This document shows, piece after piece, positions 1-64,000 of a DNA stretch of 64,000 bases. A program made the translations under genes and the position numbers. The notes beneath the pieces were generated by a model, which worked only from the letters and a program-made list of their open reading frames with translations, did no database searches and was not told where the DNA came from. Position 1 is the first letter of the stretch. Each line of letters opens with the position of its first letter. Origin of the DNA: Microcoleus sp. AS-A8 (GTDB lineage: Bacteria > Cyanobacteriota > Cyanobacteriia > Cyanobacteriales > Coleofasciculaceae); assembly GCA_039962225.1 (NCBI GenBank), contig JAMPKV010000009.1, forward strand, positions 186,001 to 250,000, given 5' to 3'.

Positions 1-1249
1 TCACACCCGTCGGGCGAATTACCTGTTCCACAACTCGATTCTCCGACTGTTCAATCTCCCAGTCTCCCGGTGTTGCTGAAACAAAAATACATTGATTGAC
101 TTTCGTCCAAAATTCCTCTGCCTTCAAGGGACGATTATCAGCCGCACTCGGCAAGCGAAAACCATGCTCAATGAGTACTTTTTTCCTAGCTTGGTCGCCG
201 TTGTACATCCCCCGAATTTGCGGTACCGTAGCGTGAGATTCATCCACAACTAACAGCCAATCGTTGGGGAAGTAATCAATCAAACACTCCGGGGGTTCCC
301 CAGCTTGGCGTCCCGCTAAGTGACGAGAATAGTTTTCCACGCCGTTGCAGTAACCAACTTCCCGCAACAGTTCCAAATCGTAACGAGTACGCTGTTCTAA
401 TCGCTGGGCTTCCAGTAACTTTCCCGCATCCTGCAATTGCACCAAACGCTCCCGAATTTCTGCCTCAATCGCGTCACAGGCGTCCTCTAGCTTGTCATCT
501 GGGGTAACAAAGTGACGTGCAGGGTAGATATTCAAGGCGTTCAGACTGGTGATAATCTCGCCGGTAACTGGGTCAATGTAGCGAATCGCGTCAATTTCAT
601 CGCCAAAGAATTCTACACGAATAATTCGGTCTTCGTAGGCTGGGCCAATTTCCACGACATCGCCCTTCACCCGGAAGCGTCCCCGTCCCATCTCTAAATC
701 ATTGCGCGAATACTGTACTGAGGCTAAGTCTCGCAATAACTGGCGTTGGTCAATTACCTTCCCGACTCCTATGGGAATCGCGGCCTTCAGGTATTCTGAG
801 GGAATGCCCAAGCCATAGATGCAGCTAATTGAGGCTACCACAATTACATCCCGACGTTCAAACAGCGATCGCGTTGCCGAGTGCCTGAGCATATCAATTT
901 CATCATTAATCGCTGCACTCTTCTCTATATAAGTGTCGGTGACAGGGATATAAGCTTCGGGCTGGTAGTAGTCGTAGTAAGAAACAAAGTACTCAACGGC
1001 ATTACGGGGAAAAAACTCCCGCAACTCATTACATAACTGTGCCGCCAGGGTTTTGTTGTGGGCGAGAACGAGAGTCGGTTTGCCGATTTTCTCAATCACA
1101 GCCGCTACGGAGAAGGTTTTACCGGTTCCCGTTGCGCCAAGTAGGGTTTGGAAGCGATGATTCCCTTGAAGGTAGGAGGTGAGTTGTGCGATCGCGTGGG
1201 GCTGATCGCCAGTCGGTTGAAAGGGGGCTTGGAGTTGAAAATGCGACAT
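1..1249 (-). CDS. uvrB: UvrABC excision repair subunit B, 5' part
   Basis: UvrB is the damage-verifying helicase-like subunit of the UvrABC nucleotide excision repair complex. The reverse strand reads from an ATG at 1247-1249 and stays open to the left edge, giving about 416 of the usual ~665 residues. The N-terminus [17 protein letters not shown] is typical, followed by the Walker A motif GATGTGKT (about residues 38-45), [11 protein letters not shown], and the beta-hairpin segment [16 protein letters not shown] that inserts into DNA. The 3' part, with helicase motifs V-VI and the UVR domain, lies outside the window. No strong Shine-Dalgarno is seen. It stands alone, transcribed away from the pilin-like gene. 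Identification is certain from these motifs. Confidence 0.97.
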
Positions 1250-1510
1250 AGAAGTGAAGATGGTTGCTGCCTCTATCTCCTATGCTAAGTAACTTCGACT
1301 TCATTGCGTGAATCGTGCCGAAATCCTCCTAAAATCTAAAGCTCAAGAAGATACCCCAAATTCTGGAAAATCGTATTGGCATCTTGAAGTTTTTCCTAAA
1401 CAGCCCTTAAGTCTAAAAACCACACGAACCAAGATTCGTTAGGCTCTAAGCTTTGGCTAACTCTAACAACAACATTACTGTAAGAAAAACCCTCTTTATA
1501 GGCCTCCCTC

Positions 1511-2062
1511 ATGACAGAATTTTCAGACTTTGAAACCCCACCTGGGCAAGCCGAATCAAAAAAATCATTCCCCACCATACTTTGGATTATTGGAGGCTTA
1601 GGTTGTGGCTGTTTTGGTCTCATCATCCTGGGAATTATTGCTGCGATCGCTTTGCCCAGTCTTCTCACCCAAGCCCATAAAGCTAGACAAGCAGAAGCCA
1701 GAAATAACGTTAATTCAATGGTTAGAGGGCAGCAAGCTTTTCATATCGAGAAAGGAACTTTTAGCAAATCGATTGAAGAGTTAGGGGTTGGTATTCGACC
1801 AGAAACGGAGAGTTATCGCTATCAGATTGTGCCTCAGGCGGGTAACAAGAGTGTGATGATTACAGCTCAAGCGAAGCAGGTAATGTTGAAGAGCTACACG
1901 GGCGCTGTTTTTACGACTAAAAAAGGTCAGGATGTGGCTACTGTCTCAGGAGTTTGTGAAACTGATACTCCCTCTACAACTCCTCCAGCCATGCCAAAGT
2001 TCACTGCCAATCAATCCAGCCCGTTTGAATGTCCCCCTGGTTCTCAACTCCTTAATAGGTGA
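1511..2062 (+). CDS. type IV pilin-like (GspG/H-like) protein
   Basis: A 183-residue protein with one hydrophobic helix (about residues 24-52) followed by a stretch resembling the pilin alpha-1 helix (IAAIALPSLLTQAHKARQAE) and a small soluble C-terminal domain. Cyanobacterial relatives are annotated as type IV pilin-like G/H or general secretion pathway proteins. The usual class III leader (charged residues, Gly, then Phe-Thr-Leu-Ile-Glu) is missing. Residues 1-23 are acidic and polar, and the helix starts with a Gly/Cys-rich segment GGLGCGCFG. Prepilin peptidase processing is therefore doubtful, and it may be a membrane-anchored pilin paralogue. Cysteines near the C-terminus could form a disulfide. 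It is monocistronic, followed by a palindromic repeat. Role inferred only. Confidence 0.8.
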   Translation: MTEFSDFETPPGQAESKKSFPTILWIIGGLGCGCFGLIILGIIAAIALPSLLTQAHKARQAEARNNVNSMVRGQQAFHIEKGTFSKSIEELGVGIRPETESYRYQIVPQAGNKSVMITAQAKQVMLKSYTGAVFTTKKGQDVATVSGVCETDTPSTTPPAMPKFTANQSSPFECPPGSQLLNR

Positions 2063-2100
2063 GGGCAAGTGGTGTTTTAAGGATTTGTAGATGAAAATTT

Positions 2101-2167
2101 GTAGGGGCGGGTTGAGGAATCGTTTCGGTTATCCGACCGGAAAATTCCTTTTAAAACCCGCCCTTAC
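2101..2167. repeat. nested palindromic (MITE-like) repeat
   Basis: Arms GTAGGGGCGGGTT (2101-2113) and AACCCGCCCTTAC (2155-2167) are inverted copies with one wobble. Inside lie further matched arms GGAAT/ATTCC and CGGT/ACCG, so the whole 67 nt folds as one long hairpin. Similar short palindromes are scattered between genes in large cyanobacterial genomes. Here it lies just 3' of the pilin-like gene and could act as a transcript end. Confidence 0.7.
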
Positions 2168-2342
2168 CCCATCGTTCGTGATGGAGAAACTGCACCTTAA
2201 TGCCCGGAGAGAGTATGGATACATGGCTTAGTCAGATTACCAGACTAGCCAATCGTACCCATGAAATCGCCTATGCATCTTACCCATCAGTCGGGTGTAA
2301 ACCATAGATTATATCAATGATAATGGCAGATTGGCATCGGAC

Positions 2343-2370
2343 TTGACAAATATTTATAAAATTATATAAA
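2343..2370 (+). promoter_or_regulatory. sigma-70 type promoter
   Basis: TTGACA (2343-2348) and TATAAA (2365-2370) are separated by 16 bp in a very AT-rich stretch. They would start a transcript near 2377 with a leader of about 130 nt before the small RPI-repeat gene. A second possible -10, TATAAT, lies at 2403-2408. Confidence 0.55.
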
Positions 2371-2423
2371 TTTATCCATCTTCCTTAAGATAGTTATCCG
2401 TTTATAATATTTCTAAAAATGAC

Positions 2424-2468
2424 AGTAGGAGCAGCAAGTCAGCACCGAAAGCGGGTGATTCTCCTACT
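2424..2468 (+). promoter_or_regulatory. hairpin in the 5' leader of the RPI-repeat gene
   Basis: AGTAGGAG (2424-2431) pairs perfectly with CTCCTACT (2461-2468). The 29-nt interior contains CACC (2443-2446) and GGTG (2454-2457), which can form an inner stem around GAAAGCG. The structure ends 36 nt before the start codon. It does not match a riboswitch class that I can recall with confidence, so it is given as a structured leader only. Confidence 0.45.
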
Positions 2469-2504
2469 CAGGGACAAACTCACTTAGAAATTTACAGGTA
2501 TTTG

Positions 2505-2804
2505 ATGATGAGCAATAGCACGGCTACCCCAGAAGAAACGGTTAAGAGTTCTGTGTCTCCCCTCCCTGGGAATCGTCCCATTGACTCTGCTAATATTCAG
2601 GTTCTTGGCTCAATTTCTTCGGTGGAAGACCGCCCCATTGTTGCCAGCAACATTACAGTATTGGATACCATCTCTATCTCTGGGGAACGCCCAATCGCGG
2701 CAAGCTTGTTTAAATTTAGTGAAGCCCAAATGATTATGATGAATCGCCCCATTGCCTCAAATTACATAGATGGTGAACATGACCTGATGGGGTATCTTGA
2801 TTAA
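2505..2804 (+). CDS. small protein with four RPI repeats
   Basis: About 99 residues. No enzyme motif, membrane segment or signal peptide is seen. Its body is built from roughly 22-28-residue units, each opening with an Arg-Pro-Ile core: GNRPIDSANI, DRPIVASNI, ERPIAASLF and NRPIASNYI. Most are followed by a hydrophobic segment such as QVLGSI or TVLDTI. ATG codons occur at 2505 and 2508 (a TTG at 2502 is less likely), with AGG at about 2496-2498 suitably placed as ribosome binding site. It has its own promoter and a structured leader, suggesting an independently regulated gene. Small RPI-repeat proteins of unknown function occur in other cyanobacteria as far as I recall. Function unknown. Confidence 0.75.
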   Translation: MMSNSTATPEETVKSSVSPLPGNRPIDSANIQVLGSISSVEDRPIVASNITVLDTISISGERPIAASLFKFSEAQMIMMNRPIASNYIDGEHDLMGYLD

Positions 2805-3232
2805 ACTGACTAAACTCTAATCAATACTCAGAGCGTGACGGTTTCCACCTTGACTTTGCTGGCTTTAAGATGGTTTTTTGGCTAATCGGTAAGCTAAAAA
2901 GGAAACAAGGGGATTTCAGTCACGCTTATTTATTGAATACATTAGTCATCATTTGTTAGTTAACAAACTATCGTAATAGAACTTATTTGTCATCTGTATT
3001 TAGGAATACTAATGAATAGTGATTAATCGCTAAGGCTGGAGAATATAGTGAGTTTGGCAACAATTGGCTAAAACTATGCTTTAGGTACAAACTGGATACC
3101 AGGCTAATACCTCTGTAGACTGACGAATATGTAAATATTTTTAGATAACTTGGATACACATAGAAGAAAGTTGTGAATTATTTTCCAATTCTCTTCAAAA
3201 TAAACTTTTGAAAAAAAGAGGAAAACAAAATT
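2805..3232. other. intergenic stretch without recognised gene
   Basis: AT-rich spacer of 428 nt between the RPI-repeat gene and csbD. No convincing open frame, RNA or strong hairpin was seen. It ends with the purine-rich ribosome binding site of csbD. Confidence 0.5.
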
Positions 3233-3415
3233 ATGAGTACAGAAGATAGAGCAAAAGCCACTGCCAAAAACATTGAAGGCAAAGCTCAAGAAGCTTTGGG
3301 TAATGTAACGGGCGATCCTGAAGATAGAGCAGAAGGGAAAGCCAAGCAAACTCAAGCTGAAGGTAGTCATGCCGTAGAAGATGTTAAGGACAAAATCAAG
3401 AAGGCGATTGACTAA
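3233..3415 (+). CDS. CsbD-like stress protein
   Basis: A 60-residue, highly charged, Ala/Lys/Glu-rich protein. It matches the CsbD family: MSTEDRAKATAKNIEGKAQEA, then LGNVTGD and a second helix rich in EGKAKQ. The full family length is present. CsbD proteins are small general-stress proteins (SigB-controlled in Bacillus) without a defined biochemical activity, thought to be largely helical. The start is set by AGAGG about 13 nt upstream and by homology. The gene is monocistronic, with a hairpin and T-rich tail downstream. Stress induction is expected from the family, but no specific operator was recognised. Confidence 0.9.
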   Translation: MSTEDRAKATAKNIEGKAQEALGNVTGDPEDRAEGKAKQTQAEGSHAVEDVKDKIKKAID

Positions 3416-3529
3416 GCCATTCAAAATCTCGAATCACAAGCTTGAGCATGACAATCTTCTTGGCGGATGATGGCATAACCATTAAATGCACAGTCGCTGA
3501 GTAAAATGACAAGCGAATAAACTGAGGGT

Positions 3530-3553
3530 CTAGATAGCATAAAAGTTATCTAG
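3530..3553 (+). terminator. probable intrinsic terminator after csbD
   Basis: CTAGATA (3530-3536) pairs with TATCTAG (3547-3553) across a 10-nt loop. A T-rich tail (GCTTTCTTGTTATTTCT) follows. It is rather weak (7 bp) and lies about 115 nt after the csbD stop. Confidence 0.45.
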
Positions 3554-3783
3554 GCTTTCTTGTTATTTCTATCTACTAATCAGATTGAACTGTACTCATC
3601 GATTTGGCGATATGTCGAAACTCAAGCCTACCGATCCACGCTTCTGGTTAGAGTTGCACTGGATTGTGAGATAGGGCGTGCAACTGACAAGCCAGGGACA
3701 GCTATAGACTGATGGGGAAGGTACCAGGAACTTGTAAACTTTACCTCAGGTCAAAAGCCAGATGGTATTCTTCCTACAACGCC

Positions 3784-5127
3784 ATGCCACAATCCGTTCG
3801 CTTGACTGCTGCACTATCAATCGCTCTACTCACGCTTCTTGCTGGATGTTCTCTGCAATCGAATTCTCCGCGATCATCAGCCAACAGCGCCGAGAGTGCC
3901 ACAGAATCAGAAAATCCAGTAGCGGCTGCGAAAAAGCCAGCGATCCCATCCTTGGCATCTCCCGATAATCCCGATCCAGCGATTCAACAGCAAGTTGAGC
4001 AATACTTCAATGGATTCGCGGCGAAGGGATTTGCCAAGCAAAGCCAAGGCATGTGGATACAAGCGGGTAATACTCTTTTAGCCAATCACCAAGGTACTGT
4101 TCCTCTGCCTGCCGCTTCCATCACCAAGGTGGCAACGTCTCTAGCCGCACTGCAAACCTTTAGCCCCGACCATCAGTTTATTACCCAGATTGGCGCAACA
4201 GGGCCGATTGAGAACGGGGTATTAAAAGGGGACTTAGTGATTCAGGGAGGGGAAGACCCGTTTTTTGTTTGGGAAGAAGCGATCGCGCTGGGTAATCTCT
4301 TAAATCAGAAGGGCATCAAGCAGGTGACGGGCAATCTAGTCATCACAGGTAAATTTTATATGAACTTTGAGCCTAGCCCCCTCAAATCCGGTAATCTGCT
4401 CAAACAAGCGTTAAATGCTCTAACTTGGCCTCCTGCTGCCCAAACTCAGTATCAGACATTGCCCCCAGGCACCCCTAAACCCCAAGTTGCGATCGCGGGT
4501 TCTGTCAAAGTATCCCCCTCAACTCCCAACAACGTCAAACCTGTGATCCGCCACTCGTCCTTCCCCCTCGCTGAACTGCTCAAAAAGATGAATCAGTACA
4601 GCAACAACAAAATGGCAGAGATGATTGCCAATTCTGCCGGGGGTGCCAAAATCGTAGCCTTCAAAGCCGCGCAAGCAGCTGGGGTGCCGCAATCCGAAGT
4701 GATTTTAGTCAACGGTTCTGGGTTAAGTCCACTCAACCGGATTTCTCCTCGCGCCGCCTGTGCCATGTTTCTCGCCCTTGAGCGCTATCTACAACCGCAC
4801 AACCTGACAGTTGGCGATTTGTTCGCCATTGTGGGGCAAGATGAAGGCATCTTAAATCAACGCAAACTTCCCCCATTGTTAGTGGTGAAATCAGGCAGTT
4901 TAAATAGCGTTAGCGCCTTAGCAGGAGCATTACCCACTCAGCAACAGGGCACCGTTTGGTTTGCAACCATGAATGGCGGAAATGACTTGGAAGGATTCCG
5001 GGTTCGGCAAGAGATGCTGTTACAAGGCTTGGTTCAACAATGGGGTGCGGTGCAATCATTACCAGAGGAGTTAGCCCCAAATCCTGAGAGGAACAGCAAA
5101 ACTTCTCGGAGTGAAATTGTGAATTAG
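3784..5127 (+). CDS. D-Ala-D-Ala carboxypeptidase, PBP4/DacB type (S13)
   Basis: Periplasmic penicillin-binding protein that trims or hydrolyses peptidoglycan peptides. All three serine-hydrolase motifs are present and correctly spaced for the S13 family: SxxK as SITK (Ser112, Lys115), SxN as SNN (Ser273) and KTG-like KSG (residues 369-371). The start at 3784 is chosen because it opens directly into a signal peptide with a lipobox, LTLLAGC (Cys near residue 22), so the enzyme is probably a lipoprotein. An upstream in-frame ATG at 3712 would add 24 residues ahead of the signal peptide. Ser-rich linker residues follow the lipobox. It stands alone between csbD and an epimerase gene. Confidence 0.9.
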   Translation: MPQSVRLTAALSIALLTLLAGCSLQSNSPRSSANSAESATESENPVAAAKKPAIPSLASPDNPDPAIQQQVEQYFNGFAAKGFAKQSQGMWIQAGNTLLANHQGTVPLPAASITKVATSLAALQTFSPDHQFITQIGATGPIENGVLKGDLVIQGGEDPFFVWEEAIALGNLLNQKGIKQVTGNLVITGKFYMNFEPSPLKSGNLLKQALNALTWPPAAQTQYQTLPPGTPKPQVAIAGSVKVSPSTPNNVKPVIRHSSFPLAELLKKMNQYSNNKMAEMIANSAGGAKIVAFKAAQAAGVPQSEVILVNGSGLSPLNRISPRAACAMFLALERYLQPHNLTVGDLFAIVGQDEGILNQRKLPPLLVVKSGSLNSVSALAGALPTQQQGTVWFATMNGGNDLEGFRVRQEMLLQGLVQQWGAVQSLPEELAPNPERNSKTSRSEIVN

Positions 5128-5140
5128 TCTTTAAAGTTGC

Positions 5141-5173
5141 GATTGCCCCAAAGGGGCAGCGCGGAGCGATCGT
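5141..5173. repeat. small dispersed palindromic repeat
   Basis: TGCCCC (5144-5149) and GGGGCA (5153-5158) pair around AAA. The flanks GCGATTG and GCGGAGCGATCG resemble the HIP1-linked small dispersed repeats of filamentous cyanobacteria. It lies directly after the carboxypeptidase stop codon and may help end its transcript. Confidence 0.5.
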
Positions 5174-5381
5174 AAGTTCGCCACACACATCCAACAAAAA
5201 ACCCAGAGCTTGTGAAGGCGCTGGGCGAAGTCATCAGGGTGCATCTACTTATTCCTTACTCCATCGCTACTTTGGCTCTATCAGGATAAAAAGCAAATCC
5301 CCTAGAACTGAAGCCAGCAGGTTTGTCAATCAGTAACCTGGCAAACGGCGTAGACTAACAAACAGTTATTGAGGTGCAACT

Positions 5382-6353
5382 ATGAAAGTCCTCGTGACAG
5401 GTGCTAACGGATTTACAGGCTCTCACTTAGTTAAAGCCTTAGAACAGCGAGGTGATGTTGTTGTTGGTTTAGTCCGCCAGTCTAGCAACCTCGATCGCTT
5501 ATCGAGTTGCAAGGTGCAATTGGTGTACGGCGACATCAGCGATCGCGAAGCCTTAAAAACTGCCATGGCTGGGGTAGACTGGGTGTTTCACACAGCGGCT
5601 TATGTCGAGTTAGGACTGGTTGATGCCGCCAAAATGGAGCGGGTGAATGTGGCAGGAACCCTTGCTGTGATGGAAGTCGCTCAAGCGGCTGCTGTGTCGA
5701 AAGTGGTGTATTGCAGCACGATTGGCGTATTTGGCGACACCCAAGGGCGAGTTGTGGATGAAACGTTTCAACGCACACAAACTGACTTTTCCTCCGCTTA
5801 CGATCGCACAAAATACGAAGCTCAACAAATTGTCGATCGCTTTGCCGCCCAAGGCTTACCCGTCGTGAGTATCCTCCCCTCTGGGATTTTTGGTGCCGAT
5901 GATCCCCATTTTGGCCCCGTGCTACAGCAATTTCTCAAAGGTGGGTTGAAGGTGTGGGCAGGAGGCGATCGCATTACAGGAATTGTCCATGTGGATGACT
6001 TAGTGGCGGCCATGATTTTGGCAGCAGAAAAAGCTCAACCTGGAGAACATTACATCATTTCTGCCGGTGACCTGACGACCCGTGAAATGTTTGGTATCCT
6101 CTCTCAAGAAACTGGAATTCCCGTCCCGCGTGAAGCGCCCAAACCCTTAGTTAAATTAGTAGGAAATATCCTCGATCCGATTGGACGTTTACTCAAATGG
6201 CAACCTCCCCTTAGTCGGGAACGAGTTCACTATATATATGACCGTTGTGTTCGGGTAGATGCCACCAAAGCCTGCACCGAACTCGGTTGGCAACCTCGAT
6301 CTGTCGCTCAAACCTTAAAGGAAATTGTGCAAACCCTGACAGCAGAATCCTGA
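5382..6353 (+). CDS. NAD(P)-dependent epimerase/dehydratase (extended SDR)
   Basis: A 323-residue Rossmann-fold protein. The N-terminal nucleotide-binding motif GANGFTGSH (residues 7-15) follows MKVLVT. Further on are the structural motif HTAAYVELG, the catalytic Ser region YCSTIGVFG and the active-site Tyr-Lys pair in SAYDRTKYE. This is the layout of extended short-chain dehydrogenases acting on nucleotide sugars or on dihydroflavonol/hopanoid-type substrates. The overall look is close to HpnA-like and dihydroflavonol-reductase-like cyanobacterial proteins, but the substrate cannot be read from sequence. The ATG at 5382 is preceded by GAGGTG. It is monocistronic and convergent with the response regulator gene, with only about 24 nt between them. 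Confidence 0.88.
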   Translation: MKVLVTGANGFTGSHLVKALEQRGDVVVGLVRQSSNLDRLSSCKVQLVYGDISDREALKTAMAGVDWVFHTAAYVELGLVDAAKMERVNVAGTLAVMEVAQAAAVSKVVYCSTIGVFGDTQGRVVDETFQRTQTDFSSAYDRTKYEAQQIVDRFAAQGLPVVSILPSGIFGADDPHFGPVLQQFLKGGLKVWAGGDRITGIVHVDDLVAAMILAAEKAQPGEHYIISAGDLTTREMFGILSQETGIPVPREAPKPLVKLVGNILDPIGRLLKWQPPLSRERVHYIYDRCVRVDATKACTELGWQPRSVAQTLKEIVQTLTAES

Positions 6354-6377
6354 ACGCAGCCTTCTGCTTTATTAAGA

Positions 6378-7124
6378 TTAAAAGGGCGGAATAGAAGCTC
6401 TAAAATCCCAATCTTGACACAATTTTTCCATCGGGCCAGACGGGTGTATAGCACAAATTAAACCCTCTTTACCATAGTAATATCGACATACATTGCAAGG
6501 TTTTGTTTGCTCTAATTTTTCAAGTATTGAATCCCATCTTTTCTGAACCTTAGTCTGATATTGATACGCTAAGGAGTAAGTATAGTCAACGTTCAACGCT
6601 TGATTAAAAGCCGTAATCGCATAATCGTAAAGCCGCAGAATTTGTGTGCTGTATTTTGTCCAGGCATCCGCACGGCATTCGTAGAGTTCAATCATCTTGA
6701 GGATAGAAATTCCGTATTCTGTCCAAGCCTCAGCCGAGGCACTTTTCGGTAAATTTTTAGTGTCTATTAACACTCGTTTGATCGTATCCAGCAGTTCTTT
6801 GGGCTGCCAAGGTTTAGCAACATAGGCTTCTCCATGTTTGATACTCCAGTAGAGAGCCAAATGTTGTCCTTTACCCGTTAGGAAAATGACAGGTATGTTT
6901 TGGGTTTCAGGGTTGGCTTTTAGCAAATTGCAAACCCCGTAACCATCCATCCGAGGCATGATAATATCAAGCAACACTAGATCGGGACAATTGGCCTGAA
7001 TTTGTTCTAGCGCTTCGACTCCATCACAAGCTTGAATGACATTCAGCCCACTCCAGCTTAGCTGATTTGAGATACACTCTCGTTGACTGCGAGAATCTTC
7101 AACGACTAAAACTGTACTCATCAA
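6378..7124 (-). CDS. response regulator, CheY-like receiver with C-terminal Cys domain
   Basis: The receiver domain covers residues 4-120: acidic pocket near residues 9-11, phosphoacceptor Asp53 in LLDIIMPRMDG, Thr83 in FLTGKG and Lys104 in AKPWQP. It resembles PilH/PatA-type single receivers used in cyanobacterial motility and heterocyst signalling. The remaining ~125 residues are not a standard DNA-binding output. They are helical, with a TPR-like stretch AFNQALNVDYTYSLAYQYQ, then a Cys/His-containing tail (PCNVCRYYYGKEGLICAIHPSG) ending in CQDWDF, which may bind a metal. No kinase gene is adjacent. Target unknown. Confidence 0.88.
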   Translation of the reverse strand: MMSTVLVVEDSRSQRECISNQLSWSGLNVIQACDGVEALEQIQANCPDLVLLDIIMPRMDGYGVCNLLKANPETQNIPVIFLTGKGQHLALYWSIKHGEAYVAKPWQPKELLDTIKRVLIDTKNLPKSASAEAWTEYGISILKMIELYECRADAWTKYSTQILRLYDYAITAFNQALNVDYTYSLAYQYQTKVQKRWDSILEKLEQTKPCNVCRYYYGKEGLICAIHPSGPMEKLCQDWDFRASIPPF

Positions 7125-7705
7125 TGTCTACCTTTTTACTAGGGGCAATGTTCAGACTAAAGGGTGATGTTCACAGCTATGACTGACGTCATCAGATCCA
7201 ACTTACCCATTCTGCCTAAGTTTCTTATCAGCAGCTTTCAAACATTGCCTAGAAATTTAGGGTTAGGTCGGTAGTCACTCAGCCTCGCTGGAAAAGCCCT
7301 CGCTCAGGGTATCTCAGCTATTGTCTGTATCATCCATTCGCCGATGCAGATCATATTCGGCTGATGCTAATACCGAAAAGCCAACCAATTCTGCACTTGT
7401 GCTCCTCAAGTAAGAAGTAAAGCTGATGAACTTTGCTTAACTTTGTTAGTGTTTCCTAAATACCTGCATCACTCAGGGTATGAAATCAAGCTGGAGTTGC
7501 TTTTATCTTATAGCTTGGCTGTAGAGTTTGGAATTCCTTTATGAATAACACACAGAAGCCAAAGATAGGTTAAGAAAGCTGGCACAGATTTAAGGCGTCT
7601 AAAGGTTGAGCCTTATTGGGGGCTATCAGGATGGATTCTTGATCATCTCTCAACTTATCCCTTGTCACCTTGGCGTCAGTTACACTCTCAAGAACGTAAG
7701 GGCTT
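7125..7705. other. intergenic stretch between divergent genes
   Basis: About 580 nt between the divergently transcribed response regulator and transporter genes. It must hold both promoters. No coding frame of credible length, RNA gene or strong hairpin was recognised. An isolated TGACGTCA palindrome lies near 7186. Confidence 0.5.
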
Positions 7706-9094
7706 ATGGAGATGAAAAAAGAACATTTTAACGTCTTACAACTCTGGAATATGAGCTTTGGATTTCTGGGCATTCAGTTTGGCTGGGGTCTGCAAATGGC
7801 CAATATGAGTGCTATTTTCGAGTATTTAGGTGCCCAAGCTCACGAAATTCCGATTCTCTGGATTGCAGCTCCTTTTACAGGCTTAATTGTACAACCGATT
7901 ATCGGCAATATGAGCGATCGCACTTGGGGCGCGTTGGGTAGGCGACGACCTTACTTGCTAGTAGGTGCCATTCTTGCTTCTATTGCTTTGATCCTTATGC
8001 CTCATTCATCAGCACTGTGGATGGCGGCGGGATTGCTCTGGATTTTAGACACGTCCGCCAATATCAGTATGGTGCCATTTCGAGCGTTTGTGGGCGATTT
8101 GCTTCCTGACGAACAGCGAACCCAAGGGTTTGCCATGCAAAGCCTTTTAATTGGTATCGGTTCTGTCTCCGCAGCGGCATTTCCTTGGATTTTGCATCAT
8201 GTCTTTGGTGTCTCTAATATTGGGAGCAACCAACAAAAAATGCCCCTAACGGTAGAGCTTTCTTTTTATATTGGGGCAGTGCTTTTCTTGGGAACGGTGA
8301 TTTGGACGGTAGTGACGACCCCTGAATATCCTCCAGAAGATATCAACGCCTTCAAGGAGCAGCAAATACAGCGAGGTGGGATTCTCAATACCTTCAGAGA
8401 AATTGGCACCGCTGTACAAGAAATGCCAAGAACGATGCGACAGCTTGCCTGGGTACAGTGTTTTACCTGGCTCGGTTTATACTGCTTTTTTCTTTATTTT
8501 CCCCCAGCCGTAGCTCATAATATTTTCGGTGCCATTGACGAGGGTTCGCCGCTTTATTTTACAGGTATTGAATGGGCGGGAATTTGTATTGCAACTTACA
8601 ATGCGGTTTGCATCGTTTTTTCCTTTGTGTTACCTCGTTTGGCACGAGCCACCAGTCTGAAGCAAACTCATAGCTTTTGCTTACTGTGTGGCGCGATGGG
8701 TTTGATGTCACTAGGTGCGATCGCGCAAAATACTTCGACAGATCTCATCGCTAACCAATATTTGTTACTCCTCTCAATGCTGGGTGTTGGTATTGTTTGG
8801 GCCAGTGTTTTAGCGATGCCTTATGCAATTTTAGTGAGTTCCTTACCGCCGGAATGCACTGGAATTTATATGGGAATCTTTAATTTTTTTATCGTGTTGC
8901 CGGAGATTTTTGCATCCCTTGGCTTCGGCTGGGTGATGCAAAATATTCTCCAGAATGATCGGCTACTCGCTATCGTGATTGGTGGTGGTTTCCTGATTGT
9001 TGCCGCTTTACTCATGCAGCGAGTGCAAGAGGAGTCAAGTGAGGAAGACACAGCTGAAGTTGAAGTTTCACAAGACGCGGTGGTGAAGACTTAA
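7706..9094 (+). CDS. MFS transporter, SLC45 family-like (sugar transporter)
   Basis: A 462-residue, very hydrophobic protein with about 12 predicted membrane helices. The N-terminus (LWNMSFGFLGIQFGWGLQMA) and the loop between helices 2 and 3 (GNMSDRTWGALGRRRPYLLVG) are the hallmarks of the SLC45/sucrose-maltose-proton symporter branch of the major facilitator superfamily. Uptake or export of disaccharides or related polyols with protons is the family expectation; substrate unproven. The C-terminus is a short acidic tail. ATG 7706 is preceded by AAGGG; a second ATG at 7712 is possible. No sugar-metabolism gene adjoins it, so regulation and substrate cannot be inferred from context. Confidence 0.88.
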   Translation: MEMKKEHFNVLQLWNMSFGFLGIQFGWGLQMANMSAIFEYLGAQAHEIPILWIAAPFTGLIVQPIIGNMSDRTWGALGRRRPYLLVGAILASIALILMPHSSALWMAAGLLWILDTSANISMVPFRAFVGDLLPDEQRTQGFAMQSLLIGIGSVSAAAFPWILHHVFGVSNIGSNQQKMPLTVELSFYIGAVLFLGTVIWTVVTTPEYPPEDINAFKEQQIQRGGILNTFREIGTAVQEMPRTMRQLAWVQCFTWLGLYCFFLYFPPAVAHNIFGAIDEGSPLYFTGIEWAGICIATYNAVCIVFSFVLPRLARATSLKQTHSFCLLCGAMGLMSLGAIAQNTSTDLIANQYLLLLSMLGVGIVWASVLAMPYAILVSSLPPECTGIYMGIFNFFIVLPEIFASLGFGWVMQNILQNDRLLAIVIGGGFLIVAALLMQRVQEESSEEDTAEVEVSQDAVVKT

Positions 9095-9299
9095 CAGATA
9101 GTTAGAAACCAATCCAACAAAATTTTATTGATTGTAAACATTTACCAGAGTTACAGATTGTCAATGTTGCATTTTAGTAACAAATAAGATGGTTAATCAT
9201 CAAAAGTGAGATCTTAGACATAGAAAAGTATCAAATTTCACGGAAAAAACGGGTGCAGCAGTTTTTCATTTTTGGATTTTTATTAAGTTTTATACAAAA

Positions 9300-11213
9300 A
9301 TGTTTAATACGATGGAGACCAGTACACAGGAGTGTAAAGCTCATTCCTGTACCTTAGCCAAGATATTACCTGTCGGCATATTTCAGACCAATGCCACTGG
9401 GCATTATTTATCGGTGAATGAGTTCTGGTGTGAGATGGCTGGAATCACAGTAGCAGAGGCTCAGGGAGACGGTTGGCTGCAAGTCCTGTATCCGGACGAC
9501 CGGGAACGTGTTTTTGCTGAATGGTACCGAGCAGTACAAGAACACTTGCCATTTCAATCCGAGTATCGGCTGCAACGTCCCGACGGTAAAATGATCTGGG
9601 TTTTGGCTCAGGCCGTCGCCGAGGAAGACCACACCGGATCTGTCACAGGCTACATTGGCCTGATTACCGATATCAGCGATCGCAAACGCATGGAGGAGGC
9701 TCTGCGGCAGCAATCCCTGAAGGAGCGATTGATGACGGCGTCGCTAGGGCGCATTCGCCAATCCTTGAATCTGGAAGAAATTTTGAATACCACAGTCACA
9801 GAGGTACGCCAATTTCTCCAAACTGACCGCGTTTTAATCTATCGCCTTTGGCCCAATGGAACGGGAAGCGCCGTGACAGAGGCTGTAGTGCCTGGATGGC
9901 CCGCCGTTTTGGGGCGTACCTTTCCGGAAGAAGTCTTTCCTCTAGAGTCCCACAAAGCCTACTGCCAAGGACGAATTCTGGCTATTTCTGATGTAGAGCC
10001 GTCTATAGTATTACCCTGTCTGCTTGAATTTGTACAACAGTTTGGGGTGAAAGCCAAATTAGTGGTGCCCATTCTCCAAGGCGACACACTCTGGGGACTG
10101 CTGATTGCTCATCATTGTAGTAGTCCACGTCAATGGCAGCCGTTAGAAATTGATTTACTCCAATCACTAGCAACCCAGTTGGCGATCGCGCTTCAACAAG
10201 CGGAACTCTACCAACAAAGCCGCAGGGCGACACAGACAGCTCTGACACAAGCTCAGCAGCTTGAGCAAGCCTTAAGTGAACTTCAGAGAGCACAAGCGCA
10301 ACTGGTACAACGGGAAAAAATGTCCAGCTTGGGACAACTCGTGGCTGGAGTAGCGCACGAAATCAACAACCCCGTTACCTTTATTTATGCCAATTTGGCT
10401 CATGCCGAAAACTACACCCAAAACATCCTGAACTTACTCACGCTGTATCAGCAGCAATACCCTTCCCCTACACCAGAAATTCAGTCAAACATTGCAGCCA
10501 TTGACCTAGAGTTCCTCATCGAAGATTTGCCGAAGCTACTTTCTTCAATGAAGGTTGGAGCCGAGCGAATTTGTGAGATTGTCGGTTCACTGCGTAACTT
10601 CTCTCGTCTTGCTGAAGCCGACATGAAAGCGGTCGATATTCACGAAGGTCTGGATAGTACACTGACCATTCTGCAAAACCGATTGAAAGCTCAGGGCAGG
10701 CATCCTGGAATTCAGGTGATTAAAGAGTATGGCAACCTACCCAAGGTCGGGTGTTATGCCGGACAGCTCAATCAAGTGTTTATGAATTTGCTCAGTAATT
10801 CGATAGATGCGATCGCATCTCGCTTCGCTGACGATGCCTTGGAAAAGTTAAATATTGACCCTTTGAACGTTGAATGTGACAGCCCTCATCTTGCGACCCC
10901 TACAATATCGGAAGATGATTTACCACCTTCTCATCTGTCATCTACAAACCCTTATATTCGGATTCGCACCGAGGTACTGAAAGACCAGCAAGTAGCCATT
11001 TGGATTGCAGACAACGGTTCAGGGATGACGGAGCAAATCCAAGCTCGACTGTTCGACCCTTTCTTTACTACCAAACCTGTAGGTGCCGGTACAGGTCTGG
11101 GATTGTCCATTAGCTATCAAATTGTGGTCAAAAAACATGGAGGTCAGCTACAGTGCTGGAGCGAACTAGGGCAAGGTACCGAGTTTTTGATCCAGATTCC
11201 TTTATCACAGTAG
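9300..11213 (+). CDS. PAS-GAF sensor histidine kinase
   Basis: Soluble 637-residue kinase. Domains in order: PAS/PAC (about 20-135), GAF (about 150-305), a coiled coil rich in Gln, a HisKA-like domain with phosphoacceptor His353 in [10 protein letters not shown], and an HATPase domain with N box (NQVFMNLLSNSIDAI), G1 (DNGSGM), F box (FDPFFTTKP) and G2 (GTGLGLSI). The GAF is of cyanobacteriochrome type but keeps Cys240 without the usual following His (PCLLEF), and the DXCF position reads EEVF. Bilin binding is therefore uncertain. The transmitter is nearly the same as in the kinases at 41.8 and 60.7 kb. No partner response regulator is adjacent. Confidence 0.93.
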   Translation: MFNTMETSTQECKAHSCTLAKILPVGIFQTNATGHYLSVNEFWCEMAGITVAEAQGDGWLQVLYPDDRERVFAEWYRAVQEHLPFQSEYRLQRPDGKMIWVLAQAVAEEDHTGSVTGYIGLITDISDRKRMEEALRQQSLKERLMTASLGRIRQSLNLEEILNTTVTEVRQFLQTDRVLIYRLWPNGTGSAVTEAVVPGWPAVLGRTFPEEVFPLESHKAYCQGRILAISDVEPSIVLPCLLEFVQQFGVKAKLVVPILQGDTLWGLLIAHHCSSPRQWQPLEIDLLQSLATQLAIALQQAELYQQSRRATQTALTQAQQLEQALSELQRAQAQLVQREKMSSLGQLVAGVAHEINNPVTFIYANLAHAENYTQNILNLLTLYQQQYPSPTPEIQSNIAAIDLEFLIEDLPKLLSSMKVGAERICEIVGSLRNFSRLAEADMKAVDIHEGLDSTLTILQNRLKAQGRHPGIQVIKEYGNLPKVGCYAGQLNQVFMNLLSNSIDAIASRFADDALEKLNIDPLNVECDSPHLATPTISEDDLPPSHLSSTNPYIRIRTEVLKDQQVAIWIADNGSGMTEQIQARLFDPFFTTKPVGAGTGLGLSISYQIVVKKHGGQLQCWSELGQGTEFLIQIPLSQ

Positions 11214-11317
11214 AAACTCCAAACCCGGACGCGCTCTGACTTTTTCGACTGAACAACGACCCAAAGATGTCAAGATATGTTTGATAAATTTTGAGTTACT
11301 ACATAGTGGGAAATGTT

Positions 11318-11566
11318 ATGGAAAAACGAACAGTTGCTCAAGCCGTAATTGAGGTATTGCAAGCCGCTAAGCAGCCAATGACTATTTCTGATATTACGCA
11401 GGCTATCCTCGATAAAAACTTGTATAGTTTCAATGCTCAGGAGCCAAGAGGAATTGTTCGTGGAGCCATTGAGAGACGATGCGAAGGGTTGAATCGAAAA
11501 AATTCAATTGAGCCTAAATATTTTAAAAAACTCCCCGATGGAAAGTATGGCTTGAAGAATAAGTGA
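11318..11566 (+). CDS. HARE-HTH domain protein
   Basis: About 82 residues matching the HARE-HTH (HB1/ASXL) winged-helix fold: MEKRTVAQAVIEVLQAAKQP, MTISDITQAILDKNLYSF and a C-terminal KLPDGKYGLK. In bacteria this domain is typically found as an accessory module of restriction endonucleases, DNA-modification enzymes and RNA polymerase delta, and is thought to recognise DNA or link such activities. Here it is a free-standing small protein at the left border of the defence-like island. ATG 11318 is preferred over an upstream TTG at 11291 because GGGA lies 6-7 nt before it. Its partner is unknown; the Rpn-type nuclease gene follows on the same strand. Confidence 0.8.
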   Translation: MEKRTVAQAVIEVLQAAKQPMTISDITQAILDKNLYSFNAQEPRGIVRGAIERRCEGLNRKNSIEPKYFKKLPDGKYGLKNK

Positions 11567-11589
11567 TTGAATTGCAATTTCTAATGTAG

Positions 11590-11617
11590 TAGGGTGCGTT
11601 AAGCGAAGCTGTAACGA
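11590..11617. repeat. half of a GGGTGCGTTA-type dispersed repeat
   Basis: AGGGTGCGTTAAGCGAAGC followed by GTAACGAC resembles a decayed copy of the common cyanobacterial palindrome whose arms are GGTGCGT and ACGCACC. A fuller copy of the same type lies at 22586-22653. Confidence 0.4.
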
Positions 11618-11650
11618 CTCTATAAAGCTACTAAAATGTGAAATAAATTA

Positions 11651-12820
11651 ATGGGAAATCGCGAAATGATTGACCATGATCGACTATTTAAGGAATTACT
11701 ATCGACGTTTTTTAGTGAATTTATCGAGCTGTTTTTGCCAGATGTAGCTGATTATATGGAAAGAGAGTCGATTTCTTTCTTAAATCAGGAAATCTTCACG
11801 AATATTACGTCTGGAGAGCGTCGGGAAGTCGATTTACTGGCACAAGTGCGGTTTCGGGGTCAAGAGACTTGCTTTTTAATTCATGTCGAAAATCAATCCT
11901 ATTCCCAAGCTGGATTTGAGCGGCGGATGTTTCATTACTTTGCTCGTTTAGACGAGAAGTATAGCTTGCCGATTTATCCAGTAGTTATTTTTTCTTTTGA
12001 TACTCCACAACGACTGGAACCTAATCGCTATCAAGTTGAGTTCCCTGACCGGAAGGTGTTGGATTTTAGTTATGTAGCGATTCAGCTCAATCGTCTGAAT
12101 TGGCGAGATTTTCTCTCTTCACCCAATCCTGTAGCGGCGGCGTTGATGGCGAAGATGAAAATTCACCCAGAAGATAGACCCAAGGTGAAAGCAGAATGTT
12201 TGCGCTTGCTGACTACGTTACGTTTAGACTCCGCAAGAATGCAGTTAATTTCGGGGTTTGTTGATACTTACTTGCGGTTGAATGAAGCTGAGGAAGTCGC
12301 CTTTGAAGCTGAACTAGATAAAATGGGGTTATCTGAGGAGGAAGAGGCGCGAGTGATGGAAATTGTTACCAGTTGGATGGAGAAGGGAATTCAACGGGGA
12401 TTACAGCAGGGCTTACAACAGGGATTTCAGCAAGGATTTCAGCAGGCATTAGCAAGAGAATCGGCTTTAGTTTTGTACCAGCTCAAGGAGCGTTTTCCAG
12501 GAATTCCCCAATCTCTAGAGGAGGAAATCCGCAGGTTGTCAATTGTGGAAATCGAGTTATTAGGTGAGACGTTATTTAAGTTAGCTAGTGAAACGGCTTT
12601 GAGGAGTTGGTTATATGAAAGGGGACTGCGACGGGGAGTTGAAAAAATTGTATTGAGCCAAATCAATCGCCGTTTTGGAACTGTTTCTCTTGATGTAGAA
12701 AAGCAGATTCGCCGTTTACCAATTGAACGGGTGGAAGAGTTGGCAGAGAGGTTGTTTGATTTTGAAGAAGAAGAGGCGATGATAAATTGGTTGAATGAGA
12801 TTAGCGGTCAATCAGTTTGA
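11651..12820 (+). CDS. Rpn-like PD-(D/E)XK nuclease with two DUF4351 repeats
   Basis: A 389-residue protein. The N-terminal half has the Rpn/transposase_31-like nuclease core: DHDRLFKELL, catalytic-type Asp in RREVDLLAQV and Glu-x-Gln in FLIHVENQSY, as in PD-(D/E)XK enzymes called recombination-promoting nucleases. A linker of near-perfect QQG repeats follows (GLQQGLQQGFQQGFQQ, encoded around 12400-12450). The C-terminal part holds two DUF4351 units (about 280-325 and 340-387). Such genes are abundant in large cyanobacterial genomes and often lie near mobile or defence genes. ATG 11651 and ATG 11666 (MIDHDRLFKELL) are both possible starts. Cellular role not established. Confidence 0.85.
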   Translation: MGNREMIDHDRLFKELLSTFFSEFIELFLPDVADYMERESISFLNQEIFTNITSGERREVDLLAQVRFRGQETCFLIHVENQSYSQAGFERRMFHYFARLDEKYSLPIYPVVIFSFDTPQRLEPNRYQVEFPDRKVLDFSYVAIQLNRLNWRDFLSSPNPVAAALMAKMKIHPEDRPKVKAECLRLLTTLRLDSARMQLISGFVDTYLRLNEAEEVAFEAELDKMGLSEEEEARVMEIVTSWMEKGIQRGLQQGLQQGFQQGFQQALARESALVLYQLKERFPGIPQSLEEEIRRLSIVEIELLGETLFKLASETALRSWLYERGLRRGVEKIVLSQINRRFGTVSLDVEKQIRRLPIERVEELAERLFDFEEEEAMINWLNEISGQSV

Positions 12821-12837
12821 GGGATGTACTCAGATAC

Positions 12838-12886
12838 AGTCCTCTTTAGAGGACTTTAGCTATGAGCCAGGGATTTAAATCCCTGG
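12838..12886. repeat. REP palindrome unit (single)
   Basis: Two adjoining palindromes: AGTCCTCTTTAGAGGACT (12838-12855) and CCAGGGATTTAAATCCCTGG (12867-12886), joined by TTAGCTATGAG. This is the same REP unit as the pairs at 14714, 18826 and 19547. It lies between the nuclease gene and the convergent DGQHR gene. Confidence 0.85.
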
Positions 12887-12912
12887 CGGGTGTGGGCAAC
12901 ATACCTAGATTT

Positions 12913-14571
12913 TTACAACACTGGCGGAAGTCCTACATCCCTTGGATTAACAAATTTGCCATTAAATCCCACAGCTTTACCTTCAATCGTTCTTACTTCA
13001 GCTAACTCTCGGCGCAGTTCCGCACGCTCCATGTCATCCTCAGTACCAGCGATGATGTAGACTAACAACCTCGCTGCTAAATCCCTACCGGAAACTAATA
13101 CCCGTTTTTTATTCGGGTCATACAAAACGCCGTACCAGAGAGACTGCGGATTTTCCATGCCACTAAATCCATCGTCCACATCGTACTTTTGGAGTTTTTT
13201 GAAAACTTCTTTGAGAGATAATCCCTTTTGGAATATTACAATTCCCAGTGCCTGAGCAAAGGCAACTTGACCCACTGGACGGAATAAAATATTGCCTTCA
13301 CCTCCATTCTTTTCAAAGCTGAACCGACGCAGTTGAGGCGTTTCTTCCCCGGCTTCTAGTCTTTGATAGCTGGGTAGAGTGGCTAAATGGTTGAAGAGTT
13401 GGGTAAATGCTTCGATTCCCTCTTCAAGTTCCTCATCCTCAGGGCGCATGGGAATTAAACCTTTCTTTTCGGCAGGTTTCCAGTGAGGGAATTTGTGTTC
13501 CAAATACCGTTCAGACATTTCATCGAGCGCTTGCAGGGTAGTCAAGACGGTTGACTTAGTTGCAACGGTGGCACTATCCCAATTGACGCGAGGATTTCGA
13601 CCTGCCACTTCTTTTAAGAGAGGATGGCTGACGGCAATTTTTCGGGCAACGATGGAAAATCCATCATTCTCATTGAGTAGGGCAAGCTGTCCTTTGCTTA
13701 ACCGTAACGCCATGAGGTTGACATGGACAAAGATGGAACGGACTCGCCGCAGTGCTTCTTCACGGGTTTCCCCTTTGCCAACTACTGGAATGAATTCAAT
13801 GCCAATCTTTTCGTGGGCTAAACTTTGCAGGTAAGCGGGGTCTAATTGATATTCCTCGATGAGGTCGTCACTGGTAATGATGCTGCCTACAGGCTTTTTA
13901 TATTTGTTGTAGCGCTGGAGTCTACCTGTTTTGAGCAATGTCATCAAACCTTGGACTCCCATCAGTCGGTGCTGACCGTCTAGGGCGAAGATTGAGACGT
14001 TCTCTGAAACATCCAAAAGTCCAACGGTTTCGTTTTTGTCCAAGGGCGTGAAATCGGCAGCAGATTTGAGTGCGCGTCCATTTTTATCCCATTCAGGCGC
14101 TTTGGGGTTATCTACCCAGGCGGGACTGTGAACGACTAAGACGGCGGGAAACTTATGCGCTTTCCGTGCGGCTAAATACTGGGTGAGAGATGCTTGACGT
14201 GACCAATCTAAGGGTCGTTGGAGAATTTCATCGATGGTTTCTTCATCTCTGACAACGTTGTCGGTTTGGGGGTCGAATTTTTGCCGGAAAAGGGGCAGTT
14301 GAGAGGCGAAGCGAACGCGACTGTCAAGCCATTCTAAGGTGACGGCACCGATAAAGGCTTCGGTTGCACCCATTTGGGTTTTCTGAACGATGAGTTGGTC
14401 GTTGCGGGCGAGATGTCTGTCCAGCAGGAGTGCCAGCGCCTGTCTCTCCTGGTTTTCTCGTTCCAGAATTTGGCTGGCGATGTCAGCCGTTGGGTTGTTG
14501 GCGCTGTTCATGGGTTTTATAGGAAGTTTAGCTGGTTTTAAAAAACTACCAATCAGGTATTTTGATGTCAA
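12913..14571 (-). CDS. DGQHR-domain protein (DndB-related)
   Basis: A 552-residue protein containing the DGQHR signature (residues 198-202, FALDGQHRLMG) that defines the DndB/DGQHR superfamily. The flanking text VNLMALRLSKGQLALLNENDG corresponds to the conserved second block of the family. DndB proteins bind upstream of dnd genes and repress them; other DGQHR proteins sit in mobile and defence islands with unknown roles. It is transcribed divergently from dndB with 427 nt between them that hold REP and palindromic repeats. An internal ATG (residue 21, position 14511) is an alternative start. It is longer than DndB (374 residues here) and clearly a distinct paralogue. Function in phosphorothioation is inferred from family and position only. 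Confidence 0.82.
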   Translation of the reverse strand: MTSKYLIGSFLKPAKLPIKPMNSANNPTADIASQILERENQERQALALLLDRHLARNDQLIVQKTQMGATEAFIGAVTLEWLDSRVRFASQLPLFRQKFDPQTDNVVRDEETIDEILQRPLDWSRQASLTQYLAARKAHKFPAVLVVHSPAWVDNPKAPEWDKNGRALKSAADFTPLDKNETVGLLDVSENVSIFALDGQHRLMGVQGLMTLLKTGRLQRYNKYKKPVGSIITSDDLIEEYQLDPAYLQSLAHEKIGIEFIPVVGKGETREEALRRVRSIFVHVNLMALRLSKGQLALLNENDGFSIVARKIAVSHPLLKEVAGRNPRVNWDSATVATKSTVLTTLQALDEMSERYLEHKFPHWKPAEKKGLIPMRPEDEELEEGIEAFTQLFNHLATLPSYQRLEAGEETPQLRRFSFEKNGGEGNILFRPVGQVAFAQALGIVIFQKGLSLKEVFKKLQKYDVDDGFSGMENPQSLWYGVLYDPNKKRVLVSGRDLAARLLVYIIAGTEDDMERAELRRELAEVRTIEGKAVGFNGKFVNPRDVGLPPVL

Positions 14572-14713
14572 GTATGGTTTTTAAAAACAGTTGATGTATC
14601 ATATTTAAGTTACAGGGTTGCATCTTGTGGTTCTTTATCATAAAGAATCTGTCGTGTCAAGCTATTGCAGGGCTTTATCTATACCCCGCAATAGTCGCCA
14701 CGCATTTGCCCCG

Positions 14714-14826
14714 CCAGGGATTTAAATCCCTGGCTAATAGGGAAAGTCCACTAAAGTGGACTAAAAACCTGGAAATTTAGTCGGTTTTAACCGACTTTGG
14801 CTATTAGACGGGGAATTAATTCCCCG
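14714..14826. repeat. inverted pair of REP units (BIME-like)
   Basis: Four palindromes in order: CCAGGGATTTAAATCCCTGG (14714-14733), AGTCCACTAAAGTGGACT (14745-14762), AGTCGGTTTTAACCGACT (14779-14796) and CGGGGAATTAATTCCCCG (14809-14826). The linkers CTAATAG and CTATTAG are reverse complements, so two REP units face each other. It lies in the divergent spacer of the DGQHR gene and dndB. Confidence 0.9.
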
Positions 14827-14882
14827 GCGGGGTAACAGCGAAGCCCAGATGCTCCCAGCTCACATCAATTTCCTAAAATAGC

Positions 14883-14943
14883 GCTACACATCGACCCCCC
14901 CAACCCCCCTTATTAAGGGGGGAGCCAGAGGCGCATCTGTAGC
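14883..14943. repeat. palindromic repeat just upstream of dndB
   Basis: A 19-nt palindrome of two CCCCCCTTA/TAAGGGGGG arms around one T (14904-14922) is enclosed by GCTACA (14883-14888) and TGTAGC (14938-14943). The C-run/G-run form is a common dispersed repeat of large cyanobacterial genomes. Its place 56 nt before dndB means it would be in or beside the dndB leader. Confidence 0.6.
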
Positions 14944-14998
14944 AAACATTTATGAAATTGGTATCACATCTACAAAAAACTAACAAGGCAGGGTATTT

Positions 14999-16123
14999 AT
15001 GCCTATCCCCTCCTTCGAGTACGTTTTGCCCGTCATCCGAGGGATTCAAGCAGGGCGCGAATATTACGTCTCTATGTGTCCAGCGCGGTATATCCCGAAG
15101 CTGTTCGCTGGCAATGACGAAGAAGTGCTGCCGGAAATGAGGGCGCGGCGCACGTCGAACAAGACTCGCGTTCCGGAAATTGCGCGATATATTCTGAACA
15201 ATCCAAGGAACTATACTTTCTCGGCAATTACGGCATCGATTGATGCGGATATTACTTTTGAGCCGATTGGTACGGAGGCGGAGGCGCGGAAAATTGGACG
15301 GTTGAGGGTGCCGATGGATGCACGATTTGCGATTCATGATGGGGAACACCGACGGGCGGCGTTTGAGTTGGCGTTGCAAGAGAAGCCAGAATTGGGGTAT
15401 GAGACGATCTGCGCTTCGCAGCAGCGCTTCGCTATCGCACTTATTCTGTTTTTGGATATTGGGTTAAAGCGATCGCAACAGATGTGTCTGGATTTAAACC
15501 GCAATTCAGTTCCTCTCGATCCATCGCTGACAATTCTTTATGACCACCGGGACGAGAAGGCGAGTTTAGTTAGGGCGGTGATTAAGGAGGTTCCGGTGTT
15601 TCGGACGCTGACGGATATGGAACGCAGTACTCTGCCAAGCCGTTCGGGTAAGTTATTTACGCTCAGCAGCATCTATAATGCTACCCTTGCCCTGCTTGCT
15701 AATGGTCAGAATGCTGAAGTGAATGAGCAGATTGAACTTGCTGCTGGATACTGGAATGCGGTGACGCGCTATATCCCTGATTGGGATATGGTTTTACAGA
15801 AAAAAATAGCTGCAAGCGAGATGCGCCGGGATTATGTGCATTGTCATGCGATCGCGCTTTTAGGATTAGGCAGGGTGGGTGCGAGTCTCATCTCGATTTA
15901 TCCAGAAGGTTGGGATGAGTATTTGGGAGGACTGGCAGGAATTGATTGGTCGCGTTCTAATCCGGATTGGCAAGGGCGAATTATGTCTAAAGGTGGGATT
16001 TCTCAGTCTCAAACGAGTGTGAGTCGGATGACGGCTTACATTAAGAGGTATCTGGGTTTGCCGCTTACCCTGGAAGAGGAACGCTTGGAAAATACCCTTG
16101 TTGAAGCAGGAAGGGAGACATGA
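14999..16123 (+). CDS. dndB: DNA phosphorothioation regulator DndB
   Basis: A 374-residue DndB-family protein. The N-terminus (YVLPVIRGIQAGREYYVSMCP) and the DGEHR motif at 114-118 (AIHDGEHRRAA) are characteristic, as is the block LDLNRNSVPLDPSLTILYDHRD. DndB is not part of the sulfur-transfer machinery; in Streptomyces and enterobacteria it acts as a DNA-binding regulator that limits dnd expression and modification density. ATG 14999 follows GGCAGGG. The stop overlaps the next start as ATGA, so dndB, the HNH gene and dndC form one translationally coupled operon. Odd feature: about 11 residues (ICASQQRFAIA, near 137-147) are encoded by a small palindromic repeat inserted in frame. Confidence 0.92.
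   Translation: MPIPSFEYVLPVIRGIQAGREYYVSMCPARYIPKLFAGNDEEVLPEMRARRTSNKTRVPEIARYILNNPRNYTFSAITASIDADITFEPIGTEAEARKIGRLRVPMDARFAIHDGEHRRAAFELALQEKPELGYETICASQQRFAIALILFLDIGLKRSQQMCLDLNRNSVPLDPSLTILYDHRDEKASLVRAVIKEVPVFRTLTDMERSTLPSRSGKLFTLSSIYNATLALLANGQNAEVNEQIELAAGYWNAVTRYIPDWDMVLQKKIAASEMRRDYVHCHAIALLGLGRVGASLISIYPEGWDEYLGGLAGIDWSRSNPDWQGRIMSKGGISQSQTSVSRMTAYIKRYLGLPLTLEEERLENTLVEAGRET
15409..15441. repeat. small dispersed repeat inserted in frame inside dndB
   Basis: CTGCGCTTCGCAG followed by CAGCGCTTCGCTATCGC is a short GCTTCGC-type palindromic repeat. It lies in the dndB frame between the coding sequence for LGYETI and that for ILFLDIGL, which are normally almost adjacent in the family as I remember it. 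Confidence 0.5.
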
Positions 16124-17169
16124 GTACAGGACAACAGCCAGAAAACCAGCAAGATTTAGCATACTACCGTCAGCGTTTTTGGGAGCTTAATGTAAATAGA
16201 ACTGAAGAGGGAGAGGCTCTCTACCAACCGATACTGCTCTTATCTGTAATTGATCTAATTGCACAAGGTGTAATAGAAGATAATAATTATATTCCTATCA
16301 CAGAGGAATTAAGAACTACATTCAACAAGTATAGAGCTATCTTAATTGTTGATCAAAATATTAAGGGTGCTAAAAAATCAAAAAGTAGTTTATCTCTGCC
16401 ATTTTTTCATTTGCAAAATGAAGAGCATCAATTTTGGCATCTTGACTACAAACCTGAATACCATCGTAGTGTCAAAATAAATAAGAAAAAAACCAATGAC
16501 GACATAAGAAAATCAATTACGCAACTCAAAAAATATGTGAACCACGCCTTTATAGAGGAGGATTTGTTTAATTTAATAAAAGATGAAAAGTCAAGAGAGG
16601 AATTAGTTGATACGCTTGTAACAAGATGGTTTTCTTCAAGTGAAGATAAAATAGAAAATCTTTTGAAAGCCAATCAATCTTTTCATGATTCTATACAGAA
16701 GGAAATAAAAAAATTAAGTAACGTTGGACGCAGTGAAAAAGTGCAAAAATTTTATTTCAGTAAAGCAGCAGCTAGAGAGGCAGTTTTTGGTAAAGCAGTT
16801 GTAGGAATTTATGATTACAAATGTGCTTTCTGTAGATTGAAAGTGACCAATTCTCTGAAGCAAAATATTGTAGATGGCGCACATATTGAACCATTTGCAA
16901 TATCATTTAATAATCAAATAAATAATGGAATATCCCTCTGTAAAAATCATCATTGGGCTTTTGACAAAGGCTGGTTTAGCATAACCAATAATTACAAAAT
17001 TATTGTTGCTAACGACTTGCAGGAAGAATCGCCCCATACGCGAGAAATGCAAGAGTTTAACGGTGAAAAGATTCTCTTGCCAGATTCAATAAAATACGCT
17101 CCCGATCAATATTATCCAAGCGACAACTCACTCGAATGGCACCGTAAAAAATGGGGGTTTCAAACATGA
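16120..17169 (+). CDS. HNH endonuclease with SBD-like N-terminus, dnd operon
   Basis: A 349-residue protein. The C-terminal HNH nuclease has CxxC (Cys235, Cys238), His255 in DGAHIEP, Asn269 in NNGISLC and His277-His278 in NHHWAFDKG, the HNH_2 pattern of restriction-type enzymes. The N-terminal ~115 residues (LYQPILLLSVIDLIAQG ... LPFFHLQNEEHQFWHL) resemble the sulfur-binding domain of ScoMcrA-type enzymes, which read phosphorothioate DNA; this match is from memory of the pattern. A helical linker joins them. Start overlaps the dndB stop and stop overlaps the dndC start (both ATGA), so dosage is tied to the modification enzymes. The gene is visibly more AT-rich than its neighbours, suggesting separate acquisition. 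Likely a phosphorothioate-sensing nuclease. Confidence 0.85.
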   Translation: MSTGQQPENQQDLAYYRQRFWELNVNRTEEGEALYQPILLLSVIDLIAQGVIEDNNYIPITEELRTTFNKYRAILIVDQNIKGAKKSKSSLSLPFFHLQNEEHQFWHLDYKPEYHRSVKINKKKTNDDIRKSITQLKKYVNHAFIEEDLFNLIKDEKSREELVDTLVTRWFSSSEDKIENLLKANQSFHDSIQKEIKKLSNVGRSEKVQKFYFSKAAAREAVFGKAVVGIYDYKCAFCRLKVTNSLKQNIVDGAHIEPFAISFNNQINNGISLCKNHHWAFDKGWFSITNNYKIIVANDLQEESPHTREMQEFNGEKILLPDSIKYAPDQYYPSDNSLEWHRKKWGFQT

Positions 17170-18782
17170 CAGAAATGCAGACATCACTATTTCCACCACG
17201 CACTGTTGCCGAGTTAGTAGAAGATATACAAAAGCTAACTGAAGAAATCCAAGAGTTATATAGTCAAGACGAAACACCAATCGTTATTGGCTGGAGTGGC
17301 GGAAAAGATAGTACCTGTGTTCTACAACTTGTATGGAATGCGATCGCAGCCCTGCCACCAGAGAAACGAACTAAAAAAATTTACGTTATCACGACAGACA
17401 CGCTGGTAGAAAATCCGATTGTCTCTGCTTGGGTACGCAAATCTCTAGAGCGGATGAAAGCTGCTGCCCAAGATCAAGGACTACCCATAGAACCCCATCT
17501 ACTCTCTCCCGCAGTCAAAGACACATTCTGGGTTTGCTTAATGGGCAAAGGCTATCCAGCACCTAGAAATCGTTTCAGGTGGTGTACTGAACGCCTAAAA
17601 ATTAAGCCTGCTGACTCTTTCATTCGTGAAGTAATCAGAACTAAAGGTGAAGTGATTCTTGCCTTGGGTACTCGGAAGGATGAAAGCATTAAACGGGCTG
17701 CAACAATGGCTAAACATAGACAGGGGCGAGTGCGAGATCGCCTGAACCCTAACCCTAGCCGACCTTGCTCCCTGATTTACGTTCCTATTGAAGACTGGCG
17801 TACTGATGAAGTCTGGATTTACTTGAATCAGTGGAAAAACCCTTGGGGAAACAGTAACAAAGACTTATTCACCATGTATCGAGGTGCGACAGCAGATAAT
17901 GAATGCCCCTTAGTGGTAGATACTTCTACCCCTAGCTGTGGCAGTTCTCGTTTTGGTTGTTGGGTTTGCACGATGGTTGATAAGGATAAATCGATGGAGG
18001 CGATGATCCAAAATGATGACGAGAAGGAATGGATGCAGCCTTTACTCGATATCCGCAATGAATTAGATGTTGAGGACGATCGCCCTAAGAGAGACTTCCG
18101 CCGCATCTATGGTAAAGTCGAACTTTTTGAGCGCAATGTTGACGGTGAAATGTCAGTTGAACCAGTTCCCGGCCCCTATACTAAATACTGGCGGGAACAT
18201 TGGTTAAGGCGAGTCTTAGAAGCACAAACCCAAGTTCGCCGCACCGCACCCCCAGAAATGCGCGATATCACCCTCATTACCCATGAAGAACTGAGTGAAA
18301 TTCGCCGCATCTGGTTAGAAGAAAAGCACGAGTTCGACGACAGCTTACCCCGCATTTACGAAGAAGTCACAGGCGAACCCTTCCAAGACACTCGTCCCAG
18401 TGCAGAACGGAGACTACTCGGCAGTGACGAGTGGACAGTGTTAAATGAAATCTGTGAGGATGAAATGCACCTAGAACTCATGGCGAGACTGCTAGACACA
18501 GAAAACCAGTATCACGCAAAATCCCGGCGCGGTGTCTACGACAGCCTGGAGAAATGCTTTGCCAGCAGTTCTCGTTCTAAGGATGAAGCAATTGAGAATG
18601 CCCACTATCAAAGAAATTTGAAAAATACCGTCAAAGCTCTAAAAGATGATACGGCTGAAATTCACGAGGTTAGACAACTGTTCGAGCAAAGCGATCGCGA
18701 CGAAGCAAAGCAGCTTAATTTAAATTGGGCAAGCTTGAAATTCTCAAGCAAAAACTCAGATGAGGAAAATTCGGACGATTAG
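17166..18782 (+). CDS. dndC: DNA phosphorothioation sulfurtransferase DndC
   Basis: A 538-residue member of the PAPS-reductase-like ATP pyrophosphatase family. It activates the DNA backbone with ATP and carries an Fe-S cluster for sulfur transfer within the DndCDE complex. The PP-loop SGGKDST is at residues 44-50, followed by the family blocks RNRFRWCTERLKIKP, LGTRKDES and the Cys-rich segment CGSSRFGCWVCTMV that supplies cluster ligands. ATG 17166 overlaps the HNH gene stop; an in-frame GTG lies 15 nt upstream. In other genomes dndD follows directly. Here the operon is broken after dndC by a REP-RAYT-REP segment. Full family length; no defect seen. Confidence 0.96.
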   Translation: MTEMQTSLFPPRTVAELVEDIQKLTEEIQELYSQDETPIVIGWSGGKDSTCVLQLVWNAIAALPPEKRTKKIYVITTDTLVENPIVSAWVRKSLERMKAAAQDQGLPIEPHLLSPAVKDTFWVCLMGKGYPAPRNRFRWCTERLKIKPADSFIREVIRTKGEVILALGTRKDESIKRAATMAKHRQGRVRDRLNPNPSRPCSLIYVPIEDWRTDEVWIYLNQWKNPWGNSNKDLFTMYRGATADNECPLVVDTSTPSCGSSRFGCWVCTMVDKDKSMEAMIQNDDEKEWMQPLLDIRNELDVEDDRPKRDFRRIYGKVELFERNVDGEMSVEPVPGPYTKYWREHWLRRVLEAQTQVRRTAPPEMRDITLITHEELSEIRRIWLEEKHEFDDSLPRIYEEVTGEPFQDTRPSAERRLLGSDEWTVLNEICEDEMHLELMARLLDTENQYHAKSRRGVYDSLEKCFASSSRSKDEAIENAHYQRNLKNTVKALKDDTAEIHEVRQLFEQSDRDEAKQLNLNWASLKFSSKNSDEENSDD

Positions 18783-18825
18783 CCTTATTGAGTAAGCTTA
18801 CATCTTGCACTACCCCACTAACCCA

Positions 18826-18947
18826 CCAGGGATTTAAATCCCTGGCTAATAGATAAAGTCCTCTAAAGAGGACTAAATGGTAGCAAGAAAAGAGTTTCAG
18901 TCCATTTTAATGGACTTAATCTATGAGCCGGGGAATTAATTCCCCGG
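18826..18947. repeat. inverted REP pair, left flank of RAYT gene
   Basis: Palindromes at 18826-18845 (CCAGGG... type), 18857-18874 (AGTCCTCTAAAGAGGACT), 18899-18916 (AGTCCATTTTAATGGACT) and 18928-18947 (CCGGGG... type). The linkers CTAATAG and CTATGAG mark two units facing each other. It begins 44 nt after the dndC stop and may end the dndC transcript. Confidence 0.9.
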
Positions 18948-18989
18948 CGGTTGAGAGCGTTAGGGACAAAAGCTCAATCAATAAATCCT

Positions 18990-19433
18990 TCAGCTAGGGT
19001 GCCAACGTTTTGGAGAATCATCTTGATTCGTCGCCTGTTCCAAAGACGCGATCGCAGTTCCATTTAAATGATGTGCTTTCTGATTCTTCACAGAATCAAC
19101 CGCTTGCTCCAGTTGCTTGCCTCCCAGCGAAAATACACCATATCCCTCCTGCCAACCAAATTTATTTAAAGAAGCTGACAAAGCCTGATTTAGATGATGA
19201 GCGCTGCTTCCTTTAATCTTTTTGGTAAAATCAGCTATTGCTAGCTTTGGGGGAATAGAAACTACCAAATGAATATGATCTTCAACACCACCAATCGCAT
19301 GAACAATACAACGAATATCATCAGCTTTAGCAATAATATAACGGTAAAGCTCATCCTCTCTATCAGAATTAATCAGAGGCTGACGCTCTTTCGTCGCCCA
19401 GACAAGATGATAGTAAAGTCGCCAAAGAGCCAT
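18990..19433 (-). CDS. REP-associated tyrosine transposase (RAYT), probably inactive
   Basis: A 147-residue Y1_Tnp/IS200-like protein: MALWRLYYHLVWATKERQPL, the HUH metal motif in EDHIHLVVSIPP, KIKGSSAHHLN and GWQEGYGVFSLG. RAYTs are domesticated single-strand transposases that recognise REP palindromes. The REP pairs on both sides (18826-18947 and 19547-19667) fit this assignment. In cyanobacterial relatives the catalytic tyrosine sits in a YVxxQKxHH block. Here the block reads DSVKNQKAHH, with Ser (TCT at 19092-19094) where Tyr is expected, one base away from TAT. If that alignment holds, strand cleavage is lost although the HUH site remains. The gene runs against the dnd operon and separates dndC from dndD. 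Confidence 0.88.
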   Translation of the reverse strand: MALWRLYYHLVWATKERQPLINSDREDELYRYIIAKADDIRCIVHAIGGVEDHIHLVVSIPPKLAIADFTKKIKGSSAHHLNQALSASLNKFGWQEGYGVFSLGGKQLEQAVDSVKNQKAHHLNGTAIASLEQATNQDDSPKRWHPS

Positions 19434-19546
19434 TTAGGTTATTGTTGGGGTTTTCCCTAAATTTACACCATTTATCAATTTGACACTCACAGCCTTTAAA
19501 CTGGTACTTTGTATCTTGCAACCTTCTCTGTAGATAGCGACCCCCA

Positions 19547-19667
19547 CCGTGGAATTAATTCCACGGCTAATAGATAAAGTCCACTTAAGTGGACTAAAAT
19601 CCACGCCACTAAACATTTAGTCCTCTGAAGAGGACTTTCCCTATGAGCCAGGGAATTAATTCTCTGG
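19547..19667. repeat. inverted REP pair, right flank of RAYT gene
   Basis: Palindromes at 19547-19566 (CCGTGG... type), 19578-19595 (AGTCCACTTAAGTGGACT), 19619-19636 (AGTCCTCTGAAGAGGACT) and 19648-19667 (CCAGGG... with one mismatch in the right arm). Linkers CTAATAG and CTATGAG again mark facing units. The left-flank copy differs mainly by compensated changes that keep the palindromes paired. Confidence 0.9.
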
Positions 19668-19774
19668 CGTTTAACAACGCAGCTATACTCCCCAGCCCTT
19701 AGATTTTGCTGTCTATATTTATCCATATTTATAACCATAAAATTTTAGATTAAAAAGCTATTTCATCAGTACCA

Positions 19775-19785
19775 TATAATATAAT
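19775..19785 (+). promoter_or_regulatory. possible -10 region for dndD
   Basis: Overlapping TATAAT boxes (19775-19780 and 19780-19785) lie 44-54 nt upstream of the dndD start in an AT-rich stretch after the REP pair. No good -35 is seen at 17 bp. They may give dndD its own promoter now that it is separated from dndC. Confidence 0.35.
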
Positions 19786-19828
19786 GGCATAACTAGATTT
19801 TCTCTAAATAAACTGCCTCTTATTTAAA

Positions 19829-21814
19829 GTGATATTTCTTGAACTCGTCCTGCAAAATTTTGGCCCATACCTTGGCAAACAAGTTATCAATCTCCGTCCA
19901 GAAATTGATGACGCCACTCGCCCAATTATCCTGTTTGGCGGCATGAATGGCGGCGGTAAAACAACGCTTATGGATGCCATTCGCCTCGCTCTCTATGGTT
20001 CTCGCGCCCAATGTTCCACACGCGGCAATTTAAGCTATCCCGACTTCCTTACTCAGTCTGTCAACCGCAATACGCCACCCACAGAAAAAGCCCGAATTGA
20101 ATTAGCCTTTGAAGTCATCCAAGACGATAGACCTACTACCTTAAGAGTGGTCAGATATTGGACAGCAGACCCCAAAGATGGCAAAGACACATTAGGTGTC
20201 CTCATTGATGAAGAATGGCCTGATAAAGCCCTAGCGAATACCTGGGACGAGTATATTGAAAACTTACTCCCGTTAGGGATTTCCAACCTATTTCTCTTCG
20301 ACGGTGAACAAGTCAAAGAACTTGCCGAACTCGAAACACCACCCCCCATTGTCGTTGGAGCCATTCAATCCCTATTAGGCTTAGAACTAGCAGAACGCCT
20401 ATCAACAGACTTAGATATTCTAGTCAGCCGCAAGCGCAGGGAAATCGCCAGCGCCAAAGACATCGCAACTTTAGAAGAAATTGAACAAAAACTGCATCAA
20501 CAAAAAGACGAATTAGAAGCTGAAACGCAAGAATTATCTGGTCTTAATGCCGAATTACAACGAGCAGAAGAAAAACAGCACTTAGCCCAAGAAAAGTTCA
20601 TCTATGAAGGCGGTAAAATTGCTAGCGATCGCAACCTACTCCAAAGCCAATACAAAGACCTAACCGCAGAGGCAGACGACACCCGTCAGGCAATGAGAGA
20701 ATTAGCGGCGGGTGCCTTACCATTAACCCTAATTTCACCCCTGCTTACTCAAGCTCAATCCCAAGCCGAAACAGAAAGCCGTATTACTCAGCGGCAGATG
20801 GCACAGGATGTCTTAAAAGAGCGCGCTCAACGCCTATTGGATTATATTACCCAATTAAAATTAAATGCCAAACACCTAGAAAGAATTAAAACATTCCTAG
20901 AGGGAGAAAATCAAGAACTCGAACAAGAAATTGCCGCGAACAAAGAACCCTGGTTACTAGCTGATAGCGAGGCTTTAACTCAACTAGAGAATCTCATTAA
21001 ACATGACCTAAAATACAGCCAATATAAAGCCACTAAAAAACAGGAAAATCTCAAAGAACTCGAAACCGAAATTGATTTCTTAGACCGACAAATTGCTACT
21101 GCTGCATCGCCCGAAGCTTACGAACAGTTGAAAAATGCCGTTAAAGAGGCACAAAACGAAGTCGCAAAAGCCAAAGCCGCCCATGAAAGCGTAAATCGCC
21201 GCTGTGAGGAATTAAAACGTGCGATCGCAAAAACTAAACAAGACTTAGAAGCCTATGCAGAGGACAATATCAAACTGAGAAATAATCAACATATTATCAC
21301 CTCTGCCGCCAAGGTCCAAGCTACACTCAAACTCTTTAAAGAGCGATTAACCCTCAAAAAACTGAATAAATTAGAAATAGAAGTAACAGAGTGTTTCCGC
21401 TATCTCCTGCACAAATCTGACTTAGTACATCGGGTTGCCATTGATACGAGTAGCTTTAGCCTTTCCCTGTACGACCTCTCTGGACAACTCGTTCCCAAAC
21501 ATCGCCTTTCAGCAGGGGAAAAGCAGCTACTTGCGATCGCATTTCTCTGGGGACTCGCCCGCGTCTCCGGACGCCACCTCCCGATCGCGATCGACACACC
21601 CCTCGGACGCCTCGACTCCTCCCACCGCACCAACCTGATTGATCGCTACTTTCCCGCCGCCTCCCATCAGGTGATTCTCCTGTCCACCGACACCGAAATC
21701 GGCAAAACCGAAGTCGAACGCCTGAGAGAAGCAGACGCGATCGCACGGGAGTATCTCTTGAAATACGACCCCACCAAGCGCCAAACCAGCGCCCAGTTGG
21801 GTTACTTTTGGTAA
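19829..21814 (+). CDS. dndD: DNA phosphorothioation ATPase DndD (SMC/Rad50-like)
   Basis: A 661-residue SMC-like ATPase. Walker A lies near residues 36-46 (FGGMNGGGKTTLMD). Long coiled-coil arms (about 195-560) follow, then the ABC signature LSAGEKQLLAIAF and Walker B LPIAIDTPLGRLD near the C-terminus. DndD hydrolyses ATP and is thought to open or nick DNA for sulfur insertion with DndC and DndE. The start is GTG at 19829, preceded by only weak purines, so expression may be low. Normally dndD follows dndC and precedes dndE. Here it is isolated behind the RAYT insertion, and dndE is found 32 kb away on the other strand. The frame is intact. Confidence 0.94.
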   Translation: MIFLELVLQNFGPYLGKQVINLRPEIDDATRPIILFGGMNGGGKTTLMDAIRLALYGSRAQCSTRGNLSYPDFLTQSVNRNTPPTEKARIELAFEVIQDDRPTTLRVVRYWTADPKDGKDTLGVLIDEEWPDKALANTWDEYIENLLPLGISNLFLFDGEQVKELAELETPPPIVVGAIQSLLGLELAERLSTDLDILVSRKRREIASAKDIATLEEIEQKLHQQKDELEAETQELSGLNAELQRAEEKQHLAQEKFIYEGGKIASDRNLLQSQYKDLTAEADDTRQAMRELAAGALPLTLISPLLTQAQSQAETESRITQRQMAQDVLKERAQRLLDYITQLKLNAKHLERIKTFLEGENQELEQEIAANKEPWLLADSEALTQLENLIKHDLKYSQYKATKKQENLKELETEIDFLDRQIATAASPEAYEQLKNAVKEAQNEVAKAKAAHESVNRRCEELKRAIAKTKQDLEAYAEDNIKLRNNQHIITSAAKVQATLKLFKERLTLKKLNKLEIEVTECFRYLLHKSDLVHRVAIDTSSFSLSLYDLSGQLVPKHRLSAGEKQLLAIAFLWGLARVSGRHLPIAIDTPLGRLDSSHRTNLIDRYFPAASHQVILLSTDTEIGKTEVERLREADAIAREYLLKYDPTKRQTSAQLGYFW

Positions 21815-22049
21815 GTAGATTAAAGGAAGCGAATCAAAATCCCTTTTTATCACTGAGTCGATCGCCCCAAAGCGCCAAACAATTGTTGAGCCTGGTTATT
21901 GTTGGTAAGAGGTAACCTATTCGATTTGGGATTTAAAATTGCTCACACCAAAGCTTGTGTTGGCTGGGCAGATTTTAGGAGTCATAGAGTTTCACTTTAA
22001 CAGGATTACCAATTATCCTAGAAACTCTATCAAATCTTATTTCCATCGT

Positions 22050-22544
22050 ATGTCCGAACGGGGTTTACAAAGAGTAATCGATCGCATTGCCGGCACTCTC
22101 GCCAGAGATTTCTTAGTGCAAACAACCGTAAACAATTTAAGGGAGGTTCTTAACGTTGATCGTGTAGTCTTGTATTACTTTTATGATGAGTGGGAAGGAC
22201 GAGTGACTATTGAGTCTTTAAGTTCTGAACAGTTTTCGATCCTCGGCTCCAGCGGCCCCGACGAGTGCTTTAATGACGAATATGCCCAAATGTACCGAGA
22301 AGGACGGGTAAGAGCGATCGCAGATATTGAAACAGAACCCATCCATCCTTGCCACCGCGATTTCCTCCGAACAATGCAGATTCGTGCTAATTTAGCCGTA
22401 CCTGTTTTGCAGGGCGAAAAGCTATGGGGACTGCTCATTGCTCATCACTGCCAAGATATTCACTCTTGGTTACTATCGGATATTGAGGTGATGCAAAAAG
22501 CCGCAAAAACATTAGCCATGACTTCTGCAATTCAACAGAGCTAA
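22050..22544 (+). CDS. stand-alone GAF protein with cyanobacteriochrome motifs
   Basis: About 164 residues forming a single GAF domain with no output module. It has the canonical bilin-attachment Cys-His pair (Cys101-His102 in HPCHRDFL), a DXCF motif (residues 71-74, PDECFNDEY), and the family text RANLAVPVLQGEKLWGLLIAHHC. DXCF plus Cys-His is the pattern of dual-cysteine blue/green or violet/orange cyanobacteriochromes such as TePixJ. ATG 22050 is taken as the start; an in-frame TTG at 21939 would add 37 residues of ordinary-looking sequence. It lies 235 nt after dndD on the same strand and is convergent with txlA. Without a kinase or cyclase domain it must signal through a partner, or be a relic of a larger sensor. 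Confidence 0.8.
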   Translation: MSERGLQRVIDRIAGTLARDFLVQTTVNNLREVLNVDRVVLYYFYDEWEGRVTIESLSSEQFSILGSSGPDECFNDEYAQMYREGRVRAIADIETEPIHPCHRDFLRTMQIRANLAVPVLQGEKLWGLLIAHHCQDIHSWLLSDIEVMQKAAKTLAMTSAIQQS

Positions 22545-22585
22545 TACTAACAGGTCATTGATCAAGTAAAAATTAATGACCAATA

Positions 22586-22653
22586 GGGTGCGTGAGGCGC
22601 ATAGTGTTCAGCAATTTCTCTCAATTGTGCAACTTTCTGCGCCGTAACGCACC
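22586..22653. repeat. GGTGCGT...ACGCACC palindromic repeat
   Basis: GGTGCGT (22587-22593) pairs with ACGCACC (22647-22653), and GGCGCA (22596-22601) with TGCGCC (22638-22643). The hairpin sits between the convergent GAF and txlA genes, where it could also stop both transcripts. Confidence 0.65.
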
Positions 22654-22668
22654 TTGAATAAGCCAAAT

Positions 22669-23271
22669 TTACGGTTGCACTTGAGCACCGTGAGTCCGAG
22701 GGTCATCTTGACTGGTTTTGGTTGTAGAGACGGGGGCGTCAAAAGCAGAAACCTGTCCGTTAGCTTGAGTATAAGGTAGAGGAAGAGCGGCCACTAAAGC
22801 CTCTAAATTAGCATCCATGATGCTCCGAGGTTGTTCCCCAATAGCTTGAGCGATCGCTTTTCCATCTTCCCCAAAAAACACAAAATGAGGAATACCATCC
22901 ACCCGATAATTGAGGATTTCTGGTAACCATTTGCTGTTATCTACATTCAACATCACAAAATTAACGCCATCCCCATATTTATCTTTGAGTTCCCCCAAAT
23001 CGTTCGCCATCGCCTGACAACTGGTACACCAGTTAGCATAGAACTCCATGACGGTTGGCTTGCCATTGCTCAGTGCCACTTCTAAGGGGGTAGATGCCTC
23101 TGCTTGGACATCCAGGGAAGTCGCACCCGTTTGGGTTTGCGTTCCTAAAAATAGGGCAATACCGAGGGCAAAGGCAACCAGCGTGATCAAAAAATTTCTC
23201 AGGCGTTGACCAACAGTGGTTTCAGCCATCTGAGGGGAGGTTGGTGCAGAATCAGGTGTATTCGTAGCCAT
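22669..23271 (-). CDS. txlA: thylakoid thioredoxin-like protein TxlA/HCF164 type
   Basis: A 200-residue membrane-anchored thioredoxin. After a short polar N-terminus one hydrophobic anchor (about residues 26-46) is followed by a thioredoxin fold with the active site WCTSC (Cys82, Cys85). The insertions are typical of TxlA/HCF164, the lumenal thiol reductant needed for cytochrome b6f assembly. The tail is rich in Thr, Ser and Gln. Family knowledge places it on the thylakoid membrane, receiving electrons via CcdA. The start ATG at 23271 is backed by the fit to the family. It is divergent from the NIL-ferredoxin gene with a 51-nt shared promoter region, so both may be co-regulated. Confidence 0.92.
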   Translation of the reverse strand: MATNTPDSAPTSPQMAETTVGQRLRNFLITLVAFALGIALFLGTQTQTGATSLDVQAEASTPLEVALSNGKPTVMEFYANWCTSCQAMANDLGELKDKYGDGVNFVMLNVDNSKWLPEILNYRVDGIPHFVFFGEDGKAIAQAIGEQPRSIMDANLEALVAALPLPYTQANGQVSAFDAPVSTTKTSQDDPRTHGAQVQP

Positions 23272-23322
23272 GCTTAACTGAGCTTATAAACTGTTACATT
23301 TCACACACACTTTAACAAGACG

Positions 23323-23727
23323 ATGAAAAAACGGGTAACGCTAACCTTTCCTAAACGCACCGTTCACATGCCAGTGACTTACCGACTGGCAAAGGATTTT
23401 AATGTAGCGGCAAATATCATCCGTGCCCAAGTAGCGCCGAATCAAATCGGGACGTTAGTCGTGGAATTATTGGGGGATATTGATGAGTTAGATGCTGCGA
23501 TTGAGTGGATGCGATCGCAAGACATCAATGTGTCCCTAATAGGACGCGAAATTTTGATTGATGAAGACAGTTGTGTCGATTGTGGCTTATGTACAGGTGT
23601 TTGTCCCACCCAAGCGCTGACACTTGACCCAGTGACATTCAAACTCAACTTTACGCGATCGCGTTGCATTGTCTGCGAACAGTGTATTCCTACCTGTCCG
23701 GTTCAAGCCATTTCTACTAATCTTTAA
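23323..23727 (+). CDS. NIL domain plus 2[4Fe-4S] ferredoxin
   Basis: A 134-residue protein. The N-terminal NIL domain (about 1-75) is a small ferredoxin-like alpha/beta fold also found on MetN transporters. The C-terminal bacterial-type ferredoxin has two complete CxxCxxCxxxCP motifs (Cys84, 87, 90, 94 and Cys115, 118, 121, 125), so it should hold two [4Fe-4S] clusters. NIL-ferredoxins are widespread in cyanobacteria and are linked to sulfur or electron-transfer metabolism, without a proven partner. ATG 23323 gives the natural N-terminus MKKRVTLTFP. It shares a short intergenic region with divergent txlA. Confidence 0.92.
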   Translation: MKKRVTLTFPKRTVHMPVTYRLAKDFNVAANIIRAQVAPNQIGTLVVELLGDIDELDAAIEWMRSQDINVSLIGREILIDEDSCVDCGLCTGVCPTQALTLDPVTFKLNFTRSRCIVCEQCIPTCPVQAISTNL

Positions 23728-24107
23728 ATTTTGAACTTCAGATTAGGAGTATGGCTACCCGCTTAAGCCGGGACAGATCGGTTCATAGGACTTAGGCAAA
23801 GCCTCTACAAACAACTGTATGGCATTCCTGGAAAAGCCGGAAAATTTCAAATCCCAAAAATCTCTATTAGGGATGATTACTCTACCTTTGAAAACGGCTA
23901 TTCTGACTACAAAGCTATACGCCTATTGCAGGCTTTCGTGGCCTGGCGATTGCTGTTGATCGGGTAGATGCTTGTATCGAGCCGCTGACCCAGTGTCAGA
24001 ACATGTAAGTGAGCGTGTTTTGCAGCTAAAACAGTGATCGAGGTTCTGCTTCAACGACTAAACCTGCCACAAAAAGCAGCTCATCATCCATTCATCGGCA
24101 CGAAAGC
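23728..24107. other. gene-free stretch, possible decayed coding remnant
   Basis: A frame without its own plausible start runs from about 23793 to 23966 on the plus strand (contains KQLYGIPGKAGKFQIPK). It has no family that I recognise. The stretch shows no RNA gene or strong hairpin and looks like old coding DNA. Confidence 0.3.
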
Positions 24108-24677
24108 TTAACGATTGTTATTGTTGTTATTTAACAGTGGTCGCACGATTAAAAAGCCTGTGCCAAAGGCTGTTAATACAATCAGTAAGATAGCGACCAG
24201 TAACATCCAACCACTGACATCAGGGAACCCCTCGGAATGCTGAGTGCGGCGAGGACGCTCCTCTTGTTCAATCACCACCGTCTCTCGGTAAGGGGAGGGA
24301 ATCGGTTCAGGAGCCTGAGGAGGGGGTGCAAATTCCTCTTGGATAGTGGTCGCCCTAGGAGGCGGCGGAGGCGGTGCAACGGGGCGGGGTTCGGGTGGCT
24401 TCGGGGGCTGAGGTCGAGGAATCTCTACCTCATTCACGGAGCCAAAAGACGCCACAATCTGCTGGAGATGCTGAGCAGACTGAACAACTTTTTCGACTTG
24501 TTGTCGCAGTTGTTGATTTTGCTGGACTAACTGCTGATTCTGAGATTTTAGGGATTCTACCGTCTCCCGTGCGCCTTGTAACTCAGCCGCGAGTTCTCGA
24601 TAGACTGAAATAGGGACAGATGGGCTGTATGGATTGGAGTTTTTTTTGCTGTAACGGTCAGTTGGGGGGGTTTGCAT
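24108..24677 (-). CDS. coiled-coil, proline-rich, tail-anchored membrane protein
   Basis: A 189-residue protein of unknown function. After a polar N-terminus a coiled coil (about 25-75, many Gln and Leu: LKSQNQQLVQQNQQLRQQVE) is followed by a Pro-rich linker (PRPQPPKPPEPRPVAPPPPPP) and a single membrane helix near the C-terminus (about 155-178, WMLLVAILLIVLTAFGTGFL), then a short Asn-run tail. The order suggests a cytoplasmic coiled coil carried on the membrane by its tail. Cyanobacterial homologues are, as far as I recall, uncharacterised. It is co-directional with thiD upstream, separated by about 150 nt. Confidence 0.82.
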   Translation of the reverse strand: MQTPPTDRYSKKNSNPYSPSVPISVYRELAAELQGARETVESLKSQNQQLVQQNQQLRQQVEKVVQSAQHLQQIVASFGSVNEVEIPRPQPPKPPEPRPVAPPPPPPRATTIQEEFAPPPQAPEPIPSPYRETVVIEQEERPRRTQHSEGFPDVSGWMLLVAILLIVLTAFGTGFLIVRPLLNNNNNNR

Positions 24678-24825
24678 AGAAGGATTAATCTAAAAATGAC
24701 AGGTTATGGGTATCGCAAACTTCTGTAAGGTCACAATAGTGGAATTATGAGTCCAAGCTCAGCAATTTTTCCAGAAATTGACCATCTATTCAACCTTACT
24801 CGTGCACCCCGTTTAATTTTGAGGG

Positions 24826-25644
24826 CTAGGAGCGCAATAAGGGAAAAAAGTGTCCCACTGGCCCTGTTCCCTGACCAATGTCTAAGGCATAGTTTAATGC
24901 CGTTGTGACATAATCCTTAGCGCATCGCACCGCCGACACCAGATTTTTTCCCTGTGCTAGATTGGCCGCGATCGCACTACTGAGCGTACAACCTGTCCCA
25001 TGGGTATGGCGGGTTTCCACCAGCTCCGTTTTCAGGATAGTTAGCTCTTGACCATCAAACCAGACATCAACCCCGCGCAGGTTGCCTGTCATTCCTCCCC
25101 CTTTGACGAGGACAGCCGTCACCCCCAGTTGATGAATGCGTTGGGCTGCCGCTTGCATATCCTCTAGGGTATTAATAGCTAAACCACTCAACATCTGGGC
25201 TTCGTAGCGGTTCGGCGTGACAATGGTTGCCAGGGGCATCAGAACATCCCGTAAACACTCTACAGCCGGATCATCAATCAATTGGGCACCCGTTCGGGAT
25301 ACCATCACCGGGTCTACCACCAGGTTATCCAAACCTAAGGTTTTTACCTGGGTCGCCACGGCCTGAATAATGTCCTGATTGAGTAACATCCCAGTTTTGG
25401 TCGCCTGGACGCCGATATCGCTGACTACCGCCTCGATTTGGGCAACCACTGCCTCTGGAGGCAGGGCATCCACGCGCGACACGCCCTGAGTATTCTGTGC
25501 AGTTATACAAGTCAGGGCACTGGCACCGTGTACGCGGTGAAAGGCGAATGTTTTTAAATCTGCTTGAATCCCAGCGCCGCCGCCGCTATCAGAACCAGCT
25601 ATTGTTAGGGCAACGGGTACGCTTGATTGAGTTTGACGGGTCAT
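24826..25644 (-). CDS. thiD: hydroxymethylpyrimidine/phosphomethylpyrimidine kinase
   Basis: ThiD phosphorylates HMP to HMP-P and then HMP-PP, the pyrimidine half of thiamine. The 272-residue ribokinase-like protein has the substrate-binding start ALTIAGSDSGGGAGIQADLKTF, TCITAQNTQGV, the VVDPVMVS(R)TG block and the C-terminal anion hole with the catalytic Asp replaced in context by HTHGTGCTLSSAIAANLA (GTGC motif). Length is normal for single-domain ThiD. No TPP riboswitch was recognised upstream, so regulation cannot be stated. It follows ftsZ on the same strand after 284 nt and is probably transcribed separately. Confidence 0.96.
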   Translation of the reverse strand: MTRQTQSSVPVALTIAGSDSGGGAGIQADLKTFAFHRVHGASALTCITAQNTQGVSRVDALPPEAVVAQIEAVVSDIGVQATKTGMLLNQDIIQAVATQVKTLGLDNLVVDPVMVSRTGAQLIDDPAVECLRDVLMPLATIVTPNRYEAQMLSGLAINTLEDMQAAAQRIHQLGVTAVLVKGGGMTGNLRGVDVWFDGQELTILKTELVETRHTHGTGCTLSSAIAANLAQGKNLVSAVRCAKDYVTTALNYALDIGQGTGPVGHFFPLLRS

Positions 25645-25928
25645 ATTAAAGAATAAAGACCGATTTTAGCTATTTCTTATTCCAGCCCATAGCTATAGAT
25701 GACATCCAGGTATCAGAGCTTGTAAAAATACGAATCTGGGCGAATGCACTACAGAGGAATTTTGTACCCTAGTGAAACGCTTAGGGTGATAATACCTCGA
25801 TTTTGAGTTTCAAAGCCCGATTCAACGTTAACAGTAGATGACGTACCTGAACCAACACAATTTTTTAATCAATTTTCAGCTTCGAGGAACTTGTATTCTC
25901 CTCAGTTTCTACTCAAGGTTAATCAGCC

Positions 25929-27200
25929 CTAAGGTTTAGGAAAACGACGCCTTTGCAGAAACTCTGGAATATCTAATTCCTGTTGTCTACCCCTAGGTTC
26001 AATGGGAGGCATGGGGGGATTGGGAGTGGGTGCAATCGGTCGCCGTGGATAGGGAGTTTCCTTCATTGAGCTGGGTGCCGATTGGGTTTCTCCACTAAAA
26101 CCCGTGGCAATGACGGTAATTCTCACCTCGCCCTGCATTTTGTCATCAATCACCGCTCCAAAAATAATATTGGCATTGGGATCGACAACCTCATAAACCG
26201 TTTCTGCCGCCGCATTCACTTCGTGGAGGGTGAGATCGCTACCCCCTGTGATGTTCAAGACGACACCTCTGGCTCCATCAATGGACGCTTCGAGTAGGGG
26301 AGAGGAAATAGCTTGAGACGCGGCTTCGCGAGCTCTCGACTTGCCAGAACCGATCCCAATCCCCATTAACGCCGACCCCGCATCCGCCATAACAGCGCGA
26401 ACATCGGCAAAATCTACGTTAACCAGACCGGGAATGGTGATGATATCGGAAATCCCTTGAACCCCCTGACGGAGGATATCATCCGCTACGCGAAAGGCTT
26501 CTTGAACAGGAGTCTGCTCATTAATCACTGACAGCAGCTTGTTGTTGGGAATCACGATTAGGGTATCCACCCGGCTTTGCAAGGCGGCAATCCCTTCCTC
26601 GGCCTGAGTCGTGCGACGGCGTCCTTCAAACGTAAAAGGACGGGTAACGACGCCAACGGTAAGAGCACCCATTTCTTTCGCGACTTCAGCCACAATCGGT
26701 GCCGCCCCCGTACCCGTGCCGCCCCCCATACCTGCGGTAATGAAAACCAGATCGGCATTTTCGATCGCATGAGCAATTTCCTCACGGGATTCTTCCGCCG
26801 CCTTTTGACCAATCGCTGGATTCCCGCCAGCACCCAGTCCTCGCGTTAACTTTTGCCCCATTTGTAAGCGCCTAGCTGCCGCGTTTTGGGCTAGAGCTTG
26901 AGAATCCGTATTAATCGACCAAAATTCGACCCCACTCACCTCACTGGCGATCATGCGGTTGACTGCATTGCCCCCACCCCCGCCAACGCCAATCACTTTA
27001 ATTTTGGCAACGCTACCTGGCACGATATTGTCACTCCTGGTTTCTTCCCTGGGTATTCCCTTGGTGGACTCAGAGATCTGAGCAAACTGTAACCCAGAAT
27101 TCCCATAGGGATGTGTATTGTCCACACCAATTGATAGTTCAGCTTGTCCTGTGATGTGAGAGCTTTGATTGGCAAGCTCTAGTTTATTATTTAGCGTCAT
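25929..27200 (-). CDS. ftsZ: cell division GTPase FtsZ
   Basis: FtsZ is the tubulin-like GTPase forming the Z ring. The 423-residue protein has a roughly 60-residue N-terminal extension typical of cyanobacteria, then [17 protein letters not shown], the tubulin signature GGGTGTG (159-165), the T7 synergy-loop region [11 protein letters not shown] and the variable Pro-rich linker. It ends in a short conserved tail, [15 protein letters not shown], which binds FtsA/ZipN-type partners. It lies downstream of ftsQ on the same strand with a 212-nt gap, the usual cyanobacterial ftsQ-ftsZ order. Intact; no unusual feature. Confidence 0.98.
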
Positions 27201-27412
27201 TGCAATAGGTCAGGGTGATAAACAACTTTATCAGTATCAGTTATAGGTAGCAATCTGAGTCAACTATAGGGTAAGTCGATTCAAAAACCAACGAAGCTTG
27301 GTGTAAGGGCGTTGACCGTCTTGAAGGGGTTAATAATCAAGGATCGCTCTAGCCACAAAAAAGCAGTTAGCTCAAAGCCCTCTTGCTCACACTCTTCATT
27401 ATTTATTTAATC

Positions 27413-28255
27413 TTAATGAGTGGTGGGTGATACTGTATCATTTCCCTTTTCCATTTGAATCGCCGGAAACTCTGGGTTTTGCAGGTTAATATAGGCGATG
27501 TTCCCAGCCTGGATATGAGACGGCAATTCTCTCATCCGATCCAGAACGGTCAGTTGCTCTGTAAATCGAGAACTGTATGGGCCTAGATGGACATTTCCTA
27601 ATTCGGTTTTCAGGATTAAATTGGCTGGATTGCGCCAATCTATCTCGAAAACTTTCACAGGGGAGTGGCTGACAGCTTGGTAAACTTCCGACCACTGAGA
27701 GAGATATTGATCAGACGAGCCAATCACTTTGAGTGAGGGTAACTCCAGTGTTTGCTCCAGCCTGGTGTAACTGGTTTCAGGCATCAAAACGCCTTGGGCA
27801 TCCAAGAATCCCGATTTTGCAGTAGGATTAGCCGCTTGAGCAGAGGAGGGCTCAGCGGATTGTGCAATAGCCACGGGTTTACGCTCTTTGACTTTGATCG
27901 TCAATCCGGGCGGCAGCAATTGGCGCGTCACGGTAGCTTCGGCAATCGGAGCTTGAGACTCTAGGGATTTGGCGATCGCTTGGGGTTCGACACGCAGTAT
28001 GGATTCCGGATAAGACAAGGGCAGCAAGGAACGAATCGATTTGGCAGAAAGCCAGTGATTGCCCTCGACGACAATTTGTTCCGAATTTGAAATCACCCAA
28101 TCGGGTAACGTAATCGCCCAAACTAGACCGGTGGCCATACCACTCACAAACAGTGAGCGCCAAATGGCTTGAACCGATTTAATCCGACGCTCACGTCGCA
28201 GCTTTTTGCGCCGGGTGGTCAATTGTGCTTGAGAGACTGATGCGATGCTTTCCAT
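27413..28255 (-). CDS. ftsQ: cell division protein FtsQ/DivIB
   Basis: A 280-residue single-pass membrane protein of the divisome. A basic cytoplasmic N-terminus (TTRRKKLRRERRIKSV) precedes one membrane helix (about 30-52). A POTRA domain follows (QIVVEGNHWLSAKSIRSLLPL), with the FtsQ beta domain (LPPGLTIKVKERKPVAIAQ) and C-terminal FtsQ region (LDRMRELPSHIQAGNIAYINL). FtsQ links early and late division proteins. It sits immediately before ftsZ, which confirms the assignment. Confidence 0.93.
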   Translation of the reverse strand: MESIASVSQAQLTTRRKKLRRERRIKSVQAIWRSLFVSGMATGLVWAITLPDWVISNSEQIVVEGNHWLSAKSIRSLLPLSYPESILRVEPQAIAKSLESQAPIAEATVTRQLLPPGLTIKVKERKPVAIAQSAEPSSAQAANPTAKSGFLDAQGVLMPETSYTRLEQTLELPSLKVIGSSDQYLSQWSEVYQAVSHSPVKVFEIDWRNPANLILKTELGNVHLGPYSSRFTEQLTVLDRMRELPSHIQAGNIAYINLQNPEFPAIQMEKGNDTVSPTTH

Positions 28256-28789
28256 CTACTACCGCTCAATCTAATGTGTAATTTCCTAAGATGTTTCTGA
28301 AAGACAAAGGAGAGTGAAGATTCACTGGGTAGCACCCAGTCAACGGTATTCATCGATCCAATTTGCCCAAGATACCTTTCCCATTTAACCATTCCTTTTC
28401 CCGACGCTGTACGTAAGCAGGGTGAGTGCTGTTCCTGAATCTATATAAATTAAGGCTCTCCTGAACTTCAGTAAAGTCCTCCAACGCCTGTAATTTTGAC
28501 ATAAGGCTTGAGTGATGACCGCCTTAGCGACAGGATGTTCTCGATTCGGACTCCTCTCGTTTTACAACCACTGGGGATTGCTGATCAGGAAAGACAACAT
28601 CTTAAAGGAAAAACACACATAACACGAGTGATCCCCAAATCCCCCTCCCTCCCTTCCCCTCAGTAGCTCCAAACCAACCAACCAATTCCTTCCATACTGG
28701 TGCATAGGGGGGGTGAGGGGCATCGGGGGATCGACAGACGCTGAAATCCCTGAAATGCTTGAAAGGGTGCGTGAGTCCTACTTGAAGAA
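28256..28789. other. intergenic stretch between divergent genes
   Basis: About 530 nt between ftsQ and the divergent ATPase gene. C- and G-rich runs occur at 28630-28735. No RNA gene, repeat family or convincing frame was recognised; promoters of both genes are expected here. Confidence 0.45.
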
Positions 28790-30124
28790 ATGAAGCTGCA
28801 TTTACCAACATTTTTCAGAGCTTGTAACCCAGCTAAAACTCTTGTTGTGGGGAATCCGGAGGATCGTCAATACTATATCGATTTTTCTTCTGTCCGTGGC
28901 GGCAGAATTGTTGAAGCCTTAGGACGAACCATCACTCGCCTTTCTCCGGATGATCCCACCTGTCAGTTATTTACAGGCCATATTGGCTGCGGAAAGTCTA
29001 CAGAGCTGTTTCGACTCAAAGCGCAGTTGGAGGCGCAACAATTTCATGTCGTTTATTTTGAGTCCAGCAAAGACCTGGACATGGCGGATGTGGATATCAG
29101 CGATATTTTGCTCAGTATCGCCCGCTCCGTGAGCGAAAGCCTGGAGGCGGTTGGCATCCACCTCAAACCACGGTCTTTTGTCAAACTCTTCAACGACCTC
29201 AAAGACTTTATGCAGACCCCCATCGAGCTGTCAACGGAAGCTCAACTCTCGGTCGGGATTGCCAAAATTACGGCTAAAACCAAAGATAGTCCCCAACTGC
29301 GTGACCAGCTCAGACAGCACTTAGAACCTCGAACCAAAAGTATTTTAAGCGCCATCAACGAAGAAATTTTGCTGCGGGGAATTGAGGAACTCAAGCATCG
29401 CGGCAAAAAAGGGTTGGTGGTGATTATTGATAATCTGGATCGGGTCGATCCCCGACCTGTAGCCTCTGGGCGATCGCAGACGGAATATCTGTTCATCGAC
29501 CGTGGGTCTCAGTTACGAGACTTAAAGTGCCATCTGGTTTACACCCTGCCTTTGGCGTTGATGTTCTGTAATGAGTACGAAACGCTGAAAAATCGCTTGG
29601 GTGCTGGTGTGGCTCCTAAAGTCTTGCCGATGGTGCCGATTCAGTTACGGGATGGTTGTGACTTCCCCAAAGGGATGGCGCTGATGCGACAGATGGTGAT
29701 GGCACGAGCATTTCCCCATGTGGAGCCTCAAGCGAGGCTGGAGTTAATCCCAGAAGTGTTTGACAGTCCCGACACCCTCGACCGGATGTGCCGTGTGAGT
29801 GGGGGTCATGTGCGTAACTTATTAGGGCTACTCTATAACTGCCTACAACAGGAAGACCCACCCTTCTCCGATGAGTGCTTAGAAAGTGTGATCAAAGGTT
29901 ACCGCGATGACTTAGCTCTCGCCGTTGATGAGGAGGAATGGGATTTGCTGTCTCAGGTGGTTCGACAACAAATTGTCAAAGGCGAACGAGAATATCAAGT
30001 GCTGTTGCGGAGTGGATTTGTCTATGAGTATCGCGATGAAGGGGGACGCTGGTTTGGCATCAACCCCGCTTTGGCAGAAACAGATAGATTTCAAACTTTA
30101 ATTACCTCATCCAACGGGGTCTAG
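28790..30124 (+). CDS. P-loop ATPase, conserved cyanobacterial family
   Basis: A 444-residue AAA/STAND-like ATPase without additional recognisable domains. Walker A is GHIGCGKST (about 62-70) and Walker B is GLVVIIDNLDRVDP (about 206-219). Arg-containing motifs follow, and a helical C-terminal part (VSGGHVRNLLGLLYNCLQ) resembles the sensor/winged-helix lid of this class. The N-terminal text (FFRACNPAKTLVVGNPEDRQYYIDFSSVRG) is strongly conserved in cyanobacteria as I recall, usually annotated only as ATP-binding protein. The giant nSTAND-WD40 gene follows on the same strand after 850 nt, so the two may form a functional pair. No experimental role is known to me. Confidence 0.85.
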   Translation: MKLHLPTFFRACNPAKTLVVGNPEDRQYYIDFSSVRGGRIVEALGRTITRLSPDDPTCQLFTGHIGCGKSTELFRLKAQLEAQQFHVVYFESSKDLDMADVDISDILLSIARSVSESLEAVGIHLKPRSFVKLFNDLKDFMQTPIELSTEAQLSVGIAKITAKTKDSPQLRDQLRQHLEPRTKSILSAINEEILLRGIEELKHRGKKGLVVIIDNLDRVDPRPVASGRSQTEYLFIDRGSQLRDLKCHLVYTLPLALMFCNEYETLKNRLGAGVAPKVLPMVPIQLRDGCDFPKGMALMRQMVMARAFPHVEPQARLELIPEVFDSPDTLDRMCRVSGGHVRNLLGLLYNCLQQEDPPFSDECLESVIKGYRDDLALAVDEEEWDLLSQVVRQQIVKGEREYQVLLRSGFVYEYRDEGGRWFGINPALAETDRFQTLITSSNGV

Positions 30125-30577
30125 TTCCGAATTCCGCTGAATTTACACTGCCTTTTGCGAATACAGGGGAAAATGACTTTTGCTTCTCCTGTAGCCCGGA
30201 AAATTTTAGGATTCACCACATCTTCTGCTAGCCGTAACCCAGCACATGGAACACCACGGCTAGTTTCTCTCATTTGGGGCTACCTGAGGAGCAGGAAGAT
30301 GAATTGTTACTCAACAGTTCAGTCAGCGATCAGTATCACAGGGAGGGAAAATTTTGATCACATCTATATCAGCATTTTGAGAGTTCACCCTCCGCTATCT
30401 GTGGCAGAAATGCCAAGCTAATCCTAGTTACTCAAATTACGGATTGTTTTAAGGTTAAAGGCTACATACTATCCCTCGGAAATCACTGATACTATGAAAT
30501 GTGCAGAAGCGTAAAATATTTAAAAGAATGTGCGCTTTCTATCCTAGGTTGTCATCTACTACTGTGTGGTTAAGTCA
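30125..30577. other. intergenic stretch without supported gene
   Basis: 453 nt after the ATPase gene. A short plus-strand frame (30155-30421) has poor codon use, no ribosome binding site and no recognisable product. No RNA or repeat was recognised. Confidence 0.4.
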
Positions 30578-30748
30578 ATGAAACGAATTTTTAGGCGCTC
30601 TGCGGAGCGTGATTGGGATGATTGGAGCGCAAGCCCGGAAGAGGTTAGGCAACGCTCACCAGCTATGACTCACATTATGGAGAGCGCTCCATCCAAGTCC
30701 CTTGTGATTCACACACCCATCATTAGTGATTGGGTCGTGGACGAGTAA
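30578..30748 (+). CDS. possible small acidic/basic protein, unknown
   Basis: A 56-residue frame from ATG 30578 (an in-frame GTG lies at 30566). It begins basic (MKRIFRRSAERDWDDW) and ends in HTPIISDWVVDE. It contains no membrane segment or known motif. Its position between the ATPase and the nSTAND-WD40 gene, on their strand, is the main reason to keep it. No clear ribosome binding site is visible. It may be spurious. Confidence 0.35.
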   Translation: MKRIFRRSAERDWDDWSASPEEVRQRSPAMTHIMESAPSKSLVIHTPIISDWVVDE

Positions 30749-30893
30749 AAAGTGCTGCTCCTATAAAAGCGCAACTATCTGCAATGAGTCCGTGGATAAC
30801 GTAACGGACGGCATGATACCTATCCCCACAGCCGTAGATAGTTCCGAAACATCACTCCACTGGCTTTAACATTTAATCGGAAATTTAAAAATT

Positions 30894-30920
30894 TTCCTCT
30901 GATTAGAGTAATCAGAGGAA
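30894..30920 (+). promoter_or_regulatory. perfect 11-bp hairpin upstream of the nSTAND-WD40 gene
   Basis: TTCCTCTGATT (30894-30904) pairs with AATCAGAGGAA (30910-30920) around AGAGT. It lies 53 nt before the start codon. No T-run follows, so it is more likely a leader structure or a protein-binding palindrome than a terminator. Confidence 0.5.
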
Positions 30921-30973
30921 TATCAATCAATTAGTGGCAATTGTGAACCTGTAACAGTCACAACGTGAGTTGA

Positions 30974-33900
30974 ATGAGAGAGCCAAATCAAATACAACAA
31001 GTAGCGGTCTTGAATGAGCGTTCACTGTCAACCTTATCCAGGGCAATTACTCTCTCGGAAGGGCACTTTGCACTGATTTTGGTACGCTGTAACTATGAAG
31101 TTTGCAAAGAGCAAATGTGGCAGCGGCTGCAAGCACTCACGGGAGTCACGCTGAGTGAGCTAGTTTTGCGAAAAGGTATTAAAAGCTTATACAGCCCCAT
31201 TGTTTCTATCCTTGCGGACCAGCAGACATCAGCGTTGATTGTATTTGGCCTGGAGTCAGTAACAGCTATTGACCAAGTGCTGATTTCGACGAATCAGGTT
31301 CGAGAAGAATTTCGTAAAAACTTAACCCGCCCTCTCGTGTTGTGGATCAGCGATGAGGTTTTGCAGAAGCTGGCGCGGTTTGCCCCCGATTTTAAGAGTT
31401 GGGCAGCGACCTCGATTAAGTTTGAACTTAGCACCGCCGAGTTGCTAGCTTTATGGCAGCAAACAACGGATGAACTCTTTACCAAGCTTTTGGGGAGCGA
31501 TTTAGCTGAATTTTTGCCTAACGACGCTCTCAATTTGGCACCGGGTTGCCGCCAACGCCAGGAAATTGAGTCTGTGTTGCGAGACTTAACGGCTCGTGGC
31601 GTCCGTTTAGAACCCGAACAATGGGCCACCTGGCAGTTTATTTTAGGGCGGGATGCCTTGACACGGGATCAGCTCGATGTAGCGCTTCAGCAGTACCACA
31701 AGAGTTTGTTGGTCTGGCAGCAAGAAGATGAGAGTGGGGAGGTGTGGGAGCAGGGAAACAGCGCTTTAATGTTCGCCTTAATGCAGGGGGATGAAGTCCA
31801 CACAGGAGATCAGCAGAACCTTTCCCATCTAGAATCCCAAACCCGACCCCAGGACGTTAGCACAGCAGCGCAAAGTCCAGTCCTCGGACGGCACAAGCCA
31901 CAATCGTTAGAGCGTGCTGGGCTACTTTTGCATCACATCGGTTTATGTCATTGCCGTCAAGCGGAGTTGCAACCGCTCACCAGCCGTATCCAATGGGAAC
32001 AAGCTAAAGAGTCATTCACTAAGGCGATTGAGGTATTTACACTCGCCAGACGGCAAGATTTGGTTGCTCAGTTAACCCTTCAGCTCGGTCAGATCTTAAA
32101 ACATCTGGAAAGCTGGACTGAATTACAGGCTCTGGCCTTACACGCTCTGGAAGACCCTCAAACCCAAGACAGTCCCGTACAATTGGCTCAAGCTTATGGA
32201 TTTTTGGCTGTTGTGGCATTGGCTCAGTCCGAATGGGAGAACGCCAAGTACTTAGCCTGGGGTGCTTTTGACCTCATCGCTCAGTCCCCGTCGCCTCAAC
32301 CCCTGGATCAAGGAAGGTATCTGTTATACTCAGCCAAAGCGCAGCGGCAGTTGGGTGAACTGACCTCGGCAATTGCCAACCTAGAACAGGCGATCAGAGC
32401 CGATTCTTGGCCACCGACGGCTCTCAAGAAACAGCCACAGCTTTATATTGACATCTTGGAAGAATTGCGATCGCTCTATCTGGAGCAACAGCAATATTTG
32501 AGAGCGTTTGAACTCAAACAGCAGCAACGCTCGATTGAGCAACAGTATGGATTTTCCACCTTCCTCGGTGCGGCTCCCTTACAACCTTTTACCCGACAGG
32601 GTCGAGGCATATCATCCCTAGAAATTGCGGCAGCAGGGCGTCAATCTGATGTCAATCGCCTAATCGAACGCCTGAGCCGCAATGACCATAAACTGACGAT
32701 CATTCACGGCTCTTCTGGCGTTGGTAAAAGTTCATTGATTAATGCGGGTTTAGTCCCCGCTCTGGAATCCCGGATTATTGGAGCCAGAGAAGCGATGCCG
32801 ATTGTGCAAAAAGCTTACAGAGATTGGCTTGGGGAACTAGAACGCCGTCTAAACGCCGCCTTTGCCAGTCGCCAAGTTAAAGGGTTGAACAGTTCCAAGG
32901 AAGAATCTCCACCTGAGTTGGAACTGAAAACCAGGCAATCTGTATATGACGAGTCGGCTAGGTGTTCCGCACCTAACCCGGATCAGCTCGATCAGGCTCC
33001 TGCTGACGCCCAAGAAACAGCTCCTGTGAGTGCTGAAGAAGCCGCTACGTTAATGGAAAACTCGTTGCGCTCACAAACGCTAGCGATCGCTCTATCCGTA
33101 GCGCGATTGCGCGAAACACAATGCCAAGGACAATCGCAAACATTAAATCAATCGCCAATTCCCAGTTTCCAACCTTTCATTTCTAGCCCAAGGCTTCAAC
33201 AAATCCTGAAACAGTTGCGCGTTGCTGCCGAACAAAAACTATTAACGGTTCTGATTTTTGACCAATTTGAAGAATTTTTCTTCTGTACGAACCTAGAACA
33301 ACGGCGCGAATTTTATGAGTTTTTGGCGCAGTGTCTAAATCTTCCTTTCTTAAAAGTCATCTTGTCGTTGCGGGAAGATTATCTCCACTATTTGTTGGAG
33401 TGTGAGCGCTATTGTAATCTGAGTACCATTAACAACAATATTCTGGATCGACAGCTTCGTTACCACTTAGGAGATCTTTCGCCCGATGATGCGAGAAATG
33501 TGATTAGCACATTAGCTGCCGTCTCTCAGTTTCAGTTAGAAGAATCTCTCATTGCAGCTCTTGTACGAGATTTAGCAGGCAGTACAGGAGTAGTACGTCT
33601 GATTGAGTTGCAAGTCGTAGGGCAACAGCTACAAACGGAAAAAATTACGACACTAGAACAATATTACGCTCTAGGAGCTGATCCAAAAGCCACACTGGTG
33701 GAGCGCTCGCTGTTGTGCGTAATCAATGATTGTGGACAAGAAAACGAAGATACGGTTTGGCAAGTCCTGTTCTCCTTAACCGATGAACGCGGTACTCGTC
33801 CGTTGAAAACCATGCCGGAGTTGGCTGTAGGGACGGGTATTACACCCAAGTGCTTTACCGATCAATCCTTAACCAGTTGTGACTGGTCACAAGAAGAACT

Positions 33901-36394
33901 AACCCCCAACAAACTTGACTTAATTTTAAAGATTCTGGTCGGTTCTGGCTTGGTGTTCCGAGTACCGGAGGAGCAACAAGACCGATATCAGCTAGTTCAT
34001 GATTATCTAGTCGAACCGATTCGTCAAAAATATCATCAGCTTGCACAATTAAATGTCGTGACAAAGCTAGAAAGAAGTGAACAGGCACTGGTTCGGGCAC
34101 ATCAACAGCGCTTACGCGCAAGTATTGTTGGTGCGACTATGGCACTTTTAGCGATCACTACAGGTGGCTTGGGGTGGCGAGCCGAGGTTCAAAGACGACT
34201 TGCTGCCAACCTTTCGATTAATGCCCAGTTGAGTTCGATTAGTGCTTCTTCAGAAGCCCTTTTTGTCTCTAATAAAAAGTTTGATGCTCTGCTAGAAGGC
34301 TTGAGAGCAGCGAGACGCCTCAAGGATTTAGAGACGGCTGAGCGATCCGTAGAACCCGATACCCATTTCCAGGTTGTCACCGCGCTCTCGCAGGCGGTTT
34401 ACACCGCTTCGGAGCGTAATCGATTGGAGGGGCATAGTGATATCGTTTGGAAAGTGAGCTTCTCCCCCGATGGTCAGCTTTTAGCCTCTGCCAGCCAAGA
34501 TAAAACCGTGAAACTGTGGCGTTCCGATGGAACGTTAGTGACGACTCTCAACGGACACCATGATAGTGTGACGAGCGTCTCGTTTAGTCCCGATGGTCAG
34601 ATGATGGCATCGAGTAGCCAAGATGGCATAATCAGGCTCTGGCGTCGCGATGGCAGCCTCGTGAGAAGGTTTCGGGGTCATGTCGGGCAGGTATATAGTG
34701 TGAGCTTTAGTCCGAAGGGTCAGCTCATTGCTTCTGCGGGTGGGGATGGCACCATTCGATTTTGGACACTTGAGGGCAAGTTAATTGAGACGTTACACCC
34801 TGATCAGGGTGTCGTGAGAGGAGTCAGCTTTAGTCCAGATGGTGAGAGGGTCGCGTCAGCTTATCAGGATGGGACTATTGAGCTATGGACGCTACAAGGT
34901 AAGTTACTGCAAACCCTCAAAGGACATAGTCGCAAGGTAAACTGTGTGGTGTTCAGTCCCGATGGTCAGTTCCTGGCCTCAGCTAGCGATGATAAAACCG
35001 TAAAGCTGTGGAACCGCGACGGAAAGCTGCTCAAAACCTTCTCCAACCATCAAGGATGGGTGCTGGCGGTGGCGTTTAGTGCAGATGGTCAGTGGCTGGC
35101 CTCAGCGAGTGCTGACAATGCGGTTAGGCTTTGGAATCGCAATGGGACGCTCCGGCAAACGTTTACAGGACACAGCGATATTGTCACTTCCGTCAGTTTC
35201 AGTCCCGCTCCCGTTGGCGGGTTGAAAGTTGAAAGTTCAAACAAAAACTTACAACCATCCAACCAGGAACCTGCAACCCTCAACCCAGTTCCCCTCCTAG
35301 CCTCCGCCAGCAATGACAAAACCATCAGGTTCTGGGGTCTGGATAACCCGTCTCGCCTGATTTTGCCAGTTCGGGATCAGGTGAGAGAGGTTACGTTTTC
35401 ACCGGATAGTCAACTGATAGCCACGGCAGGTGATGACAAGACGGTGAAACTTTGGAGTCGTAACGGTCAGTTACTCCACACCTTAAAGGGGCATAGGGAG
35501 CGCATTGACAGCATCAGTTTTAGTCCTGAGGGGCGACTTCTGGCCTCAGCGAGTCGGGATGGTACGCTGAAACTCTGGACTCGCGGGGGTCTTTTGATTA
35601 AGACGATAACCGGGCATCAGGGCTGGGTGTTGAGTGTCAGTTTTAGTCCTGATGGCAAGCGGTTGGCTTCTACAGGTCAGGCTGGGACAGTGAAACTCTG
35701 GACTCGCGAGGGTGTTTTGATCAAAACCTTGAATGATTCTCGCGATTCCCTACTCCCTGCTTCGCCAAACAGCAGGACGGCAAACGGGAAGAATCGCTCT
35801 TATTCCCGCGTTAATGCCGTTACCTTTAGCCCTGATGGTCAACTCTTAGCCTCTGCGGGTGATGACAAGACCGTAAAACTGTGGACGGCGGACGGCAGAT
35901 TACTGAAAACTTTGCAAGGGCATAGTAATTGGGTCTTAGATGTAAGTTTTTCCCCGGACTCCCAGATGCTCGCCTCGGCGAGTTATGACAATACGGTCAA
36001 ACTCTGGAGTCGCAAGGGAGAACTGATCAGAACTTTGAGGGGGCATAGCGATAGTGTCGCTCACGTTCGCTTTAGTCCCACCGGTCAAATTTTAGCAACA
36101 ACCAGTTGGGATAACCGGGTGCAACTGTGGCGGCTTGATGACACCTTGATCCAAACCCTAGAAGGGCACCAAGATCGCGTTACTAGCGTTAGTTGGAGCC
36201 ATGATGGTAAGGCGCTAGCTTCTGCTAGTCGGGACAATACCGTGATGGTACGGAATTTGAATTTAGATGATCTGTTGGATAAAGGCTGTAACTGGCTGCG
36301 GTACTATCTACAAAACAATCCGAAAGTGAGACCCCAAGACCGGGAACTTTGTCACTCCCTTGAGCGATCACAAGAGCAGACTCCTGAAGGATAA
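30974..36394 (+). CDS. giant nSTAND1 NTPase with TPR-like region and 14 WD40 repeats
   Basis: A 1806-residue signalling NTPase. Residues 1-180 form an N-terminal domain seen in other cyanobacterial STAND/TPR proteins (LVLWISDEVLQKL). Residues ~200-530 are helical and TPR-like. An nSTAND1 NTPase follows, with Walker A GSSGVGKSS (about 579-587) and Walker B LLTVLIFDQFEEFFF (near 757). A membrane-like helix lies at about 1049-1070. Fourteen WD40 repeats (about 1150-1765) fit two seven-bladed propellers. STAND proteins act as ligand-triggered switches in bacterial defence and programmed death. The seventh repeat carries an in-frame insertion of low-complexity intergenic-type DNA (about 35210-35300). 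An internal ~120-residue polar loop separates Walker A and B. The ligand and effector are unknown. Confidence 0.92.
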   Translation: MREPNQIQQVAVLNERSLSTLSRAITLSEGHFALILVRCNYEVCKEQMWQRLQALTGVTLSELVLRKGIKSLYSPIVSILADQQTSALIVFGLESVTAIDQVLISTNQVREEFRKNLTRPLVLWISDEVLQKLARFAPDFKSWAATSIKFELSTAELLALWQQTTDELFTKLLGSDLAEFLPNDALNLAPGCRQRQEIESVLRDLTARGVRLEPEQWATWQFILGRDALTRDQLDVALQQYHKSLLVWQQEDESGEVWEQGNSALMFALMQGDEVHTGDQQNLSHLESQTRPQDVSTAAQSPVLGRHKPQSLERAGLLLHHIGLCHCRQAELQPLTSRIQWEQAKESFTKAIEVFTLARRQDLVAQLTLQLGQILKHLESWTELQALALHALEDPQTQDSPVQLAQAYGFLAVVALAQSEWENAKYLAWGAFDLIAQSPSPQPLDQGRYLLYSAKAQRQLGELTSAIANLEQAIRADSWPPTALKKQPQLYIDILEELRSLYLEQQQYLRAFELKQQQRSIEQQYGFSTFLGAAPLQPFTRQGRGISSLEIAAAGRQSDVNRLIERLSRNDHKLTIIHGSSGVGKSSLINAGLVPALESRIIGAREAMPIVQKAYRDWLGELERRLNAAFASRQVKGLNSSKEESPPELELKTRQSVYDESARCSAPNPDQLDQAPADAQETAPVSAEEAATLMENSLRSQTLAIALSVARLRETQCQGQSQTLNQSPIPSFQPFISSPRLQQILKQLRVAAEQKLLTVLIFDQFEEFFFCTNLEQRREFYEFLAQCLNLPFLKVILSLREDYLHYLLECERYCNLSTINNNILDRQLRYHLGDLSPDDARNVISTLAAVSQFQLEESLIAALVRDLAGSTGVVRLIELQVVGQQLQTEKITTLEQYYALGADPKATLVERSLLCVINDCGQENEDTVWQVLFSLTDERGTRPLKTMPELAVGTGITPKCFTDQSLTSCDWSQEELTPNKLDLILKILVGSGLVFRVPEEQQDRYQLVHDYLVEPIRQKYHQLAQLNVVTKLERSEQALVRAHQQRLRASIVGATMALLAITTGGLGWRAEVQRRLAANLSINAQLSSISASSEALFVSNKKFDALLEGLRAARRLKDLETAERSVEPDTHFQVVTALSQAVYTASERNRLEGHSDIVWKVSFSPDGQLLASASQDKTVKLWRSDGTLVTTLNGHHDSVTSVSFSPDGQMMASSSQDGIIRLWRRDGSLVRRFRGHVGQVYSVSFSPKGQLIASAGGDGTIRFWTLEGKLIETLHPDQGVVRGVSFSPDGERVASAYQDGTIELWTLQGKLLQTLKGHSRKVNCVVFSPDGQFLASASDDKTVKLWNRDGKLLKTFSNHQGWVLAVAFSADGQWLASASADNAVRLWNRNGTLRQTFTGHSDIVTSVSFSPAPVGGLKVESSNKNLQPSNQEPATLNPVPLLASASNDKTIRFWGLDNPSRLILPVRDQVREVTFSPDSQLIATAGDDKTVKLWSRNGQLLHTLKGHRERIDSISFSPEGRLLASASRDGTLKLWTRGGLLIKTITGHQGWVLSVSFSPDGKRLASTGQAGTVKLWTREGVLIKTLNDSRDSLLPASPNSRTANGKNRSYSRVNAVTFSPDGQLLASAGDDKTVKLWTADGRLLKTLQGHSNWVLDVSFSPDSQMLASASYDNTVKLWSRKGELIRTLRGHSDSVAHVRFSPTGQILATTSWDNRVQLWRLDDTLIQTLEGHQDRVTSVSWSHDGKALASASRDNTVMVRNLNLDDLLDKGCNWLRYYLQNNPKVRPQDRELCHSLERSQEQTPEG

Positions 36395-36570
36395 TGGTTA
36401 GAAAAATTCACGCTTTTCACTCGCCGCAATTCATCGTTGAGCAAGGCGTATTGTCCGGATAATAGGCCACTGTCTTGCATAAATATATAGACTTAGGCGC
36501 TTTCTGGCATGGCGTGTTAGAGTGAGCGTAATTCCTTTGCAGTAGTTTTCCTCCAGCTTGTGAAAGGATT

Positions 36571-37872
36571 ATGGTAATTACAAAACGTGGCCTCGTTCTT
36601 GGTGCGACAGCATTAGTAATAACAACTGTTGCGGTGACAACTGTCGGTCTTTTAGATAAAAGCCAAGCTGTTTTAAGCGAGGTTTTTCGCCCAAGCCCTA
36701 AGGAGTTAGTGGATGAGGTTTGGCAGATTATTGATCGACAATATGTAGATGCCACGTTCAATCAGCAGGACTGGCGATCCGTTCGCAACGAATATTTGAA
36801 CCGCAATTACACTAACCAGGAAGAGGCTTATAAAGCCATCCGGGAAATGCTGAAGAAGCTGGAAGACCCTTACACTCGGTTCATGGACCCGCAAGAGTTC
36901 AAGAACATGCAGATTGATACGTCTGGAGAACTCACTGGTGTCGGGATTCAGTTGGCTCAGGATGAGCAAACGAAAAAGCTGATGGTGATTTCACCGATTG
37001 AGGATACACCCGCGTTTAAGGCTGGGGTTCTGGCCAAGGATGTGATCCTCAAGATTGACGGCAAGAGTACCGAAGGCATGGATGTCAACGACGCCGTCAA
37101 GCTGATTCGGGGTGAACCCGGAAGTTCAGTAAAACTTACTGTTCAGCGAGGGAACAAGCAAATCGATTATCAGCTCACACGGGCCAAAATTGAAATTCAT
37201 CCAGTACGCTACGACTCTAAGAACTCGCCCAATGGCAAGGTTGGCTATATTCGCCTTACTCAATTTAGCGCCAATGCAGCGCAGGAAATGCGTACTGCGA
37301 TCAAAGAATTAGAAAAACAGCAGGTGACGGGCTATATTCTAGATTTACGCTCTAATCCTGGTGGCTTACTCAATGCCAGTGTTGATATTGCCCGGATGTG
37401 GATCGACGATGGGGCCATTGTCTCGACGGTGGATCGGCAGGGAGAAACGGATCTTCAATTCGCCAATAATCGTGCTCTTACGGATAAGCCGCTAGTGGTG
37501 CTGGTGGATGGGGGTTCAGCCAGTGCTAGTGAAATTCTGTCTGGGGCTTTACAAGATGATAAGCGCGCTACTCTAATCGGAACTCAGACATTTGGGAAAG
37601 GGTTGGTTCAGTCAGTGCGGCAATTGGAAGATGGATCGGGTCTGGCGGTGACCATCGCCAAGTATCTCACGCCCAGTAAACGGGATATTAACAAGTTGGG
37701 AATTGCCCCAGATGTTGTAGTAGAACTGTCTGACACACAGCGTAAGACGTTGCAGCAGGATCGGACAAAAATCGGCACCTCAGACGACCCTCAATATGCC
37801 AAAGGTCTTGAAATCCTTCAGCAGAAGATTGCCGCCAAGCAAAACCCCAAATTACAATCTACCGCGCGTTAA
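36571..37872 (+). CDS. carboxyl-terminal processing protease (S41, CtpB/CtpC type)
   Basis: A 433-residue periplasmic serine protease. The N-terminus is a signal anchor (LVLGATALVITTVAVTTVGLL). A PDZ domain (about 105-195, GVGIQLAQDEQT ... DVILKIDGKS) precedes the S41 catalytic core, which has the Ser-Lys dyad: Ser in GGSASASEI and Lys in TFGKGLVQ. In cyanobacteria CtpA matures the D1 protein of photosystem II, while CtpB and CtpC have other, less clear substrates. The sequence type fits CtpB/C better than CtpA but this is not certain. ATG 36571 follows AAAGG. A G/C hairpin lies just after the stop. Confidence 0.93.
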   Translation: MVITKRGLVLGATALVITTVAVTTVGLLDKSQAVLSEVFRPSPKELVDEVWQIIDRQYVDATFNQQDWRSVRNEYLNRNYTNQEEAYKAIREMLKKLEDPYTRFMDPQEFKNMQIDTSGELTGVGIQLAQDEQTKKLMVISPIEDTPAFKAGVLAKDVILKIDGKSTEGMDVNDAVKLIRGEPGSSVKLTVQRGNKQIDYQLTRAKIEIHPVRYDSKNSPNGKVGYIRLTQFSANAAQEMRTAIKELEKQQVTGYILDLRSNPGGLLNASVDIARMWIDDGAIVSTVDRQGETDLQFANNRALTDKPLVVLVDGGSASASEILSGALQDDKRATLIGTQTFGKGLVQSVRQLEDGSGLAVTIAKYLTPSKRDINKLGIAPDVVVELSDTQRKTLQQDRTKIGTSDDPQYAKGLEILQQKIAAKQNPKLQSTAR

Positions 37873-37880
37873 ACCGCATA

Positions 37881-37896
37881 GCCCCCGCTAGGGGGT
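37881..37896. terminator. short G/C hairpin between convergent genes
   Basis: CCCCC (37882-37886) and GGGGG (37891-37895) pair around GCTA, eight nt after the protease stop and ten nt before the end of the convergent small gene. There is no T-run, so termination is only suggested. Confidence 0.4.
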
Positions 37897-37905
37897 AACT
37901 TGGGT

Positions 37906-38094
37906 CTAGGCGGGCTGACACTTTCCGGCGCGAATGAGTCCGACGCGACGTGCGATCGCATCTTGTTGTGAATCAAACGGCCCCCACCGCTCCACAAGGG
38001 TTGGGTCGTCTTCCCCTTCTAGTTGAGTATTGGGGATAATTTCGCATGGTCCATTAGGGCGCTTGACAACATACCATTTTTGTGTATTATTCAT
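37906..38094 (-). CDS. small conserved hypothetical protein
   Basis: A 62-residue protein from ATG 38092-38094 (MNNTQKWYVVKRPNGPCEII), ending KCQPA. A longer start at 38151 would add 19 residues of unlikely sequence. It is soluble and shows WYVV(K)RP followed by an acidic turn (EGEDDPTLVERWGPF) and a helix (QDAIARRVGLIRAGKC). Similar small proteins occur in other cyanobacteria to my memory, with no assigned function. It is convergent with the protease and close behind the EF-G paralogue, 166 nt downstream of that gene's stop. Confidence 0.7.
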   Translation of the reverse strand: MNNTQKWYVVKRPNGPCEIIPNTQLEGEDDPTLVERWGPFDSQQDAIARRVGLIRAGKCQPA

Positions 38095-38259
38095 ACGGCA
38101 AAGACGTTTAATACCTGTGTGTGAGATAAATCGACGACTAGAGCTCATCAAAATAGGGCACCGACGACTCGATGCCCTCCAGCGATGAAGTATGAACAGA
38201 TGAAGTGTGAAAATTTTCCTTGATCTTCATCCCTCACACTTATGCCTGTTTAAGGATCG

Positions 38260-40320
38260 CTATTTGCCATTCCCATTGCTACTGGTGGTCAGCAGATTTT
38301 CAGCCAGTTTGCCGGGGACTTCCTGGAGATGATCATACTGCCAATTGAAGAAGCCGACGCCCAAAGTAAGCGATCGCAACTCAATGATAAAGTCGTGCAT
38401 TTCCGCCTGAGGCAGATAGCCAGAGACACAATCCCAACCCTGCCAATCGGAACGCCCTTCATAGCCGAGAATTTGTCCCCGACGCCCGGTGATCAGTTGC
38501 AGCACCTTCGAGGTGAATTCCTTCGGCGCACACACCTGAACGGTCATGATGGGTTCTAAAAGCACCGGCTCAGACTTAGTCATTCCCTCCGTCATGGCTA
38601 ACCGCGCCGCCTGCTTAAAGGCTTGTTCTGAGCTATCGACGTTGTGGTAAGAGCCATTCGTCAGAGTTACAGCCACATCAACCACTGGAAAACCGAGTGG
38701 CCCATGCGTCAAATACTCCCGCACCCCAATTTCCACGCCAGGGATGTACTGCTTTGGCACCACACCCCCCACAATCGTTTCCGAGAAGCTAAAGCCTTCG
38801 CCACGCGGTACGGGTTTGATATCCAGGTAAACATCCCCAAACTGCCCGTGACCGCCACTTTGATGCTTGTAGCGTCCGTGGGAATTGGTGGGTTTGCGGA
38901 TCGTTTCTTTGTAGGGCACTCGCGGCAGGTGAGTCGCCATCGGTAGGTTATATTTGCGCCGCAGTCGGTCTAAGGCTACTTGAAGGTGAATTTCACCCTG
39001 TCCCCAAAGGATAATTTCGTTGGTGTCCCCGTGTTGCTCCCAAGCCAGAGAGGGGTCTTCTTCCAGCAGCTTGGTTAATGCATTACTGAGCTTGACTTCA
39101 TCTTTGCGATTTTCGGCGGCGATCGCTAGTGCATAGACCGGTCGCAGTGATTCAGCTTTCGCCTCTTCCATCCTCCCGTTGCCAGAATGGTTGGTGAGAG
39201 TTTGGCCTGTGTGAATTCCTTCTAAGCGTCCAATCGCGACAATCTCACCGGCTGGCGCTTCGGAAACCGATTGCTGTTGCTGACCGAGCATCCGGTACAA
39301 ACCACCGCCACGGACTCCATTTAGGACGATTCCATCCGTCAGTTGTCCCTGCCAGACGCGCACGAGAGAGAGTTTACCTCCTTGAGGTGTGTAGTAGGTT
39401 TTAAGTACTTGTGCCACCACCGTCTCGGAGTTGATATCCAGCCCTCGCCGCTCAGCGGTCGTTTCAGGGGTTGGGGCTTCCCGCACGAGGGCATCAATCA
39501 GGTGCCGAACGCCGTAATCTTGCTCGGCGACCCCGATGAATACGGGCACAATTAAATCTGCCCCCAATTCCATCCTCAAATCTTGGACAATTTCTTCTTG
39601 GGGTGGCTCAATTTCCTCTAATAGTTCTTCTAGTAGGTGGTCATCAAAATCAGCCAGCGCTTCCAGCATTTCTGCCCGTGCGGCATGTTCTTGTTCTTTT
39701 AACGACTCTGGCAGGGGTACTGGGTCGGCGGGCGCACCGGGATGGTAATGAAAAGCTTGCTCTGTAACTAAATCAATAAACCCAATTAGCTGTTCCCCTT
39801 GACCAATGGGATATTGATGGGGAATTAGAGGGCGTGTCGAAACAGATTTGAGGGCGTCTAAGATGGCTCGATAAGATTCCCCCCAACCATCACCATCGCA
39901 GGTGAGTCGATCCATTTTGTTGATAAAGACGAGGTGGGGGATTTCCCGATCATCGAGGAATTTGAATAAGGGAGCAAGCGTCAGGACGCGATCGGTGACC
40001 GGTTCACAAACGACAACCGCCGCATCGACACCAATTAAGGCGTTGTAAGTTTCTTGGGCAAATTCTATTGAACCGGGACAATCGACAAAGGTGAAGCGGA
40101 TGTCTTGATACTGGGTACTCGCCGCACTGACTTCTACTGTCATTTGGCGATCGCGTGCTTCGGCAGCACCATCCCCCACCGTATTACCGTCTTTAATACT
40201 GCCTTTGCGTGAAATTGCACCCGAAACGAACAACAAACTTTCTAAAAGTGTTGTTTTACCGCTTAAATAGGGACCAACAATTGCCACATTACGGGTGGCA
40301 GAACTCACTTTTTGGTTCAT
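38260..40320 (-). CDS. EF-G-like translation GTPase (EF-G paralogue)
   Basis: A 686-residue ribosomal GTPase of the EF-G family. The P-loop is unusual, GPYLSGKTTLLESLL (canonical EF-G has AHIDAGKTT); the switch region is DCPGSIEF and the base motif is INKMDRLTCD. Domains II to V follow, including KYKHQSGGHGQFGDV of domain IV. The divergent G1/G2 text and missing canonical switch I are those of the EF-G-like class (FusA paralogues) rather than the housekeeping EF-G. The start at 40320 is well supported by GGGGGGAAATC directly ahead; a longer frame to 40458 is not needed. Role (alternative elongation or recycling) is inferred only. Confidence 0.92.
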   Translation of the reverse strand: MNQKVSSATRNVAIVGPYLSGKTTLLESLLFVSGAISRKGSIKDGNTVGDGAAEARDRQMTVEVSAASTQYQDIRFTFVDCPGSIEFAQETYNALIGVDAAVVVCEPVTDRVLTLAPLFKFLDDREIPHLVFINKMDRLTCDGDGWGESYRAILDALKSVSTRPLIPHQYPIGQGEQLIGFIDLVTEQAFHYHPGAPADPVPLPESLKEQEHAARAEMLEALADFDDHLLEELLEEIEPPQEEIVQDLRMELGADLIVPVFIGVAEQDYGVRHLIDALVREAPTPETTAERRGLDINSETVVAQVLKTYYTPQGGKLSLVRVWQGQLTDGIVLNGVRGGGLYRMLGQQQQSVSEAPAGEIVAIGRLEGIHTGQTLTNHSGNGRMEEAKAESLRPVYALAIAAENRKDEVKLSNALTKLLEEDPSLAWEQHGDTNEIILWGQGEIHLQVALDRLRRKYNLPMATHLPRVPYKETIRKPTNSHGRYKHQSGGHGQFGDVYLDIKPVPRGEGFSFSETIVGGVVPKQYIPGVEIGVREYLTHGPLGFPVVDVAVTLTNGSYHNVDSSEQAFKQAARLAMTEGMTKSEPVLLEPIMTVQVCAPKEFTSKVLQLITGRRGQILGYEGRSDWQGWDCVSGYLPQAEMHDFIIELRSLTLGVGFFNWQYDHLQEVPGKLAENLLTTSSNGNGK

Positions 40321-40667
40321 GATTTCCCCCCAAAATAATAAGGAGTGATGCAGATAATCTGCCGATTGGGGATTTTGACTGGCTGATTTTGGACAGTGAC
40401 ATTCTCGTCTATGTCTCGCCCGCCAGTATCGCGGAGACCCCAAAATCCTTGCATCCAAAATCTACAATCGGTTGACATAGGTCTTGTCACCTCGGCTATC
40501 TTGTCTCTGGTTGAGTCGCCGATGCCAATATGGAGATGTCATTAAACGTATCTGCCTGTGAGATTAGCGCTTCTGGTCGCCATTAAATTAAACTTGCAAT
40601 GTCTTGTAAGACAAACTTCAGGCAAAATAAAGTTAAGTTAAGTTAAGTGAACAAATTCAATTTTTTT

Positions 40668-41645
40668 ATGGATTTAAGCAACAGTTGGAAACGATTTTGT
40701 TTCAAAATAAAGCAGAAATTTCCCCCCAGTAGCTTGGCATTATCCCCGCACACCTTCCTTGTGACGGTTAGCTTCCTGTTATTGGGTGGCAGCCTAACCG
40801 CGCTGACACAGCCACATACCGCCTCGGCGCAGTCACTCCCTGTGCTGACGCCGACACAACCTGCCGCCGTTGAGGAACTCAACAAGGGAATTGGGTTGAT
40901 TCAGCAGGGAAAATTGCCAGAAGCGATCGCCGCATTTCGACAAGCCTCTCAACTCAACCCCCAACTCGCACCCGCCCACTACAACTTGGGGTTAGCCTTG
41001 CGCCAAGCAGGGCAATTACAAGCGTCAGCCGATGCCTTTTATCAGGCAACCCAGGTAGACCCCAATTTTGCTTTAGCTTTTGCTAATTTAGGAGCAGCGT
41101 TGTTAGAAGGGAGTAATTTACAGCAAGCACGAGATTATTTGACGCGGGCACTCGAACTTGAACCCAACCTCGGTGTCGCCCATTACAACTATGGTTTGTT
41201 ACTTTCCCAAGCGGGAGAGCAAGAGCAGGCGATCGCTCAGTTCAAGAGTGCGTTACAGGTGAGCCAAAATGCTCCAGAACCTGCTTATCATATCGGACTT
41301 ATTTATTTACAACAAAGCAAAATTGAAGATGCCCAGAAATCTTTTCAACAAGCCATAAAAATTAACCCTAAATATGCAGAAGCTCATTATAATTTAGGCT
41401 CAATTTTATTTAATCAAAGCAAGTTTGATGCGGCGCTCGCCGCTTTCCGAAAAGCGGCTGAAAGTAACCCGAACTATCCCAATGCTTACTATGGTGCTGG
41501 GTTAGTATTTCTGCGGCAGAACCGATTTAGTGATGCCCAGCAAGTTTTGCAATATGCTAAAGCGCTCTATACGGCGCAAGGGAATTCCCAGTGGGCGACA
41601 AATGCCGATCAGTTATTACAAAAGGCACATACTTCTAATCCCTAG
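40668..41645 (+). CDS. exported TPR-repeat protein
   Basis: A 325-residue protein with an N-terminal signal peptide (hydrophobic FLVTVSFLLLGGSLTAL, cleavage after TASA-Q) and about seven consecutive TPR units (residues ~70-320: YNLGLALRQAGQLQASADAF, FANLGAALLEGSNLQQAR and so on). Such proteins are scaffolds in the periplasm or thylakoid lumen, or are anchored there. ATG 40668 (MDLSNSWKRF) or an upstream GTG at 40647 may be the start; neither has a clear ribosome binding site. The upstream region carries tandem AAGTT units. The kinase gene follows 109 nt downstream on the same strand and may be co-transcribed. Partner unknown. Confidence 0.88.
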   Translation: MDLSNSWKRFCFKIKQKFPPSSLALSPHTFLVTVSFLLLGGSLTALTQPHTASAQSLPVLTPTQPAAVEELNKGIGLIQQGKLPEAIAAFRQASQLNPQLAPAHYNLGLALRQAGQLQASADAFYQATQVDPNFALAFANLGAALLEGSNLQQARDYLTRALELEPNLGVAHYNYGLLLSQAGEQEQAIAQFKSALQVSQNAPEPAYHIGLIYLQQSKIEDAQKSFQQAIKINPKYAEAHYNLGSILFNQSKFDAALAAFRKAAESNPNYPNAYYGAGLVFLRQNRFSDAQQVLQYAKALYTAQGNSQWATNADQLLQKAHTSNP

Positions 41646-41754
41646 AGTATCCATTCCGAATTGATTTAAAGAAGCTACAGTGGTGAATGTCTTAATCGTA
41701 GAGCTAGTTTGGTGACAGGTTGACGGGGCGTACATACCACAACAGAGCAAGCAC

Positions 41755-44139
41755 ATGACTTTGCGCCAGAAGACAGTTCTCATTATTGGCGTAACGCTAT
41801 TGTGTTTGTTGGTGACACTCTACCTTAGCTTGTCCACAATTTGGCTGAATCGTGTTGCCAAAATTGAGTTTCAGCAGACTCACCAGAATGTAGAACGAGT
41901 CACCGAAGCCTTAGCCAACAATCTCCAGGAACTCAATAGCACAGCCAAGGATTGGGCTGGGTGGGATGACACTTACGCCTTTGTTGCAGATGTTAACGAA
42001 CGCTACATTCAGGAAAATCTTGCCGATGCGAGTTTTGTCAACCTCCGGCTCAATTTTATGCTGTTTATTAATAAAGCAGGTCAAGTCAAATATGGCAAAG
42101 GCTTAGATTTACAGCAAAAAGTAGCCATCCCAGTTCCCGCAAGCTTGAAACAATACCTTGCCACTCGCCCTCGCCTCCTCCAGCACAATACACTTAATAG
42201 CAGCCACACAGGAATTCTGCTTTTACCCGAAGGCTCTTTACTTGTTGCTTCCCATCCCATTGTCAAAAGTGACCGTACAGGTCGAATTCGTGGCAGCTTA
42301 ATATTGGGTCGTTTTCTCAATAGTGGTGAATTAATCCGCCTCTCCCAATTGACTCGTTTACCACTCACTATCTATCCCTTTCATCAAGGGCAATTGCCCA
42401 AAGACTTCCAAGCCATTAAAGATGAACTCACTCAAGAATTGTCTCAGGCTAAGATTTTAGCTGAATCAATCATTCTCGTCCGTCCCTTAAGTTCTCAGCG
42501 AATTGCAGGTTATACCCTACTTAGAAATATTGAAGGGCAGTCTGGGTTATTGTTACGCGTGGATACTGCCCGAAATATCTACCAGCAAGGTAAACTAGGC
42601 TTGCGTTATCTAGTATTAGCACTTTTAGCGGTAGGTTTTGCCTTTGGCTGTGTTACCTTATTGCTTTTAGAAAAATGGGTGTTGTCCCCTTTATCTCACT
42701 TCAGTGCTACCGTCAGGCGGATTCGCGCCAAAGACGACCTAAAAGAGCGGTTGTTAACCCAGGGTAGAGATGAACTATCCCGTTTGGGGACTGAAATTAA
42801 TCAGATGTTAGCAAGATTGCAGGAGTCGCAATTACAGCTAAGTCAAAGCGAGGAACGTTATCGGTTAGTTGTTAACAACGTCCAAGAAGTAATTTTTCAA
42901 ACAGACTCCAGTGGTAGGTGGACTTTTCTCAACCCAGCTTGGACAGAAATTACTGGATTTAGTGTTGAAGAAAGCTTAGGTAAACCTTGCTGCACGTTTA
43001 TCCATCCGGAAGACCAAGGATACCATAACGAACACTTTCGCCAACTCATGGAAGGGAAAATACAAAATACGCGGTATGAGCTTCGCTTCCAAACGAATGA
43101 CGGTTGCTATCGTATTTTTGAGCTACACTCCCGTCTGGTAGTGGGGTATTATCGTGAGATTGCAGGTATAGGAGGTACGCTCAATGATATCACCGAGCGC
43201 AAACTTGCCGAAGCGAGAGAACGCGAAAAAGCCCAAGAACTAGAGCGAACGTTACTGGAGTTGACTCAAACCCAGTCGCAACTAATTCAAAGTGAAAAAA
43301 TGTCAAGCTTGGGACAGTTAGTTGCCGGAGTCGCCCATGAAATTAATAATCCGATCAGTTTTGTTTACGGCAACATTACTCATGCCAGCGGCTCTATTCA
43401 AGACCTACTTGACCTAATTAATTGTTATCAGCAACATTACCCTAATCCCTCAGCTGAAATTCTAGAAAAAATGGAGAACATAGACTATAATTTTGTGGTC
43501 ACTGATTTACCCAAACTTTTAGCTTCAATAACAATAGGAACCGAGCGGATACGTGATATAGTTCAGTCCCTACGCAACTTTTCCCGACTGAATGAATCTG
43601 AGATAAAAATAGTAGATATCCATGAAGGAATTGAAAGTACTTTATTAATTTTAAGACATCAACTGAAAGCTAAAAATGAATATTCAGAGATAGAGGTGAT
43701 TAAAGAATATGGTAAATTACCTGAGGTTGAGTGTTATCCAGGGCACCTCAACCAAGTGTTAATGAATTTGCTCGCCAATGCTATTGATGCGTTAGAAGAG
43801 AGGAGAGTACATAAGTGCCGTGACCACTCTCAAGCCTCGCCCTTGATTCGGATTCACACTGAAGTTAAACAAGACCCTTCATCATTTAGCGATAAAAGTG
43901 ATGTTTCCCATGTATTGATTCATATTACCGACAACGGGATGGGGATGACCGAAGAAGTACGCTGTCATCTCTTTGACCCATTCTTTACCACTAAACCCAT
44001 CGGCAAAGGTACTGGATTGGGATTATCTATCAGCTACAAAATTATCGTGGAAAAACACAAGGGTCAGGTCCTAAGTAAATCTGAACTCGGTCAAGGGAGT
44101 GAGTTCATTATTGAGTTACCCATTCGGCAAAGCCATTAA
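41755..44139 (+). CDS. CHASE4-HAMP-PAS sensor histidine kinase
   Basis: A 794-residue membrane kinase. Transmembrane helix 1 (about 8-28), then a periplasmic CHASE4 domain marked by KDWAGWDDTYAF (about 62-75). Helix 2 lies at about 283-307. HAMP (about 308-360), PAS/PAC (about 367-490) and a coiled coil follow. The transmitter has His528 in [11 protein letters not shown] box NQVLMNLLANAIDAL, G1 DNGMGM, F box FDPFFTTKP and G2 GTGLGLSI. CHASE4 binds small extracellular ligands; here unknown. The transmitter is closely related to those at 9.3 and 60.7 kb. No response regulator neighbours it. It follows the exported TPR gene. Confidence 0.94.
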   Translation: MTLRQKTVLIIGVTLLCLLVTLYLSLSTIWLNRVAKIEFQQTHQNVERVTEALANNLQELNSTAKDWAGWDDTYAFVADVNERYIQENLADASFVNLRLNFMLFINKAGQVKYGKGLDLQQKVAIPVPASLKQYLATRPRLLQHNTLNSSHTGILLLPEGSLLVASHPIVKSDRTGRIRGSLILGRFLNSGELIRLSQLTRLPLTIYPFHQGQLPKDFQAIKDELTQELSQAKILAESIILVRPLSSQRIAGYTLLRNIEGQSGLLLRVDTARNIYQQGKLGLRYLVLALLAVGFAFGCVTLLLLEKWVLSPLSHFSATVRRIRAKDDLKERLLTQGRDELSRLGTEINQMLARLQESQLQLSQSEERYRLVVNNVQEVIFQTDSSGRWTFLNPAWTEITGFSVEESLGKPCCTFIHPEDQGYHNEHFRQLMEGKIQNTRYELRFQTNDGCYRIFELHSRLVVGYYREIAGIGGTLNDITERKLAEAREREKAQELERTLLELTQTQSQLIQSEKMSSLGQLVAGVAHEINNPISFVYGNITHASGSIQDLLDLINCYQQHYPNPSAEILEKMENIDYNFVVTDLPKLLASITIGTERIRDIVQSLRNFSRLNESEIKIVDIHEGIESTLLILRHQLKAKNEYSEIEVIKEYGKLPEVECYPGHLNQVLMNLLANAIDALEERRVHKCRDHSQASPLIRIHTEVKQDPSSFSDKSDVSHVLIHITDNGMGMTEEVRCHLFDPFFTTKPIGKGTGLGLSISYKIIVEKHKGQVLSKSELGQGSEFIIELPIRQSH

Positions 44140-44245
44140 AGTTTCTAAGGATTGATGGCTTGGATAAGACTTAAGTGTTTAATGAGGTTGGTCAATTAAA
44201 GAATGGAGCCTGCTGGAATCTGTGGTACTGCCTACCTGAAAGACA

Positions 44246-44353
44246 CTATTTCTTCCAAGGAAACTTGGTACCCATCTCCGTCATGGCTGAGAAGATGAGA
44301 TAGAGGATGAGTACAGCTACACCGATGAAAAAAGGAACGAGGTCGTTGTCCAT
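44246..44353 (-). CDS. 35-residue single-helix membrane protein (candidate)
   Basis: ATG at 44351-44353, stop TAG at 44246-44248. Product: an acidic start (MDNDLVPF), one hydrophobic helix (about residues 6-23, FFIGVAVLILYLIFSAM) and a polar, basic end (TEMGTKFPWKK). This is the layout of photosystem- or cytochrome-type small subunits, but I cannot match it to PsbX, PsaM, PetN, Psb30 or NdhP/Q. The frame lies in an otherwise empty gap between two large genes and keeps sensible codons. The ribosome binding site is weak. Real but unnamed, with moderate confidence. Confidence 0.5.
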   Translation of the reverse strand: MDNDLVPFFIGVAVLILYLIFSAMTEMGTKFPWKK

Positions 44354-44398
44354 TTTGATCGAGCAGAATAGTTCGCACGGATTAAATTACATTTGACT

Positions 44399-47300
44399 TT
44401 ACCAGGGATTGCCAATCATCGTGAAGGCTGACCAGTAATAAGGATGCTCCAGCGTTTGACTACCGAGTTGTTCTAGTGCGGGTGGCAAGGGAATCTCTAT
44501 ATCCGAAGTTATCAGCTTCCCTCCTTCCAAGCGCACTTCTCCCTTGAGCATTGCCAGTTGAGCTTGCCTGAGTGCCTCAGATTTGATGGGAGCGCTTTTC
44601 AACTCGTCATAAAATGTCGTCATTAGCCCTAGTGTGCCTTGGTCACTGACATACCACAGACTTGCCAAAGATGACTTGACTCCTGCCAGTACCGATAATC
44701 CAGCAAAACCCAATTCCGACTCCTGATCACCCAAAGCACTACGGCAGGCACTGAGGACTAATAGCTCCACAGGGGGCTTATTCCAACCGAGTTGCCGCAG
44801 TTGATCGAGGCGCAGCTTGGTATCCGATAGCTGGATGTAGGAGTTGCTAGGCTTTCCCGGACGGAATTCACCGTGAGTGGCAAGGTGAATAATCCCAAAC
44901 GGTTGTTTCTGTCGCTCAAGCTTGAGATTTTGCAGAGTGAAAGCGTCGTTAAGAAAGGACTTGCCCTGCCACAGCTTTCCAGCAATGGTTGACAGTTCCA
45001 CGGGTACTGCGGGTAAAGCATTGAGTTCAGTAAATTTTTCTGCCCCCATCGCTAGAACTTGGGAGTTCTTGATGTCTTTATAGCGAGTGTTGGTGAGGCT
45101 GAGACTGGGCATTAGACCCACACTATAGCGCTCGATGATGAAGTTTTTCCCATCGTTGAGCGCCGCTATCGGTATCGCTCTTAGCCCAGTATCCATCAGG
45201 AAGGCGAGGTTTTGAACTCCTCTGGCTTGTAAATCTGCCTCCAAAGGCGCAACGATCCACTTGTAAAGTTGCTGGGATGAAGCCAAGTACCCACGACGGT
45301 TTCTGGAATCAGTAACGTTGCTGCGGAATTCTTGAGCGATTTTCAGCACTCGATCGCGCGTCGTGCCCGATATCCGTTTGCGAAGGGGTGGTTCTTTGGC
45401 TGTAACTAGCAGCAATTCCAACTCGTCGCTCTTGCGATCGCTTTGCTCTAAAGCCTGAGGGACAAAATTGACATAGATCAGCGCTGGTTTTACACCTGTA
45501 TCCTGCTCGATACTGGCAAGAACCTGACAGGGGTCGCCTTGAGATTTGCTATCAGCATCAGAACCCAGGTAATCTTCAAATTGACGGGTAAACTCTCCAT
45601 CTAGGAATGAAGCACCCGAACTAATACAACTCGATGTGCCGCCTACTACCGATAAAGAGATGGGGGGAGTTTCTTGAGGGGGTCGTTCTAACGGAGTGGG
45701 TGTGGGTGTAGGTGTAGGTGTAGGTGTGGGTGTAGGTGTAGGTGTGGGTGTAGGTGTGGGTGTGGGTGTAGGTATAACGTTGATGCCGATTGAGCGGGGT
45801 ACTGAAACCGAAACGACATCGCTTGCCCTCAACGTCAAGACATCACTAATCGAACCTGTAAAACCGGGGGGTGGAGTATAAACCAACACATCAGTTAGAG
45901 CAACAGTGTCTCCTGAACCCAAAGGAACATTGTTTCTCGTTAGCGTTCCAGTCGTAATGGCATCAATAAATACTGTCCTAATATCGTCATTCGTATCATC
46001 CACAACTGCATTTAAGTCCGCCAGTGTAAACGTAACGGACTGGTTGGGTGGAATATCAGGTAGCTGTGGATTTACCGTTAGCGTAGGTGCGCTGTTGACG
46101 GAAGTAATGGTAATCGCGTTGGGAGTACCAGGAGCAACGCCACCATTAGCCAGTACAGGAAATGTCCCCGAACTCAGTGTCGGAATTGCCGTATTCGTGT
46201 TATTGATAGCTCCTGCTGTACCATTAGTACTTGCACTCCCGACCACAAACGGCAGATTATTTGGCCCTCCATCATGGGTAATTGCGATCGCGCCTCCCTG
46301 ATTCACAGGATTCCCAAAGTTAGAGATAGCAACTCCTCGCGCATCAATGGTATTGCCTGCCCCCGTTCCCTGCACCAATCCGTTAGCAATGATTTGGACA
46401 TTGCCGCCTCGTCCTGTCACGGTGGTGCCGTAACCCAGCCCTGTTACCGTTCCAGTTGTGTTGATACTGGCAAAGCTAATATTCCTGCCTGTGCTTCCAG
46501 CAATAGTGTTCGTGCGTAAGCTGACATTACCACCCGTCGCTGTAGGGGCACCATCTGTTGTTACCGTTGCTGAGGTATTAATTGCCCCTGTAACGGTAAT
46601 ACTGCCGCCAGCACTTAAATCAACCGTTCCACCTGTTGTCCTTGCAAAGGAACCCCCCACCCCTCCTGTGGACGTAATCGGGCCAGTTACGGTGATGTTA
46701 TTCGCCGCCGAAAGTGTGATATTGCTACCGTTGTAACCTGATCCAATCAAACCGGCTGTTGTAATTGAGCCAACAGTACTAGTGAGGGTGATATTAACTT
46801 CAGTAATCAATCCTAGGGTGTTAATCGTTCCCGCATCAATGGTCGCACCCGAAATCGTTATACTTCTCCCGAACGCGGTAATCGAGTCTGCGGCATTCAT
46901 CAAAAACGAACCGACACCATTGTTATCCGCATCTGCTGTAAATGCGATCGCACCAGCACCACCACCAAAAGTTAAGGACACACCAGGGGTAATGGTGATA
47001 TTATTCGTTGCTTGTAAAGTAACCGCACCAATCTGACTTTGCAACGTACCCTGAGAAATGGTAAAGGTTGCACCAGGGCTATCCGTAAACAAAATGCTGC
47101 CATCTGCCAATTCCCCGTCATTGGCTCCAGTCCCCGCCGCACCGGGCGCAATTACAATATCCGCTGGATCGAGCAGCAATGTCCCCAGAGTGCCATTAGG
47201 AGCACTAACATCAACATTGCCATTGCCTTGAAAAATCAGGTTTTGCTTACCCGAAACCTCTACAAATCCGCCGTCACCTGAATTCGCACCACCACGAGCG

Positions 47301-49309
47301 CTGATGTTGCCATGAAAGCTAGTAACATCATCAGCCCAGATAATCACACGACCGCCATTGCCATTGAGTAGACTGTTAGCCGAGATAACTGAGTCTGGAC
47401 TGACATAAGTGCGAGAGGCATTGGGGACTGTGCCTTTGCCCTGCTCATCACCTCCAATTAGTACAGTTCCACCACCTGAGATGCCAGAGGCGTTAATCGT
47501 CGCGCCAAACAAACCGACTTTATTTCCTAGAACCTGGACGCTACCACCAATTTGACCGGATGTATCTACAGAGCCAGCTACAACAGTACTACCCGTATCG
47601 GTGGGTATCTCGACACCCGTATTGGTCAGTTCTACTTTTCCATTACTATTCACTGTGAGATTCGTGTTCGTCTCCTCACCTCCACCCGTTAACAGTTGGG
47701 GCAACGATAAGGCTGGCACAGTGCCATTCGTAGCGCTAGGAGGTTGAATCTCTAAACTCAGCACGTTTCCCGGTTGGCTGAGGCGGACTAAGCTAGAACC
47801 CGGAACGCCAGCAACGAGGATGTGTCCACCCGATGCTTGCAATTCGCCCGTGTTGACTACAGTACCGCCCAAGAGGGTTAAATTCTGCCCTTGACCGACT
47901 GCTAATTGCCCTGCATTGACAATACTTCCAGGTTGTGATACAGAAAAATCGAAGGCACTGGGCGTTCCCTGTAAGGCGGCGTAGTTATTAGTTCCAACTG
48001 CCTTAAACCAGTTGGTATCGCTGTTCGTTGCAGTTGTCAGTCCCATGCCAGTAGCCGTGGTGGCAGTGAAGGCAGCAGGCACATTCAGGCTGGCTCCTGC
48101 ACCAAAGATGATGCCGGCTGGGTTCATTAGGAAAAGATTAGAGTTACCCCCACTGACTTGGATGAGTCCGTTAATCACGGAAGGGTTGCCGCCAGTCACC
48201 CGCCCCAAGATGTTTTGGATGGAGGAGTTAGAGAGGAAGTTAGCAATCTGGTTTTGGTTGAGTCCAAATTGGTTGAAGCTGTGGAAGAGATTCTTCCCAT
48301 CACTGGAAAGCGCACCACCGCTTATGTCGTATTGATTTCCCGTGGAGGTAACGCTGGTATTGGTGCCGTCGGCAGCAGGAGTAATGGTTTGGGATTGAAC
48401 CCATGTAGGAGAAAGGCAAAGGGCAAGCGGCGATAGGCAAGCGACAAAACGCAGGGATGACAATCGCCCCCTCTTAGCTTCTGTATGGGCGACGCATGAG
48501 TCGCTCCTACGACTCCTGACAGCCGTTGGTTTGGGTGTAAGTCTAATTCTCGACTGAAAGGGAACATCCTGGAGGATTTCGAGTTGTACCTGCAATTGCT
48601 CAGCTAGTCCCCGACGTTTTAAAGCGTTTGCGATCGCATAACAGGCATTTTCAGCTTGCTGTCGTGGATATTTCTGGGAAACGCTCAACCCATGGCAACG
48701 ATAATAGTAAAGTGGCTTCTTAACATGCTGTACCTCTGTTGTTTCGGACAGCTTGAGGCACAGGTCATAGTCCTCAACATGGGTCATTGAGGCATCCAAT
48801 CCGCCAACTTGCTCAAAGACTTCACGACGCATTAACCGGAAAAAGAAGGTCATGAAGTCCAACAGCAGGCGTTCTTTGGAGTAGGGAATATGGCAGCGAG
48901 TTCCGTAGCCTCGAATCTTGCCACTTTCCTCCATATCCAAGTAATCGGTGTAAACGAGTCCCACCTCTGGGTTGGTATCGAGTACGGCGGTTGTTTCCTG
49001 CAACGCGACTGGTGCTAACAGGTCATCTTGGTCTACCCAGCCGATGTAGGTGCCGGTGGTTTGTGCGATCGCACTTTTGAGTGCTCGTACTCGTCCTTGA
49101 TGGACTGCCGCCACGACTCGAACGCGGCTGTCCTGCTTTGCATAAGTCTGAGCAATACCAACCGAGTCATCCGTTGAGCCATCATCCCAAATCAACAACT
49201 CAAAATCACCCCTAGTTTGTGAGAGGACACTCTTGATGGCAGCGCCGAGGTAACGCTCTCCGTTATACGTGGTGATCACAATAGAAATAGGGGCTTTCAT
49301 CATCAACAT
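44399..49309 (-). CDS. glycosyltransferase 2 fused to hemagglutinin-type, CHAT-ended protein
   Basis: One unbroken 1636-residue frame. Residues 1-~250 are a family 2 glycosyltransferase (ISIVITTYNGERYLGAAIKSVL, WDDGSTDDS, GWVDQDDLL). Residues ~265-305 are encoded by dispersed repeat DNA, including a GTAGGAGCGACTCATGC-type element. From ~305 the text is a filamentous-hemagglutinin N-terminal (TPS) domain (SIQNILGRVTGGNPSVINGLI), with beta-helical repeats to ~1150. A (PT)n linker follows. The C-terminus is a CHAT caspase-like domain with His in HLATHGEF (~1477) and Cys in LSACRSALG (~1519). The two halves are normally separate genes: a cytoplasmic enzyme and a secreted protein. A TTG at 48463 could start the second half separately. 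I treat it as a likely gene fusion. Confidence 0.85.
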   Translation of the reverse strand: MLMMKAPISIVITTYNGERYLGAAIKSVLSQTRGDFELLIWDDGSTDDSVGIAQTYAKQDSRVRVVAAVHQGRVRALKSAIAQTTGTYIGWVDQDDLLAPVALQETTAVLDTNPEVGLVYTDYLDMEESGKIRGYGTRCHIPYSKERLLLDFMTFFFRLMRREVFEQVGGLDASMTHVEDYDLCLKLSETTEVQHVKKPLYYYRCHGLSVSQKYPRQQAENACYAIANALKRRGLAEQLQVQLEILQDVPFQSRIRLTPKPTAVRSRRSDSCVAHTEAKRGRLSSLRFVACLSPLALCLSPTWVQSQTITPAADGTNTSVTSTGNQYDISGGALSSDGKNLFHSFNQFGLNQNQIANFLSNSSIQNILGRVTGGNPSVINGLIQVSGGNSNLFLMNPAGIIFGAGASLNVPAAFTATTATGMGLTTATNSDTNWFKAVGTNNYAALQGTPSAFDFSVSQPGSIVNAGQLAVGQGQNLTLLGGTVVNTGELQASGGHILVAGVPGSSLVRLSQPGNVLSLEIQPPSATNGTVPALSLPQLLTGGGEETNTNLTVNSNGKVELTNTGVEIPTDTGSTVVAGSVDTSGQIGGSVQVLGNKVGLFGATINASGISGGGTVLIGGDEQGKGTVPNASRTYVSPDSVISANSLLNGNGGRVIIWADDVTSFHGNISARGGANSGDGGFVEVSGKQNLIFQGNGNVDVSAPNGTLGTLLLDPADIVIAPGAAGTGANDGELADGSILFTDSPGATFTISQGTLQSQIGAVTLQATNNITITPGVSLTFGGGAGAIAFTADADNNGVGSFLMNAADSITAFGRSITISGATIDAGTINTLGLITEVNITLTSTVGSITTAGLIGSGYNGSNITLSAANNITVTGPITSTGGVGGSFARTTGGTVDLSAGGSITVTGAINTSATVTTDGAPTATGGNVSLRTNTIAGSTGRNISFASINTTGTVTGLGYGTTVTGRGGNVQIIANGLVQGTGAGNTIDARGVAISNFGNPVNQGGAIAITHDGGPNNLPFVVGSASTNGTAGAINNTNTAIPTLSSGTFPVLANGGVAPGTPNAITITSVNSAPTLTVNPQLPDIPPNQSVTFTLADLNAVVDDTNDDIRTVFIDAITTGTLTRNNVPLGSGDTVALTDVLVYTPPPGFTGSISDVLTLRASDVVSVSVPRSIGINVIPTPTPTPTPTPTPTPTPTPTPTPTPTPLERPPQETPPISLSVVGGTSSCISSGASFLDGEFTRQFEDYLGSDADSKSQGDPCQVLASIEQDTGVKPALIYVNFVPQALEQSDRKSDELELLLVTAKEPPLRKRISGTTRDRVLKIAQEFRSNVTDSRNRRGYLASSQQLYKWIVAPLEADLQARGVQNLAFLMDTGLRAIPIAALNDGKNFIIERYSVGLMPSLSLTNTRYKDIKNSQVLAMGAEKFTELNALPAVPVELSTIAGKLWQGKSFLNDAFTLQNLKLERQKQPFGIIHLATHGEFRPGKPSNSYIQLSDTKLRLDQLRQLGWNKPPVELLVLSACRSALGDQESELGFAGLSVLAGVKSSLASLWYVSDQGTLGLMTTFYDELKSAPIKSEALRQAQLAMLKGEVRLEGGKLITSDIEIPLPPALEQLGSQTLEHPYYWSAFTMIGNPW
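45696..45774. repeat. hexanucleotide microsatellite coding a (Pro-Thr) linker
   Basis: Tandem GGTGTG/GGTGTA hexamers (read on the plus strand) encode the alternating Pro-Thr linker between the hemagglutinin-type region and the CHAT domain on the minus strand. The length may vary between strains by slippage without frameshift. Confidence 0.9.
48487..48510. repeat. GGGCGACGCATGAGTCGC repeat at the fusion junction
   Basis: This sequence and its context (GTAGGAGCGACTCATGC on the minus strand) match a common intergenic palindromic repeat of large filamentous cyanobacteria. Here it lies inside an open frame, exactly between the glycosyltransferase and hemagglutinin parts. Confidence 0.6.
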
Positions 49310-49434
49310 TTGGGGTTTGAGGTTTATCCGTTAAAGTTAGATGAATTCGTGAGACATCCGTCCTGAAGAGAATCTCAGCCGTAAAATAATATTTTCTTAG
49401 GGAATAGCTTAGTCACACGAATGACCCTGTAAAA

Positions 49435-50019
49435 ATGAAACAAATCACTAAAAAACTTAATTTAGGTTGTGGCAAAACTATTTTGCCGGATTGGATTAAT
49501 TTAGATAAAGTTCCTTTAAGCGGGGTTGACATTATTGCAGATTTAGATAAATGTCAGGAGGTGAAATTACCGTTTGATAACGATGAAATCGATGAATTTT
49601 TCGCCAGTCATGTGATTGAACATTTGCATCATCCTTTAGCTTTCATGGAAGAAATCCACAGGATTGCCAAACCAAGCGCTAAAGCCGTCTTTAGAGTGCC
49701 TTATGGTTCCAGCGATGATGCCTTTGAAGACCCAACACACGCCAAGCCATATTTTTTAAACTCTTTTAGTTATTTCGCACAACCTTATTATTGGTTTGCT
49801 GATTATGGTTACAGAGGGGATTGGTTGATTGACAAAAGAATTTTATTGGTAGATGCCAATACCCATCAGGGTAAGAATGCCGAGCAAATTATGTTTGAAG
49901 TAAAAACCTTTAGAAATATTGTGAAAGAAATGATTGTTGAATTGAGAGCGATAAAGCCTATTCGAGAGCCTAAGCAAGAATTATTGGTTGAGTCTCCCAT
50001 TGAGATAGTTCTCGTATAG
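49435..50019 (+). CDS. class I SAM-dependent methyltransferase-like protein
   Basis: A 194-residue protein resembling small methyltransferases of surface-polysaccharide clusters. Motif I reads LNLGCGKTILPDWINLDKVP and the post-motif acidic residue is IIADLDK. The segment FFASHVIEHLHHPLAFMEEIHRIAKPSAKAVFRVPYG is the motif II/III region of methyltransferase_11-type enzymes. The acceptor is unknown. Its divergence from the glycosyltransferase-hemagglutinin gene (125-nt gap) fits a role in glycan or surface modification, which is inference. The 3' end overlaps a P-type ATPase remnant on the opposite strand. ATG 49435 is taken. Confidence 0.82.
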   Translation: MKQITKKLNLGCGKTILPDWINLDKVPLSGVDIIADLDKCQEVKLPFDNDEIDEFFASHVIEHLHHPLAFMEEIHRIAKPSAKAVFRVPYGSSDDAFEDPTHAKPYFLNSFSYFAQPYYWFADYGYRGDWLIDKRILLVDANTHQGKNAEQIMFEVKTFRNIVKEMIVELRAIKPIREPKQELLVESPIEIVLV

Positions 50020-50221
50020 AAACAAAAGAGTCAACTTGTTCTTCTGCTTTCATCCGCTGTGCCACTGCGATCGCCAAGTCCACATGAGCTTGCTTCATTG
50101 CCACTGCATCATTGGTACCGTCTCCTGTAACACCAAAAATGTGACCATTTTCCTGTGACAGCTTGACGAATCGAAATTTATCCAGGGGACAAGCTCTAGA
50201 AAGAATTTTTAACTTTTGCAC
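50015..50221 (-). pseudogene. fragment of a P-type cation ATPase
   Basis: A short minus-strand frame reads KLKILSRACPLDKFRFVKL, then the hinge signature VTGDGTNDAVAMKQAHVDLA. This is the GDGxNDAPALKxAxVG motif of the P-domain of Ca2+/cation ATPases with substitutions (VA for PA, DLA for GIA). Nothing else of the ~900-residue enzyme is found on either side, so it is a relic. It overlaps the end of the methyltransferase gene. Confidence 0.75.
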
Positions 50222-51032
50222 AGCGATATGGCAGGGTACGAGCGCCCTTAGTCGCTCACTAGCGCTATCGCTGACATTACGAGTAACCCTATTCTGGGCG
50301 TTGAATAGCAGAGTTGGAGTCTTACAAGGCGTGAGCTTTTAGAGCCTCGGAATCCGCTCCCCAGCCAAACTCCCAACTGAATGAATCCTCTAGATCTCTA
50401 ATCGTACTGTCAAATTAACAGTCCGCCGACTTTTGGCCGTAGAGTCACGTTTTTTTATTCTCCATTTGCCCGAAAAGAAAATTCAACGACACCTACGTCT
50501 GCCTCATTAGCCAACGAGAAAAGGTCGAAGAATCTGAAGGTCTACAGTATAACCTTTGAAGGCCAAAACTAACTCTCTATGTTAAGATAGTCAATTACCT
50601 GATCAGGAGCTTCTATTTAAACTTGGGTCAGAACTTGGGGAACTAATGGTTGGGCTAGACAATCATAGATATTCTAAATTTTGATAATGAACCTTCTGGC
50701 GCTGAGTTTAATTAGGAAAATGAACGCTTTAACCGTTTTTACTCATCCATGAGCATGAGGAATAGGCTCAATCCCTGATCTAAAGTAGAAAAGTAACTCC
50801 TATTTGACGATCTCCCAATTGCTCCTTTGGGGTAGTGTCACAGGCAATCCCGTGGGTGGAATGCAGAGTCATGGTGGAATGGTGGAGGGTTACTGATTTG
50901 TTTACTAAGAAGTCCTTATATTCCCTGGAATGTCACCCGAATCGCTCCCCCTCAGCCGCCCGAACGGCGGCCTCTGGTACTCACACGAGTCGCAGGCACA
51001 CTCCGCGTTACACGCAGGCTTGGCAAACGCAC
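50222..51032. other. intergenic stretch, about 800 nt, no supported gene
   Basis: Apart from HIP1-like words and G/C-rich repeat-like text at 50935-51030, no gene, RNA or terminator was recognised. Part may derive from the same lost P-type ATPase region, but no frame shows it. Confidence 0.4.
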
Positions 51033-51578
51033 ATGGTCAAAAGCAATCGCAAGCCGAGAGGCTCTAAGCCAATTTGGCGACGACGTTTACAATACTTTTA
51101 TTGGCGTTTAGCCCGTTTGCGCGGACAACCAGAATCGCTGGCACGGGGTTTAGCCTGTGGCGTATTTGCTGGATTGTTTCCCTTTTTTGGTTCCCAGACA
51201 CTTCTGGCCGTTTTGCTAGCCTTTCTGTTTCGTGGGAATAAAATTCTAGCGTTAGTTGGGCCTTGGATTAGTAATCCGTTTACTTCTTTACCGATTTATG
51301 CTTTTAATTTCTATATCGGGAAATGGCTGCTCAACGACCAGACTGCAACGAATATAAATTGGCGTTCTTGGGAGGATCTTAAGGATATTAAGGAGTTAGG
51401 GATAGAAATTATCTGGCCTCTGTTTGTCGGCTGCGTATTTGTCGGATTCATCTGTGCCATTATTAGTTATTTCCTCGGCTTGCGACTAATTCGCCGAGTT
51501 CGTACTTCCCACCAGGCACGTCAACGGCGCAAACGGATGAAATATTTACACCAACAATATCCCGATCAGTACTCATAG
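51033..51578 (+). CDS. DUF2062 membrane protein
   Basis: A 181-residue protein from ATG 51033 (MVKSNRKPRG). A longer frame to 50835 would add 66 residues of repeat-derived text and is rejected. The DUF2062 core is clear: RLARLRGQPESLARGLACGVFAGLFPFFGSQ, two or three membrane helices (about 50-70, 75-95, 130-155), NPFTSLPIYAFNFYIG, and a basic tail. DUF2062 proteins are small inner-membrane proteins of unknown function, sometimes found near glycosyltransferases. It is convergent with the dnd-associated methyltransferase, only 8 nt apart. Confidence 0.85.
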   Translation: MVKSNRKPRGSKPIWRRRLQYFYWRLARLRGQPESLARGLACGVFAGLFPFFGSQTLLAVLLAFLFRGNKILALVGPWISNPFTSLPIYAFNFYIGKWLLNDQTATNINWRSWEDLKDIKELGIEIIWPLFVGCVFVGFICAIISYFLGLRLIRRVRTSHQARQRRKRMKYLHQQYPDQYS

Positions 51579-51586
51579 ATGATCAA

Positions 51587-53125
51587 TCAACTCTTATGAC
51601 GATTCCGGGCAGACATTAGGAGTTTAACTCGATAAGGGTCAGCATCTTTACGCCAATAGACACGATGTCCCTTAATTTCAGCACAATGTGCTTTCAAACA
51701 TTTTTGCCAACCTTTGCGCGTACCAATGGTGCTCGTTTCCTCCAGTAATCCCCACTTTTCTTCCTGTTGGGTGAGTTTGGCAAACTTCTCATAATCAGGA
51801 TAATCCGGCATCACAAAAGTTTCTTTGCGGTGCAGGATTGGCGGATTTTCTGAAGTGTCGTAATCGCGGTAAACCACTTGCAAATCCCGCAAGTCAATCT
51901 GCATACTTGTGTGCAAAGTAGGATGGGGTTCTGTATCAAAGTTGGGATAAAACAGATAAGAAATTTTCGGTACATTAAAGTGGAACTTAACGAGAGTCGC
52001 GCCATCCATACGACCAATGGTGCGACTGGCGCATCCTTCGTAAACTCGCAACAGGGGATTTAGGGCTTCTAGTGCCGAAACGTGAACGTAAAGAGCCTTA
52101 GGTAACAGTTTACCGATCGCACTTTGTTTGCAGCAATTCGCCATCAGGCGCAAGTTTCCCACACTCACTAGCATCAAGTCAGCCGCTGCACAGGCTTGCT
52201 TGTAGTTGCCAAAAAGTCCTTTAATGTCGTTTTGTAAGACACTTTCCAGGTTGCCAAATTTGGGGCGATGGCTAAACTGTGTTAGCGCCAAGTAAACCAG
52301 GATGTCATGGCGGCGTTTTTCGGAAATCGCATCCCATTCGCCTTGGTCGGTGGCTTGTAAAATGACTTGAAAGGCACGGCGCAGGGTGCCAAATTCAGCC
52401 AGAATATCGGGAACGCTGGCGAGTTCGGTGGCAGTGGGGAGGCGTCCACGTTCCGTGACGAAGCCCATTAAGGGGGCGAGGAGTTCTTGGTAGTCCTCAA
52501 ATCGCTTAATGTTGGCGCGAATTCTGGGAGTCGTGGTGCGGGAACGAAAACGCGATGCCCGAAAGCTTTCCGCTTGAGCTTCATCCCGGAAGACAAAGTA
52601 AATCCCCAAGGCTACGGGAATGGCATTGACGCTGAGTACTTGGTCAATATAGACTTTGAGTTCTTCTTGTTCGTAATATTTCTGAAACGTATTGCGCCGC
52701 GTGACAATGCCGTCACCGTAGGCAATTTGACCGGATGCGCGGTCATCAATTAAGACTTGGGCGGCAACAATCAGAACTTTTCGGGTCAATTCCCATGCTC
52801 TGAGCAAGGCATCCCGGCGTTCGGCGGGGTCTTCGATCACATTGATCACATAGCCGAGATTAACGATATCGGCGGGGATGAGGGGATTGTCCCGCTGGTA
52901 GTAAGGGTCCCAACCCGCACTGGTATAGCCTTGGTTCTGCGTGCGATGAATATCGCCGCCGTGACCGCAGCCGTAGTCAAAGAAGGAGGTATCTTTGGTT
53001 AAGATTGCGCTTTCTATGGCCAATCGCACGGGTTTGGAGAGGTCAGTCCGGGTGATCGCAGCTCTGTGACGCTCAATTTCAGGGGCTTCTGGGATTGGAG
53101 CAACCATAACACCAAGCAAAAGCAT
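51587..53125 (-). CDS. DNA phosphorothioation-associated methyltransferase
   Basis: A 512-residue protein matching the family found beside dnd genes in many bacteria. The signature start (RHRAAITRTDLSKPVRLAIES), motif I FDYGCGHGGDIHRTQNQGYTSAGWDPYY and the text LGYVINVIEDPAERRDALLRAWEL are close to what I remember for it. It is presumed to methylate DNA or RNA in or near phosphorothioated sites, but no target is proven. ATG 53125 is used; an in-frame ATG at 53107 would shorten it by 6 residues. It is placed 32 kb from dndBCD, and a pentapeptide gene on the opposite strand separates it from dndE. Confidence 0.88.
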   Translation of the reverse strand: MLLLGVMVAPIPEAPEIERHRAAITRTDLSKPVRLAIESAILTKDTSFFDYGCGHGGDIHRTQNQGYTSAGWDPYYQRDNPLIPADIVNLGYVINVIEDPAERRDALLRAWELTRKVLIVAAQVLIDDRASGQIAYGDGIVTRRNTFQKYYEQEELKVYIDQVLSVNAIPVALGIYFVFRDEAQAESFRASRFRSRTTTPRIRANIKRFEDYQELLAPLMGFVTERGRLPTATELASVPDILAEFGTLRRAFQVILQATDQGEWDAISEKRRHDILVYLALTQFSHRPKFGNLESVLQNDIKGLFGNYKQACAAADLMLVSVGNLRLMANCCKQSAIGKLLPKALYVHVSALEALNPLLRVYEGCASRTIGRMDGATLVKFHFNVPKISYLFYPNFDTEPHPTLHTSMQIDLRDLQVVYRDYDTSENPPILHRKETFVMPDYPDYEKFAKLTQQEEKWGLLEETSTIGTRKGWQKCLKAHCAEIKGHRVYWRKDADPYRVKLLMSARNRHKS

Positions 53126-53233
53126 TGCAGTTACTATACCGGGTCAGGGGAATTCACCGCTACTCAAATTGCATAAGTAACGTTGGTTCAGATATACAAG
53201 CGAGTAGCTCCATCTAGTCAAGGTTCAATTACG

Positions 53234-54268
53234 ATGAAACTCAACATCCTTGCTACTGCCGTACTTCTCACTCCGCTTTGCTTAGCTGCTGCGGCTAAAG
53301 CTGCAAATCCTGACCACGTTAAGCAATTATTGAACACCAACGCCTGCATCAAGTGTGACCTAAGGAATGTAGATTTGATGGGAGCTAACTTGAAGGGCGC
53401 AAATTTGGAGGGTGCCAATTTAAAGAATGCCAATTTAAAGGATGCGAATTTGGAGGGAGCTAACCTCAAGGGGGCTATTTTACAGGATGCCACTCTCAGA
53501 GGTGCCCAACTGGTGGGTGTCAATCTCGAAGGTGTCAATTTAATCAATTCCAGGCTGGATAATGCCCAACTGGAGGGTGTGAATCTCGAAGGCGTCAAGC
53601 TGGTGAATGCCAAAATGGCAGGTATCAATTTGAAGGGTGCTAATCTCAAAAACGTACAACTGAGGGGTGCCAATTTGGGGGGTGCCAATTTAGAAGGTGC
53701 TAATCTCAGTGGTGCTGACCTGAACCTTCACGACGGCACGTTTACCTACTTAGGGTTTGCCAATCTGAAAAAGGCTGACCTGAGCAATGCGAAACTAAGG
53801 GCAAGCTGGCTTATGGGTGCCAATTTAGAGGGTGCCAATCTTAGTGGTGCTGATTTAGGGAGTGATTCGTATCGAAAGGGTGAGGAAAAAATTAATGTCT
53901 ATACCAATCTCAATGGTGTCAACTTGAAAGATGCTAACTTAAGTGGTGTTCACTTGGATCGTGCCTTCTTAGTTAATGCTAACTTGAGTGCTGCTAATCT
54001 AAGCGGTGCCGACCTGGAGCTTGTCGATCTAGAGGATGCCAATCTAAGTGGTGCTAACCTGAGCAATGCTGGCTTGAATAAGGCTTTCCTCAGGAATGCT
54101 AATCTGAGTGGTGCCAACCTGAAGTCAGCTCGTATTGTGAATGTTAACCTCAAGAGTGCCAACCTGAGCGGTGCTAAGTTAGAGAGTGCTGATTTTAAGG
54201 GTTCTAATCTATGTGGTGTCACTATGCCTGACGGCTCAAAATCTCAGCAAGGCTGCGAACAGACTTAA
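53234..54268 (+). CDS. secreted pentapeptide-repeat protein (paralogue 1)
   Basis: A 344-residue protein with a signal peptide (MKLNILATAVLLTPLCLAAAAKA). A short head, NPDHVKQLLNTNACIKCDL, carries two cysteines (CxxC), and then about 50 A(N/D)LxG-type pentapeptides build a right-handed quadrilateral beta-helix. The head is shared with two paralogues nearby (57137 and 59009). Pentapeptide proteins can mimic DNA or act as structural rods; exported ones in cyanobacteria have no known role. The ATG at 53234 gives the signal peptide; a longer frame to 53183 is rejected. It lies in opposite orientation between dndE and the dnd-associated methyltransferase, splitting that pair. Confidence 0.92.
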   Translation: MKLNILATAVLLTPLCLAAAAKAANPDHVKQLLNTNACIKCDLRNVDLMGANLKGANLEGANLKNANLKDANLEGANLKGAILQDATLRGAQLVGVNLEGVNLINSRLDNAQLEGVNLEGVKLVNAKMAGINLKGANLKNVQLRGANLGGANLEGANLSGADLNLHDGTFTYLGFANLKKADLSNAKLRASWLMGANLEGANLSGADLGSDSYRKGEEKINVYTNLNGVNLKDANLSGVHLDRAFLVNANLSAANLSGADLELVDLEDANLSGANLSNAGLNKAFLRNANLSGANLKSARIVNVNLKSANLSGAKLESADFKGSNLCGVTMPDGSKSQQGCEQT

Positions 54269-54290
54269 AACTGCTGATAAGAGTGAAGTC

Positions 54291-54683
54291 TCAGCTTTGA
54301 AACGGCAAGGCAATAGCAATTAAGTCTTCAATTTTCTTAATATTAGGGTCGCCCGCTAAGTAACCAATACCGCGATGCAGATGAAGGCGAAATTGAGTAG
54401 CCAGAGTTTCTTTGTCCAGAGGAAAACCATCATTATGACAGCGTTGTTTGAGGGCGATGAGGAGAATATCGGACATTTCGCCACCGAACACTCGCCACGA
54501 CATTTCAACATTACTATCTGTAATAATCGGTACTGGAGAAGGGATGGTGGGTTCGGCAAGAGAACGACAGAACGCCCAACGGCAGAGAATGTTCCATTGG
54601 TCGATTTTGGTCAGGCGCTTGAGTTTGGTGAGTTGGTCTTTAGCGGATTGAGAGAGTTTGATACGATCAATTGGGGGTTCCAT
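54291..54683 (-). CDS. dndE: DNA phosphorothioation protein DndE
   Basis: A 130-residue DndE: MEPPIDRIKLSQSAKDQLTKL, WNILCRWAFCRSLAEPTIP, ITDSNVEMSWRVFGGE, LKQRCHNDG and FRLHLHRGIGYLAGDP are the conserved blocks. DndE forms a tetrameric, mostly helical protein that binds nicked DNA and works with DndC and DndD in sulfur insertion. It has normal family length and is intact. In most genomes it closes the dndBCDE operon; here it is on the other strand about 32 kb from dndD, so it must be expressed from its own promoter in the 54684-54849 gap. Confidence 0.93.
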   Translation of the reverse strand: MEPPIDRIKLSQSAKDQLTKLKRLTKIDQWNILCRWAFCRSLAEPTIPSPVPIITDSNVEMSWRVFGGEMSDILLIALKQRCHNDGFPLDKETLATQFRLHLHRGIGYLAGDPNIKKIEDLIAIALPFQS

Positions 54684-54849
54684 GATTTCAACTAAGGTCG
54701 GTTATCTGTCACAAATCTTATCTTGAGAAAAGCTTATCGTAGCCAAAAGTAATTCAAACCATTTAAGATATTCCATGGCAAGAGTTTGCCTTCATACTTA
54801 ACAAATAGGAAACCTTAATTTCCTATACATCTTTTCAACGGTAGCGGCT

Positions 54850-55092
54850 ATGAATACAAGCTGGATTGAGAGTTTAGTGATGACGCTGATCAGCACAATA
54901 GTCTGCATCTGTTTGCCTAGAGTATTAACCTTGCTCAATTCGCAATACAGCCGTTGGCGTTCCAGAGCGAGTACAAAAGCACGATCCAAGTCGGAACCGT
55001 CCCCATCCAAGGTCTACTCTGAATACACTTCAGAAGACTCACAGGCTTTCGGTGAAGTATCACGCTACGCCCTTTCGGGGAATAGGAAATAA
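54850..55092 (+). CDS. possible small membrane protein, unknown
   Basis: An 80-residue frame from ATG 54850. One hydrophobic helix (about residues 8-28, LVMTLISTIVCICLPRVLTLL) is followed by a basic, Ser-rich region (RWRSRASTKARSKSEPSP) and an acidic tail. No family is recognised. It is divergent from dndE and convergent with the DUF3598 gene. No clear ribosome binding site is seen. It may be real or spurious. Confidence 0.4.
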   Translation: MNTSWIESLVMTLISTIVCICLPRVLTLLNSQYSRWRSRASTKARSKSEPSPSKVYSEYTSEDSQAFGEVSRYALSGNRK

Positions 55093-55186
55093 GGATAATA
55101 AAGAATTCTATATTCTCAATAGCTCAACGATAGCTCCAGTCGAATAGGAGCAAACTTCATTTTGCCAACGCCTAGGCAGCAAGGAT

Positions 55187-56098
55187 TCACGACCCTGTTG
55201 TCACTTTGTGTTCTGTGACCAAAGTCAGACTGATCCATTCCCCTTTGTCGCTGTAACTGCGTACCAAGCGCTGACGCCGATCCGGTTGCAACAGCCAACC
55301 CACCTCTAGCACAAAACGGTGACCTGGTTTGATGTGCAATGGGCAGTTGGCAGAGGCTCCATCCGGTAGCAGCAATACTTGTGTTGGTAGGGGACTTTCG
55401 TCGAAGTGCAGCACTGAGCCATTCACTCTAGCCGTAGAACGGATGGTGCGAGCTGACGCCCCGGTGCCAAACGTGAGCTGTTGTACAATGCGATCGCTCG
55501 CTGCCCCTTGGAAATCATCGCCTTTGGTACTGCCTTGCGCGTAATCACTTTCTTCATGCTGGATTTCGAGATGAGTGGGATAGATGTCAGGCGATCGCCA
55601 GTCCGGATAAATCGTCACCGCCTCTCCCTGCCATTCTCCTAACAACTGTTCCAACGTGAGCGGTGGGCGTTCTGGAGCCTCTGTATCCGCCAGCTTTTCC
55701 CGAATCAATGTTAGCTGCGCTAGCTGACTGTCTTTGTTGAATAACTGCACCAGACGCAAACGACGATCTCCCTCAATTAAACCCAATTCTGCCCCAAATT
55801 CTGAAAACGGCCCCCACTGAATCGAGCCTTGGGAGAAAGCGCCATTTTCAAAAAACAGGATACTGCGATTGAGAGAACTATATTCTAGAACTGTTTCGTT
55901 TACCGCCTGAGCGGGTGGGAGATAGCGGACAATCTGACGAATCGTTTGATGATTATTCAATCCTGCCAAGCTCACCACGGTCGGTGTATCGTCTAACTGT
56001 TCCCCCTGGGGTGAGAAGCGGGTAAATGAGCCGTGCCATTCACCTAAATTTTTCAAAAGACATTCCCATTGTGTCAGCATTTCTGTGGGGCTACTCAT
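55187..56098 (-). CDS. DUF3598 lipocalin-like protein
   Basis: About 303 residues from ATG 56096-56098 (MSSPTEMLTQWECLLKNLGEWHGSF); a longer frame to 56260 would run across the start region of the divergent gene. The sequence shows two lipocalin-like halves, each starting with a GEW-type segment (NLGEWHGSFTRFSPQG and LLGEWQGEAVTIYPDW), as in the DUF3598 family of cyanobacteria and plastids. That family is distantly related to CpcS/T bilin lyases but has no proven activity. It is divergent from the 56228 gene with a 129-nt promoter region. Confidence 0.85.
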   Translation of the reverse strand: MSSPTEMLTQWECLLKNLGEWHGSFTRFSPQGEQLDDTPTVVSLAGLNNHQTIRQIVRYLPPAQAVNETVLEYSSLNRSILFFENGAFSQGSIQWGPFSEFGAELGLIEGDRRLRLVQLFNKDSQLAQLTLIREKLADTEAPERPPLTLEQLLGEWQGEAVTIYPDWRSPDIYPTHLEIQHEESDYAQGSTKGDDFQGAASDRIVQQLTFGTGASARTIRSTARVNGSVLHFDESPLPTQVLLLPDGASANCPLHIKPGHRFVLEVGWLLQPDRRQRLVRSYSDKGEWISLTLVTEHKVTTGS

Positions 56099-56227
56099 CG
56101 TTTCGATCAATTGTATGAGTTTTCCCAAAAATTGATGAGGCTGGTCAACTCGATTGGGGGTGATTCTTTTTATTTTATAAGCCAGATAAATTGGACAATA
56201 TTTCTCCAAGGCTAAGATTGGCATCCA

Positions 56228-56893
56228 ATGAGTACTCAAGCAACAAATGTTAGCCCTCAAGAGTGGTCTGAATTCATTTCAAGCGTGGTGACAGCCATCC
56301 TTAATCGGAATCAATCCACTCTCAACCCACTCCTCAAACAAGCAATTTATGTCATTCCTGCAAAACAGCCAGAATCCTTGAGAGGGGAAATGGCTAGCCA
56401 ACTGCTCATTCACATTGCTCAAGAGCTGGAGCGAGCTCTTGGCTGTTCAACCCATCCAACGATCGCTTGGTTTATGGTTTATGTGGGTTTAGGTTCATCC
56501 CCACCTGAAGCGATCCAAGCGGTGCAAATGATTTTAGACCAAGGATTTAAACCGTTTGAAGATTTCTTTGTAGATCCCCAAGGTATTCATTTCTACGATA
56601 ACGGAGCAACACCCGAAAAAATTGACCGTATTCCCGAACGATTATCTGAATTTACTCAAATGACAGTAAGGGTCGAGCTTTTAGAGGTTAATCGTCTTAT
56701 CAAGAGATTTAATTTATCTGAAGCTGACGCGAGAAATACATTACTAAATCTTAAAATTTTAGAGCAGAAAATGAAGGTGCCCCTGGAGCAATTGTTGTCA
56801 GTCTTAGATGATAATGATGAACTCCTTCGACAAGTCATGCAATCCGATTTAACCGGAAGTAAGAACAATCAGGGCTTGGGCTTCCCCTCGTGA
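56228..56893 (+). CDS. hypothetical soluble protein
   Basis: A 221-residue protein, soluble and mostly helical. It begins MSTQATNVSPQEWSEFISSVV and has a central segment around GLGSSPPEAIQAVQMILDQGFKPFEDFFVDPQGIHF. The C-terminus is acidic and leucine-rich, with a possible coiled coil (VELLEVNRLIKRFNLSEADARNTLLNLKILEQKM). No enzyme motif, signal peptide or known family is recognised. It shares a promoter region with the divergent DUF3598 gene. Downstream is an A/T-rich stretch before the second pentapeptide gene. Confidence 0.75.
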   Translation: MSTQATNVSPQEWSEFISSVVTAILNRNQSTLNPLLKQAIYVIPAKQPESLRGEMASQLLIHIAQELERALGCSTHPTIAWFMVYVGLGSSPPEAIQAVQMILDQGFKPFEDFFVDPQGIHFYDNGATPEKIDRIPERLSEFTQMTVRVELLEVNRLIKRFNLSEADARNTLLNLKILEQKMKVPLEQLLSVLDDNDELLRQVMQSDLTGSKNNQGLGFPS

Positions 56894-57136
56894 CAACCCG
56901 CTAATTTAAAGAACTAAAATTTGGCAATCTCCCAAAGGGTATATTTTTTGAAAAAATGTAAAAAAAGGCTTGGTGATCCAGATCTCGCAACCCAACAGCA
57001 TCTCGTCACTTAAAGACTATTTGTGCCATCACAACGAGCCTGTAGGGTAAATCAATGCTTTTCAAGGATTGGAGTGAGATAATGAAAGAGTGAGGCAAAG
57101 AACGGAATACTATATTACTTCCAAAAGGGGAAAATT

Positions 57137-57592
57137 ATGAAGCTCAAGCTCTTAGCAACCCTAAGCGTGCTAGCTCCGCTATGGTTCACTAACCCAGTCA
57201 AAGCTGAAAATCCGCTACATATCAAACAGCTATTGTCAACAGGGGCATGTGTTCAGTGTGATTTGTCAGGCGCGAATCTTCAGGGCGCACATTTGATTGG
57301 TGCAGACTTAAGAGAAGCCAATCTGCAAGGAGCCAATCTCACAGCCGCCAACCTCGAAGGTGCGGATCTCACTCAGGCTAACATGACAGGCGCTAACTTA
57401 ACCTCAGCGTTGCTCACCAATGCCAATTTTCAAAAAGCCAATCTTAATCGGGTGAATTTGACTAGCGCCAAGATTTATGATGCTAATGTGCATGGGGCAT
57501 CCATGGAAGAGCTGAACATTAGCGATGCCGAAATATTTAATACAGGAATCGGCATTGGTGGAGAAGATGTGTCTGTCCCAGCTTGGGACTAG
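57137..57592 (+). CDS. secreted pentapeptide-repeat protein (paralogue 2)
   Basis: A 151-residue protein with a signal peptide (MKLKLLATLSVLAPLWFTNPVKA) and the same head as paralogue 1 (NPLHIKQLLSTGACVQCDL), then about 14-16 pentapeptides of A(N/D)L(Q/T)GA type to residue ~130. The C-terminus (IGIGGEDVSVPAWD) is not repetitive. It is the shortest of the three. AAAAGGGG lies just upstream of ATG 57137 as ribosome binding site. Role unknown. Confidence 0.9.
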   Translation: MKLKLLATLSVLAPLWFTNPVKAENPLHIKQLLSTGACVQCDLSGANLQGAHLIGADLREANLQGANLTAANLEGADLTQANMTGANLTSALLTNANFQKANLNRVNLTSAKIYDANVHGASMEELNISDAEIFNTGIGIGGEDVSVPAWD

Positions 57593-58096
57593 GTTGTATT
57601 GAACGCCCTGCTTTTCTAAGCGCAGAACGGGTGCATCCTAAACGGTGGCAGAAATCATATATTTGTGGGGTTGGCCTCTTGAGTGTACGACCCCTTAGGC
57701 CGACCAGAGGTCTGCCCTACAAAAATAATTTATTGGCCCAAGGAGTCAGCTACCTGTTCAGACCAAAATTACGCCTGTCGTCCATTGCACGGCAAAGTAC
57801 CTAAAAAGTAGCTCTGCTTTGGCTCCTGGCAATGACACAATCAATGAGTTGGCTGAAAATCGCTCTGTAATTTCCTGATGATCGGCTTGTAGGACAGATC
57901 TGTAAAATACCGCTTGTTGTCTTGTCTGTCTGCAAATGTCGAACTTGAGACATTTCTATTCGCCAGGGAAAAGTTATAATCCCGCAAGGCACTGTTGACG
58001 GATGATGAGTCGTTGCCCGTCTGTGGTAGCTGTGTTAAAACATTGTCTGTCGCCTACTCTCTCATTCAGTCTAAATTTCTCATAGGAGTCGATTAC
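57593..58096. other. intergenic stretch, no supported gene
   Basis: About 500 nt after paralogue 2. Frames here have no recognisable product. G/C-rich, inverted-repeat-like text near 57690-57720 resembles intergenic repeats. The promoter of the next small gene is expected near its end; its AGGAG ribosome binding site is at 58084-58088. Confidence 0.4.
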
Positions 58097-58339
58097 ATGG
58101 AAGAAACAATTAGAATTGGCTCAGTGGATGAAAGTCATTGGACCCAAACGCTCCAAGGTTTTCAATCCGAGCAAATTAAGCAACTATTGGCTGTTTACGG
58201 CGCTGATGGTCTGGTCGTCGGTAATATCTGCGAATCGGTAGAGGGCCAATACTATATCAACGGTCAACCCGAAATAACCTACGGCTCTCTACAAGCAGCG
58301 GCAGGAGCGCTCCTCAAAGGCGGCAGGGAAACACTTTAG
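58097..58339 (+). CDS. small conserved hypothetical protein
   Basis: An 80-residue protein from ATG 58097 (MEETIRIGSVDESHW), with AGGAG 8 nt upstream, which decides against the longer frame starting at 57995. It is acidic and soluble. Visible text: QSEQIKQLLAVYGADGLVVGNICESVEGQYYINGQPEITYGSLQAAAGALLKGG. No family name is recalled. It is convergent with sufE, 92 nt apart. Confidence 0.72.
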   Translation: MEETIRIGSVDESHWTQTLQGFQSEQIKQLLAVYGADGLVVGNICESVEGQYYINGQPEITYGSLQAAAGALLKGGRETL

Positions 58340-58431
58340 ATTCAATGGGTTACTTTGTTTGTGTAGAGAGGGCATGATTCCCAACTCGACGCCATCATTC
58401 TGAGGGCAAAAACTTAAGTCTTTGGCAAGAA

Positions 58432-58884
58432 TTAGCTCAGTGCTTGGGAAGAAGCTCCCAGCTTGAAGCCGAGTGCTTTTTTCTTCATGGTCTGAAAGAT
58501 GTTATAAAATCCATTCGCACGCGAAGGCGTCAAACTTACATTCAGACCCGTATCTTGGATGAAGTCAGGAGAGATTTGGAGAATTTCGTCCGGCGTTAGT
58601 CCGTTCAAGCCTTCAATCAACAGAGCTACTAAGCCTTTCACTAACTGAGCATCTGAGTCTCCTTGATACCAAACTTTGTCATCTTCCAGGTTGGCGGTGA
58701 TAAAAACCTGGGAGGTACAGCCAGGAACTTTGTTTTCTGGTGTTTTATCGTCTTCTGGCATTTCTTTAAGCCGTTTGGCATACCAGAGCAGTTGCTCATA
58801 ACGTTGCTTGGGATTAGTACGACGCCCAAAGCGCTCCACAATTCGGGCGAGGGAATCTGGTAATGGAGTTGAAGTGGATGACAT
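58432..58884 (-). CDS. sufE: SufE family Fe-S/sulfur transfer protein
   Basis: A 150-residue SufE. It accepts persulfide sulfur from the cysteine desulfurase SufS and passes it to the SUF scaffold. The active Cys lies in KVPGCTSQVF (Cys56 from ATG 58884), preceded by QRYEQLLWYAKRLKEMP and followed by DSDAQLVKGLVALLIEGLNGLTPDEIL, the family pattern. An ATG at 58890 would add two residues. Its place 3.7 kb from dndE is suggestive, because a desulfurase supplies sulfur for DNA modification, but sufE is also a common housekeeping gene, so no link is claimed. Confidence 0.95.
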   Translation of the reverse strand: MSSTSTPLPDSLARIVERFGRRTNPKQRYEQLLWYAKRLKEMPEDDKTPENKVPGCTSQVFITANLEDDKVWYQGDSDAQLVKGLVALLIEGLNGLTPDEILQISPDFIQDTGLNVSLTPSRANGFYNIFQTMKKKALGFKLGASSQALS

Positions 58885-59008
58885 ACCCAATAGTTAAGAA
58901 GTAGTAATATAATCGATCCTAACAAGGCTTAGGCGATTGACACCTGGAATCGTGACCCTTCTATCCTAAGGGACTACCTTTGCGTTCAGAGTTTGGCATG
59001 GGAGCCGA

Positions 59009-59809
59009 TCAAAAGAAAGAAACTAATTGTAACAGCACTGAACCGACGGAGACGAAAAAGTCACCGATCGAAGGGCCTCTACTGCGAGCTTTCGGCGGAT
59101 TCTGGACAATTTCTATACCCTTAACAACGTTCTGTGCGGTTTGATAGCCTAGTGGGTTCTGTTGGACAGAAAAGAGAGTCGCTGCTACCTGGGCATCTTG
59201 AGTGGCTCCTCTGTAGTCTCCTAGATTGAAGCGAGAGACACTCCGAGCCAAGAAAGCCGCCGCAAAGTCAGTCTTGATAGTTAGAGCTTGATTATAATTG
59301 GCGATCGCCGCTTTGTAGTTTCCTCTTTGTGACTCCACAACACCCCAAGCGTAGAAGTCTTCAGGGGTTCCTGCGTACTGAGGAATACCCATGGTTCCTT
59401 GAATATAAGAGGTTCTCAGGCTAGTACCAAATAATTTGGCATCGCTGAGAATTGCATCTCTCAGGTCGGTACTATTGAGAGTGGCACCACTGAGGTTCGC
59501 CCCACTGAGATTGGCTCCATTGAGAGAAGCCCCCGTCAGGTTCGCCCCACTCAAGTCCGCCCCCATCAAATTGGCACGGCTGAGGTTGGCACGGCTCAAA
59601 TCGGCCCCACTCAAGTTCGTGCCTGCCAAGTCAGCCAACACTAAACCTGCGCCACTCAGCTCACATTGTGGACACTGTTTGGTTGACAATAACTGTTGGA
59701 TGTGTTGTAGGTTTTCCGCCTTGGCGGAAAGCGGGGCTAGCGTATCGCCTAGTACACTTAGACTCGTTGTGGTTAACAGGGCGGCAGTCGTGAGAAATTT
59801 GAGCTTCAT
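59009..59809 (-). CDS. secreted pentapeptide-repeat protein with TPR part (paralogue 3)
   Basis: A 266-residue protein. The signal peptide (MKLKFLTTAALLTTTSLSVLG) and head (NLQHIQQLLSTKQCPQCEL) match the other two paralogues. About 16 pentapeptides (roughly 55-135) are followed by a TPR-like pair (YKAAIANYNQALTIKTDFAAAFLARSVS; YRGATQDAQVAATLF) and a hydrophobic C-terminus (GDFFVSVGSVLLQLVSFF). It is the only one of the three on the minus strand and the only one with a helical C-terminal module. It may be membrane-attached by its tail. Confidence 0.9.
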   Translation of the reverse strand: MKLKFLTTAALLTTTSLSVLGDTLAPLSAKAENLQHIQQLLSTKQCPQCELSGAGLVLADLAGTNLSGADLSRANLSRANLMGADLSGANLTGASLNGANLSGANLSGATLNSTDLRDAILSDAKLFGTSLRTSYIQGTMGIPQYAGTPEDFYAWGVVESQRGNYKAAIANYNQALTIKTDFAAAFLARSVSRFNLGDYRGATQDAQVAATLFSVQQNPLGYQTAQNVVKGIEIVQNPPKARSRGPSIGDFFVSVGSVLLQLVSFF

Positions 59810-60681
59810 GGCGAGATCTCCATCATGGCGACAAAGGCTCTCTAGGGCGATTTTGAGAGCGTTAGGATTAAGGCTTTAGCATATCTATCATTTTGCGCGA
59901 GTCAGGACAATGAGTTAAGGGCTGTTTTGGCACTCACTCTCGCACAGCCGATTGCCAAATACCCCTCAACGGTAACAGACTCAGCCATCTGTATCTGCGT
60001 TCCCCGGCTAGGAAGCGCGATCTCAAATATTTTCTTGGTGCTTTGTAAACAAACTATTTTATTCTTAGGAGTATATAATCACACAATTCTTAAATTTTAA
60101 AAATATTCTTTAATTTATTGAAATATTAGTGCCATTGGTTTTTAGTTTTGTATTATTTTTGACGAATACAGACCCTGTAGCCAGGAACTTTACCCTTTCG
60201 GTACAGATTTTACACTGAGTAGTCTAGGGCTAAAAGGATTGAGCGCTCTTGAAAGGGGCTTCCTAGTAGTTCGCCGGGTGAATGTAGCTCATGAGTACTT
60301 TTACTCCCTAGACTACGATTTGCCGTTGCTCAGCGGGGCTACTTCCTAGAGGGAGCGGGAATAACGATAACGCTAGCCGTTCTGGTTACGCTAGCTTTAC
60401 GCCAACGCTGGATTTTAAACAGCCCTAGAAATCGCGCTCAAATCCACCTAAAGCAAAAAATAATTAGCCAAAAGTGGCTATAATTTTTTGGGGATATTAA
60501 ATTGTTATTATTTATATTTATACGGCTTTAAATTTGTGAGATTAAAAAAAAAACTAGTCACAGATAGGTACAAAATCTAGACTTATTCAGAAAAATTCAT
60601 TATTTAAATCTTCATAAAAAATGGATAATTTGAAAGCTATGATTTTAAATAATAAGTTAAATACATGATTGAATAATTGGC
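59810..60681. other. AT-rich intergenic region with structured segment and terminator-like hairpin
   Basis: 870 nt without an open frame of note. The segment 60219-60316 is closed by an 11-bp perfect stem: GTAGTCTAGGG (60219-60229) and CCCTAGACTAC (60306-60316). The interior carries GAGCGCTC and other pairable words. Farther on, TAGCCA and TGGCTA around AAAG (about 60465-60481), followed by ATAATTTTTT, form a terminator. A small RNA of about 200-300 nt is possible. No known RNA family was recognised. Confidence 0.5.
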
Positions 60682-63600
60682 ATGAGTCACTTGAGGAAAA
60701 AAGCTGACCTTAGACAGTCTCAGCCGGTTAATTGTAATACTAAAAAGCGGCAGATTGAAGAAGACGAAGTTCTATATAAAAACAATCCTCGATTAGAGGG
60801 GTTTCAGACGTTATATGAGAGCCTTCCCTGCATTGGCTTCTCTCTCAACTCGACAGGTAGGATTCTGGCTGTTACCCAGTTCGGTGCGGCTTATTTGGGG
60901 TATAGGGTTACAGACTTAACCCAAAAATCAATTGTGCCCGTAATTGAACAAGAAGACCAAGCTATATTTCAATCCCAATTAGCTGGCTTACAGCAACAAG
61001 CTAATCCGATTAGGAAATGGGAACTCCGGCTAGTGCATCAAAATGGTAGCCTCTTATCGGCAAAAGCGAGTGCTTGCTTAGTTCCTGGAACCCAATCTAA
61101 TCCAATTATTAGCCTCGTTTGTGAAGAGATTACGTCGTACAAACCCAACGAGGAAACAGCGCCAAAGTCTGAAGCAAGTTTCTATCTTAACGTTGAGCCA
61201 ACTAACCATTCCCCCAAGCAAATCGACCAAACGGATGAGCCGTTAGCCGAGAAGAATTTTGAGCGTTCTTTAGAGGACGTTTGCAGCCAAGAAGAGATGC
61301 TACGAATGATACTTAGCACATCTCCTTTGGCCTTTTACGTCGTAGACAACCGTACTGATGCAATTCTTTACTTTAACCACCGCTTCTGCGAAATTTGGGG
61401 TCTCGAACACCTGGAAGACCCGATGCGGCGGGGTGAGCTTAAAAACAACGATATCATTTCCAAGTGCTTACCTCTGGTCATGGATGTGGTGGCATTGGCT
61501 GAGTTGTACCAAGCCTTGCAAAGTGAGAACAACCCATGCGTTGTTGAGGATGAAATTTACTTTGTAGATGGGCGTACTATCCGACGCTTTTCGGCGCAAA
61601 TCCGAGATGAATCTGGGCATTACCGAGGACGCCTGTATATTTTCGAGGATATGACTCAGCGCCAGCCAGCCCAGATTAAATTCAACTATCTAGAATGTAA
61701 TGGCGAAGAACATAACTGGGCCTTCTCTCGTGAGATTAATAAACGCCTACAAACAGAAGTTGCCTTGATTGAGGCGCTACAGGAGAGCGAGGCACGGTTC
61801 AGAGCATCTATGGAGGGAAGTTTAGATTCGTGCTTTGTATTTCAGAGCGTGCGAGATCAAAGCGGATGTATTGAGGACTTTGCTTTTATTGATATCAACT
61901 CGAACGGCGAGAAGCTGATTTCGATGTCTAAAGCGGAAGTTTTGGGCAAGAACTTGTGCGAATTGCTCCCCATTAATCGCACCGCAGGATTTTTTGAGAA
62001 ATACGTTCGGGTTGTAGAAACCAGAGAAGTTTTGGAGGAAGAGTTTGCCATTTCCAAAGCGGGAATTACGGCCTCATGGTTACATCATCAGGTCATTCCC
62101 TTTGCAGATGGGATAGCGATTACGACAAGAGATATTACGGAACGCAAGCAAGCCGAAGAAGCGCTACGACAACAATTTTTGAAGGAGCAGCTCATTCGGA
62201 CAATTGCAGGACGCATTCATCAGTCGTTGAACCTGGAGGAAATTCTCAACACCACAGTTGCCGAAGTGCGGCAATTTCTGGAGTGCGATCGCGTACTGAT
62301 TTTCCGCCTCCGTGCTGATGGCAGTGGCGTGGTGGTTGTGGAATCGGTTGGCGGTGAATGGATACCCATGTCAGGAACGGTAATCAACGATCACTACCTG
62401 GCACAAAGCTATATCCAGCTTTACCAACAAGGGCGAATTCAAGCAGTAGAGGATATTTATACCGCCACATTGGCTCCTTGTCATCGCGAGCTACTGGCTC
62501 AGTTTCAGGTAAGAGCGAACCTCGTCGTCCCCATTGTCCACGAAGAACAATTGTGGGGGTTGCTGGTGGCTCAGCAGTGTAGCGCACCCCGGAAGTGGCA
62601 GGCATTGGAAATCGATTTACTCAAGAGCCTGTCCACCCAAGCCGCGATCGCCATTCAGCAATCTGAGCTATATCAGCAGGCTCAAGCCGAAATCATTCAA
62701 CGCCAACAAACCGAAGAAGCACTACGGCAGCAGTTTCAACGAGAGCGTTTAATTGGAGCGATCGCAGGACGCATTCGTCGATCTCTAAAGTTGGAGAAGA
62801 TTCTCAATGCCACCGTGGCTGAAGTGCGACAAGTGCTTCAGACGGATCGGGTGATTATTTTCCGTTTCCAGCCAAACTGGAGTGGGAATGTCGTTGTGGA
62901 ATCTGTAGCGTCCAGTTGCTTCTCTATTCTGGGACGGAACATCTATGACCCTTGTTTTGAACAAGAGTATGTCTTACCTTACAAACAAGGTCGGGTTCTG
63001 GCTGTCGAAGATATTTATGCCGCCAATCTAGACCCCTGTCATCTTGATTTACTCGCCCAGATCCAGGTTAGAGCCAACCTCGTCGTACCCATTGTGAGCA
63101 ACAATCAATTGTGGGGACTCCTCGTTGCCCATCACTGTTGTGAACCCCGACAATGGCAGTCATGGGAAATAGACTTGCTCTCAGCCTTGGCGGCTCAAGC
63201 GGCGATCGCGATTCAGCATAGCCAATTGTATGAACAGGCGAAATCCCATTTCTTACAAGAACAGTTACTCAATCAGCTCACTCAAGCGATTCGCAGTTCT
63301 TTAGACTTAGAGACAATTTTTGCCACAGCTGTTCGTGAGATTGGCTCTCTTGTAGAAGTAGACTACGCTCACATCGTGCAATACTTGCCGGAACAAAAGC
63401 TGTGGTTAACTGTATCCGAATATCGGAAATCCCTTGACTTGCCAGTCGCACTCGGAATCAAAATTCCCGATGAAAATAATCCGCTTGCCTCCCAACTCAA
63501 GCGATTAGAAATCGTGAGAATTCACGATACTGATACCTGTGAACACCCGATTAATCAAGACTATGCAAAAACCTTTCCAGGCGCTTGGTTACTCGTACCC

Positions 63601-64000
63601 TTACACTTTGGCGACTCGGTTTGGGGCAGTCTGGGTTTAGTGAAAAACATGCATCCGTACCATTGGCAAGACTGGGAAGTGGAATTAATCTATGCAGTTG
63701 CGGCTCAACTTGCGATCGCGATTCAACAAGCCGAACTTTACCAGCAAAGTCGCAGCGCCACGGCACAAGCACAGTCACAAGCAAAACAACTGGAGCAAGC
63801 TTTAATTGAACTACAAAATACCCAAGGACATCTGGTACAGAGCGAAAAAATGTCCAGTCTTGGACAATTAGTCGCTGGCGTCGCGCATGAAATTAATAAC
63901 CCCGTCAGCTTTATTTATGGCAATCTTGTTCATGCCAGTGGCTACACTCAAGATATTTTGGGTTTAGTCGAGCTTTATCAACAGCACTATCCTCAACCCG
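60682..64000 (+). CDS. PAS-PAS-PAS-GAF-GAF-GAF histidine kinase, 5' part
   Basis: Open from ATG 60682 to the right edge (1106 residues shown). Domains in order: three PAS-like regions (about 40-150, 195-325 and 365-495) and three GAFs (about 505-680, 690-855, 860-1010). A HisKA start follows with His1069 in [13 protein letters not shown]1 carries Cys600-His601 (LAPCHREL). GAF2 has both DXCF (DPCF, 756-759) and Cys786-His787 (DPCHLDL). Both fit bilin-binding cyanobacteriochrome GAFs; GAF3 has neither. It is cytoplasmic, without a membrane helix. The transmitter is close to those of the other two kinases in the window. The ATPase part lies beyond the window. Confidence 0.93.

Follow-up and report, generated by a model that had tools for sequence, protein, structure and literature searches.

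A two-domain SBD-HNH nuclease gene beside dndC in cyanobacteria, a candidate exchangeable effector of the Dnd phosphorothioation system

INTRODUCTION

Restriction enzymes that join a sulfur-binding domain (SBD) to an HNH nuclease domain, including EcoWI and Mae9806I, are described as cutting beside phosphorothioate (PT) within a sequence context (PMC7461809). The same source places SBD-HNH genes near dnd in fewer than 3.6% of cases and argues that such enzymes should not co-occur with a dnd system of the same specificity. Proteins combining wHTH(SBD), SAD, and HNH domains are reported from the Dnd locus of 698 taxa and proposed as restriction components, with suicide action raised as an option (PMC10853773). 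DndI is a PT-sensing HNH effector of another family, and DndFGH, DndI, and SspE are described as using PT to avoid self-damage (PMC11662687). As for cyanobacteria, PMC8569181 reports that the Nostocales are enriched in dnd and lack dndFGH, so another effector would be wanted there, while a type III-like enzyme of the PT system is described upstream of dndBCDE in Microcoleus (PMC8546630).

Here, we describe an SBD-HNH nuclease gene lying between dndB and dndC in a 64,000-nucleotide stretch of Microcoleus sp. AS-A8 DNA (contig JAMPKV010000009.1; the window), together with its relatives. Our literature search found no paper on this cyanobacterial gene, which may already be listed in the supplementary dataset of PMC10853773. 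Its dnd-linked placement in many cyanobacteria suggests that the nuclease is the cutting arm of the Dnd system, raising the puzzle of why a PT-reading nuclease spares its own PT-marked host. A preliminary description of this DNA had framed that puzzle as a paradox of self-attack, a type IV enzyme set against the host's own modified DNA, and the present results support the paradox as a real one.

RESULTS

A nuclease gene between dndB and dndC

Profile matches located the PT writer genes dndB, dndC, dndD, and dndE in the window, and the features around the nuclease are as follows.

12913-14571 (-): divergent DGQHR/DndB-like gene; TIGR03187, 179.2 bits
14999-16123 (+): dndB; TIGR03233, 426.5 bits (cut-off 328)
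16120-16123 (+): ATGA overlap of the nuclease start with the dndB stop, read from the sequence
16120-17169 (+): SBD-HNH nuclease gene, 349 amino acids; open reading frame, near full-length NF045808 match below the cut-off, AlphaFold2 and Foldseek
17166-17169 (+): ATGA overlap of the nuclease end with the dndC start, read from the sequence
17166-18782 (+): dndC; TIGR03183, 703.1 bits (cut-off 290.4)
19829-21814 (+): dndD; TIGR03185, 691.2 bits, above the curated cut-off
54291-54683 (-): dndE, ∼32 kb from dndD; TIGR03184, 138.8 bits

Both ATGA overlaps had been claimed in the preliminary description and were borne out, and the coupling of the nuclease to the modification genes that it had proposed is supported by the open reading frame, the overlaps, and the dndB, dndC, and dndD profile matches. 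The gene is also AT-rich relative to its neighbors, as had been stated, with a GC content of 33.7% against 50.2% in dndB and 45.9% in dndC (46.6% over the whole window). A further ATG upstream, at 17151, shares the reading frame of the dndC start ATG at 17166.

An IS200/IS605-type transposase gene (18990-19433, -) lies between dndC and dndD, and both dnd genes are unbroken. Near dndE lies a gene for a putative phosphorothioation-associated methyltransferase (51587-53125, -; TIGR04096, 745.9 bits), and the two make up a second dnd-related cluster ∼30 kb from dndD. A short tandem repeat with a 24-bp unit was observed at 12384-12451, within a DUF4351/Rpn-like gene (11651-12820).

Predicted sulfur-binding and HNH domains of the nuclease

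The following parts of the gene were assigned to domains and pocket sites.

16153-16677 (+): SBD, residues 12-186; phmmer match to 8h0l, E 2.7e-9, and Foldseek match to 8h0l_B, E 8.6e-7, target TM 0.84
16222-16230 (+): Tyr35-Gln36-Pro37, aligned with ScoMcrA H116-R117-P118 in the profile alignment to 5zmo
16396-16401 (+): Leu93-Pro94, aligned with ScoMcrA Y164-P165, the floor of the sulfur pocket, in the same alignment
16822-16983 (+): HNH_2 nuclease domain, residues 235-288; PF13391, E 8.2e-11

The phmmer match joins the N-terminal half of the protein to SBDHga1 in 8h0l, a structure of SBDHga with phosphorothioate DNA, and a 41-row family profile found the 8h0l chain at 2.6e-29 and the ScoMcrA SBD (5zmo) at 0.0011. 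The AlphaFold2 model, built with 61 alignment rows, had a mean pLDDT of 84.2 and a pTM of 0.84. Its top Foldseek matches in the PDB were both chains of 8h0l, the second at E 9.6e-7 and target TM 0.83, followed by TagI and VcaM4I, and full-length ScoMcrA matched weakly (E 0.17, probability 0.87). At the sequence level, the TagI match was restricted to residues 213-297, the HNH region. Sequence, profile, and predicted fold thus support the SBD-like N terminus of the preliminary description, and the structure prediction that it had proposed as a check left the SBD assignment standing.

Sulfur is contacted by H116, R117, Y164, P165, and A168 in ScoMcrA (PMC6224610) and by Y31, Q32, Y78, P79, and A82 in SprMcrA (PMC7470945); by the profile alignment to 5zmo, the corresponding residues in the window protein are Y35, Q36, L93, P94, and H97, the first pair being that of SprMcrA. 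The substitution R117Q is reported to weaken binding by ScoMcrA (PMC6224610), and SprMcrA is reported to bind with a native Gln at that site (PMC7470945). The lid Tyr (ScoMcrA Y164, SprMcrA Y78), described as poorly conserved across the SBD family (PMC6224610), is replaced by Leu93. Y35, Q36, and P94 follow the pocket pattern of the family (H or Y, then R, K, or Q, plus the pocket Pro). Among 107 intact relatives (defined below), position 35 was Y, H, or N and position 36 was K or Q without exception, and Pro94 was kept in 105, one Ala and one gap being the exceptions. The loop aligning close to the base-reading one varied among the 19 relatives listed.

The HNH core proved complete, as the preliminary description had said: in addition to the PF13391 match, the residues that we take to be catalytic were conserved, with H255 in 106 and N269 and H278 in all 107 of the intact relatives. 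NF045808 ("phosphorothioated DNA-binding restriction endonuclease") matched residues 17-344 with an E value of 4.6e-28 and 98.1 bits, below its cut-off of 180; five scanned relatives reached 119 to 145.5 bits, likewise below the cut-off, the window copy scoring lowest of the six proteins. The Pfam scan gave no match to an SRA domain and, at E values up to 1, none to a DUF262/DGQHR NTPase of the SspE/DndI kind or to DUF1524. Membership in the SspE/DndI group was rejected on these domain results, and in a protein with no match to the DUF262/DGQHR NTPase domain the SspE mechanism as such is unlikely to apply. The preliminary description had offered SspE-like action, as a PT-stimulated nickase directed at phage, next to inhibition by the density of host modification. 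Judging from the residues and the modeled fold, the nuclease would read PT through the SBD and cut through the HNH domain.

A clade of SBD-HNH genes linked to dndC

To describe the distribution of the gene, 388 genomes of the host's order, including its own, were searched, and SBD-HNH matches were obtained in 136. From 113 of these genomes, 120 loci were fetched, giving 121 copies with the window; left out were 22 matched genomes whose matches were weak and HNH-only or were gene remnants (e.g., G247, G284, G331, G333, and G371), along with two further copies in G207. Copies of at least 285 amino acids were counted as intact (107) and shorter ones as interrupted (14). The FastTree phylogeny of the 107 intact sequences was split into a linked clade of 81 and a free (sister) clade of 26, with a support of 0.70 for the split, or of 0.999 on a long branch once L145, which has an intact dndC, joins the linked side. 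Eleven interrupted copies were placed in the linked clade by best match, and the clade occurs, with its 81 intact copies, in 92 of the 388 genomes.

All 78 intact linked-clade copies that could be judged had an intact, same-strand dndC no more than 3.3 kb away, in contrast to 2 of 26 free-clade copies with an intact dndC nearby (L139 and L145; Fisher p 1.4e-21). The three linked-clade copies set aside were L081, at a contig end without dndC, and L037 and L040, whose dndC runs off the contig; four of the 78 were first flagged for stops, which lay at the last residues of the match. Three intact free-clade nucleases (L114, L130, and L141) stood beside a partial dndC, an arrangement seen in none of the 78.

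Among 261 relatives from GTDB species genomes, a set partly overlapping the 388, the best 80 were all cyanobacterial (Nostoc, Microcoleus, Planktothrix, Microcystis, Okeania, Pseudanabaena, and others), the nearest named one being from Coleofasciculus sp. LEGE 07092, with 73% over the best segment. Of these 80, 75 had dndC on their own strand at no more than 4.5 kb (36 adjacent to it and 39 nonadjacent), and 5 were without it. In three of the five (L170, L193, and L211), the sequence ends within 1.5 kb downstream of the nuclease, while the other two (L227 and L230), with ∼5 kb of downstream sequence and dndC absent, were nearer the free clade by blastp. Four Pseudanabaena-type copies (L216, L221, L225, and L228) stood beside a matching dndC and were yet nearer the sister clade by blastp. 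Sister-clade relatives from Pseudanabaena and Phormidium tenue can therefore be linked too, and these four loci, together with the tree support, slightly weaken the contrast between the clades.

With dndC above its cut-off in 313 of the 388 genomes, free-clade copies shared their genome with a dndC elsewhere in 19 of 25 cases by hand tally, which is no depletion (p 0.60), and avoidance of dnd by free-clade genomes is unsupported. Loss of the pocket in linked copies, considered as a cause of host tolerance, was rejected, since linked and free copies alike retain these residues. Both clades were found together in six genomes, G223, G233, G265, G272, G382, and G383 (locus pairs L120/L121, L036/L132, L082/L123, L056/L129, L060/L124, and L061/L128), the linked copy being interrupted in G265 and G382. 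In 12 genomes assigned to Microcystis through shared contigs, six SBD-HNH genes were found, all adjacent to dndC. By the usual naming convention, the name Mae9806I would point to Microcystis; if so, that enzyme is possibly a member of the linked clade, given the placement of these six genes. The type III-like enzyme described in Microcoleus (PMC8546630) is, by its name, probably of the dnd-associated restriction family TIGR04095, which scored above its cut-off in 329 of the 388 genomes, among them the window's own, where it lies on another contig.

Two layouts dominated the linked loci: either the nuclease lay immediately upstream of dndC or a divergent DGQHR/DndB-like gene stood between the two, which were then ∼1.8 kb apart. 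A relative of the divergent gene at 12913-14571 of the window was present in 64 of the 80 linked-clade loci where dndC was matched. Only 4 of 54 adjacent intact copies, the window counted, overlapped dndC by ATGA, and the translational tying is thus local, whereas the linkage is general.

Loss, selection, and base composition

Within the linked clade, 11 nucleases were interrupted beside an intact dndC, and no interrupted dndC was found beside the 78 intact nucleases. Given the lengths of the two genes, the chance of all 11 interruptions falling in the nuclease is 3.5e-5, although some interruptions may be sequencing errors. This asymmetry supports, without proving, a dependence of the nuclease on the writer; the writer is perhaps kept for its own sake, as the presence of dndC in so many genomes would allow, and this alone could produce the asymmetry. 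One locus, L108, combined an intact nuclease with a stop within dndD, among 56 loci in which dndD could be evaluated.

Comparison of the window copy with two near relatives gave dN/dS values of 0.27 and 0.30 for the nuclease, 0.12 and 0.16 for dndC, and 0.27 and 0.15 for dndB. Across 52 loci, the Spearman correlation of distances was 0.49 between nuclease and dndC (permuted maximum 0.20) and 0.79 between dndC and dndD; relative to the writer, the nuclease either evolves or is swapped more rapidly.

The nuclease was lower in GC than dndC in all 80 linked-clade loci with a dndC match (means 32% versus 40%) and lower in GC3 in 77 of the 80, while free-clade copies lay on average 1% above the GC of their own loci. 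Low GC is a trait of the linked clade, and recent foreign acquisition is disfavored as its cause by the consistency over 80 loci.

Other nucleases at dndC loci

Twenty dndC-positive loci without SBD-HNH, a nonrandom sample from the top of the dndC list, were compared with the linked loci. One representative per nuclease type was examined with Pfam and PADLOC, and the remaining loci were assigned by tblastn. Nine of the 20 carried one of three other nucleases near dndC. Six had a GIY-YIG-like protein (E 4.6e-4, under the Pfam cut-off) with a 663-amino-acid DndB-like partner just below its cut-off, the pair running opposite in strand to dndC in all six. Another two combined HNH (PF01844) and DpdB-like proteins, and one encoded a GmrSD_N protein, in each case on the dndC strand. 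An example of the first type is as follows.

L233:6339-9023 (opposite to dndC): GIY-YIG-like and 663-amino-acid DndB-like pair, beside dndC

The other 11 loci were without any of these three nucleases, to which the search was limited. By tblastn, none of the three was found in the 91 linked SBD-HNH loci, the window standing outside this test. The exclusion (9/20 versus 0/91; Fisher 3.3e-8) persisted when the three loci that supplied the queries were removed (6/17 versus 0/91; Fisher 6.5e-6), some of the loci compared being cut by contig ends. It counts as support for an exchangeable effector, and the SBD-HNH gene looks like an exchangeable restriction-effector cassette.

Two further proteins were noted at these loci. 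A second DndD/PbeC-like ABC ATPase (e.g., L240:1300-3276) was present at >30% identity in 33 of the 91 linked loci and 10 of the 20 dndC-positive loci without SBD-HNH, and a 156-amino-acid protein without a Pfam match occurred in 44 and 15 of them, respectively.

DISCUSSION

We tentatively favor the explanation that the gene is an exchangeable restriction effector of the cyanobacterial Dnd PT system, in which the mark decides what the enzyme may cut. Judging from their genes, DndB, DndC, DndD, and DndE would write PT marks on the host DNA; the nuclease would recognize these with its SBD and cleave with its HNH domain; PT-DNA of the host may be spared or, by analogy with DndI and SspE, PT may switch the enzyme; and DNA without the right marks would be attacked. 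Such control by the mark would be why the nuclease remains beside the writer. We infer PT binding, host sparing, and a role in defense, and the patterns of linkage, exclusion, and loss suit an enzyme dependent on its writer, being compatible with either sparing or regulated attack. The near-invariant pocket and HNH residues, the low dN/dS of the nuclease, and the clade-wide linkage to dndC count for this explanation, while the only moderate concordance of nuclease and dndC distances, the linkage seen in the sister clade, the dndD stop in L108, and the TIGR04095 match in the same genome count against it. Moreover, the published SBD-HNH enzymes, possibly including a linked-clade member in Mae9806I, cut at PT (PMC7461809), which weighs against simple sparing.

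That PT-directed cutting within a sequence context would also suit a type IV-like enzyme acting on foreign PT-DNA, its SBD reading a context that the host Dnd system does not make. We consider this unlikely, although the coexistence of free-clade nucleases and dndC in the same genomes requires such a mismatch or some restraint, and the loop near the base-reading loop differs among the 19 relatives listed. An enzyme of that kind would have no obvious gain from adjoining a writer, yet all 78 judgeable members of the clade do so, and that three other nucleases are excluded from their loci suggests a common role. If the nuclease were instead released to cut the host's own PT-DNA, for instance when a phage blocks DndB or the writer, so that the infected cell dies, the writer would be needed because PT marks are the targets. 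This would explain the linkage and account both for the cutting behavior of the homologues and for the loss of nucleases with the writer kept. The AT-richness relative to dndC in all 80 linked loci and the overlap with dndB in the window are compatible with low expression, and suicide has been raised as an option (PMC10853773). However, no regulator or trigger was identified, and the use of PT against self-damage by DndFGH, DndI, and SspE (PMC11662687) speaks the other way; such regulated self-attack seems rather improbable. It is very improbable that the gene is a nearly inactive relic carried in the operon: 11 of 92 linked-clade copies are interrupted, and the window copy scores lowest of six proteins on NF045808, but the active-site and pocket residues are almost invariant in the 107 intact relatives and dN/dS lies well below 1.

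The restriction-effector explanation leads to a further, doubtful though possible, proposal of a sign reversal within one enzyme family, from a cutter of PT-DNA to a Dnd-partnered restriction enzyme in which the same sulfur reader marks self. If this is true, the dnd-linked cyanobacterial clade would form a distinct type of PT restriction-modification system, and the effector position would be shared by SBD-HNH, GIY-YIG plus DndB-like, HNH plus DpdB-like, and GmrSD-like cassettes. The locus offers a concrete candidate effector for cyanobacterial Dnd, with dndC in 313 of 388 genomes and dndFGH reported absent from the Nostocales (PMC8569181). It also bears on the expectation in PMC7461809 that SBD-HNH and dnd of the same specificity do not co-occur. 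Furthermore, the two clades, the linked one always beside the writer in the judgeable cases and the sister one mostly apart from it, form a natural contrast for asking how a nuclease that reads sulfur coexists with that mark.

Among described systems, SprMcrA, EcoWI, and Mae9806I share with the window protein the two-domain SBD-HNH form, the Tyr-Gln pocket (SprMcrA), and complete HNH residues (PMC7461809, PMC7470945), but their type is reported as rarely near dnd (<3.6%), whereas all judgeable intact copies of the cyanobacterial clade are beside dndC. ScoMcrA (SBD-SRA-HNH) likewise has an SBD with the pocket proline; the window protein differs in its unmatched SRA and in its Tyr-Gln in place of His-Arg. 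The ScoMcrA host is described as without dnd (PMC7461809), while that of the window has dndB, dndC, dndD, and dndE and so is not the PT-free host of a type IV enzyme. DndI and SspE (DUF262-DUF1524) are similar as single HNH-bearing effectors coupled to a PT writer, but in the window nuclease DUF262 is unmatched, the SBD is the predicted PT reader, and the HNH family is PF13391. The wHTH(SBD)-SAD(SRA)-HNH proteins of PMC10853773 also bring HNH and SBD into a Dnd modification locus; they are described as three-domain proteins, typically encoded immediately downstream, in contrast to a window protein without a Pfam SRA match and to linked-clade genes placed between dndB and dndC or upstream of dndC. 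Thus, Dnd-linked SBD-carrying HNH nucleases are known in a three-domain form (PMC10853773), and what is new here is a two-domain counterpart that is conserved in cyanobacteria next to dndC.
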